Below the pieces are notes generated by a model. It made no database searches. It had not been told where the DNA came from and saw only the letters and a program-made list of their open reading frames with translations. From a virus, in the IMG/VR virus record IMGVR_UViG_3300009159_005922, positions 1 through 35,659 of that record: a stretch of DNA of 35,659 nucleotides, one strand, 5' to 3'. This document shows positions 1 through 35,659 of the stretch, piece after piece; positions within the stretch are counted from its first letter, which is position 1; each line of letters opens with the position of its first letter. The position numbers were made by a program, and so were the translations under genes.

Positions 1-9
1 ATACAAATT

Positions 10-192
10 ATGCGTCAATCACAAAGTAAAATGGCTTTAGAGTATGTCACAACAGTTGGTGTTTCTGTTACTTTAGAAGAATTAATTCGAATAACTGATT
101 TATTCGTAGAAATATGTTTAAGACCCCAAGATGATGACCTTAAAAGAAGAATAAAGGCGTTAGATAAATGGTTGGAAGAAAAGAAAAAATAA
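10..192 (+). CDS. small hypothetical protein, possibly 5'-truncated
   Basis: This is a 60-residue ORF that I do not recognise. The reading frame stays open from the ATG back to base 1, so the true start may lie outside the window. The product is helical and charged, ending in a lysine-rich tail (EEKKK). Its stop is followed one base later by the dUTPase start, so the two are probably co-transcribed. No domain, signal peptide or membrane segment is visible. That it is a real gene is inferred mainly from the tight spacing. Confidence 0.5.
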   Translation: MRQSQSKMALEYVTTVGVSVTLEELIRITDLFVEICLRPQDDDLKRRIKALDKWLEEKKK

Positions 193-193
193 A

Positions 194-847
194 ATGGAAA
201 AAGAAGAAATAGAACAGTACCTAAAAAAATTAGAAGAGATTGAAAAAACACTTAATGACGATACTGATGAAAGTCAGGATATGAGTTATTTAAGTGAGTT
301 AGAAGAAGTTCTAAATAAATTATCTGGTGAAATTACTAATGACGAAGTTTCAAAAAATATTAATACCCCTGTTAACAGACAAAACATAATTAACACTCAA
401 CCAACAATGACGGGAGGTGGTACTTTAGTTAAAGTTAAAAAATTAGTTCCTGAAGCTGTAATTCCATCATATTCAAAAGTTGGGGATGCTGGTATGGATT
501 TAACAATCACAAAAGAAATTGAAAATACATCATTTAGCGTATCATATGGATTTGGTATTGCAATAGAAATTCCTAAAGGTTATGTTGGGTTAGTATTCCC
601 TCGTTCTTCAGTTAGAAACCAAGATTTAATATTATCAAATTGTGTTGGTGTAATTGATAGTGGATATAGAGGAGAATTACAAGCCACCTTTAAGAAAACA
701 AATGGTTTGGACTCAATTAAATACAAAGTTGGAGATAGAGGAGCTCAAATCATCATATTACCTTATCCTACCATATATATGACGGAGGTTCCTGAATTAT
801 CTAATACAGAAAGAGGCGAGGGAGGATTTGGATCTACCGGTGTTTGA
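194..847 (+). CDS. dut: dUTPase (trimeric type) with N-terminal extension
   Basis: Deoxyuridine 5'-triphosphate nucleotidohydrolase converts dUTP to dUMP and PPi, keeping uracil out of phage DNA and supplying dTTP synthesis. All five trimeric dUTPase motifs are visible in order: DAGMDL at 98-103, PRSS at 136-139, GVIDSGYRG at 152-160, RGAQ at 182-185 and the glycine-rich C-terminal arm RGEGGFGSTG at 207-216. The core starts near residue 78, so about 75 residues of acidic, coiled-coil-like sequence precede it. That extension is not part of the usual roughly 140-150-residue enzyme, and its role is unknown. The gene starts one base after the upstream stop and ends just before a TATTTATA element. 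Confidence 0.95.
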   Translation: MEKEEIEQYLKKLEEIEKTLNDDTDESQDMSYLSELEEVLNKLSGEITNDEVSKNINTPVNRQNIINTQPTMTGGGTLVKVKKLVPEAVIPSYSKVGDAGMDLTITKEIENTSFSVSYGFGIAIEIPKGYVGLVFPRSSVRNQDLILSNCVGVIDSGYRGELQATFKKTNGLDSIKYKVGDRGAQIIILPYPTIYMTEVPELSNTERGEGGFGSTGV

Positions 848-850
848 TGA

Positions 851-858
851 TATTTATA
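851..858 (+). promoter_or_regulatory. TATTTATA element upstream of phoH (candidate late promoter)
   Basis: An exact TATTTATA lies between the dUTPase stop and the PhoH start, 32 bases upstream of the TTG. The same octamer on the coding strand precedes several structural genes in this window (5107, 9258, 17858, and on the minus strand 16552, 17314, 20619, 22450 and 26474). Assigning it as a promoter is inference. Confidence 0.4.
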
Positions 859-890
859 AACAATAAACAGAACTTTTAAAACTATCAATT

Positions 891-1622
891 TTGGCATATA
901 AAACTAGAACCAAAACAACCAACCACCCACCCGTATTAGTAGAAGAGAAGAAGATATCACATAAGGATAGGATAAGACAAATCATCAAACGTCCTAAAGA
1001 AAAGTTCCTAACGAAAAACCAAGAAATTTATTGGAACATTCTTGGAGAAAATCAAATAACATTATGTTTCGGTCCCGCAGGTGTAGGTAAGTCCTACATA
1101 GCAATGAAACGTGCTGTGGACCTATTATACGACGATTCTAACAAGTATGAGAAGATTATCATAGTTAGGCCCGCAGTTGAAGCTGAAGAGAAATTAGGGT
1201 CACTTCCAGGGGGTTTAGAGGAGAAATTAGACCCATACATTTATCCGTCATATTACCTTTTAAATAAGATTATTGGTAAGGAAGCGAGAGAAGAACTAAA
1301 AGACCAAGGTTATATTGAAGTTGCCGCACTCGCTTACATGAGAGGTTGGAACGTAGATAATACAATCCTTGTTTTTGAGGAAGCACAAAATGCCACCCCA
1401 TCACAGATTAAGTTATTATTAACTCGTATTGGATTTAATTCCAAATTTTTCTTATCAGGTGATTTGGAACAATCAGATAAATTTAGAGATAAAACTAAAT
1501 CTGGTTTATTTGATGCTAAAATGAGATTACAAGATGTTAAGGGAATTGGGATTTTTGAATTTGGAATACAAGACATTGTACGAAACCCAATCATTGGTGA
1601 AATATTGAATAGATACGATTAA
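891..1622 (+). CDS. phoH: PhoH-like P-loop ATPase
   Basis: PhoH-family NTPases are very common in marine and T4-like phages. Their exact role is unsettled; RNA-related and phosphate-stress roles have been suggested. Visible motifs are Walker A GPAGVGKS at 61-68, the family block VRPAVEAEEKLGSLPG at 92-107, Walker B ILVFEEAQN at 159-167, and TRIG / SGDLEQSD at 178-196. The length of 243 residues is typical of the phage family. The start is unusual: the only plausible codon is TTG at 891. An in-frame stop sits at 864-866 and the next ATG is at residue 72, inside the P-loop domain. No Shine-Dalgarno is seen. A strong terminator follows the gene. Confidence 0.92.
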   Translation: MAYKTRTKTTNHPPVLVEEKKISHKDRIRQIIKRPKEKFLTKNQEIYWNILGENQITLCFGPAGVGKSYIAMKRAVDLLYDDSNKYEKIIIVRPAVEAEEKLGSLPGGLEEKLDPYIYPSYYLLNKIIGKEAREELKDQGYIEVAALAYMRGWNVDNTILVFEEAQNATPSQIKLLLTRIGFNSKFFLSGDLEQSDKFRDKTKSGLFDAKMRLQDVKGIGIFEFGIQDIVRNPIIGEILNRYD

Positions 1623-1646
1623 AATAATTATTAGATTATATAATTG

Positions 1647-1682
1647 AACCCACACCGTTTATCATAATGGTGTGGGTTTATT
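1647..1682 (+). terminator. intrinsic terminator after phoH
   Basis: A perfect 10-bp stem, AACCCACACC (1647-1656) with GGTGTGGGTT (1669-1678), encloses a 12-base loop and is followed by a T-rich run. It lies 24 bases after the phoH stop and before the next gene, separating two transcription units. Confidence 0.8.
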
Positions 1683-1718
1683 ATTTACTTATGATTATGA
1701 ATGTGTTATATTTTTATT

Positions 1719-2363
1719 ATGGAAATTTTTATTAGTATAGATGGTGTTATAAGAAACACAATTCAAAAATTTGACTTTCATTATAAGGATTCTTATTTAG
1801 ATAGTGAAAGTGAAGATGTCTTTGAATACGACATAACGGAACCAATTCAAAACGATAATTTATTAAATTCTTATAAATTTCAATCACAAGAAGAATTTGA
1901 ATATTTTTTATTTGTTGAGTATCCAATTGAAATATTTGGTCACGCCGGATTGAGTTATTCCACCACATTTACGGATTTACATAAAATGATTTTTGACAAT
2001 CCAGAACATAATTTTACATTAGTTGGTTTAGATGAATTAGGTAAAGCAAAACCTGCAACACTTTTCTTCTTATCAAAAAATGGATTTATGGGTAACAATA
2101 TTAAATCAATTAAAACTGAAAACTTAGATGAGAATTGGAACAAGTGTGATGTTTGGATTACTGATTGTAAAAAAATTGTTGACTCGTGTCCAAGTGATAA
2201 AGTTGTAATTAAATTTAACACGACTTATAATCAATACTTTACAAATAAAAAAGAAATAACTAAATTAACTGAAATACAAGAACCATGGTTGAAATCTTTG
2301 GAAAAACCTACTACATTGACCTTGACGGAGTCACAGACAAATGTAGAACAGGAAAAAATATAA
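1719..2363 (+). CDS. HAD-fold-like protein with degenerate motif I
   Basis: The N-terminus reads FISIDGVIRN, resembling HAD-superfamily motif I (DxDGV), where the first Asp is the catalytic nucleophile. Here that position is Ser, so phosphatase activity is doubtful. A downstream FFLSKNG and a later DVWITDCKK could be motifs II and IV. The start at 1719 (MEIF) is preferred over the in-frame ATG at 1701 because the HAD beta-strand begins immediately there. The last 79 bases overlap the next gene in another frame, and the C-terminal tail in that overlap is low in conserved features. T4-like phages often carry small HAD proteins of this type. The fold is inferred from motifs only. Confidence 0.6.
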   Translation: MEIFISIDGVIRNTIQKFDFHYKDSYLDSESEDVFEYDITEPIQNDNLLNSYKFQSQEEFEYFLFVEYPIEIFGHAGLSYSTTFTDLHKMIFDNPEHNFTLVGLDELGKAKPATLFFLSKNGFMGNNIKSIKTENLDENWNKCDVWITDCKKIVDSCPSDKVVIKFNTTYNQYFTNKKEITKLTEIQEPWLKSLEKPTTLTLTESQTNVEQEKI

Positions 2364-2566
2364 AAGACGAGGATGGAGAAGATGTTACCGAGGTAAACAT
2401 TTTCAAATATGAAATTATAAAAATGTGTTTAGATAGAGTGTTGGCCGAGTTTGAACAAGTAGATGAAGAACTTGGTGAATTCGCACAAAACAACACAACC
2501 ACATCATTTAAAATTGCATTTAACACACTAATAAAAAATCAAATATTAATAGAAGACGATGAGTAA
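2285..2566 (+). CDS. small conserved-looking hypothetical protein
   Basis: This 93-residue acidic protein begins with a beta-rich segment (KTYYIDLDGVTDKC, residues 7-20) followed by helices and ends in EDDE. I do not recognise a family. The DLDG string superficially resembles HAD motif I, but the protein is too short for a HAD domain. The start lies 79 bases inside the preceding gene in a different frame. The next in-frame Met is at residue 47, which would remove the distinctive N-terminal half, so the overlapping start is favoured. It overlaps the following glycosyltransferase by 8 bases (ATGAGTAA), suggesting translational coupling. Confidence 0.65.
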   Translation: MVEIFGKTYYIDLDGVTDKCRTGKNIKDEDGEDVTEVNIFKYEIIKMCLDRVLAEFEQVDEELGEFAQNNTTTSFKIAFNTLIKNQILIEDDE

Positions 2567-3623
2567 TAACGAAAACATAGAAAAATTAGAATCTGCTTTA
2601 GGTAGATTAAATAACAATGAAAGTGTTGTGTATTTTTTAACATACGACACTAAAACAAACGCGAGAGCATCTGTAAAATACATTTACGATTTGGCATTAA
2701 CACTTAATAGAAATGGTAGAAAGTCCAAAATTTTAGTTGAAGATAAAAACTATGTTGGGGTTAGTTCTTGGTTAAGTGAAGAATATAGTGAATTAGAGAT
2801 TGTATCTATCAAAGAAGATAAAGTTGAAATTAAAATTGAAGATGTTTTAGTTGTTCCCGAGTATTACGGAAACACATTACAACAATTATCAAGTATTAGA
2901 TGTATTAAAGTTTTATTGATACAACAAAAAGAATATATGTTTGAGACATTACCAATTGGTAGTAGGTATAGCGAATATGGATTTGATAAAGTTATTACCA
3001 CAACTGAAAGTACAAAAAAATACATTTTAGATTACTTCCCTGAAAGTTTAGTGTATATTATTCCACCGATTATCGGAGATGATTTTAAACCAATTAATTT
3101 ACCATTAAAACCTTATGTGGCAATCAGTTGTAGAGATAGAGCGGTACATAGAAAATTAATTTCTGAATTTTATTTGAAGTTTCCACAATTACGTTGGATT
3201 ACATTTAGAGATATGGTCCAAATGTCTTATGATGAATTTTCGTCAAACTTAAAGGAATGTATGGTATCGGTATGGGTTGATGATGAAAGTACGTTCGGTA
3301 CATTTCCATTAGAATCTATGAAATGTGGTGTACCTGTAGTTGGTAAAATTCCTGACACTGAACCAGATTGGTTAAGTGAAAATGGTATGTGGACATACGA
3401 CGGTAATAAATTAGTTGAATTATTAGGTTCATATATTTTAGCGTGGATTGAGGGTGTTGAATTAACTGATGAAGTTAAAGATAAAATGAAAGAAACGTTA
3501 TTACCTTATGACACTGAAATTACAAAAAATAATATTTTATCAATATTTGGTTCATTAATAAATAAAAGAGTTGAATCTATTCAATCAGCATTAGACAAAT
3601 TAAAACAAGAAGAAACAGTATAA
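2559..3623 (+). CDS. GT-B-type glycosyltransferase (GT4/GT1-like)
   Basis: A 354-residue protein with two Rossmann-like halves. The C-terminal half carries DDESTFGTFPLESMKCGVPVVG (241-262 region), which matches the donor-nucleotide-binding signature of GT-B retaining glycosyltransferases: an acidic residue, then G-x-x-P-L-E-[SA]-[ML]-x-x-G-x-P-V. The SCRDRAVHRK segment near 190-198 may be the inter-domain phosphate-binding region. It is followed one base later by a GT-A enzyme, and both precede the sigma factor. The acceptor (virion protein, DNA base or host glycan) cannot be told from sequence. Overlap with the upstream gene implies co-transcription. Confidence 0.8.
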   Translation: MSNNENIEKLESALGRLNNNESVVYFLTYDTKTNARASVKYIYDLALTLNRNGRKSKILVEDKNYVGVSSWLSEEYSELEIVSIKEDKVEIKIEDVLVVPEYYGNTLQQLSSIRCIKVLLIQQKEYMFETLPIGSRYSEYGFDKVITTTESTKKYILDYFPESLVYIIPPIIGDDFKPINLPLKPYVAISCRDRAVHRKLISEFYLKFPQLRWITFRDMVQMSYDEFSSNLKECMVSVWVDDESTFGTFPLESMKCGVPVVGKIPDTEPDWLSENGMWTYDGNKLVELLGSYILAWIEGVELTDEVKDKMKETLLPYDTEITKNNILSIFGSLINKRVESIQSALDKLKQEETV

Positions 3624-3624
3624 T

Positions 3625-4404
3625 ATGAAAAATATAACAGTAATTTTACCTTTACATAAATTAGATGACGATTATAAAGTTATGTTAGATAACGCGTTAT
3701 CGTCTATTGAGGATTTCCACAATGATGTTAAAGTATCAATTGTTTGTCCAAGTAAATTAAAAAAAGATTTAGAAAATCTTTCTGAAAAATTAGAAATTGA
3801 AATAGTGGTTAATAAAGGTGAAACAGATTTTTGTTCACAAGTTAATTTAGGTATTGAGAAATGTGATACTGAATGGTTTACTATTTTAGAAGTTGATGAT
3901 GAATTTAGACCTATTTGGTTAAAATCAATCAACGATTATATGAAAATTTATAAAGATGTTGATGTATTTTTACCTATTGTAAGAGACATTAATACTGATG
4001 GTAAATTTGTAAGTTTTACAAATGAATCAGCTTGGGCATATGGTTTTACTGAAATGCAAGGATTCATTGACAATGAAGTATTATTAGATTTCCAAAATTA
4101 TCAAATAAGTGGTGGTTTATATAGAACCCAAGTTATTAAGGATAATGGTAGCTTAAAAGAAAATATCAAATTAACATTCGCATACGAATTCTTTTTAAGA
4201 TTAACACACAATGGTATTAGGGTCATGACAGTTCCTAAAATTGGTTATCAACATGTTAACTTAAGAGAAGATTCATTATTTTGGAGTTACAAGAATAATG
4301 AAAAACAAAAACTGTCAGAAAATGAGGTTAAATTTTGGTTGGAGACGGCCAAAAAGGAATTCTTTTTTAAGAATAAACGAGATGTAAATTATGAAACAGT
4401 TTAA
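3625..4404 (+). CDS. GT-A-type family 2-like glycosyltransferase
   Basis: The 259-residue product starts with NITVILPLHKLDDDY, the classic GT2 N-terminal beta-alpha unit that binds the UDP moiety. It has a DxD-like metal/nucleotide site EVDDEF at 89-94 preceded by EWFTILE. A later segment (AYEFFLRLTHNG) resembles the ED/E-x7 region of GT2 catalytic sites. The gene is contiguous with the GT-B gene upstream and touches the sigma-factor gene downstream (TAA then ATG). The pair could decorate one substrate sequentially, which is inference. No membrane helix is seen, so it is probably cytosolic. Confidence 0.8.
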   Translation: MKNITVILPLHKLDDDYKVMLDNALSSIEDFHNDVKVSIVCPSKLKKDLENLSEKLEIEIVVNKGETDFCSQVNLGIEKCDTEWFTILEVDDEFRPIWLKSINDYMKIYKDVDVFLPIVRDINTDGKFVSFTNESAWAYGFTEMQGFIDNEVLLDFQNYQISGGLYRTQVIKDNGSLKENIKLTFAYEFFLRLTHNGIRVMTVPKIGYQHVNLREDSLFWSYKNNEKQKLSENEVKFWLETAKKEFFFKNKRDVNYETV

Positions 4405-5103
4405 ATGCCGAGACCACGAACCCAAAAAATATACTTTGGTGAGGATCAAGAAAAAGCCGTCGTTAAGTATCTAGAGAGTACCGATGAAGATGAAAAAAAC
4501 AAAATATTCAATGAGTTTTTAAGAGAACCATTAGTTATTATGGTTGAGAGTATTATTAGAAGATATAAATTATATAGGAAGGATATGGAATTTGAAGAAA
4601 TTCACACCGATACTATGTCTTTTTTAATCACTAAAATTAATAAATTCGACCACACAAAGAACACTAAAGCGTATTCATACTTTGGTACTATCTGTAAAAA
4701 CTACCTTATGGGGGCAATACAGAAAGACACTAAAGAACAGAATAGACAAGTATCTTACGATGACATATCATCCGATATTGAAGATAGGAAAGATTTGTCT
4801 TATGTTATTGACGAACACATTATTGATTACCAAAGTGTTATAATTAAATTAACCATTTCTTTAGAAAACTTTATTGAGAAGGAAAACCTAACAGAAAACG
4901 AACAAAAATTGGGATATGCATTGTTAGAGATTTTTAGCAATTTTGATAAAATATTCCAAGTTGGTGATGGTAATAAATTCAATAAGAACCTTATCTTACT
5001 CTCATTACGAGAAATGACCTCATTATCCACAAAAGAGATTAGAGTATCCCTAAAACGTTTTAAAAAGATGTATGACGGTATTTTGGTTGGATTTTTAGAA
5101 TAA
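4405..5103 (+). CDS. gp55-like late sigma factor (putative)
   Basis: The 232-residue protein resembles small phage sigma factors of the T4 gp55 type, which direct RNA polymerase to late promoters. The best evidence is a sigma region-2-like segment around 40-105. REPLVIMVESIIRRY is followed by FDHTKNTKAYSYFGTICKNY, matching the region 2.1-2.4 pattern FDxxKGxKFxSYxxxxIxN. No full region 4 helix-turn-helix is obvious, although the C-terminal SLREMTSLSTKEIRVSLKRF could be a short HTH. It sits directly upstream of the structural block, where a TATTTATA element begins 3 bases after its stop. Linking it to that element is inference. Confidence 0.65.
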   Translation: MPRPRTQKIYFGEDQEKAVVKYLESTDEDEKNKIFNEFLREPLVIMVESIIRRYKLYRKDMEFEEIHTDTMSFLITKINKFDHTKNTKAYSYFGTICKNYLMGAIQKDTKEQNRQVSYDDISSDIEDRKDLSYVIDEHIIDYQSVIIKLTISLENFIEKENLTENEQKLGYALLEIFSNFDKIFQVGDGNKFNKNLILLSLREMTSLSTKEIRVSLKRFKKMYDGILVGFLE

Positions 5104-5106
5104 ATC

Positions 5107-5114
5107 TATTTATA
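5107..5114 (+). promoter_or_regulatory. TATTTATA element before structural block
   Basis: TATTTATA lies 3 bases upstream of the ATG at 5118 and just after the sigma-factor stop. If it is a -10 element, the transcript would be essentially leaderless. See the finding on the repeated motif. Confidence 0.4.
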
Positions 5115-5117
5115 GAT

Positions 5118-5495
5118 ATGAGAACACAAAGAAACAATATTACTTTAGATGTTGATTCGGCGTTAGCCCTAATGCAGGAAATCTACAACGATGTTGTTGA
5201 GAATAGAAATACTGCATCCCAAATTTTGAGAAAAATGATGGGATTTATGAAGGACGCTGAAGATATGAGTACAATTGGACCTGTTATTAAAGAACAACAG
5301 AAGATTTTAAACGATTGTACCGAGAAGAAAATTTCATTAGTTAAATTACAAAGTTTACTATTAAAACAAACTACAAGTGGTGGTAATGGAGGTGGTCCAA
5401 TGGGTAAACTTACATTGTCAGATGAAGATAGGGAGTTATTAGATAAACTGGTAAATGATGGTTCAGATAATAAACCAAATAATTATTCATTATAA
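5118..5495 (+). CDS. hypothetical virion or assembly protein, coiled coil
   Basis: A 125-residue, mostly helical protein. Residues 10-85 have heptad-like hydrophobic spacing, followed by a glycine-rich linker (GGNGGGPMG) and an acidic helix. I do not recognise a family. It is the first gene of the tail/baseplate block and its stop overlaps the next start (TAATG), so it is probably made with the structural proteins. A chaperone or small structural role is possible but not shown. Confidence 0.6.
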   Translation: MRTQRNNITLDVDSALALMQEIYNDVVENRNTASQILRKMMGFMKDAEDMSTIGPVIKEQQKILNDCTEKKISLVKLQSLLLKQTTSGGNGGGPMGKLTLSDEDRELLDKLVNDGSDNKPNNYSL

Positions 5496-7540
5496 TGGGA
5501 GAATATTTTAATGTTAGTAGTAACCCAATTATTCCATTTTCATATGCGACTGCAAATGATTTACCAACTAAAAGTAAAACAAAGATTTTAATCGCTAAAA
5601 TTAAAAGAAAAATTGGGGCTGTTAAGGAATTTGCCGATAAGTGGAACTTTAACAATACTATAGATAAGGATGGTTTTGGGTCTATTATTGATTTTAATGG
5701 AGATGGTCCATTACTTGCGGACGCAAAAAAAAGATTAAAGAAAAAAATTACAGATTTAAAAGAGAAAAAAAAGAAAAAAGATGCTGGAAAATTAAAAACT
5801 GATATTTTTAGTCAAATTCTTGATTTGGTTGATACTTTTTTAGATAAAAAAAAATCTACAACTTTTACAGTTAAAAAAACTTACGGGTCTAAATTTACAA
5901 GACAAAACTTTGTATCTAAAGACAGATTACATTTTTTAGCACATGAAGCCATTAATACAACAATAACGTCTTCTAAAAACATTGTGATGGATAATGTTAA
6001 AAATATTCTTTTTGCTGGTGATGGTATTTGTGGATCATCAACACCAATCACGGGTAATACATTAACTATACGTCCTGGTGAATTTGATTTTATGAATGTT
6101 TTGACAGTAAACCCAACTAGTAATAGTGGTCAAATTGTGTATGAACCACAAAATCCAGATAGGAAATTAATTAAGATGAATCGTACATTATATTCTGGAT
6201 TTACATCAGATCAATCGGTTGAAACATCTGATGAAAAAAAATTATTTGATTTACATTGGGATGAAGCAAATCAAGAATTTGAATTATCTGGATTAACAGG
6301 GATGACAACCACAACTCAAACAGGAACCACTGTTGGTGGTTTTTTTAATGATTATTATAGTAATATTGAACAGTTAGATTTATCTGCGGTAGTTAAAACT
6401 GCAACGATGATGGTTTTGAAGGGTGATAAATCTGAACCCCCGTTATTTGATATCGGTATGAATGATTTAAATAGATTATTAAATAAATTGATGAGGGTTT
6501 GTAATAACCCAAGTCAAGGATTAAATCAAAGTGCGGAAAATCAATTTAATGAAGATGATGATGATATAGAATCTTTCTTTGATTTTGATGATATGGAAGG
6601 TATTGATTTAGACGACGAGGCGAATAGATTTAATAAAGTTTTAAAATTTACAGACTGTAATAATTTTACAATACCATCAAATCCATCACACTATGAAGAT
6701 TTTGTGTACCTTTCAAAAAACAATTTAGATGATGCGGTAAATGACGTCTTTTTAAATACTGCAACAACGTCATATCAAGAAGCCGGTGGAACAATACCAT
6801 TAGTTAATTTTCAAATATCGTTATTAAACAATTATATTTTAAACTTACCTAAAGCATTAATTGGTTCTATTTTATCACCAAAGTATATATTACCAATTGT
6901 AATAATTTATAAATATGTAAATTCAGCAGGTGGTAATGTTGTTTTATTGGCGAAAGAAATAATGAAAAAATTACATAAATTATTTTTTAAAATAATTAAG
7001 GATATTTTATGGAAATTTATAAGTGAGTTTTGGAAATTGGTTAAAAAAGATTTACTTGAATTTTTAAAAATTACAGCATATAATATATTAAAAGAAAAAA
7101 TTAAAAAATATAGAGATTATATTCTTTCTATTATAAATTTATTACGTGGACTGTTGGACACAAAGCTTAATAACTGTAACGCATTATTTACTGTGATTGA
7201 CAAAACAATAGATGCTGCATTATTTGGTGGTCCTAATTTTGAAGTTCCTGGTATTATTGATTCCTTTGCCGATAAAAAATCAGGATTTAGTGGTATTAGA
7301 ACTATTGTTAATATTGTGAACCAATTAGAAGAACAAGGTATAAACGCATCTCAACCAATATTTGGTAAAGATAATAACTTATTAAGTGTTTTGGCAACAA
7401 CAGTTCAACAACACACTAAAGAAGTGAATAATAACTCTTACGTACACGTCGCAAATAAAAAAACGCTAAAGTTTCCAGTTGTTGGTGGAATGGTACTAAT
7501 ACCACAAGGATTACTTAAAGCGACCGGAGGACTAGCATAA
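5495..7540 (+). CDS. large structural protein, tail/baseplate region (unknown)
   Basis: A 681-residue protein I cannot assign to a named family. It has a lysine-rich N-terminal segment (about 80-105), a middle region rich in Thr, Asn and Asp with an acidic stretch (EDDDDIESFFDFDDMEG), and a long amphipathic to hydrophobic helical region at roughly 450-565 (ILPIVIIYKYV, then many Lys/Phe/Leu/Ile repeats). The C-terminus is beta-like (FPVVGGMVLIPQGLL). It sits two genes upstream of the gp5-like baseplate protein, so a baseplate hub or tail component is the best guess. The hydrophobic region could interact with membrane during ejection. Both statements are inference from context and composition. 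Confidence 0.6.
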   Translation: MGEYFNVSSNPIIPFSYATANDLPTKSKTKILIAKIKRKIGAVKEFADKWNFNNTIDKDGFGSIIDFNGDGPLLADAKKRLKKKITDLKEKKKKKDAGKLKTDIFSQILDLVDTFLDKKKSTTFTVKKTYGSKFTRQNFVSKDRLHFLAHEAINTTITSSKNIVMDNVKNILFAGDGICGSSTPITGNTLTIRPGEFDFMNVLTVNPTSNSGQIVYEPQNPDRKLIKMNRTLYSGFTSDQSVETSDEKKLFDLHWDEANQEFELSGLTGMTTTTQTGTTVGGFFNDYYSNIEQLDLSAVVKTATMMVLKGDKSEPPLFDIGMNDLNRLLNKLMRVCNNPSQGLNQSAENQFNEDDDDIESFFDFDDMEGIDLDDEANRFNKVLKFTDCNNFTIPSNPSHYEDFVYLSKNNLDDAVNDVFLNTATTSYQEAGGTIPLVNFQISLLNNYILNLPKALIGSILSPKYILPIVIIYKYVNSAGGNVVLLAKEIMKKLHKLFFKIIKDILWKFISEFWKLVKKDLLEFLKITAYNILKEKIKKYRDYILSIINLLRGLLDTKLNNCNALFTVIDKTIDAALFGGPNFEVPGIIDSFADKKSGFSGIRTIVNIVNQLEEQGINASQPIFGKDNNLLSVLATTVQQHTKEVNNNSYVHVANKKTLKFPVVGGMVLIPQGLLKATGGLA

Positions 7541-7543
7541 TAT

Positions 7544-7744
7544 ATGGAAAAAGAAAAAATTATAGAAGTGGTGTATGACGTCGAAAATAAATCAAATAAA
7601 GATTTATTTATCGTTGTTAATGAATTATACGAAGAATTTGAAAAGACAAAACAATTAATAATTGATTTAACAAGACATATGGAGAGTGTTGAAAATTCAT
7701 ATAATAAAGTTAATAAAGAAATTGAAAAAAGGCTTAAGAAATGA
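7544..7744 (+). CDS. small coiled-coil hypothetical protein
   Basis: This 66-residue, highly charged helical protein has heptad-like spacing (VVNELYEEFEKTKQLIIDL) and ends in KRLKK. It lies between two structural genes and overlaps the gp5-like gene by 4 bases (ATGA), so the two are likely translationally coupled. Its function is unknown. A small assembly factor or chaperone for the baseplate protein would fit the context. Confidence 0.6.
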   Translation: MEKEKIIEVVYDVENKSNKDLFIVVNELYEEFEKTKQLIIDLTRHMESVENSYNKVNKEIEKRLKK

Positions 7745-9252
7745 AAATAATAGATATTGCAATTTGTATTGATAATAATGACCCAAAAGGTATTGGTCGT
7801 ATCCGTGCAGTTAGGTATAGTTCATATACAGGTGAATTAGAAAAAGCTTTTGATTATAATGCTTGGGATGATAAGGATTTATTTACTGCAATTCCATTTT
7901 TACCAACAAATCTGAATTTTATACCTGAAAAAGGACAGTCAGTTAAAATTATAAATTACGATACTGAAAAAGATACTGTTAATCTTGAATATATTGCAGG
8001 TCCCTTTACAACTGTTCACGATTTTAACGGACAAACACATTCCGCACAACTTGAAAATACAACTTACCATAAAGGAGCGGTGCATGGTGAAGATGTTAAA
8101 GATAAAGACGGAAATTATATTAAACCAAAATCTAATGGTTCGTTAGCAAAAAATACTGATTATGGTGTTTATGGGAAATACGGTTCTGATGTTATTTTTA
8201 CAGAAAATGGTGTGAATATTAGAGGTGGTAAATTGTTAAGTAAATCATTTGCAACAAGTGCACAAAAAAAGGTATTGATAACGCACCCGACAATGTCGGA
8301 CAATTCATCAACAATACATTTAAAAAAATATCCAAAAAAATTAGAATATAACAACCAAGATGTTATCACTAATACCTTACAAATCCAACAAATAAAATAT
8401 TTTGTTGAATATAACGTTACTAATTTTTATGGTGGTGGAGTTAATATTGAATTTTATGTTTATGACACTAGAAATGCTGGACCACAATTTTTAAGTTCAA
8501 ACTCAAAATTAGAAGATACAATTTTAACCACTGGTTGTACGTTAATCAACGAATATAACATTAATAATAGAGTAAATACTTCGACAGGCGCAACACTCAC
8601 ATTTACGGCTGCAGATTTAACGGAAGCGTGTGTTAAAATACGATTAAACCTCTATAAATTACATCACGATGGATTAAACTACTTCAACCCAATTTACGGA
8701 GAAACTGAAATGCATCCATTTTATTTTAGATGTACAAAAGAATGTAAAGAGAGAGATTTAGCGAATCCATTTGAATTAACAAATAGAAAAACACTATTAA
8801 CAAACGTTACTTTTGGTAAAAGAATCCAAGAAGGTATCGTTTTCTCAAAATCAAGTTTTGATGCTCCAACAGTAACTAGTGTAACAAAAAAGAATGTTTT
8901 GGAAGAAAGTGATGATACTGTTGAACAAACATTTGCAACCGTTAAATCTGACAAAATATACCTAATTTCAACAGATACCAACGAATATAACATACCAATT
9001 GATTTTACCAAAATTGATAAGTATGAACCTACCCACGAGAATTATATTAAAGACATTGAACCAAATACATATGCGTTAGTTAGGGGGGAAGTTTTAATTG
9101 ACGTACTTCAATCAATAATTAAATTAATGATTAGTCACCAACACAATTTGATGGGTCCATTAGTCCAAACTGACCCGAGTTTCGTTAATTTAATGAAAAA
9201 AATCACGACTTTAGAAAATGACATGTTAAACAAATCGATTAGAACCAATTAA
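7741..9252 (+). CDS. gp5-like baseplate hub/spike protein with OB-fold N-terminus
   Basis: The N-terminal about 100 residues (DIAICIDNNDPKGIGRIRAV, later FIPEKGQSVKII and LEYIAGPF) match the OB-fold pattern of T4 gp5 / VgrG-type spike proteins, with the signature DPxxIGRVRV followed by P-x-x-G-x-x-V. The C-terminal part (ALVRGEVLIDVLQSIIKLM then HQHNLMGP) matches a motif common at the ends of baseplate and spike proteins. No lysozyme catalytic residues of the T4 gp5 kind were seen, and no long triple-helix repeat. At 503 residues it is shorter than T4 gp5 (575). It probably forms part of the central hub or puncturing device. Confidence 0.7.
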   Translation: MKIIDIAICIDNNDPKGIGRIRAVRYSSYTGELEKAFDYNAWDDKDLFTAIPFLPTNLNFIPEKGQSVKIINYDTEKDTVNLEYIAGPFTTVHDFNGQTHSAQLENTTYHKGAVHGEDVKDKDGNYIKPKSNGSLAKNTDYGVYGKYGSDVIFTENGVNIRGGKLLSKSFATSAQKKVLITHPTMSDNSSTIHLKKYPKKLEYNNQDVITNTLQIQQIKYFVEYNVTNFYGGGVNIEFYVYDTRNAGPQFLSSNSKLEDTILTTGCTLINEYNINNRVNTSTGATLTFTAADLTEACVKIRLNLYKLHHDGLNYFNPIYGETEMHPFYFRCTKECKERDLANPFELTNRKTLLTNVTFGKRIQEGIVFSKSSFDAPTVTSVTKKNVLEESDDTVEQTFATVKSDKIYLISTDTNEYNIPIDFTKIDKYEPTHENYIKDIEPNTYALVRGEVLIDVLQSIIKLMISHQHNLMGPLVQTDPSFVNLMKKITTLENDMLNKSIRTN

Positions 9253-9257
9253 TTTGA

Positions 9258-9265
9258 TATTTATA
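9258..9265 (+). promoter_or_regulatory. TATTTATA element
   Basis: An exact TATTTATA in the 24-base gap between two structural genes, 11 bases upstream of the ATG at 9277. It is a candidate late-promoter element, inferred from recurrence in this window. Confidence 0.4.
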
Positions 9266-9276
9266 ATAAAAAAGAG

Positions 9277-10665
9277 ATGTCATATTTCCGTTCCTATTTT
9301 GAAAAGAATAATACTATTATTAAGGATTCACAGGTTAACACCGCAAAAAACCCTGCAACAGAGATTTTTTATGGTTCTTCATTTTCTAAATTTTTATTTA
9401 AAGTTGACTTTACCGATTTAAAAAATAAAGTTAATAATGATGAATTAGTGGTAGATTCTAACACTAGACATACTTTACATTTAACAAATACAATCTTTGG
9501 TGATGAGGGTCAAAAGGGTTTAAACAGAACTACCGGTAGAGACAGAACAAGTTCATTTGATTTAATATTATTTAAATTAGATCAATTTTGGGATGAAGGT
9601 TTAGGGTTTGATTATGCAGATTCTGGTTATGACTTTGTAACTGGAAATAGAACATTTGACGAAAGACCGTCAAACTGGTATTATAGAACAACATTGAATC
9701 AATGGTCAACTGCAGGTGTATTTCATGACTCCCCAACAGTCATTTCAGGGTACACAGGTAATAAAATACATATGGATAATGGTGGTGAAAACATTGATTT
9801 TGATATTACCGATTATGTAAATGGTATTATTACAGGTAATACAAATCATGGTTTAGGATTATCATTCGCTGTTGTTTATCAATATTTAACACCTGATAGA
9901 GACCAATCAGTAGCATTTTTTACCAAATACACACAAACATTCTTTGAACCATACGTTGACACACATTTTGAAGATACCATAATGGACGATAGAAATAATT
10001 TTGTTGAGAAAGTATCACAGAATTTATATCTATACGTTACAAAAGGAACCAATTTTTATAATTTAGATTCAAACCCAACGGTTGACATATTAAACTCTGA
10101 CGGTGCTGTTATTACAGGTCTTTCAGGTTTAACCACAACATTAATTAGAAAAGGTATCTATAAGGTTACATTTACAATAACCACACCAGAATGTGACGGA
10201 AAGAAATTCTTTACTGACCATTGGAAAGGTGTTATTTTAGATGGTAATACAATTTCTGGTGGAGTAAGACAAAAGTTCATTCCAAAACCATATACCGCCG
10301 GATTTACGGTAGGTGAAAATCAAACAGAATTACAAAGGTATGCCATTCAATTTTTTGGAATTAAACAAAATGAAAAAATAGTAAGTGGTGAAATAAGAAA
10401 AGTAGTTATTACATTTAAATCTATTGACGTACCTAAAACGGTATTGTTAGATGAGGTTTATTATAGAATTTATATCGAAGAAGGTGCGACTCAAGTAATT
10501 GTACACGATTGGACGTTATTAGATAAAACGAATGAAAACTCATTTCAATTAGATAGTTCTTATTTAATACCAAGACAGTATTTCCTACAGATTAAAGGAA
10601 AAACTCACACTGAAGAGATATACTATAAAGAATCAATAAATTTTGAAATCGTATCAGAAAAATAA
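9277..10665 (+). CDS. structural protein, tail or fibre associated, DNRLRE-like segment
   Basis: A 462-residue, beta-rich protein. A central stretch (about 165-235) has the pattern FDITDYVNGIITGNTNHGLG, then AVVYQYL and TKYTQTFFEPYVDTHFED. This resembles the DNRLRE / carbohydrate-binding-like beta-sandwich (FDVTxxVxxWxxGxxxNxGLxL ... YxxPxLxVxY) found in some surface and adhesion proteins. The rest looks like further beta-sandwich domains. It follows the gp5-like gene, so a tail-tip, baseplate-wedge or fibre component contacting host surface is plausible. The domain match is by eye and tentative. Confidence 0.55.
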   Translation: MSYFRSYFEKNNTIIKDSQVNTAKNPATEIFYGSSFSKFLFKVDFTDLKNKVNNDELVVDSNTRHTLHLTNTIFGDEGQKGLNRTTGRDRTSSFDLILFKLDQFWDEGLGFDYADSGYDFVTGNRTFDERPSNWYYRTTLNQWSTAGVFHDSPTVISGYTGNKIHMDNGGENIDFDITDYVNGIITGNTNHGLGLSFAVVYQYLTPDRDQSVAFFTKYTQTFFEPYVDTHFEDTIMDDRNNFVEKVSQNLYLYVTKGTNFYNLDSNPTVDILNSDGAVITGLSGLTTTLIRKGIYKVTFTITTPECDGKKFFTDHWKGVILDGNTISGGVRQKFIPKPYTAGFTVGENQTELQRYAIQFFGIKQNEKIVSGEIRKVVITFKSIDVPKTVLLDEVYYRIYIEEGATQVIVHDWTLLDKTNENSFQLDSSYLIPRQYFLQIKGKTHTEEIYYKESINFEIVSEK

Positions 10666-10667
10666 AG

Positions 10668-10675
10668 TATTTATT
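10668..10675 (+). promoter_or_regulatory. GTATTTATT element upstream of capsid-targeted-like gene group
   Basis: A 7/8 match to TATTTATA, preceded by the G found at the capsid-cluster sites, 3 bases upstream of the ATG at 10679. It is a candidate late-promoter element. Confidence 0.3.
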
Positions 10676-10678
10676 AAT

Positions 10679-11335
10679 ATGAAGAAAATTATAATCAGCG
10701 AAGCTCAATTAAAGAAAATAATTGAAAGTCAAACAACTGAAAACTATATGTTTTTTGGTAATTTACAACAAATACATAGACAATGTGAAATGTTGATGAA
10801 AATGAATCCACAAGAATTGGATAACATTATTAAAAATGGTCACGATTGGGCGGACGATCACGTATCTGAGGCGAAGAACAATATGGACCAAGTTTTTGAT
10901 TTCTTCATGAATGAAACTAAAAGTAAAGATAAACAAGATGTAACTGCTGACGTGGATCAGTTTAGTATGAACGAAGAAGGACAACTTGACGAAAAATGTT
11001 GGGATGGTTACAAACAAGTTGGTAGTAAGAAAAAAGGTGGAAAAATGGTACCAAATTGTGTACCTGTAAGTGAAGCAAAAAATCTTACACAACAAGCCGC
11101 TATTGCAATTGCTATGAAAAAAGCCGGTAAGAAACCTAAGAATGAATCAGAAAAGGAAATGTATGAAGCTATGGAAATAGATGAAAGTAAGAATTGTCCA
11201 ACAGACCCTGCAAAATGGGCAGCATCTAAAGCTAAAGCTAAATCAAAATTTGACGTATACCCCTCAGCTTATGCAAATGGATTCGCGGCAAAAGATTATA
11301 AAGCAAAAGGTGGTGGTTGGAGAAAATGTAAATAG
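10679..11335 (+). CDS. putative head-targeted protein with GYKQVG and YPSAYAN motifs
   Basis: The start at 10679 (MKKIIISEAQ) is preferred to the ATG at 10643, which lies inside the previous gene. It gives 218 residues. The N-terminal motif KKIIISEAQLKKIIES recurs in neighbouring genes and resembles a T4 capsid-targeting sequence ending in I-x-E. Two further motifs that I recall from marine phage proteins are visible: CWDGYKQVGSKKKGGKMVPNC (cysteine-containing, about 107-127) and KFDVYPSAYANGFAAKDY with GGGWRK at the C-terminus (190-215). The middle is acidic and the C-terminal third basic and alanine/lysine-rich, as in nucleic-acid-associated internal proteins. No enzyme signature was found. 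Confidence 0.65.
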   Translation: MKKIIISEAQLKKIIESQTTENYMFFGNLQQIHRQCEMLMKMNPQELDNIIKNGHDWADDHVSEAKNNMDQVFDFFMNETKSKDKQDVTADVDQFSMNEEGQLDEKCWDGYKQVGSKKKGGKMVPNCVPVSEAKNLTQQAAIAIAMKKAGKKPKNESEKEMYEAMEIDESKNCPTDPAKWAASKAKAKSKFDVYPSAYANGFAAKDYKAKGGGWRKCK

Positions 11336-12097
11336 ATGAATTTAGAAGAGAACATACAAAGGATTAGACAAATGATGATTTCTGAGGAGATGGTACAATC
11401 TGATGCTTGGAAATCTTTAAAGAAAACATTGGATGTTCTTAAAAAGAAGAAAAAAGTTTTATTATTAAGTTGTTCTAATAGACACAATTGGGACAAAAAT
11501 GATATTGATATACCAAAATCTAAAATGATTGCAATGTACCTTAATGAAGAATTAGGTGATAACTCAACATTAATGGACGTTTCAGAACTAAATATTGTTC
11601 CTTGTGAGGGTAATGTATCAAGAAAAGATGGTAATAGTTGCGGTTTATTAAAGGCAAAACTTAAGGATAAAGATAAAAACCCAACTGGTCATCATAGATG
11701 TTGGGCCAGTGTTAATAACCCTAAAGATGAACTTTGGAAAATAAGTAAAGAATTGTTTGAATCCGATGCTGTGATATTCCTTAGTTCTGTTAGATGGGGA
11801 CAAACAAATATGTTTTACCAAAATCTAATTGAACGTCTAACTTGGATAGAAAATAGACACACAGCGTTAGGTGAATCTAATTTAGTTAAAGATATTGAAA
11901 CTGGATTTATATGTACGGGACAAAATTTTAACGGTGTTAATGTTAATGATTTACAAAAGAAAGTTCATGAATTTTACGGTTTCAAAACAAATGACGATTT
12001 ATATTGGAATTGGCAATATACTAAAAATGTAAATGATGAATCATTAAAATCATATAAAGATTCTCACAAAAAATTTATAAAAGATACTAAATTATAA
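11336..12097 (+). CDS. flavodoxin-fold NAD(P)H-dependent FMN reductase-like protein
   Basis: After an N-terminal extension (MNLEENIQRIRQMMISEE, 1-18), the core begins with VLLLSCSNRHNWD (41-53), the beta1/phosphate-binding loop position of flavodoxin-like reductases. It continues with ESDAVIFLSSVRWGQTNMFYQNLIERLTW (142-170), which matches the 'AD..i...P.ywg....lK...DR' FMN-binding loop and helix of the NADPH-dependent FMN reductase / WrbA family. These enzymes transfer electrons between NAD(P)H and flavin or quinones. The extension ends in M-I-S-E-E, similar to predicted prohead-protease sites elsewhere here. It is contiguous with a pterin dehydratase gene. The substrate is unknown. Confidence 0.7.
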   Translation: MNLEENIQRIRQMMISEEMVQSDAWKSLKKTLDVLKKKKKVLLLSCSNRHNWDKNDIDIPKSKMIAMYLNEELGDNSTLMDVSELNIVPCEGNVSRKDGNSCGLLKAKLKDKDKNPTGHHRCWASVNNPKDELWKISKELFESDAVIFLSSVRWGQTNMFYQNLIERLTWIENRHTALGESNLVKDIETGFICTGQNFNGVNVNDLQKKVHEFYGFKTNDDLYWNWQYTKNVNDESLKSYKDSHKKFIKDTKL

Positions 12098-12098
12098 T

Positions 12099-12377
12099 AT
12101 GAGAATAATAATAACTGAAGACCAAAAAAATACAATTATGAATAGTAATAATTGGGAGGAAGTAAGTGGTAAACTAATTAAAACATTTTATTTTAAAGAT
12201 TATAAGGAGGTTATGTCATTTGCGAATGAGGTGATGAAAATTGCCAACAAACAAAATCATCACCCCGATATGACGGTTCATTATGATAATGTAAAGTTAT
12301 CAATTACAGACCACGATAAGGGTAAGGTGTCCGATAAGTGTCATAAATTTGTTAATGAGGTAAATAAAATTATATAA
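12099..12377 (+). CDS. phhB: pterin-4a-carbinolamine dehydratase (PCD/DCoH-like)
   Basis: PCD dehydrates 4a-hydroxytetrahydrobiopterin in pterin cofactor recycling. The 92-residue length is typical. Visible family features are FYFKDYKEVMSFANEVMKIA (30-49), the catalytic His pair in NKQNHHPDM (51-59), then VHYDNVKLSITDHDKGKVSDKC with the conserved Y-x-x-V, T/S-D-H and G-x-[VL]-[ST]-x-x-D. The N-terminus MRIIITEDQ replaces the usual first strand and looks like the motif shared by neighbouring proteins. It lies 1 base after the FMN-reductase-like stop. Pairing a pterin enzyme with a flavin reductase suggests a redox or cofactor role. Delivery in the virion is inference. Confidence 0.85.
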   Translation: MRIIITEDQKNTIMNSNNWEEVSGKLIKTFYFKDYKEVMSFANEVMKIANKQNHHPDMTVHYDNVKLSITDHDKGKVSDKCHKFVNEVNKII

Positions 12378-12378
12378 C

Positions 12379-13131
12379 ATGAAAATTATTGTTTCAAAGG
12401 AAGATAAAGAATATATAAACGAATGTCTTAAATCAGGTGAGGTTTTAAAAGAAGATCTTACAAGGTGGTTTAAAGAGAAGTGGGTAGATGTTAGTAAAAA
12501 GGTAGATGGTAAACACCCACCTTGTGGTAGAAAAGATGCCGATGGTAAATCATATCCTAAATGTCGTCCATCTAAGAAAGTTTCAAAAGAAACACCAAAA
12601 GTTGCATCTTCATATGATAAAAAAGAAAAGAAGGCTATGACATCACAAAAAAGAAGAGCCGAAAAGAAAGACCCAAAAGTAGGTAAGGGTAATAAACCAA
12701 CAATGACTAAATTTGATGAGAGTATGAAAAAAAGAACAATAATTCAAATATCTGAAGAACAATTCCAAAGATTATTTGAATACAACGAAGAAACTCCCGT
12801 ATTAATATATGAAGATGAGGACGGTTCCGTTGAAAACACCAATTTTGAATATAACGGTGGTTTATTAAATGAAGCAGAATACCAAGGACGTAAAGTTCAA
12901 TTAGGTAAAATCATGCAAGGTGATGTAAAGAAATCAAAAGTATATGTTAAAAACGACAAAGGTAAAGTCGTTAAGGTTAATTTTGGATTTGGTGGTAAAT
13001 CTGCCAAAGGTAAAAGAATGGTTATTAAGAAAAATAACCCTGCAAGACGTAAATCATTCAGGGCACGTATGAATTGTGATAATCCAGGTCCACGTTGGAA
13101 ACCAAGATATTGGGCCTGTCGTAGCTGGTAA
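12379..13131 (+). CDS. two-part basic virion-associated protein (KWVDVS/CRPS and CDNPGP domains)
   Basis: This 250-residue, lysine-rich protein looks like two domains joined in frame. The first (about 27-105) has WFKEKWVDVSKK, HPPCGRKDADGKSYPKCRPS and SQKRRAEKKDP, a pattern I recall from phages and large eukaryotic viruses (possibly DUF5872). The second starts at an internal Met (residue 116, base 12724), repeats the targeting-like motif (TIIQISEEQFQRLFE), and ends with GRKVQLGKIM, KVYVKNDKGKVVKVNFG, RRKSFRARMNCDNPGPRWKP and RYWACRSW, a C-terminal domain seen in T4-like marine phages. LLNE-A at 163-167 resembles the predicted capsid cleavage site LINE-A. Its likely role is a head or DNA-associated protein. 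Confidence 0.7.
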   Translation: MKIIVSKEDKEYINECLKSGEVLKEDLTRWFKEKWVDVSKKVDGKHPPCGRKDADGKSYPKCRPSKKVSKETPKVASSYDKKEKKAMTSQKRRAEKKDPKVGKGNKPTMTKFDESMKKRTIIQISEEQFQRLFEYNEETPVLIYEDEDGSVENTNFEYNGGLLNEAEYQGRKVQLGKIMQGDVKKSKVYVKNDKGKVVKVNFGFGGKSAKGKRMVIKKNNPARRKSFRARMNCDNPGPRWKPRYWACRSW

Positions 13132-13437
13132 TTATATTAATTTTTGATTTGATATGAAATATATCCTATCTGACGCATACAGACCTTTAGGGTGTGCCTC
13201 TTTCTTTTCCACTAACTTACCCATTTGAATCAATTGAGAGTGATTTTTGAGGTCTATACCCACCAAAAACCGACCTCCTTCCTTTTCGTAGGTTGTCTCA
13301 CGGATATACTTACCCTCATCGTCCATTTTAAGGTATTCAATCATCACATCTTTCTTGTTTTTACAAGAAATCCCCCTCTCATCAATGAGTTTGGTTAATA
13401 CGTCCAATCTTAATATTTCATAGTTAATTTCTGACAT
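13132..13437 (-). CDS. small SAP-like hypothetical protein
   Basis: Choosing the Met at 13437 (MSEINYEILR) gives 101 residues. The longer ORF start at 13473 would add a leader of no recognisable character. Residues 8-40 (ILRLDVLTKLIDERGISCKNKKDVMIEYL) resemble a SAP helix-extended loop-helix nucleic-acid-binding motif (L...L..rgi...G.K..Li..L). The rest is beta-like and basic. Its stop abuts the stop of the convergent plus-strand gene. It is the last gene of the minus-strand capsid cluster, separated from the capsid gene by a terminator. Its function is unknown. Confidence 0.6.
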   Translation of the reverse strand: MSEINYEILRLDVLTKLIDERGISCKNKKDVMIEYLKMDDEGKYIRETTYEKEGGRFLVGIDLKNHSQLIQMGKLVEKKEAHPKGLYASDRIYFISNQKLI

Positions 13438-13482
13438 AATAGCAAATATAAGTAATATTCTGGAATATCCCAAAAATAAAAA

Positions 13483-13504
13483 ACCCCCGTATTTCTACGA
13501 GGGT
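13483..13504 (-). terminator. intrinsic terminator after the major capsid gene
   Basis: The arms acccccgta (13483-13491) and tacgagggt (13496-13504) pair with one mismatch around a TTTC loop. Read on the minus strand, the hairpin is followed by TTTTTTATTTTTG, giving a good U-tract directly downstream of the capsid stop. Confidence 0.75.
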
Positions 13505-13527
13505 CTTTTGTATTGTGAATCCTAAGA

Positions 13528-15267
13528 TTATCTTAATGTATTCATATCAAATGTTGCAATACCTTGTACATCGATGATACCAAAGTAACGGTTGTTCACC
13601 ATTTTCTTTGCGTAACGAGTCATGATACCTTTGATAGGAGTCATTGTGAAAGGATTGTACATTGTTGGAGTCAATTGTAATGGCACATATGGTGCGTATA
13701 CATAACCTGCATCCAATAAAGATTTTCCTTTATGACCAATCAAGATTTTGTTAGCTGGGAAGTAAGGATCACGGTATACTTGGTAGCGACCTGCCAAAGA
13801 ACCGATTTTCTCAATACCCATGTTGTAAGAATCTTGCTCAGGAGCTGCGTTTGATACGTGGAAATATTCCAAATCATCAAATACTGCAGAAACTTCAGAA
13901 GAAACTACAATCCAGTTAGCACCACCTCTTAAGGTTGTTTTATGGATTTGAGCTGAAATTTGGTTAACTTTAGTAACTAAAGTTTGGTTCCAGTCTTTTT
14001 GTGTGTAACCTTGTAAAGTTGCACCACCAGTTCCACCGTATTTCCACTCATTGTAATCCCATTTAGCTTTCCATGCTGCACCTTTACGTAAATCACGTAA
14101 GATTTCACGGTCAACTTCAGCTGCAATTTGCTCTGATAATAAAGCTGTTAATTCAGCTTCAGCATCAATGTTGTGGAATGCACTAACGTCTTGAGCCAAT
14201 TCAGGAGACCAGCTAGCTCTTAATTTTCTTTCAGTTACAGAAACTGTTACTGATTCTAAATCAAAAGAAACCTCACCAATTTGATCTTCAAATTCTAAAG
14301 TTGCATAACGACGATAAGTCGCTGTAAAGTCATCACCTTGTAATGTTGTAACTGTAATTTCCGTATCTGCAAAACCTTCAGTTGAACTGTAAGTTTGTAA
14401 ATCAACATTTAAGTAGATTGTACCAGCTTCATCGCAAATATCATTGAATAAGTTACCGTTTGTACCTGCAGATTTTTGTCCGTAAGATACGATACCTTTA
14501 CCATATTTTTGAGTTACAACGTTGAAAGGTAAGAAAGTTCTACCACTTAACGCATTTGCACGAGGTGCAGTGATTGTTAATGAAGCTAAAAACTCTTCTG
14601 TATCCATTTCGTTACCGTCTGGACCAGCTAATTTACCTTGACCTAATCTAGAGAAACCTGTTAACTTTAAGATAACTGATGAAACATCGGTACCTGTAGC
14701 GATAGTTACTGCGTTACTTTCAACACCATTTGCAAAAGTTACAATAGATGTACCAGTTAAAGAAACATCAGTGAATGAACCTTTTGAATAATCAAAAAGA
14801 CCTTCACCTACTGCGTCACTACCTTCGTAGAAACGATCGTAAAGATTCTTAGCACCTGTGTCATAACCTTGACTTGTTGCACCTGTATTTGGATATCCAT
14901 AAGGAGAATAGTGATTATTACTATTATCTCTTTCTTGGATTTTAGGTACGAAGAAGAACAATTTACCAATTGGTAAGTTCATTGCTTGTACTGATACGAT
15001 GTCATTCGCTAATAATTTAGAGAATACACGACGGATGATAGGGAAAACTACAGTTTCAAAAGAACCTGAAGAATCTGCTACTGCCGCTTCGTTAATCAAA
15101 TATGACGCTTGGTTTTCATACAATTGCGCGATATTATCTTTTTGGTGACCTTCTAAGTTTTCTAAGAAACCTAATTCGTCCCATTTTTTAATGGTATCTT
15201 CCTTGATAACACGTAAATGTTTTAATCCGATGTTACCAACCATACCTGATTCTAATAATGCTCCCAT
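13528..15267 (-). CDS. gp23: major capsid protein, T4 gp23-like
   Basis: The 579-residue precursor of the capsid shell. The N-terminal delta region (GLKHLRVIKEDTIKKWDELGFLENL ... DNIAQLYENQASYLINE) and the following FETVVFPIIRRVFSKLLANDIVSVQAMNLPIGKLFFF match gp23. The likely prohead-protease cut is after Glu60 in LINE-AAVAD, leaving about 519 residues, close to mature T4 gp23. The C-terminal part has the expected IEKIGSLAGRYQVYRDPYF and GHKGKSLLDAGYVYAPYVPL blocks. It lies 25 bases after the scaffold gene, has no TATTTATA of its own, and is followed by a strong terminator, so it is probably expressed from the upstream promoter. Confidence 0.96.
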   Translation of the reverse strand: MGALLESGMVGNIGLKHLRVIKEDTIKKWDELGFLENLEGHQKDNIAQLYENQASYLINEAAVADSSGSFETVVFPIIRRVFSKLLANDIVSVQAMNLPIGKLFFFVPKIQERDNSNNHYSPYGYPNTGATSQGYDTGAKNLYDRFYEGSDAVGEGLFDYSKGSFTDVSLTGTSIVTFANGVESNAVTIATGTDVSSVILKLTGFSRLGQGKLAGPDGNEMDTEEFLASLTITAPRANALSGRTFLPFNVVTQKYGKGIVSYGQKSAGTNGNLFNDICDEAGTIYLNVDLQTYSSTEGFADTEITVTTLQGDDFTATYRRYATLEFEDQIGEVSFDLESVTVSVTERKLRASWSPELAQDVSAFHNIDAEAELTALLSEQIAAEVDREILRDLRKGAAWKAKWDYNEWKYGGTGGATLQGYTQKDWNQTLVTKVNQISAQIHKTTLRGGANWIVVSSEVSAVFDDLEYFHVSNAAPEQDSYNMGIEKIGSLAGRYQVYRDPYFPANKILIGHKGKSLLDAGYVYAPYVPLQLTPTMYNPFTMTPIKGIMTRYAKKMVNNRYFGIIDVQGIATFDMNTLR

Positions 15268-15292
15268 TTTTAAAATATTTTGTTTTTTTAGT

Positions 15293-16525
15293 TTATTTTA
15301 TTTTTGTCATCAAATCTTTCATTCTTTTGAACTGTGGATTTTCGTAAGCTTTTGACTCAGCTAAAACCTCAGTAGAAGTAGATGTTGATGGCATGTTAGT
15401 GATTTTTTCAGCCACTGATTCAGTTACAGTTGTTTTAGTACCTAATTCAGTTTTTATTGTGTTGAATAAAGTTTTAGCTTCATTCATAGAGGAAATAGAA
15501 TCAAATCTCTTTAAAATATTCAATTTCTCTTGTTTTGTTGTAGAATGTTCAGTGAATAAACGAGTAGCGTAAGCTAAGTTTGCGTTGAATACAGCAACTT
15601 CATTAAGCTTGTCTTTGAAAAGAATTAAAGCTTTCTTGTATTCAGAATTTTGTTTCTTCAACTTTTCAACTTCTTCGTTCATTTCATGACGACCTGCTTT
15701 ATATTTTTTACCTTGGTCAGCTGGCTTTCTAACATCGTTACCCAATGTTCTTGCCGCTTCACCAACTTCAACTTCTTTAGCTTCACCTTCAGAAGCTTCT
15801 ACTTCCTTAACTTCATCTTCGTCTTCACCTAACTCAATTTCATATAAAGTTTCATCCATATCTGTTTCGTCAGAAGTTTCGTCAGTTTCAGTATCTAAAT
15901 CTGCGTCCATTTCAGAACCCATATCAGTATCTAAATCTGTGTCCATATCTGCATCAACATCAGGAGTTTCCTCACTATCAAGTTTGATGATATACTCATC
16001 TTGACCGTCAGCAAATTCAACGTTATTACCATCTTTCTTAACTACAATACCATCTTCTGGTTTCATAGCCTTGAAAACTTTAAGAACCTCATCATCTGAA
16101 GCTCCTGTCATGTCCATAACGTCTTCGTCATCCATACCTTCTTCTGGAGATGGTTCAGTACCTAAATCATCCATAGATGTGTCGGTATCGTCACCAGCTT
16201 CAGAATCTAAGTCATCGATTCCTTTACTTGGTTCATTATCGAGGTCTGTGTCATCATCTTCAACATCAGTGTCAGCATCTTCACCATCGGTGTCAGCTTC
16301 ATCATCTGTTGTTACATCATCTTCCTCTTCGTCAGGTTTAGTTTCGTCTTCAGGTTGTTCACCCATTGGATCTAACTTCTCCTCTTCTTCTAACGATTCT
16401 TTAAGCAAGTCGCTTAGTTCTTGTTTCATTGTTGAAGCAAGTATACCTTTTGCATTTTGCTTAACAGCTTCTTCAAGGTTTTGCACTTGAAGTAACGCTT
16501 GTTCTAAAATAGATTTTTCGCTCAT
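15293..16525 (-). CDS. gp22: prohead core scaffold, T4 gp22-like
   Basis: A 410-residue, very acidic protein with a central Asp/Glu/Thr-rich low-complexity region (about 50-240), flanked by an N-terminal helix and a C-terminal coiled-coil. The C-terminal part (VEKLKKQNSEYKKALILFKDKLNEVAVFNANLAYATRLF, then KLNILKRFDSISSMNEAKTLFNTIK) is the recognisable gp22-family segment. Position between the protease and capsid genes is the T4 order 21-22-23. It is expected to form the temporary internal core and to be degraded by gp21. Many Glu-containing sites fit that. The protein is longer than T4 gp22 (269) because of the acidic insert. Confidence 0.85.
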   Translation of the reverse strand: MSEKSILEQALLQVQNLEEAVKQNAKGILASTMKQELSDLLKESLEEEEKLDPMGEQPEDETKPDEEEDDVTTDDEADTDGEDADTDVEDDDTDLDNEPSKGIDDLDSEAGDDTDTSMDDLGTEPSPEEGMDDEDVMDMTGASDDEVLKVFKAMKPEDGIVVKKDGNNVEFADGQDEYIIKLDSEETPDVDADMDTDLDTDMGSEMDADLDTETDETSDETDMDETLYEIELGEDEDEVKEVEASEGEAKEVEVGEAARTLGNDVRKPADQGKKYKAGRHEMNEEVEKLKKQNSEYKKALILFKDKLNEVAVFNANLAYATRLFTEHSTTKQEKLNILKRFDSISSMNEAKTLFNTIKTELGTKTTVTESVAEKITNMPSTSTSTEVLAESKAYENPQFKRMKDLMTKIK

Positions 16526-16551
16526 TTGTAAAATTTGTTGTTTTATTACCT

Positions 16552-16560
16552 TATAAATAC
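16552..16560 (-). promoter_or_regulatory. GTATTTATA element upstream of scaffold gene
   Basis: Read on the minus strand this is GTATTTATA followed by A, 26 bases upstream of the scaffold ATG. It is one of five identical nonamers placed upstream of minus-strand head genes. Confidence 0.45.
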
Positions 16561-16613
16561 TTGGAAATTTGGAAAAATTGACTATTTCAATATTCCCACC
16601 CCTAATAAATTAA

Positions 16614-17297
16614 TTATTTAGATAGAAATGTATCTAATCTACCCATTAGTTTTTTCATTCTGTCCTCAACTACGGGTTTTTCAATTGTAGATTCTTGATA
16701 TTGGTCTCTTTCAGATGGGTCACTAAAAACATATGCACCAGGTGTAGATGGAGATGAAACTAAATCAAAACAAACTAATTCAAAGTCGTCTTGTACAATG
16801 TTCTCACCTTTAACTTGTTTAAGTGAACCTACTCCACGTGAAGAGATACCCAAAGTTGCTCCGTTCATTAATAACATAGCCGCTTGGTCTCCTTTGGTAG
16901 AAACAATACCCATCTTCTTCCAACCTGGCGAAGTGAATAGTTTTATCTTACCCATAAGGATTTTACCATCCCACCATGTTTCTAGAATTGAATGTGAAAT
17001 TCTATCTAAATCGATAAGTGAAGATGTTGGGTGATTTAATTCATTTAAAGCTCCACCCTTCTTAATAATTGTTTGGTATTTTTCGTTTTCTCTCTTAAGT
17101 AACATCTCAGGATAAATCCTTCCGTTCTTATTCGGAGTGTCGTATTTTTGTAAAACAGCATAAAGAATCATGTCCTGTGAAAAGTCCATGTTCTTCATTT
17201 CTGAAATTATTTTTTTATTCTCTTCTGGAGATACGTGACCAGCATCATACTCAATTAATAATCCTCTGCCGGTTTCTTTTGGTCCTAATACCTTCAT
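16614..17297 (-). CDS. gp21: prohead maturation protease, T4 gp21-like
   Basis: A 227-residue serine protease of the herpesvirus-assemblin-like prohead protease clan. It cleaves the scaffold, capsid precursor and internal proteins during head maturation. The catalytic elements are visible: His89 in ELNHPTSSLID (85-95), Ser152 or Ser153 in GISSRGVGS (150-158), and a later acidic residue in FDLVSSPS (177-184). The length is close to T4 gp21 (212). It lies between portal and scaffold as in T4. Its own 'IISE' (30-33) may be an autoprocessing site. A GTATTTATA element is 16 bases upstream of the start. Confidence 0.93.
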   Translation of the reverse strand: MKVLGPKETGRGLLIEYDAGHVSPEENKKIISEMKNMDFSQDMILYAVLQKYDTPNKNGRIYPEMLLKRENEKYQTIIKKGGALNELNHPTSSLIDLDRISHSILETWWDGKILMGKIKLFTSPGWKKMGIVSTKGDQAAMLLMNGATLGISSRGVGSLKQVKGENIVQDDFELVCFDLVSSPSTPGAYVFSDPSERDQYQESTIEKPVVEDRMKKLMGRLDTFLSK

Positions 17298-17313
17298 TTA
17301 TAGTTTTTATTAC

Positions 17314-17322
17314 TATAAATAC
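17314..17322 (-). promoter_or_regulatory. GTATTTATA element upstream of prohead protease
   Basis: On the minus strand this reads GTATTTATAG, 16 bases upstream of the protease ATG. It is a candidate late-promoter element. Confidence 0.45.
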
Positions 17323-17335
17323 ATCAATATCTAAC

Positions 17336-17761
17336 TTATTTCTTTGTTTTGTAAAAATTGAATAGTTTTTTATCAGATAACCCTTCATCTATGATATGTT
17401 CGAATAAATCATTAATGATTATTTTAACATCTTTTGATTTAATGTCGAATTGATTGTTAACATATAATGTTACCTCCAAATTCATAAAGGACCTCTTTTC
17501 TAACTTAATCCCTTTAGTTCTAACATCTAAATCTACAATAGATTGGTCTTTAAAATACGGACTTTTTAAGTTGTAAATTATTTCTTTAATCTTTCTTCTT
17601 GATTTTCCAATCAAATGGTTGAAGTCGTCCGTTTCGTTTTCGGGTTGTAACCACGAATTTAATTTAAGATATATGGTTTTCAGATTTTTAAAATCTACGG
17701 TACCATAACCGATTTTTACTTCATTGTACGTTCCCAATGGAATATACTTACCAATTTTCAT
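17336..17761 (-). CDS. hypothetical protein in the gp67/gp68 position
   Basis: A 141-residue protein with a beta-rich N-terminus (GKYIPLGTYNEVKIGYGTVDF), a basic helix (LIGKSRRKIKEII), and a C-terminal helical end rich in Lys. I do not recognise a family by motif. It lies between the portal-side gene and the protease, where T4 has the core proteins gp67 and gp68. A head-core or vertex role is therefore possible but inferred only from synteny. It is separated from the next gene on this strand by the divergent bS21 gene. Confidence 0.6.
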   Translation of the reverse strand: MKIGKYIPLGTYNEVKIGYGTVDFKNLKTIYLKLNSWLQPENETDDFNHLIGKSRRKIKEIIYNLKSPYFKDQSIVDLDVRTKGIKLEKRSFMNLEVTLYVNNQFDIKSKDVKIIINDLFEHIIDEGLSDKKLFNFYKTKK

Positions 17762-17815
17762 TATAATTTCATATTATTTTTATTTTATGGTGTTTTATAA
17801 AAAATAAATAAAATA

Positions 17816-17848
17816 TTTGATTATTCCAAAAATACTTTCATATATTTG
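17816..17848 (+). promoter_or_regulatory. Bacteroidota-type promoter for the phage bS21 gene
   Basis: TTTG at 17816-17819 and TATATTTG at 17841-17848 are separated by 21 bases, an exact fit to the Bacteroidota housekeeping consensus (TTTG / TAnnTTTG). The expected start of transcription is around 17855, giving a very short leader before the ATG at 17867. A TATTTATA octamer overlaps this leader at 17858-17865. Confidence 0.6.
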
Positions 17849-17857
17849 TAATATATT

Positions 17858-17865
17858 TATTTATA
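17858..17865 (+). promoter_or_regulatory. TATTTATA element just before bS21
   Basis: An exact octamer ending 1 base before the bS21 ATG. It is too close to act as a normal -10 element unless the mRNA starts inside the gene, so it may be chance in a very AT-rich leader. Confidence 0.2.
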
Positions 17866-17866
17866 T

Positions 17867-18058
17867 ATGATTATAATTGATTTACAAAAAGAGAAAAGTA
17901 TTGAGACTGCGTTAAGAACTTATAAACAAAAAGTTCAGAAAACAAAACAAGTTCAAAAATTAAGGGAGAGACAACAGTTTGTTAAACCTTCTGTTAAGAA
18001 AAGAACTGAAAAATTGAAAGCGGTATATCTACAACAAAAAAGAAATGGACTTAGTTAA
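17867..18058 (+). CDS. rpsU: ribosomal protein bS21 homologue
   Basis: The 63-residue product matches bS21 over its length. The N-terminal strand is IIIDLQKEKSIETALRTYK, followed by KVQKTKQVQKLRERQQFVKPSVKKRTEK, with the family pattern L-R-x-R-x-x-[FY]-x-K-P-S-x-[KR]-[KR] intact, and then a basic C-terminal helix. bS21 binds the 30S platform near the 3' end of 16S rRNA, and in Bacteroidota it takes part in hiding the anti-Shine-Dalgarno. Phage-encoded bS21 is known from marine phages. It is the only plus-strand gene inside the head cluster. It has its own host-like promoter and ends in a shared palindromic terminator. It is probably an early or independently expressed gene acting on host ribosomes. 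Confidence 0.88.
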   Translation: MIIIDLQKEKSIETALRTYKQKVQKTKQVQKLRERQQFVKPSVKKRTEKLKAVYLQQKRNGLS

Positions 18059-18069
18059 GTCCATTTTTT
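18043..18069. terminator. bidirectional palindromic terminator shared by convergent genes
   Basis: AAATGGACTT (18043-18052) pairs perfectly with AAGTCCATTT (18057-18066) around the loop AGTT. A T-run follows on the plus strand, and AAA..TTT flanks allow function on the minus strand too. The stem contains the stop codons of bS21 (18056-18058) and of the minus-strand gene (18051-18053). The two proteins therefore end in nearly the same residues, NGLS and NGLN. Confidence 0.75.
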
Positions 18070-18788
18070 AATTCTGTTAATCTGTAATAATTTAATTTGG
18101 ATGGGAACATTTCGTTAACCTCATCTTTCACTTTCTTTAATTTAGTTGATAAATCAGTTTCATTTGATTCACTTATAAGTGTAGATACTTGATTGATAAT
18201 AGATTCCTTTAATTCAGTTGTTTTAGTTAATACATCTTCATGAGATAAAGAAAGGATGTTCTTTAACTCTTCTTTTTGTTGTTCCGATAATGTATTAGAA
18301 TAAAGAACATTAAAGTTATTTGTTAAAACGGCATTTAATAAATTTTCATTTGGGATTAATGTTGAATCTTTAGATTCCTTTATTTCCTTTTTAGTTGTTA
18401 AATGTTCTACTAATTTCTTCTTTGCAATTACTTTCTTTTCAATATTAGATAATTTATCGTTTTCTATTAATACGTCTAAAGAACTATAAATTTCATTTTC
18501 ATTAATTGTCTCTACATTAATCATTTTATTTAATGATGTACAAAATGTTGTTAAATCTTCCATTTGTTGTTTTAAGATTCCAATAACCCCCTCGACATAT
18601 AATTTTGCAGTTTCTTTATCTTCAATATATTTGTTTTCAATTTCTTCATAGAACAAATACATTTCTTTAAAATCTTTGTTTTCTTTAATTGTAGTTAGTA
18701 TATCCTTTATCTCGGCTTTATTTTCATTAGCGTAAGACTCAGTTAATTTAGTTAATAATTTACTTTTTATTGTTCCGAATTTGTTCAT
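18051..18788 (-). CDS. helical hypothetical protein downstream of portal
   Basis: A 245-residue, almost entirely helical, Lys/Glu-rich protein (for example ELKESIINQVSTLISESNE and LKKVKDEVNEMF near the C-terminus). I do not recognise a family. It starts 2 bases after the portal stop, so it is made with the portal. The place corresponds to T4 genes 67/68 between 20 and 21, so it may be a prohead core component, which is inference from order and composition. Its 3' end overlaps the convergent bS21 gene by 8 bases inside a palindrome. Confidence 0.65.
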   Translation of the reverse strand: MNKFGTIKSKLLTKLTESYANENKAEIKDILTTIKENKDFKEMYLFYEEIENKYIEDKETAKLYVEGVIGILKQQMEDLTTFCTSLNKMINVETINENEIYSSLDVLIENDKLSNIEKKVIAKKKLVEHLTTKKEIKESKDSTLIPNENLLNAVLTNNFNVLYSNTLSEQQKEELKNILSLSHEDVLTKTTELKESIINQVSTLISESNETDLSTKLKKVKDEVNEMFPSKLNYYRLTELKNGLN

Positions 18789-18790
18789 TT

Positions 18791-20614
18791 TTAGTCATTT
18801 AAAATATCCTTCAATTTATTCTCTATCTCATAAATATTCTGTTGTGCGCGTTTCATATCAAATAGTGAGCTAAAATCTTCTTTCTCTTCACCTAACATAC
18901 CTAATATTTTAGATTTCTTTGATTTAGATTCACTTAACGGTGGTTCTCCTCCACCTGCTGCTGGTGGTTCAGGTGCTCCACCGCCACCCATATCCATACC
19001 ACCTCCTTCAGGATTTTCACCACCCAATGCACCGGCAGCTTCAAGTTTTTCTCTCTCTTCTTCAGGGATTCCGTATTTGGAATCAACCTCATCGAACACA
19101 CCTGATCGTTTAATAATATTCTGTGTATTAGTTAATTCAAAACCTATAGCTCTTTCTAAACGTTGTTGTTGTAAATCAAGTACGACTTCACTGTCACTAA
19201 ACCCTAAAATATTCTTCTTTGCCCATGTATGCGACACCGGCAAGATACCAACTTGTGACTGGTCGGAAGTCGCATCTTTGTAAAGTGTTACCTTTTCCTT
19301 CCACTGCTCAAGCCTTAACAAATCAGATTGTGCTGATGGGTTAGTTAATGATAAAGTAAAATTATTCAATTCATCTTCCATACCTAAAAGATATAAATGA
19401 ATTAATGCAACTTTATTTAACTCTTGTATTAATGATTTTTGTATTTTATTAATTGTTCTTGCAAAACGGATATCCATTAATGCAAGATTCTTTCCGTCAC
19501 CAACTACTTCTTCAAATCCTAAAAATGCTTTAGGAATACGAAGTGCTGCTAACATTTTCTTTTGAATATATTCAATGTCAGCAATTTCACCTAAGTTTTG
19601 TGCACCAGGTAAAGTTTCAATTGGCATTGTTTGAGATGCATCACGAACAGGAACAAAATAATCTTGGTCAACTGCCATTTGATTATATCTCATATCCACC
19701 TGACCATTACGTGGGTCGGCTATTGGACTACGTTTAAATTTATTTGCAACTTTTTGTACGTAAGATTCAATATCTTTATCGTCCATATTACCAACAAATA
19801 TTTTAAACACACGTCTTTCGGGTGCTCTTGATGTTCTATAGATTAACATTGCATCTTCTGCAAGTAAAAGTTGTTTCCAAATTCTTCTAATTTTATCTAA
19901 CATAGAAGTTCCATAAGGAAGTTTTCTATCATCACCTAATAATCTAAAGTGAGCGACTTCCCATGCTTGAAATTCCAAATCTTTATTCTTCCATTGAAAT
20001 CTTAATTCACGTGTTGGAACTTTAATATCATGAGGTCCTGCGGTTTTTGTTCCAGCACCTTCGATTCTTTCAATTTCAATATTTGGTAATTGTTGAACTC
20101 CAACAATACCTTTTTCAGGGTCAATCTTTAAATAAACAAAATCATCACCGTACTTAGACATACCACGAGCCCACATTTGTAGGTTAGTATTGATATCCAT
20201 TTTTGTGTGGAATAAATCTTGAAGTATTGATTTAATTCTATCTGATTCAGAATATATTGTAAGGATTTCACCCTTCTCTGACATTGTAGTTGATTCTTCA
20301 GCGTATATATCTAATGCTGCTGAAACTTCAGGAGTAAACTCCATAGATTCATAGTCGTAGTATGCTGCCATTCTATTCGGTTCATAATAAACCGATTGAT
20401 TATAAAGAGATTGATCTAATTTTGTCCACTTGTCAGCAATGTATTGACTCTGTTGAGCCTGTAACATTGCCTTTTCATAATCTTCTTTACTATCCGTTTT
20501 TAATAATTCATCTTTGTTGAAATTAAATGATGGTGCCTGATCAGCTTTAATTTGACCCGGAAAACCAAACATTCTTGTTAGTTTCTGAAAGACGGTAGGA
20601 TTTTGATTTGCCAT
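18791..20614 (-). CDS. gp20: portal protein, T4 gp20-like
   Basis: The 607-residue portal subunit, expected to form the dodecameric DNA-entry ring and head-assembly initiator. Family segments are visible: YYDYESMEFTPEVSAALDIYAEE near the N-terminus, the LPYGTSMLDKIRRIWKQLLLAEDAMLIYR stretch, then RAPERRVFKIFVGNM, which corresponds to the RAPERRVFYIDVG block of gp20. Next are LGEIADIEYIQKKMLAALRIPKAFLG and KNLALMDIRFARTI. The C-terminal 80 residues are an extension with Gly/Pro-rich linkers (GGGMDMGGGGAPEPPAAGGG) and a final helix. A GTATTTATA element ends 4 bases before the ATG. Confidence 0.95.
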   Translation of the reverse strand: MANQNPTVFQKLTRMFGFPGQIKADQAPSFNFNKDELLKTDSKEDYEKAMLQAQQSQYIADKWTKLDQSLYNQSVYYEPNRMAAYYDYESMEFTPEVSAALDIYAEESTTMSEKGEILTIYSESDRIKSILQDLFHTKMDINTNLQMWARGMSKYGDDFVYLKIDPEKGIVGVQQLPNIEIERIEGAGTKTAGPHDIKVPTRELRFQWKNKDLEFQAWEVAHFRLLGDDRKLPYGTSMLDKIRRIWKQLLLAEDAMLIYRTSRAPERRVFKIFVGNMDDKDIESYVQKVANKFKRSPIADPRNGQVDMRYNQMAVDQDYFVPVRDASQTMPIETLPGAQNLGEIADIEYIQKKMLAALRIPKAFLGFEEVVGDGKNLALMDIRFARTINKIQKSLIQELNKVALIHLYLLGMEDELNNFTLSLTNPSAQSDLLRLEQWKEKVTLYKDATSDQSQVGILPVSHTWAKKNILGFSDSEVVLDLQQQRLERAIGFELTNTQNIIKRSGVFDEVDSKYGIPEEEREKLEAAGALGGENPEGGGMDMGGGGAPEPPAAGGGEPPLSESKSKKSKILGMLGEEKEDFSSLFDMKRAQQNIYEIENKLKDILND

Positions 20615-20618
20615 TCTA

Positions 20619-20627
20619 TATAAATAC
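20619..20627 (-). promoter_or_regulatory. GTATTTATA element upstream of portal gene
   Basis: On the minus strand this is GTATTTATAT, only 4 bases from the portal ATG. If it is a promoter -10 element, the mRNA would be close to leaderless. Confidence 0.45.
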
Positions 20628-20668
20628 TTTTCTTTATAATATAAACTAAATATTTGGTATTTGGAATA

Positions 20669-22444
20669 TTATTTAGATTTCCCAAATAACCACATATGTT
20701 CTTTATATGCGTCTTTAGGTACGTTTGTTGGGTTGTCTTTGTGATAAATGTCGTTAGTGTCCATACCCATAGCCCCTATTTGGTCAAAAGATGAACCATA
20801 AGAATAATGAGTTTTGGCCGGTTCGTAAGTTCTTTCAGACATAACCCATGAATCTATCATTGCTTTATTTTTGGAATCATTTTTTTGTAATTGATTGAAT
20901 GAAATATCACCAGCATATAATGCCATAGACATACTCATAATTGAGTCATCGTGCATTCCTTTCATATGGTCAGGTCTTCCATTCAGATAAACAAACGTAT
21001 TGAGTTCATTTAATAATCTACTAGACCTTACTAAAAATCCTTTTCTAAGTTGTTCTTCAAAGGCCGCCACGATTTGGGTTCTTTTATTGTTAAAACTAAT
21101 TCCTGGTATTTTATCTAAAGCCTTTTTATTGTATTCCCAAATGTTCTGTGTGTTAATACCATCAATGAATAAACTTTTATAATTCATTTCTTGTAACTTT
21201 CTAGATGTTGCAACTCCCATACCACCTGTGATATCAATTACAATGAAAGCGTCATATAAAATACCCCATTTGTATGCTATATTCGCCAAATCATCTGGAG
21301 GTATTTTACCAATATATTCAACAACTTGTTCTCTATCGTCAAAATCAATAATATTAATTGATGAAAAGTCCTCACTATCCCCTCTACTAACATCCACACC
21401 CATAATGTAACGATGACCTTCAATTGGTTCTTTCCATTGCCAGAAAGTACCTTGCATGTATTTTTCTTTAGGAATACGAATCATATTTTTTGCTATGTTC
21501 TCTTGAATATCAGTAGGTATAACCCCATCACCTGAACCTAAGAAATCACATTCCAACTCCTGAGCAATTTTACGTCTATCGTATTTGAATTTTTTAGACA
21601 TTGATTCAAACCAAGATGAAAATGGTTTATAACCATCCTCAATTAGTTTATTGTACTCTTTCATATCAAAATCATGTAGAACAACTTCATCATCATTATA
21701 TTGTTCTCTATTCAACATGTAGTGACAGATGTCTTGACATTTAACCCAACGTAAATCTTTGGTGTAACGAGGGTCTTTAAACCATCTTAAATCAGTTATA
21801 TGGAAATCATTGATTCCACGTAATGCTTGGTCGTAAACACCGTAATAGATAGCATCATAACCATTTGGTGTGGAGATAAGAATAATCTTACCACCCGTTG
21901 ATAGGGATGCCATAGATGCCGCCCAAAAATCATCACCCGCTTCAATATATGCAGCCTCATCAAATACAAGTATGGTAGGTGTATAACCACGAAGGGCATC
22001 CGCCGATGTTGCAACCGCCTTAACCTCACAACCATTATTTAATCTAAATCTACTTTCTGAGTTTTTATCAGGTGAGAACCCAACATTAATCCAATCAGGC
22101 CATTGTTCTATGAAATGTCTAACCTTATTAGCCATCTCCACCGCGGTATCACGTTTGTTCGCGATAAGTAGAACCCTTTCAGGATTATCAGGTTTTGCTA
22201 ATTGTAATTTTTTTGATAACCATGCTGCAGTTACAGTTGTAACTCCAGCTTGTCTATACTTTCTTGTAATGTTTTCGTTGTAATTTTCGTAATCGTTAAT
22301 TAATTGAATTTGGTCCTCAAACAAATCCATCGGGACATACTTCTTCTGTGTATTGTCAAACGTTTGAAGGTATGTTCTAAGGGCGTATGGGGTATCTTTA
22401 ATAATCTTAGCATACTCCATTAATTGTTCTGCTCTGGTATTCAT
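20669..22444 (-). CDS. gp17: terminase large subunit, T4 gp17-like
   Basis: The 591-residue packaging motor and headful nuclease. The ATPase half shows a deviant Walker A, KYRQAGVTT (62-70), where the usual GKT lysine is Val; Walker B TILVFDEAAY (157-166); and coupling motif LISTPNG (189-195). The nuclease half has an RNase-H-like fold with acidic residues in YIMGVDVSRGDSED (346-359), FIVIDITGG (400-408) and HDDSIMSMSMAL (498-509). The length is close to T4 gp17 (610). The start is 5 bases after a GTATTTATA element, which itself follows the terminator of the upstream gene. No small terminase subunit was recognised nearby. Confidence 0.95.
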   Translation of the reverse strand: MNTRAEQLMEYAKIIKDTPYALRTYLQTFDNTQKKYVPMDLFEDQIQLINDYENYNENITRKYRQAGVTTVTAAWLSKKLQLAKPDNPERVLLIANKRDTAVEMANKVRHFIEQWPDWINVGFSPDKNSESRFRLNNGCEVKAVATSADALRGYTPTILVFDEAAYIEAGDDFWAASMASLSTGGKIILISTPNGYDAIYYGVYDQALRGINDFHITDLRWFKDPRYTKDLRWVKCQDICHYMLNREQYNDDEVVLHDFDMKEYNKLIEDGYKPFSSWFESMSKKFKYDRRKIAQELECDFLGSGDGVIPTDIQENIAKNMIRIPKEKYMQGTFWQWKEPIEGHRYIMGVDVSRGDSEDFSSINIIDFDDREQVVEYIGKIPPDDLANIAYKWGILYDAFIVIDITGGMGVATSRKLQEMNYKSLFIDGINTQNIWEYNKKALDKIPGISFNNKRTQIVAAFEEQLRKGFLVRSSRLLNELNTFVYLNGRPDHMKGMHDDSIMSMSMALYAGDISFNQLQKNDSKNKAMIDSWVMSERTYEPAKTHYSYGSSFDQIGAMGMDTNDIYHKDNPTNVPKDAYKEHMWLFGKSK

Positions 22445-22449
22445 ATATG

Positions 22450-22458
22450 TATAAATAC
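22450..22458 (-). promoter_or_regulatory. GTATTTATA element upstream of terminase
   Basis: On the minus strand this reads GTATTTATAC, between the U-tract of the 22463-22488 terminator and the terminase ATG (5 bases away). The terminator-promoter-start arrangement supports a new transcription unit. Confidence 0.5.
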
Positions 22459-22462
22459 AAAA

Positions 22463-22488
22463 AAAGGTGGTTATTGTAAACCACCTTT
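22463..22488 (-). terminator. intrinsic terminator between 465-aa gene and terminase
   Basis: AAAGGTGGTT (22463-22472) and AACCACCTTT (22479-22488) form a perfect 10-bp stem with a 6-base loop. On the minus strand it is followed by a run of seven T. It lies 3 bases after the stop of the 465-residue gene. Confidence 0.8.
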
Positions 22489-22491
22489 GTA

Positions 22492-23889
22492 TTATTTCGT
22501 AGGTCTATCTAAACCTAACTCTTTAAAGAGGTCATCATCGTCATCCTCTTCGTCATTATCATTAGATAAACTAATACCAGGTATTCCTGATATAAAATCT
22601 TTTAATTCATTGTTATCTGTTTCATCGGAAACATTATTTAAATCCTCATCAAATTCCGCCATTGTCTGTTCGTAATCGTAATTGTTAATGTCTTCTTCAA
22701 TTGCTCTTACTAAAGTTTCCATTAAACGATTTCCACTTTCAGAGTTAGAAACAACTTCCTTCATAAACACTAAAAACTCTTTTGCTGGTTTTTTGAAAAT
22801 ATGTTGGAAAACCATTAATTGAATAATTGATTTTGTTTCGTCAGTTAATACATCTTCAGGAAATTTAGACCTAATTCTATCCCAAATTACAGGTCCTAAA
22901 CGTAAATCCCACATTTCTTTTTCTAATGTATCTTCACTATCTTCAATTGCTGTAAAATCTTCTTCATTACCTTCTTCATCTCTTTTTCTACCGTGTAATG
23001 CAACCAACTCTAATGTTCCTTTAATTAATTCATGTATTAAAACTGGAAAGTTTACCGCTCTTGCTTTAACCGTTGGTGGGTCTGTTTGTCTATCAACATC
23101 TTCTCTACCTGCAATCGCACCCGCCTGTCCCATTGATTTCATAGTTTCATCAGGTAATTGCCAATATAATGCGTCATTTACTGACATCATAATACCGTAC
23201 AATCCAATGATTCTATCATTACCCACAATTTCTCTAACTCTATCTTCAACATAATGATACATATAGTGACCTCTTTTAGATGCCCCCTGTATAATTGTAT
23301 TAATAAATCTTCTTTTTGCTTTCTCTAAATTAAGATTTTCTAAATCATTAACGATTTCAATTTCATTACCAAAATTCATTTCCTCTTCACCACCCTCTTC
23401 GTCACCACCTTGTTCTTCCTCATCATGACCAAAATCTTCAGGGTTAAATTCACCCATACCAATAATTCTTGCATCATATTGAACTGAACCTTCTGGAATA
23501 CCTAATTCTTTTTTAACTAAATCTACCGCTAACGCTTCCAATTCTCTTCTATGATTTTGTTCAAACGATAAAATTTGATTATGAGCACTCATCATTTGTT
23601 GCATCAATGGGCTCATACCTTGCATACCACTTATAGTTGAATTGGTACCCGTATATTGTCTCATTTTCTCAACAACTTGTTTATATCTTTCTGAAGCTAA
23701 AAGTTCTTGGAAGTTCTTATTAGGTTCATTTCCCGTCTGTGGTAATGGTATTTTTTTCAACGGAGTTTCTCCCGATGATAATTTATCTTGTACCCCTTGG
23801 TCAGGTCTATCTTGTGAATCAAAGTCCATCGGCATTTCGTTCAAATTTTCTTTGATTAAAGATAAGAGTTTTTTCTTAGATATTCTCAT
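22492..23889 (-). CDS. head-region hypothetical protein with targeting-like N-terminus
   Basis: A 465-residue protein without a recognised enzyme domain. The N-terminus MRISKKKLLSLIKENLNEM resembles the short basic amphipathic motif seen at 10679-13131, and contains LIKE and LNE, which fit an L/I-x-x-E protease site. Residues 140-170 are acidic and Gly-rich. The central part (about 180-400) is compact and looks globular, with FPVLIHELIKGTLELVALHG and WDLRLGPVIWDRIRSKFP. The C-terminus is acidic (DEEDDDDDLFKELGL). It is upstream of terminase in transcription order and ends in its own terminator. It is probably a head or internal virion protein, inferred from place and motif. Confidence 0.65.
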   Translation of the reverse strand: MRISKKKLLSLIKENLNEMPMDFDSQDRPDQGVQDKLSSGETPLKKIPLPQTGNEPNKNFQELLASERYKQVVEKMRQYTGTNSTISGMQGMSPLMQQMMSAHNQILSFEQNHRRELEALAVDLVKKELGIPEGSVQYDARIIGMGEFNPEDFGHDEEEQGGDEEGGEEEMNFGNEIEIVNDLENLNLEKAKRRFINTIIQGASKRGHYMYHYVEDRVREIVGNDRIIGLYGIMMSVNDALYWQLPDETMKSMGQAGAIAGREDVDRQTDPPTVKARAVNFPVLIHELIKGTLELVALHGRKRDEEGNEEDFTAIEDSEDTLEKEMWDLRLGPVIWDRIRSKFPEDVLTDETKSIIQLMVFQHIFKKPAKEFLVFMKEVVSNSESGNRLMETLVRAIEEDINNYDYEQTMAEFDEDLNNVSDETDNNELKDFISGIPGISLSNDNDEEDDDDDLFKELGLDRPTK

Positions 23890-23891
23890 TA

Positions 23892-25067
23892 TTAGTTAAC
23901 TTTTTTTTCTTCCGCCATTTTAGCCTTTGGTTTTGGGTTTGGTCCCGGGCCAGGTTGTTTAAAAGGAGTTTTTCTTGGGTCTTCTCTTCTTGTCGGTGTA
24001 GGTCTTGTACCTGGTTTTGTTTGTGGTGCAGGTTTACTTGGTGCTGTTTTTGGTTCAGCATCTACAATTGCATCATATGACATAAACTCAGGAATACCGT
24101 TGTGTCCCTTTTTAACTTTAGGTCCGTGTTGAACCATTGTATTTGACTCGGTAAGTTTAGTTTGGATAAGTTCCATAATTTCGCTTTTAGACGTAAAACT
24201 ATGAAATTCTTTATTCTCTACCAAACCTTTAACCCAATTTTTTACTTCTTTAATATCTTCTTTTTTACACTTACATTTAGATTCCACCTTTCCACAATCA
24301 TCACATTTTTTAATATTTTTAAGTTGTGGAAAATCTTCTTTAGATTTCTCTAACGCCTTTTCACTTCTTTCATTGTGATAATCACCTTCTTCCACATCTT
24401 CTTCTTTTTTCTTTTTATGACCGTTAAAATTTGGACTAGGTCGTTTTTCTGGTTTATAAGGATTTTTTTTCATTCTTTCTTTTGATTCGTTGTCTTTTTT
24501 CCAACTATTGACAAAATCTTCATGTGCTTTATCGATTTCGTGGTCCTCAGGTTCTCTACCTAAATCTTTACTTAATTTATCTTTAATTACACCAAGCATA
24601 AGACCATTTAATGATTCATCCACTTCTCCCTCTTCAGTTTCACCTTCTTCTTTTTTCTTTGGTGTAGATTTCTTTTTAGGAGAACTTGATTTTTTAGGTG
24701 TTCCTCCAAATAGAGAGGTACTACTTGATTTTGAACCTTTTACGGTTAAACCCATATCAGCCTCATTTACATCTTCTTTAGCTTCACCTTTCTTTTCTTT
24801 GTTTAAAATTGCAAAGTCCTCAGCATCAATTTCACCGTTATGGTTTTTATCAATGTTCTTTTGTTTACCCTTTAATTCCTCTTCAACCTCAACCTCAGTA
24901 TTTGGGTCATTTGCCAAATCTTTTAATTTTTGATCTGTTTTTAATTTGTCAGCATCAATAACAATTCTTTCATGTAAATCTGAAAGTTGTTTATCACTAA
25001 ATCTAACCAATGTTTTTTCAGAAAATCCTTCTTTGATTAACTGACTAACTATAACGTCTCTTTTCAT
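23892..25067 (-). CDS. lysine-rich protein with EF-hand-like loop and Cys4 cluster
   Basis: A 391-residue, low-complexity, charged protein. Near the start, DVIVSQLIKEGFSEK contains LIKE, a possible prohead-protease site. An EF-hand-like loop with Asp/Asn at positions 1, 3, 5, 9 and 12, Gly at 6 and Ile at 8 spans DKNHNGEIDAED (73-84), so it may bind calcium. A Cys cluster CDDCGK...CKC (Cys255, 258, 265, 267) could bind zinc. There are Ser/Lys and Pro/Lys-rich tracts (PKKSSSPKKKSTPKKK; the C-terminal 340-391). It overlaps the upstream 133-residue gene by 4 bases. It is plausibly a head-internal, DNA-associated protein. The function is not known. Confidence 0.6.
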   Translation of the reverse strand: MKRDVIVSQLIKEGFSEKTLVRFSDKQLSDLHERIVIDADKLKTDQKLKDLANDPNTEVEVEEELKGKQKNIDKNHNGEIDAEDFAILNKEKKGEAKEDVNEADMGLTVKGSKSSSTSLFGGTPKKSSSPKKKSTPKKKEEGETEEGEVDESLNGLMLGVIKDKLSKDLGREPEDHEIDKAHEDFVNSWKKDNESKERMKKNPYKPEKRPSPNFNGHKKKKEEDVEEGDYHNERSEKALEKSKEDFPQLKNIKKCDDCGKVESKCKCKKEDIKEVKNWVKGLVENKEFHSFTSKSEIMELIQTKLTESNTMVQHGPKVKKGHNGIPEFMSYDAIVDAEPKTAPSKPAPQTKPGTRPTPTRREDPRKTPFKQPGPGPNPKPKAKMAEEKKVN

Positions 25068-25465
25068 AATTCTTTGATTTTAATTTCTTCGTTTAATAAA
25101 CTATAATTCCTATTTTTTAATTTTTTTGTGACAGATTCAATTGGTTCCCCGAATTTAAATGTTAATCTTTCAAATTCGTTATCAAAATCGAACTTTTCCC
25201 ATGCCAATGATATTACACCATCTACGGCATCAATAACTCCGAAAAAATCGGAGTTTTGTATAAGTTCTAATTGTAAATCTGTATCTTTTAATAATCCAAC
25301 TACATCAACATATTCGACGTCAGGTGATTTAGACCTTGAGACAGACGATGCAGGTATTGCAAACCAATCTCCCATGTCAATTTCGGTACTTTCACTGAAT
25401 ACGAATTCGTACTGTTTTTGACCTTTGTAATCCGAACCGATTTCATTGACATATATAAGATGCAT
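25064..25465 (-). CDS. hypothetical protein in head gene cluster
   Basis: A 133-residue protein beginning MHLIYVNEIGSDYKGQKQYEFVFS, with beta-strand-like alternation through the first half (WFAIPASS, VEYVDVVGLL) and a helical C-terminus. I do not recognise a family. It starts directly after the stop of the 324-residue gene and overlaps the next gene (ATGA), so the three form an operon. The compact size and coupling suggest a structural or completion protein, but this is a guess. Confidence 0.65.
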   Translation of the reverse strand: MHLIYVNEIGSDYKGQKQYEFVFSESTEIDMGDWFAIPASSVSRSKSPDVEYVDVVGLLKDTDLQLELIQNSDFFGVIDAVDGVISLAWEKFDFDNEFERLTFKFGEPIESVTKKLKNRNYSLLNEEIKIKEL

Positions 25466-26440
25466 TTATTTAAAGTATTTGTGTAAAGTTTGACTAATAC
25501 TACTATTGATTTCATTCTTGATTTCATCTAAATCAAGTTCTTGAATATTATCTTCGTTATATTCGTCACCTGTTTCTTTAATTGAGTATTTTGATAAATC
25601 AATTTCATCTGTGTCCATTGGGGTTTCAACAAATTCTTCTAATGAACCCATAGCATCGTATTCACCCATTTCAGCTTCAGGTTCTACTGCTGGTTCCTCA
25701 GAAGGAACTTCCGCACTTGGTTCTTCTGAACCCATTCCACCTTCTTCTTCCTCTCTTTCAAATTTCTTAGCAACATCTTCAATATCTTCATCAGATAATT
25801 TATCCAAATCAACCGCCGAAATAATCATATTTAAAATATATTTGATATCGTCACTTTCCATTCTATCATGTAAATCTCTTAATTCTTGACCTAATTTACC
25901 CGCATATTTTTGAGCTTCAGCCATATAACTTGAACGTTTTCCCATATCTTCTCCACCATCTGTTGGAGGTGTTTCTGAAGGTACAGAACCGCCATCTGTT
26001 GGTGCAGCATCGGGTGCTGGTTGAGTTGACATATCGTCCACAGGTGCCTCAGGAGCATCCATAGATGGTTCTGGCATTGGCATTTCTTCTTGTGGTTTGT
26101 TTTGTTTTAAAACATACTTTGTTGCTTCTTGTAATTCGTCTTGACCTTTTAACAATTCAAGTCTCTTAAAAGCATCACCATAAGATGAAAATTTGTTTTT
26201 GTTTTTCATAAACATTCCACCGATATAATCAAGCGATTGCTCATTTAAACCTCTTTTAACATAGTATGCGTCTTTCTCTCTCACAATACCATATACACCA
26301 CCTGTTTTTGATTCCTGAACTAATTCAGCCTTCATAGATGATGATTTCTTATTATTGTTGTAGTATGTTAACTCAAGAATCCTTTTTAATTTCTCATCTG
26401 AGTTAAGTTTTTCACTACCAAGTGGTTTTATTTCTGCCAT
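25466..26440 (-). CDS. acidic head-region hypothetical protein
   Basis: A 324-residue acidic protein. The N-terminal about 110 residues look globular (GGVYGIVREKDAYYVKRGL, LDYIGGMFMKNKNKFSSYGDAFKRLELL). A Pro/Ala/Asp-rich linker (about 118-165) follows, then a helical region (EAQKYAGKLGQELRDLHDRM, DIKYILNMIISAVDLDKL), then Glu-rich tracts. The C-terminus (LDEIKNEINSSISQTLHKYFK) is amphipathic. It resembles scaffold-like or head-decorating acidic proteins in composition. It is the first gene of an operon preceded by a GTATTTATA element 33 bases upstream. The function is unknown. Confidence 0.6.
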   Translation of the reverse strand: MAEIKPLGSEKLNSDEKLKRILELTYYNNNKKSSSMKAELVQESKTGGVYGIVREKDAYYVKRGLNEQSLDYIGGMFMKNKNKFSSYGDAFKRLELLKGQDELQEATKYVLKQNKPQEEMPMPEPSMDAPEAPVDDMSTQPAPDAAPTDGGSVPSETPPTDGGEDMGKRSSYMAEAQKYAGKLGQELRDLHDRMESDDIKYILNMIISAVDLDKLSDEDIEDVAKKFEREEEEGGMGSEEPSAEVPSEEPAVEPEAEMGEYDAMGSLEEFVETPMDTDEIDLSKYSIKETGDEYNEDNIQELDLDEIKNEINSSISQTLHKYFK

Positions 26441-26473
26441 TTTATAAATTGTTAGATATACTTATTCTTATCC

Positions 26474-26482
26474 TATAAATAC
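26474..26482 (-). promoter_or_regulatory. GTATTTATA element upstream of head-region operon
   Basis: On the minus strand this reads GTATTTATAG, 33 bases upstream of the ATG at 26440, in the 70-base gap after the nucleotidyltransferase gene. Confidence 0.45.
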
Positions 26483-26510
26483 ATAGATATATAGAAAAAA
26501 ATAGGTATAG

Positions 26511-27269
26511 TTATTGTTCTACAGACAATTTTTTATCTGTTAGTGTTATTTTAAGTTTTAATAATTTCCCAATGTATCCGTTTCGTCTTAATAATTTGAA
26601 TGTTAGATTCTCGTAAGAGTACTCCCCACCTGAATCTAATCCACTTTGTCTAAACGATTTAATCTTAGCTCTGATGTTCTCAATATCATTTAATACGTCC
26701 ACACCCTTATTCCCCTTTTCAACGATTTTATCTATTTTCTTTATATACTCCTCTCCCTTTTGAAGAATCATTCTATCATCAATATTAGGGTTCTTTTGTT
26801 CAGGTTCAATAATCCATTTGTTATGTAAGATAGAATAAACGCCAGATGAAACGTGTTCTTCATTGACGTCTTGTACGTATAATTCAACGTCATATCCTTT
26901 AATTACGATATCATGTTTTTCATTCCAAATATTCTTTTTAGCATCAAAAAACTCTTTAAGAATTTCAGAATTGTATTTAGATTCTTTATAATCAATTACA
27001 ATATGTAGGTCAACATCGGAAAAATTTGACCAATTGTAATTAGCCAATGAACCAGTTAAAACAATATCGTGTATGAAAAATTCAACTCCAAGGGATTCAA
27101 TAAAGTCATCCGAAATTTTTAATAATGCGATTTTAATATCATCACGCATCAAAAATTTACCTTTATCCCCCTCAAAAATTTGATTAGATAAGGTATCTTT
27201 AGATTTAAAAGATTTGATAATTTTCTTATCACCTTTTTTATCTTCAATTAATTCTTCAAATAAACTCAT
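26511..27269 (-). CDS. nucleotidyltransferase-fold protein
   Basis: A 252-residue protein with a minimal nucleotidyltransferase (pol-beta superfamily) signature: LTGSLANYNWSNFSDVDLHIVID (71-93), giving G-S and D-x-D, with a third acidic residue likely Glu129 in YDVELYVQD. Such proteins transfer NMP to nucleic acid, protein or small molecules, or act in toxin-antitoxin-like systems. Here the substrate is unknown. The C-terminal 100 residues are helical (EYIKKIDKIVEKGNKG, NIRAKIKSFRQSGLDSGG). It overlaps the upstream KTSC gene by 4 bases (ATGA). No antitoxin partner of the HEPN type is next to it. Similar proteins occur in other T4-like phages. Confidence 0.75.
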   Translation of the reverse strand: MSLFEELIEDKKGDKKIIKSFKSKDTLSNQIFEGDKGKFLMRDDIKIALLKISDDFIESLGVEFFIHDIVLTGSLANYNWSNFSDVDLHIVIDYKESKYNSEILKEFFDAKKNIWNEKHDIVIKGYDVELYVQDVNEEHVSSGVYSILHNKWIIEPEQKNPNIDDRMILQKGEEYIKKIDKIVEKGNKGVDVLNDIENIRAKIKSFRQSGLDSGGEYSYENLTFKLLRRNGYIGKLLKLKITLTDKKLSVEQ

Positions 27270-27511
27270 CCTTGTTTTGTATACTTATGACTTTTGGCGA
27301 TATTCTCGTTGAAGTATTTTCCGTGGGATTCGGCTAACCTAAATTTGGTGAACTTCTGCCAAGGAACTTTATTGTATACATAAATACTTCCGTTGTTAAA
27401 AACGACGGTTAAGTCCTCTGTTTCTGTATTGTATGTTGATTCTTTAAGGTTGGAAGATTGGATAGTAACTGTAATAAGTTTACCCTCAATTTTTTCTGAT
27501 ATGATACCCAT
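27266..27511 (-). CDS. KTSC-domain protein (copy 1)
   Basis: An 81-residue single-domain KTSC protein. The family pattern is visible: SSNLKESTYNTETEDLTVVFNNGSIYVYNKVPWQKFTKF, then AESHGKYFNENI, corresponding to the S-x-x-[LI]-x-x-x-x-Y ... L-x-[VI]-x-F-x-x-G-x-x-Y-x-Y-x-x-V-P and S-x-G-x-[YF]-F-[NH]-x-x-I blocks. KTSC domains are small beta-rich domains often found in phages or fused to lysyl-tRNA synthetase. Their molecular role is unclear. A second, diverged copy lies immediately upstream. It overlaps the nucleotidyltransferase gene, implying coupling. Confidence 0.85.
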   Translation of the reverse strand: MGIISEKIEGKLITVTIQSSNLKESTYNTETEDLTVVFNNGSIYVYNKVPWQKFTKFRLAESHGKYFNENIAKSHKYTKQG

Positions 27512-27553
27512 AGTATATTGTTTATATATTATAGATAATAAATATCAAAAAAT

Positions 27554-27576
27554 AAACCCCTCATTTAGAGGGGTTT
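27554..27576 (-). terminator. intrinsic terminator between the two KTSC genes
   Basis: A perfect 9-bp stem, AAACCCCTC (27554-27562) with GAGGGGTTT (27568-27576), has an ATTTA loop. On the minus strand a T-rich run (TTATTTTTTG) follows. It sits 8 bases after the stop of KTSC copy 2. Confidence 0.8.
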
Positions 27577-27584
27577 AAATTTAA

Positions 27585-27836
27585 TTAGATACTTTTTACT
27601 TTTTTATAAGTAAAGTTGTTTGAAATGTTCTGATTAAAGAACTTTCCTTGTGACTTAGCCAATCTAAACTTAGTAAATGTTGTTGATGGTACATTTTGGT
27701 ACTCATAGGCAACTCCACTGTTGAACAAAACTCGTAAGTTTTCTTTTAAAGTGTCGTAAGACGCAGATTTAAGACTAGTTGATTTAATTGAGGCATAAAT
27801 CATTTTTCCGTTGATTTTTTCTTTTTTTACTGACAT
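27585..27836 (-). CDS. KTSC-domain protein (copy 2)
   Basis: An 83-residue KTSC protein paralogous to the gene at 27266. Both share N-terminal K-I-x-G-K, SxxLKxxxYxT, L-x-V-x-F-N-x-G, Y-x-Y-x-x-VP, TKFRLA-[EK]-S-x-G-K-[YF]-FN-[EQ]-NI. The strong match in the TKFRLA segment suggests a local duplication within phages of this type. It is flanked by its own terminator, so it is transcribed as a separate short unit. No catalytic residues are known for the family. Confidence 0.85.
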   Translation of the reverse strand: MSVKKEKINGKMIYASIKSTSLKSASYDTLKENLRVLFNSGVAYEYQNVPSTTFTKFRLAKSQGKFFNQNISNNFTYKKVKSI

Positions 27837-27887
27837 GGTGTATAATTTTATATTACTAATTTAAGAAATAAAATTGATAAAAAAAAA

Positions 27888-28244
27888 TTAATTCAAAGAA
27901 ATTTGTCTTTCTAATGATTTTTTCCTGTCAATCGGTAAAACCAACTCTAATACTCCGTTCTCAACTTTACCTAAAATATCTTTTTCTCTCACATCATCAG
28001 GTATGTTATAAGATTTAATGAAACTACCAATAAAGTGACGTGTTTTATCACCTTCAATTTTTTCATACGAAATCTTTAGTATACCATCTTTTGTTGTGAT
28101 TTTTATGTCTTCCTTGGTCAAACCTGGAACACATATTGAAACTTTATATTCAGTTTCATTTTTGGCGATGTTAGTTTCAGGTGTAGATAAGAATCTGTTG
28201 TTATCTAATCCTGTAAAAAATGGGTCTTTAAATAATGTAATCAT
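27888..28244 (-). CDS. small heat-shock protein (Hsp20/alpha-crystallin)
   Basis: The start at 28244 (MITLFKDPFF) is chosen because it begins the typical short N-terminal arm and lies clear of the divergent promoter. The longer ORF start at 28343 would run through two palindromic sites. The 118-residue protein has the alpha-crystallin domain: NIAKNETEYKVSICVPGLTKEDIKI, GILKISYE, SFIKSYNIPDDV and ENGVLELVLPI. These holdase chaperones bind unfolding proteins without ATP. Its neighbour on the other strand is a ClpC-like unfoldase, so the two may form a phage protein-quality or remodelling module. T4-like phages sometimes carry Hsp20. Confidence 0.92.
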   Translation of the reverse strand: MITLFKDPFFTGLDNNRFLSTPETNIAKNETEYKVSICVPGLTKEDIKITTKDGILKISYEKIEGDKTRHFIGSFIKSYNIPDDVREKDILGKVENGVLELVLPIDRKKSLERQISLN

Positions 28245-28297
28245 AGTTATATGTTTTTTTATTTTAATAACAAATACTTTACCAACATATATTTTTG

Positions 28298-28308
28298 GAC
28301 AACTTGTC
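28298..28308. promoter_or_regulatory. palindrome GACAA-C-TTGTC (candidate operator 1)
   Basis: A perfect inverted repeat (GACAA / TTGTC, one-base centre) lies in the 154-base divergent gap between hsp20 and clpC. A second copy with T in the centre lies 31 bases further on, about three helical turns away. It is a candidate binding site for a dimeric regulator. Confidence 0.45.
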
Positions 28309-28328
28309 ATTATATTTAAAAACTTTTT

Positions 28329-28339
28329 GACAATTTGTC
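28329..28339. promoter_or_regulatory. palindrome GACAA-T-TTGTC (candidate operator 2)
   Basis: The second copy of the palindrome, ending 5 bases before the TTTG -33 element of the clpC promoter. Both copies are preceded by TTTTTG or TTTTT, so the shared unit is longer than the palindrome. This placement suits control of clpC, perhaps of both divergent genes. Confidence 0.45.
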
Positions 28340-28344
28340 TCACG

Positions 28345-28376
28345 TTTGTTTTTTAGTATTATTTGTGTTATGTTTG
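28345..28376 (+). promoter_or_regulatory. Bacteroidota-type promoter for clpC-like gene
   Basis: TTTG (28345-28348), a 20-base spacer, then TATGTTTG (28369-28376), an exact match to TTTG / TAnnTTTG. Transcription would begin near 28383, just before the chosen ATG at 28399, which argues against the longer ORF start at 28363. Confidence 0.65.
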
Positions 28377-28398
28377 TATTGAATTAAACTTATATCAT

Positions 28399-30411
28399 AT
28401 GTCAGTAGATTTTTTTGAAGATGGTCCAACCACAAACCCAAAGAAAGTTAGAAAAGGTTCTAACACCCCAATTTTAGATAACTTCTCTCGTGATCTTATT
28501 AAGATGGCCGAGGAAGGTAAGATTGACCCTATTGTTGGTAGGGACGTTGAAGTAAAAAGAATTGCACAAATTCTATCTCGTAAAAAGAAAAACAACGCAG
28601 TTATTGTTGGTGACGCTGGTGTCGGTAAATCTGCATTAGTTGAGAAACTTGCGTTAATGATTCACAAAGGTGATTGCCCAACAAATCTTTTAGATAAAAG
28701 AATTATGTCTTTGGATTTAACATCACTTGTTGCTGGAACAAAATATCGTGGTCAATTTGAAGAAAGAATTAAGGCAATTTTAAATGAGTTGGTTGAAGCA
28801 CCGAACGTAATTGTTTTTATTGATGAACTTCATACCATGGTTGGTGCAGGAAATGCGAGTGGTTCTATGGATGCCGCAAATATTCTTAAACCAGCATTAG
28901 CAAGAGGTGAAATACAATGTATTGGTGCAACAACTTTTGATGAATTTAAAAAACACATTGAAAAAGACAGTGCGCTCGTTAGAAGATTTCAAAAAATAAT
29001 CCTAAAGGAACCAACAGAGTTAGAGACAATTGAAATTTTAAAAAATCTAACAACATCATATCAAGATTTTCATAAAGTAACGTATGAGGATGGTGTAATT
29101 GAAGTAATTGTAAGGTTAGCAGGAAGATACATAACCGAAAGACAATTTCCCGATAAGGCAATTGACGTATTAGATGAATTGGGTTCTGAAAAAAGAATAT
29201 CAACAAGAATTCCTGAATCAATTGAAAAATTAAAATTTCAAATTGATGAAATCAAAGAGAAAAAAATACAAGTTGTTAAAAGTCAGAATTACGAACAAGC
29301 GGCAAAATTGAGAGACGAAGAAAAGAAAGTAGTTACTAAACTTGAAGATGAGAAATATAAATGGTCTGAAAAACAAAAAGACAATAAGATACCAATTACT
29401 ATTGATAATGTTTATGAAATCATTTCTCAAATGACAGGGGTTCCAATTAGTAAACTTGATGCAAAAGAAACTCAAAAGTTATTACAACTCGAGGATTTGT
29501 TATCTGAAAAAGTTATTGGTCAACCTGAAGCGATTTCTACAATATCAAGGTCAATCAGAAGAAATAGAGTAGGTATTAAAGACGCGAATAAACCTATTGG
29601 TTCATTCATATTCTTAGGTTCAACTGGTGTAGGTAAAACTTATCTTGCTAAAACATTAGCACAATACTTGTTTGGTGATGAAGATAAAATCATTCGTGTT
29701 GATATGAGTGAATATATGGATAGACACAACGTATCAAAATTAATTGGTTCTCCCCCAGGTTTTGTTGGGTATGATGAAGGAGGTCAGTTAACCGAGAAAG
29801 TTAAAAATAACCCCTTCTCTGTCATTTTATTTGATGAAATTGAGAAAGCACATAAAGACGTGTTCAACATACTATTACAAATTTTAGATGAAGGTCATTT
29901 AACTGATTCATTTGGTAGAAAAGTTAATTTTACAAATTGTTTGGTTATTATGACATCTAACATTGGGGCGAAACGTGTTTCTGAATTTGGTGGTGGTGTT
30001 GGATTTAGTACATCATCAAGCGAAGTTCAAAAATATGAAGTTAGAAAAACAATGATACAAAAAGCGTTGAAACAACATTTTAATCCTGAGTTTTTAAATC
30101 GTATTGATGACATAATCTTATTTAATGCACTGAACGAAGAAACATTGAAAAAAATTATTGACCTTGAAATTAATAGATTGTCGAATAGATTAAAAGATAA
30201 AGGATATAAAGTTAATTTTGATAAAACAGTCACCAATAGAGTATTTGAATTAAATTCGCAAGAAGAATATGGAGCTAGACCAGTAAAAAGAATTATTCAA
30301 AATCTTTGTGAGGATTTTTTAAGTGAAGAAATTTTAAAAGGTAATATTGTTGAGGGTAAATTAATAAATCTCAAATATAAAGACGAAAAATTAACAATCT
30401 CAAAAAAATAA
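28399..30411 (+). CDS. ClpC-like AAA+ unfoldase lacking the N-terminal domain
   Basis: A 670-residue double-AAA+ protein starting at 28399 (MSVDFFEDG). AAA-1 has Walker A GDAGVGKS (71-78) and Walker B VIVFIDELH (137-145). A short middle domain with a UVR-like NYEQAAKLRDEEK (297-309) identifies the ClpC type rather than ClpB. AAA-2 has GSTGVGKT (407-414), SVILFDEIEK (474-483), and the D2 small domain ending EEYGARPVKRII. The Clp N-domain repeats are absent; only about 20 residues precede the first AAA module. A VGF tripeptide (534-536) sits where ClpP-docking loops occur, so it may feed host ClpP. It has its own host-like promoter and is divergent from hsp20. Confidence 0.9.
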   Translation: MSVDFFEDGPTTNPKKVRKGSNTPILDNFSRDLIKMAEEGKIDPIVGRDVEVKRIAQILSRKKKNNAVIVGDAGVGKSALVEKLALMIHKGDCPTNLLDKRIMSLDLTSLVAGTKYRGQFEERIKAILNELVEAPNVIVFIDELHTMVGAGNASGSMDAANILKPALARGEIQCIGATTFDEFKKHIEKDSALVRRFQKIILKEPTELETIEILKNLTTSYQDFHKVTYEDGVIEVIVRLAGRYITERQFPDKAIDVLDELGSEKRISTRIPESIEKLKFQIDEIKEKKIQVVKSQNYEQAAKLRDEEKKVVTKLEDEKYKWSEKQKDNKIPITIDNVYEIISQMTGVPISKLDAKETQKLLQLEDLLSEKVIGQPEAISTISRSIRRNRVGIKDANKPIGSFIFLGSTGVGKTYLAKTLAQYLFGDEDKIIRVDMSEYMDRHNVSKLIGSPPGFVGYDEGGQLTEKVKNNPFSVILFDEIEKAHKDVFNILLQILDEGHLTDSFGRKVNFTNCLVIMTSNIGAKRVSEFGGGVGFSTSSSEVQKYEVRKTMIQKALKQHFNPEFLNRIDDIILFNALNEETLKKIIDLEINRLSNRLKDKGYKVNFDKTVTNRVFELNSQEEYGARPVKRIIQNLCEDFLSEEILKGNIVEGKLINLKYKDEKLTISKK

Positions 30412-30422
30412 TTTTAAGTTTT

Positions 30423-31112
30423 ATGGATAAAAATTTATGGGTTTTTGGTGATTCGTTTACTTCATCGTTTAAATTACAAAAAGAAGGTAAAGTTTCGTAT
30501 GATTATGTAAAATACAAAGGGTACCCACCGAAAGTTTTTTCTGAAATTATAAGTGAAACCATCAATATAAACTTAATTGATAAATCTATTGCGGGAACAT
30601 GTAATCAAACAATATTTCATTGGTTTGTTGATAATATAAATCGAATAAATGATGGTGATATTGTTATTTTTGGTTGGACCCAAAATATGAGATTTAATGC
30701 TGCAACAAAAGATAATAGACTTTTTCCTATTTTAATTGGCGGTGCAAATGAAAAAGTTTACAATTTTATTGATGTTTCATTTGAATCATTAGTTGATTTA
30801 TCAATGAATAGATTAAAATATTCAGTTTTTTGGACTGAGGTTACCGACTACATTAAGGTCATTAATCATATTTTAAAAAATAATTTGGTTTACCATTGGA
30901 CATGGGTCGACCCATCTAACGATTATCAATTAGATAATGATGATTACCAAAAAGAATTTTATGATTTTTTAATTCCGTTTAAAAAACGTCCTTCTATTAC
31001 AATTGAAACCAATAATCTTGTTGATGATTTTCATTGGGGGGAAGAGGCTCATAAAGATTTTGCGATTGAAATTTTAAAATATATCGAATTAAATAAAAAT
31101 TTTAATAAATAG
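30423..31112 (+). CDS. SGNH/GDSL-like hydrolase-fold protein
   Basis: A 229-residue protein with SGNH block I, WVFGDSFTSSF (6-16, catalytic Ser in GDS); block II-like Gly in KSIAGTCNQTIF; block III-like Asn in FGWTQNMRF; and block V-like D-x-x-H in VDDFHWGEEAH near the C-terminus. Such enzymes deacylate or deacetylate glycans or lipids. The pattern also occurs in phage proteins of unknown substrate. It follows the ClpC-like gene by 11 bases and probably shares its transcript. There is no signal peptide, so it is cytosolic or virion-bound. Confidence 0.7.
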   Translation: MDKNLWVFGDSFTSSFKLQKEGKVSYDYVKYKGYPPKVFSEIISETININLIDKSIAGTCNQTIFHWFVDNINRINDGDIVIFGWTQNMRFNAATKDNRLFPILIGGANEKVYNFIDVSFESLVDLSMNRLKYSVFWTEVTDYIKVINHILKNNLVYHWTWVDPSNDYQLDNDDYQKEFYDFLIPFKKRPSITIETNNLVDDFHWGEEAHKDFAIEILKYIELNKNFNK

Positions 31113-31142
31113 TTGACTTTTTAGTAAAGTTATATATATTTA
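31113..31142 (+). promoter_or_regulatory. promoter for candidate small RNA
   Basis: TTG at 31113-31115, a 19-base spacer, and TATATTTA at 31135-31142 (7/8 to TAnnTTTG). This also contains an exact TATTTATA at 31137-31144. No gene follows until 31292, but a structured, terminated RNA would. Confidence 0.45.
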
Positions 31143-31149
31143 TATCACT

Positions 31150-31247
31150 ATAGGTTCTCTTTGTCGATAACCTTTTCGTTTCTTAAATTAAGTGGGGTTG
31201 AACCCACCGAAAGACCTTAAACCCCGACATCTCGTTGGGGTTTTTTT
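31150..31247 (+). ncRNA. candidate structured small RNA (about 98 nt)
   Basis: Between the SGNH gene and the lipoprotein gene there is no convincing ORF. A promoter-like element (31113-31142) and a terminator (31220-31247) frame about 98 bases. Three hairpins are visible: AGGTT/AACCT at 31152-31173 with an inner TC/GA extension, GTGGG/CCCAC at 31192-31207, and the terminator stem AACCCC/GGGGTT at 31220-31242. It is not a tRNA: there is no T-arm or acceptor stem. A simple 3' UTR and terminator of the upstream gene is the alternative. The call rests on structure and context only. Confidence 0.4.
31220..31247 (+). terminator. intrinsic terminator before lipoprotein gene
   Basis: AACCCC (31220-31225) pairs with GGGGTT (31237-31242), with extra GA/TC pairing inside, and is followed by a run of T (31241-31247). 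It closes the SGNH transcript or the candidate small RNA. Confidence 0.75.
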
Positions 31248-31253
31248 ATGGAA

Positions 31254-31285
31254 TTTGGTTTTATCGTTAAACTTTCGTATATTTA
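31254..31285 (+). promoter_or_regulatory. Bacteroidota-type promoter for lipoprotein gene
   Basis: TTTG (31254-31257), a 20-base spacer and TATATTTA (31278-31285), one mismatch to TAnnTTTG, lie 6 bases upstream of the lipoprotein ATG, so the leader is extremely short. Confidence 0.5.
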
Positions 31286-31291
31286 CTATAT

Positions 31292-31483
31292 ATGAAAAAA
31301 TTAACATTTATCTTAGCTCTTGGTGTAGCACTTACACTAACAGCATGTGGTTCAGGGTCAGCCGCAACAGAAACAACGGACTCTACAATGGCTCCTGTTG
31401 CAGATACAACTGCAGTAGTTGCTGATTCAACAGTGGCACCTGTAACAGGTGGTGAAGTAAAAACTGAAATACCACAAAAATAA
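31292..31483 (+). CDS. small lipoprotein
   Basis: A 63-residue protein with a classic lipoprotein signal: positively charged MKK, a hydrophobic stretch (FILALGVALTL) and lipobox L-T-A-C with the modified Cys at 19. The mature part is 45 residues, rich in Ala, Thr, Val and acidic residues, with repeated T-x-x-V-A-D/APV-like units. It has its own promoter and terminator, so it forms a single-gene unit, typical of lysogenic-conversion or superinfection-exclusion morons. A phage lipoprotein exported to the periplasm or outer membrane could block receptors. That function is inference. Confidence 0.8.
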   Translation: MKKLTFILALGVALTLTACGSGSAATETTDSTMAPVADTTAVVADSTVAPVTGGEVKTEIPQK

Positions 31484-31486
31484 GAA

Positions 31487-31520
31487 ATCGGGGTTGGTTT
31501 CATACTGACCCCAATTTTTT
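31487..31520 (+). terminator. intrinsic terminator after lipoprotein gene
   Basis: ATCGGGGTTGGT (31487-31498) pairs with ACTGACCCCAAT (31504-31515) with one mismatch and two G-T wobbles around a TTCAT loop, followed by TTTTTT. It starts 3 bases after the lipoprotein stop. Confidence 0.75.
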
Positions 31521-31537
31521 AATTCTAAATCTCTCCT

Positions 31538-31966
31538 ATGGATAGTGTAAACGAAGCTCAGGGCGAATTAATATTATTAAGAGGGTTACCTGGTTCTGGT
31601 AAATCAACGTTAGCTAAAATCATATTACAACTTAGAAGTACAGATGAACCTGAGGTTTTATCGGCTGATGATTTTTTTATCAACGAAAATAGTGAATACG
31701 ATTTTGATTCACAAAAAATAAAAGAAGCGCATAACTATTGTCAATTTAGATGTTCAGAAAGGATGAGACAACAAAAGGCAAGGATAGTTGTTGCAAATAC
31801 TTTTACTCAAGAATGGGAAATGGACGAATATTTTAAAATGGCAGAAAGGTACAATTATCGTGTTCATACGGTGGTTGTTGAAAATAGACATGGTAATGAA
31901 AATGTTCACGGAGTTCCCGAAGATAAACTTCAACAAATGAAGAATAGATTTCAAGTTAAACTTTAA
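31538..31966 (+). CDS. P-loop polynucleotide-kinase-like protein (RNA repair)
   Basis: A 142-residue P-loop kinase of the T4 Pnk / N4BP2 type. It has Walker A GLPGSGKS (16-23), SADDFF (42-47, with the catalytic-base Asp), NTFT (87-90), a lid Arg (117 in VVVENRHG), and HGVPEDKLQQMKNRF (124-138), a conserved kinase C-terminal motif. The expected reaction is 5'-OH phosphorylation of RNA or DNA ends. The 3'-phosphatase half of T4 Pnkp is absent. It overlaps the next gene by one base (TAATG) and leads into an RNA ligase operon, so end-healing for RNA repair is the likely role. No promoter was found between it and the terminator upstream. Confidence 0.85.
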   Translation: MDSVNEAQGELILLRGLPGSGKSTLAKIILQLRSTDEPEVLSADDFFINENSEYDFDSQKIKEAHNYCQFRCSERMRQQKARIVVANTFTQEWEMDEYFKMAERYNYRVHTVVVENRHGNENVHGVPEDKLQQMKNRFQVKL

Positions 31967-32208
31967 TGAGTCAATTTATTTCTTCTTATGTTAAAACAAT
32001 TAACCCAAAACCAAAGATGAAATTTCACGCTAACTTACATAGAAACCAATGGTTAATATATCCATTACCTTTTGTTTATTTTTATTTTGAAACATGTCAA
32101 CCCGATTCTCATGTATCAATTTGGAAAAACAAAATGTGTGGAGTATATTTGTCCTTTAATTGGTTGAAACATACCTACAACATCGGATTTCACAAAACAA
32201 TAAACTAA
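31966..32208 (+). CDS. small unknown protein within RNA-repair operon
   Basis: An 80-residue protein rich in aromatic residues (WLIYPLPFVYFYFETCQ; GVYLSFNWLKHTYNIGF). It is soluble-looking, with alternating beta-strands, two Cys (90s pattern absent) and no known catalytic motif. I do not recognise it. It is embedded between kinase and ligase with one-base TAATG overlaps at both ends, so its translation is coupled to both. It may be an accessory subunit, an end-binding protein or a phosphodiesterase-like factor of the repair set, by association only. Confidence 0.65.
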   Translation: MSQFISSYVKTINPKPKMKFHANLHRNQWLIYPLPFVYFYFETCQPDSHVSIWKNKMCGVYLSFNWLKHTYNIGFHKTIN

Positions 32209-33281
32209 TGTTAGAAATTTTAGAGAAATATTATACTGATGGTTTGTTGCATAAACAAACACATCCTACTAAAGATTTGACTATATGGAATTATTCTCCT
32301 AAAGTTCAATATGAGCGTCTTTGGGATGAAATAACTATTATGTGCCGTGGATTGGTTACCAATTCAAAAGGTGAGATTGTTGCAAGACCATTTAAGAAAT
32401 TTTTTAACTACGAAGAACATAAACCAGAAGAAATACCTAATGAAGATTATGTGGTCTATGAAAAGATGGATGGATCGTTAGGTATTCTTTTTAATTATGA
32501 AAATGAATGGATATTATCAACACGCGGATCCTTCACATCACAACAGGCAATTAAGGGTAAAGAAATTCTTGATAAGAAATATGATGTTAGTTCATTAAGA
32601 AAAGACAACACATATTTGTTTGAAATAATTTTCAAAGAAAACCGAATAGTAGTAAATTACGGTGATGAAGAAAAGTTAGTTTTACTTGGTGCCATTCATA
32701 CTGAAAGTGGAAATGAAGTTCCTGACAGTTCTTTATTCTTTATGCAAGAAGGTGGTTGGGAATTAGTAATGACATATAAAACATGGGGAGAAGGATATGA
32801 TTTACTTAAAGAAGAAATACAAAAGGATAGAGAGGGATATGTAATTAAATTTAAGAATGGTTTTCGTATGAAAATCAAAGGGGAAGAGTATAAAAGATTA
32901 CATAAAATATTAACCAATTTTTCATCCAAAGATATTTGGGAATTATTGAGGGATGGAAAACCTATGGATGAATTTTTAGATAGGGTACCTGATGAATTTT
33001 ACAAGTGGGTTAAACAACAAGTGAGTTCTTTTGAATATGCCAAATACAGAATTGGAGAACATTGTGGTAAGATACATGATTATTTTAGATACGGAAAATA
33101 TGGAGATGTAGACCCTGAACCAACAAAAAAAGATTTTGCATTACATTTAGAAAAATGTGATGTTGAAACATTTTATAGACCAATATTATTTGCAATGTGG
33201 GACGGAAAACCATATGAACATATTATTTGGAGAATAATGAAACCTAAATACGAAAAACCATTTAAGAAAGATGAAAATTAA
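32208..33281 (+). CDS. rnlA: T4 Rnl1-type RNA ligase
   Basis: The start at 32208 (MLEILEKYY) is chosen because its ATG overlaps the previous stop as in the other junctions; the longer start at 32160 is not needed. In the 357-residue protein the covalent nucleotidyltransferase motifs are clear: motif I EKMDGS (85-90, adenylated Lys86), TRGSF (105-109), motif IIIa LFEIIF (137-142), motif IV EGYVIKF (209-215) and motif V MKIKGEEY (221-228). The C-terminal helical part is in the size range of T4 RnlA (374). These enzymes seal 5'-PO4 and 3'-OH RNA ends, for example tRNA cut by host anticodon nucleases. It is co-operonic with a kinase and a receiver-like protein. Confidence 0.92.
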   Translation: MLEILEKYYTDGLLHKQTHPTKDLTIWNYSPKVQYERLWDEITIMCRGLVTNSKGEIVARPFKKFFNYEEHKPEEIPNEDYVVYEKMDGSLGILFNYENEWILSTRGSFTSQQAIKGKEILDKKYDVSSLRKDNTYLFEIIFKENRIVVNYGDEEKLVLLGAIHTESGNEVPDSSLFFMQEGGWELVMTYKTWGEGYDLLKEEIQKDREGYVIKFKNGFRMKIKGEEYKRLHKILTNFSSKDIWELLRDGKPMDEFLDRVPDEFYKWVKQQVSSFEYAKYRIGEHCGKIHDYFRYGKYGDVDPEPTKKDFALHLEKCDVETFYRPILFAMWDGKPYEHIIWRIMKPKYEKPFKKDEN

Positions 33282-33759
33282 TAATAAATTGAGATTATAT
33301 CTTGATGATGTAAGAACACCATTAGCTAAAGATTGGATAATTGCCCGTAATTATGATGAATTTGTGGCTGCAATTAAATTACACGGATTAGGTAATTTTG
33401 AAGTTATATCTTTAGATCATGATTTAGGTGAAGGTGCCATGATAGAATATTATACAAATGTAAAAAATAATTATATGTTGGATTATAACAACATAGAAGA
33501 AAAAACTGGTATGGATTGTTGTAGATATTTGGTTGCTGAAAGTATGAATGAAAAAATACCCTTACCTCAAATTTATATTCATTCGGCAAATCCTATTGGT
33601 AGTGCCAATATGATGGGATATATTAACAATTATTTAAAAAACTGTAGGTTACCTCAAACCTGTATAAGTGTTAAAATTGAACATACAATAGATGAACCGT
33701 TAATGTTATCCCCAGAGGCTAGAAAAGCAAAATGGGATAAATCTATGGATAACGAATAA
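33271..33759 (+). CDS. cyclic-phosphate-processing receiver-like protein (cREC)
   Basis: A 162-residue protein with a receiver-like fold. RLYLDDVRTPLAKDWIIARNYDEF (8-31) and EVISLDHDLGEG (44-55) give the acidic D-D and D-x-D-L-G pattern, and YIHSANPIGSANMMGY near the C-terminus gives the H-S-A-N-P-x-G motif. This matches the family described as a cyclic-phosphate-processing receiver domain in RNA-repair operons, proposed to open 2',3'-cyclic phosphates left by nucleases. It overlaps the ligase gene by 11 bases. Together with the kinase and ligase it would complete the set needed to heal and seal broken RNA. The family is inferred by motif. Confidence 0.8.
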   Translation: MKINNKLRLYLDDVRTPLAKDWIIARNYDEFVAAIKLHGLGNFEVISLDHDLGEGAMIEYYTNVKNNYMLDYNNIEEKTGMDCCRYLVAESMNEKIPLPQIYIHSANPIGSANMMGYINNYLKNCRLPQTCISVKIEHTIDEPLMLSPEARKAKWDKSMDNE

Positions 33760-33763
33760 ATTT

Positions 33764-33794
33764 TTTGTTGTTTTATTAAAATGTTGTAATTTTG
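33764..33794 (+). promoter_or_regulatory. Bacteroidota-type promoter upstream of small hypothetical gene
   Basis: TTTG (33764-33767), a 19-base spacer, and TAATTTTG (33787-33794), an exact match to TAnnTTTG. It begins right after the cREC stop, so the next gene at 33835 is likely a separate unit with a leader of about 34 bases. Confidence 0.6.
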
Positions 33795-33834
33795 ATGTAC
33801 GAACTAAATTAACTAACTTACTAAACACCATTTA

Positions 33835-34161
33835 ATGCGAAAAAATAAAAATGAAGAACCATTTAAGTCGTTGATAATCAAGGACAAGTATAAAAATTAC
33901 GAAGATTTTTATAGTGAGAATAAAACGTTAATTTATAAATCAATTTTAAATGTTTTTGAAGAATTTAAAACTACAAGTAAAGAAAATCTTACTTTTTATA
34001 TCTCGGCAAAAATAAAAAATGAAGAATGGGATACTGAATTTAAATTTCATAAACAAGAATCTATAATATTGAAAAGGGATTTAATTCCACATTTTGAAGA
34101 AATCGAGGATTATGAAACTTGTATTGAGATAAATAATTTATATAAAGAATTGACTTCTTAA
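33835..34161 (+). CDS. hypothetical protein
   Basis: A 108-residue, charged alpha/beta protein. FKSLIIKDKYKNYEDFY, NLTFYISAKIKNEEWDTEFKF, and LIPHFEEIEDYETCIEI are the main secondary-structure blocks. I do not recognise a family. It has its own host-like promoter at 33764-33794 and is followed by a terminator at 34219. It may be an early protein against host functions, but nothing in the sequence shows that. Confidence 0.6.
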   Translation: MRKNKNEEPFKSLIIKDKYKNYEDFYSENKTLIYKSILNVFEEFKTTSKENLTFYISAKIKNEEWDTEFKFHKQESIILKRDLIPHFEEIEDYETCIEINNLYKELTS

Positions 34162-34180
34162 AATCTAATTAATATATTAG
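34150..34180 (+). promoter_or_regulatory. promoter-like element near end of 108-aa gene
   Basis: TTG (34150-34152), a 20-base spacer and TATATTAG (34173-34180), one mismatch to TAnnTTTG. It partly overlaps the end of the preceding CDS. Downstream is only about 65 bases to a terminator, so it could make a short RNA or be chance. Confidence 0.25.
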
Positions 34181-34218
34181 TAAAGTATCAGGAGAGAGGT
34201 ACATTTATTTTTTGTCAC

Positions 34219-34251
34219 ATCCTCGAGGTTTATACTTCGGGGATTTTTTTT
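34219..34251 (+). terminator. intrinsic terminator at convergent junction
   Basis: ATCCTCGA (34219-34226) pairs with TCGGGGAT (34237-34244), including one T-G wobble, around a 10-base loop, followed by a run of eight T. Its T-tract abuts the stop codon of the minus-strand gene. Confidence 0.75.
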
Positions 34252-35656
34252 ATAATACCATTCTACTACCTATCTGAAAGTTGCTTAAAAATACGGAATA
34301 CGGTTTAGTATTACCACTTATTTTGTAATTAAACGCAAACCCAAATCTCTTACTAAGTTTATAATCAAATGCGGTTCCTAATAAGAAACCCATATGTCTA
34401 TTAACTGTCGATGCCCCTGTGACACTATTCCAAGAGATAGGTGAGAACATCGTGAACACTTGAGGTGATATTGTAAGTTTTTTTGAATAGACGTAAGGTT
34501 TGGTCCAAAATGCAATTGCAGAACTTGCCATATTATAATCAAACCCACCATTATCGTTTTTAAGAAATAAATTAATGACACCAACGTTATAACCAAATGT
34601 TCCCTTTTTAGGTGTTGGTTTAATCCAAGTATAACCCATTAAGTTCATATAGTTACCTGCCAAATATGCAAATGCTGTTCCGTATGAGTGTATTGCGTCT
34701 AATTGTCCATCTTCGGTCATTTTCATTTTTGTAATACCTCCTGTTAATATAATAGAACTTAAGTCACTATTCACTATCAATCCACCACTATAACTTACAT
34801 CACCAGCCATAGATGATTTACTAAGTCCTAATGATATAGATGCTAAAAACTTACCTCGTTCCGTTTCTGCCGTTGTTATATCTGATGCAAGTAATGTTGG
34901 ATTTGTTACTTCTTGTTTTTTCTTTTTTTCTTCTTCTTTTTTCTTTTCTTCCTCTTTCTTTTTCTCTTCCTCTTTTTTAGCTTCTTCCTTTTTTTCCTCA
35001 GTCTTTTTTTCTTCTGATTTCTTTTCTTCGGTTTTAGTTTCCTCTTTCTTTTCTTCGGTTTTAGCTTCAGTTTTCTTTTCCTCAGTTTTTTGTTCTGCGG
35101 GTTTATCCGATTTAGTTTCGGCAGGTTTAGTTTCTGTGGGTTTTGCCTCAGCAGGTTTTGCTTCCGTTGATGACGAACTACTTGATGAAGAAGATGAACC
35201 GCCACTTGCCGGAGGTGGGGATGACGAACTACTTGCAGGTGGTGGTGCCGCTGTTGGTGGGGGAGCGGCAACTACGGGTGGTGGCGGAGGAGGTGCAATG
35301 TTTATTGGTGGTGGAGTTGATGCTGCTGCGGATGCTGCCGCTCCACTTGCTGCGGATGATGCTGCCCCACTTGCCGCTCCGCTCGCTGCAGATGATGCAG
35401 CTCCACTTGCGGCTCCACTCGCCGCACTTGCCGCCGCCTTTGCGGCTGCATCTGATGCCGCTTTTGCTGCCGCGTCTGATGCAGCTTTCGCCGCGGCATC
35501 TGCGGCGGCCTTTGCGGCTGCGTCCGCCGCTGCTCTCGCCGCGGCATCTGCTGCTGCTCTTGCTGCGGCTTCCTGTGCTAATCTTATTGCGTCGTTTTGT
35601 GGACAAGGTGTTGCGAATATACTATTAACCCAAACTTGAAACGCACCACTACTCAT
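34250..35656 (-). CDS. low-complexity protein with beta-barrel-like C-terminus, possibly partial
   Basis: The 468 residues from the ATG at 35656 have a modular layout. A short N-terminal piece is followed by an Ala-rich heptad/octad repeat (27-113, units like AAADAAAK then SGAASGAAS), a Pro-rich tract (114-150), a Ser run (about 142-163), and Thr/Glu/Lys/Pro repeats (164-250) ending in a highly charged helix. The C-terminal about 210 residues form a beta-rich domain (ISLGLSKSSMAGDVSYSGGL, FGFAFNYKISG) ending in IGSRMVL. The last part resembles outer-membrane beta-barrel strands. No signal peptide is visible at this start. The frame is open at the window edge, so more N-terminal sequence may exist. 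Function is unknown; fibre-like or surface-exposed is a guess. Confidence 0.65.
   Translation of the reverse strand: MSSGAFQVWVNSIFATPCPQNDAIRLAQEAAARAAADAAARAAADAAAKAAADAAAKAASDAAAKAASDAAAKAAASAASGAASGAASSAASGAASGAASSAASGAAASAAASTPPPINIAPPPPPPVVAAPPPTAAPPPASSSSSPPPASGGSSSSSSSSSSTEAKPAEAKPTETKPAETKSDKPAEQKTEEKKTEAKTEEKKEETKTEEKKSEEKKTEEKKEEAKKEEEKKKEEEKKKEEEKKKKQEVTNPTLLASDITTAETERGKFLASISLGLSKSSMAGDVSYSGGLIVNSDLSSIILTGGITKMKMTEDGQLDAIHSYGTAFAYLAGNYMNLMGYTWIKPTPKKGTFGYNVGVINLFLKNDNGGFDYNMASSAIAFWTKPYVYSKKLTISPQVFTMFSPISWNSVTGASTVNRHMGFLLGTAFDYKLSKRFGFAFNYKISGNTKPYSVFLSNFQIGSRMVL
34962..35580. repeat. low-complexity repeat tract inside the 468-residue gene
   Basis: On the plus strand this region is a succession of GCx- and Ala-codon-like repeats with unusual high GC compared with the rest of the window, then Ser/Pro codon runs, then A/G-rich Glu-Lys codon repeats. 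The long ORFs seen on the opposite strand and other frames are shadows of these repeats. Repeats like these are prone to length variation. Confidence 0.6.
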
Positions 35657-35659
35657 GTC

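Follow-up and report, generated by a model that had tools for sequence, protein, structure and literature searches.

A conserved operon of T4-like phages ends in a gene for a putative exported outer-membrane barrel protein

A gene at the end of a T4-like myophage contig encodes what is most likely an exported envelope protein and not an ordinary tail fibre, since its C-terminal domain is predicted to fold as a barrel and its best matches among solved structures are outer-membrane barrels. The gene (which we refer to as the barrel-protein gene) occupies positions 34250..35659 on the minus strand of the window, by which we mean the whole of IMG/VR record IMGVR_UViG_3300009159_005922 (35,659 bases), a fragment of the phage genome. 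The trait it encodes is common and under selection in Bacteroidota-type phages and carries no functional annotation: a relative follows the gene we call c4 in 64 of the 66 c4 loci whose downstream sequence is long enough (69 were examined), and the c4 family itself counts at least 497 loci across viral contigs. We give roughly even chances to the reading that the barrel protein serves a phage-encoded system for surface remodelling, as its outer-membrane anchor or its export part, and works with exported adhesins.

Pfam and PHROG matches in the window identified the major capsid protein gp23, portal, terminase, a ClpA-like ATPase and RNA ligase 1, and the T4-like gp23, portal and terminase place the barrel-protein gene in a phage. 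The best cultured matches to the capsid protein include Rhodothermus phage RM378 and the Flavobacterium phages immuto; the carrier of the gene is a virus of aquatic Bacteroidota-like bacteria. Elsewhere in the window, a cyclic-phosphate-processing receiver (cREC) protein comes straight after RNA ligase 1 (32160-33759), the two forming a possible RNA end-repair pair, and a ClpA/ClpB-like AAA+ unfoldase (phrog_4871) is encoded at 28363-30411.

The barrel-protein reading frame is open at the contig end, the window picking up at residue 62 and holding residues 62-530 plus the stop codon, so that the ATG at 35656 is merely an internal methionine (Met63 of 530 aa). Contig L002, which is the same virus (99.99% identity to the window across 9,407 bases), supplied the first 61 residues, which are missing from the window and cover the signal peptide and the greater part of the N-terminal domain. 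The complete protein is 530 aa long. It starts with the signal peptide MKKYIISLLILFFCSKSFSQ and an N-terminal domain of 60 aa, continues through Ala, Pro/Ser and Glu/Lys blocks, and closes with a C-terminal domain of 220 aa. A Sec signal peptide is present in the full-length relatives, as judged by eye and by a simple heuristic. The first-pass annotation, which had proposed extending the contig to reach the real N-terminus, could not have seen the signal peptide, which lies past the end of the contig.

All parts within the window are encoded on the minus strand. The end of the N-terminal domain (residues 62-80, 35603..35659) contains the invariant Trp71 and Cys80, whose partner Cys31 lies outside the window. 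These are the only two cysteines in the mature protein, and both are invariant in an alignment of 52 sequences, which suggests that the N-terminal domain is probably disulphide-bonded and, by extension, located outside the cytoplasm as an exported domain. It occurs in two forms, DPCDNKVYVV and DKCTGE-KIATTT, and both cysteines and the Trp are kept in each. The Ala-rich block (residues 92-175, 35318..35569) begins with six AAA[KR]AA[AS]D-type units, followed by AASG/AASS units, and a helix is predicted by AlphaFold2 over residues 84-147 of this region. It is followed by a flexible Pro/Ser-rich block (residues 176-225, 35168..35317) and a Glu/Lys block (residues 226-310, 34913..35167), the latter ending in EEEKKK repeats of the single-alpha-helix type, with a helix predicted at residues 284-311. 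The C-terminal domain (residues 311-530, 34253..34912) is the predicted 12-stranded outer-membrane barrel and ends in ...QIGSRMVL. Tandem repeats were scored at 34902-35573 (scores 63-147). The first-pass annotation had placed the three low-complexity blocks and the beta-rich end correctly, and was right that the layout is odd for a phage, but its description of the Ala repeats as heptad-like does not hold, as their period is 4/8 with charge pairs from i to i+4. Long open-reading frames opposite or inside the repeat block, e.g. at 35136-35639 on the plus strand, are low-complexity by-products. Between the barrel-protein gene and the convergent gene, positions 34219-34244 carry a hairpin and then a T run, resembling a terminator, a feature whose frequency was near chance expectation in our scan.

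An AlphaFold2 model built on the alignment of 52 full-length sequences predicts four strands and two short helices in the N-terminal domain (pLDDT about 58-71), helices over part of the Ala and Glu/Lys blocks, and 12 strands at residues 317-528 of the C-terminal domain, where the barrel was modelled with moderate confidence (pLDDT about 70-85). The barrel loops are predicted to be short, bar one of 18 residues between strands 9 and 10. In a Foldseek search of solved structures, NanC was the top match (E 1.8e-5, TM 0.62 by target length), followed by the TamA, FapF, KdgM and BamA barrels, with the EspP, BrkA and NalP barrels lower down. The likeness to outer-membrane strands noticed in the first-pass annotation, which had suggested structure prediction of this domain, is thus borne out at the level of a model. 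Against viral models, the matches were phage proteins named outer-membrane protein, OmpC or DUF481, including the outer-membrane protein of Aeromonas phage phiAS5 (TM 0.60 of target), and a few family members match the membrane beta-barrel family DUF5777 in Pfam (E 2e-4). Further Pfam matches to Borrelia_P83, CAF1A_acidic and CDC27 were low-complexity artefacts of the Glu/Lys block and were set aside. In a simple dyad test on the barrel strands, hydropathy did not alternate significantly between inside and outside positions (p about 0.10-0.12), and insertion in the membrane is therefore still a prediction. In even-stranded outer-membrane barrels both ends usually face the periplasm; this topology would place the arm, as a tether, in the periplasm, rather than on the surface as the first-pass annotation had considered, and the 18-residue loop outward, as expected.

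The structural neighbours resemble the predicted fold of the barrel protein. FapF (the Pseudomonas amyloid exporter) and the porins NanC and KdgM are 12-stranded barrels, but share about 10% identity with it over the alignment, and their functions are not transferable; no Fap genes lie nearby, and PDB, Pfam and NCBIfam gave no sequence relation to FapF, so the similarity is one of fold. FapF also has an N-terminal helical part. The phage outer-membrane proteins (phiAS5, and the OmpC/DUF481 proteins of uncultured phages) are phage-encoded with a similar predicted fold, but here too the likeness is of fold, not of demonstrated sequence relation, and the phiAS5 protein, at 223 aa, has no room for a comparable arm. 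Literature searches yielded nothing specific on phage-encoded porins or Immutovirus outer-membrane proteins.

Relatives of the barrel protein numbered 25, 42 or 163 in viral contigs, depending on the query, and an HMM survey found the N- and C-terminal domains together in full-length members. No cellular homologues turned up when 84,980 species genomes were scanned by pattern, and 395 genomes of the phylum gave one marginal match (E 8e-4); the family is therefore large in viral contigs and nearly absent from bacterial genomes. The C-terminal domain is steady in length (211-218 aa) and shares 62-93% identity among the first relatives, with dN/dS of 0.06-0.18, i.e. purifying selection, whilst the linker ranges from 121 to 264 aa, which makes repeat expansion and contraction plausible. 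The first-pass annotation had read the unusual GC content and codon use as signs of transfer or rapid expansion. The contrast in composition is real, the Ala block having 67% GC against 31% for the window, but alanine codons account for most of it: GC at third positions reaches 38% in the Ala block, against 24% for the C-terminal domain and 21% for the other genes. Horizontal transfer of a gene with foreign GC was rejected in view of the alanine codons, synteny and purifying selection. The gene holds its operon place across many related phages and is all but missing from bacterial genomes, and this synteny together with the low dN/dS speaks for an old, selected gene rather than a recent transfer.

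The barrel-protein gene is the last of a strikingly conserved same-strand gene run, preceded by c4. The run encodes a membrane-anchored protein of 215 aa, three exported proteins (one of 547 aa whose Cohesin match exceeds the cut-off, one of 865 aa with LCCL above and Lectin_C just below cut-off, and one of 297 aa that is barrel-like), two lipoproteins and the small membrane proteins c3, c5 and c9/c28, with optional lipase, glycosyltransferase and FeoA-like genes. In relatives of the 865-aa protein Lectin_C passes, or PA14 stands in its stead, with weak dockerin matches. Comparable exported proteins lie upstream in the same operon at L133:3602-6199 (-), L133:6203-7846 (-) and L135:2378-4273 (-), with Lectin_C, LCCL, PA14/GLEYA, Cohesin and weak dockerin matches. 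The operon lipoproteins (e.g. L018:3384-3764) start with CYKDD or similar after the lipobox, which we take to resemble a lipoprotein surface-export signal, and have weak matches to T9SS sorting domains; the barrel protein itself lacks a T9SS C-terminal sorting domain. In several lineages a DNA/RNA non-specific endonuclease adjoins the operon (L107:8710-9357, with a signal peptide, and L136:9935-10513).

The c4 family includes L002:5070-5789 and L251:8001-8693. A direct search of c4 against the CsgG family (PF03783) was empty, and a direct CsgG identity was at first rejected. It was later partly restored through a single intermediate, a full-length Ignavibacteriales protein which aligns with c4 (hhalign E 1e-35) and passes Pfam CsgG (28.6 bits, cut-off 20.8), so that c4 appears linked to the family at one remove. 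Neither CsgF nor curlin genes were found among the operon genes scanned. The gene of a bacterial c4 relative lies near a CHASE2-cyclase gene, as the CsgG gene of phage HTVC008M lies near a cyclase gene; a barrel-like gene near the Ignavibacteriales CsgG gene was rejected as a counterpart, being no sequence homologue of the barrel protein. At the c4 loci L206 and L208, which lack a barrel-protein gene, c4 is followed by 832-aa and 413-aa open-reading frames with signal-like starts.

A similar arrangement exists in cultured phages. Homologues of c4 (55% identity) occur in the Flavobacterium phages immuto, where the gene order is nuclease, C-type lectin, 363-aa protein, cohesin protein, c3-like, c4 (gp17) and gp18, thus sharing lectin and cohesin genes and the same order after c3 and c4 with the operon of the window virus. 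The last gene product, gp18 (QQO91697.1, an unannotated hypothetical protein), has a signal peptide, a low-complexity linker and domains that match both ends of the barrel protein (hhalign 97.5%, E 5e-12 for the N-terminal domain; 83%, E 9e-6 for the C-terminal domain). Its linker is Ser/Thr/Asn/Gly-rich, whereas that of the barrel protein is built of Ala, Pro and Glu/Lys. That linker chemistry is replaceable whilst both ends and the gene order are kept suggests a tether. Pfam places a T9SS type A sorting domain in the immuto cohesin protein (L136:12691-13422; 34.6 bits against a cut-off of 27), and by this domain match the protein is a phage cargo for host type IX secretion.

Under the reading that we give even chances, an infected Bacteroidota-type host would export the barrel protein via Sec, as the signal peptide implies, and the 12-stranded C-terminal barrel would insert in the outer membrane. 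The low-complexity arm of 120-260 aa, with the small N-terminal domain, would then form a long tether, most likely periplasmic from the topology rule. Sharing an operon with c4 and the exported adhesins, the barrel protein may work with them to alter the surface of the infected cell, although linkage of genes does not by itself establish that their products bind.

A role in lysis is unlikely, although several features invite it. A barrel-anchored tether could join the outer membrane to the peptidoglycan or inner membrane late in infection, in the manner of a spanin: the arm, with its helices and flexible block, could span the periplasm, and the neighbouring genes encode lipoproteins, holin-like proteins with two membrane spans and a small inner-membrane protein with one span and a disordered tail, which could be lysis genes. 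In one phage a GH19/peptidoglycan-binding endolysin-like gene adjoins part of the set, and the timing of lysis has been suggested as a function of phage CsgG pores (PMC9004378). However, the family has no lipobox Cys at the cleavage site and ends in a beta domain in place of the C-terminal transmembrane helix of a one-protein (unimolecular) spanin, the syntenic immuto stretch retains lectin, cohesin, c3, c4 and c2 but no holin-like genes, and adhesin domains fit poorly with lysis.

We also consider it improbable that the barrel exports its own arm and displays the N-terminal domain on the surface, as in an autotransporter, given that no autotransporter Pfam match was found, no beta-helix passenger is predicted and the pre-barrel helix is wholly Glu/Lys, unlike the usual autotransporter pore helices; what such a reading has in its favour is the signal peptide, a passenger-like N-terminal part with a helix just before a 12-stranded C-terminal barrel, and the autotransporter barrels further down the Foldseek list. 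A stand-alone barrel for superinfection exclusion or uptake, akin to other phage-encoded outer-membrane proteins, is rather improbable: phage barrels exist and the operon includes a FeoA-like protein, but the predicted loops are short save the one of 18 residues, the long arm and near-obligate c4 partner would go unexplained, and PADLOC gave no meaningful match to a defence family. Least plausible is a virion protein, whether fibre or appendage, which we regard as very improbable. The repetitive, rod-like composition of a phage-encoded protein recalls one, and the first-pass annotation had entertained a fibre, but the signal peptide, the barrel matches and an operon of other exported proteins argue against it, and a tail fibre or structural protein was rejected as no structural PHROG or Pfam match and no known tail-fibre homologue was found.

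Surface remodelling by a barrel protein and its exported partners would point to lytic phages investing in exported adhesins as a means of rebuilding the host surface. The cultured phage immuto and its host Flavobacterium sp. LMO8 make the role directly testable. More tentatively, the operon of these T4-like Bacteroidota phages may encode a trans-envelope apparatus for adhesin display, in which c3 would be the inner-membrane anchor, c4 a CsgG-family periplasmic or outer-membrane protein, and the tethered barrel would act with secreted lectin, cohesin and dockerin-like cargo, making infected cells stick or excluding other phages. If true, it would be the counterpart of the unexplained curli operon in marine pelagimyophages. 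These T4-like phages carry csgG and csgF, for which uptake, sibling capture and lysis timing have been proposed (PMC7029224, PMC9004378). The curli operons of pelagimyophages and Melnitz resemble the barrel-protein operon in occurring in T4-like phages and in combining an exported protein of the CsgG family, to which c4 is linked through one intermediate, with adhesin-like partners, their role being debated (PMC7029224, PMC9004378), but differ in that the barrel-protein phages show neither CsgF nor a direct CsgG match. The barrel-protein phages offer a second lineage for asking what phage CsgG-family operons do. Secreted phage cargo also has a precedent in cryophage, whose genes encode secreted proteins bearing T9SS sorting domains, PA14 occurring in one of them (PMC7468147); as in immuto the cargo is phage-encoded, but the passages of that paper on these genes describe cargo only, with no outer-membrane anchor. 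The annotated curli operon of HTVC008M contains CsgF, CsgG, CsgB-like and cyclase genes, and its gp018 (L252:10638-11963) looks by eye like a PA14/GLEYA domain with curlin-type repeats behind it, which would parallel the lectin adhesins of the barrel-protein operon.
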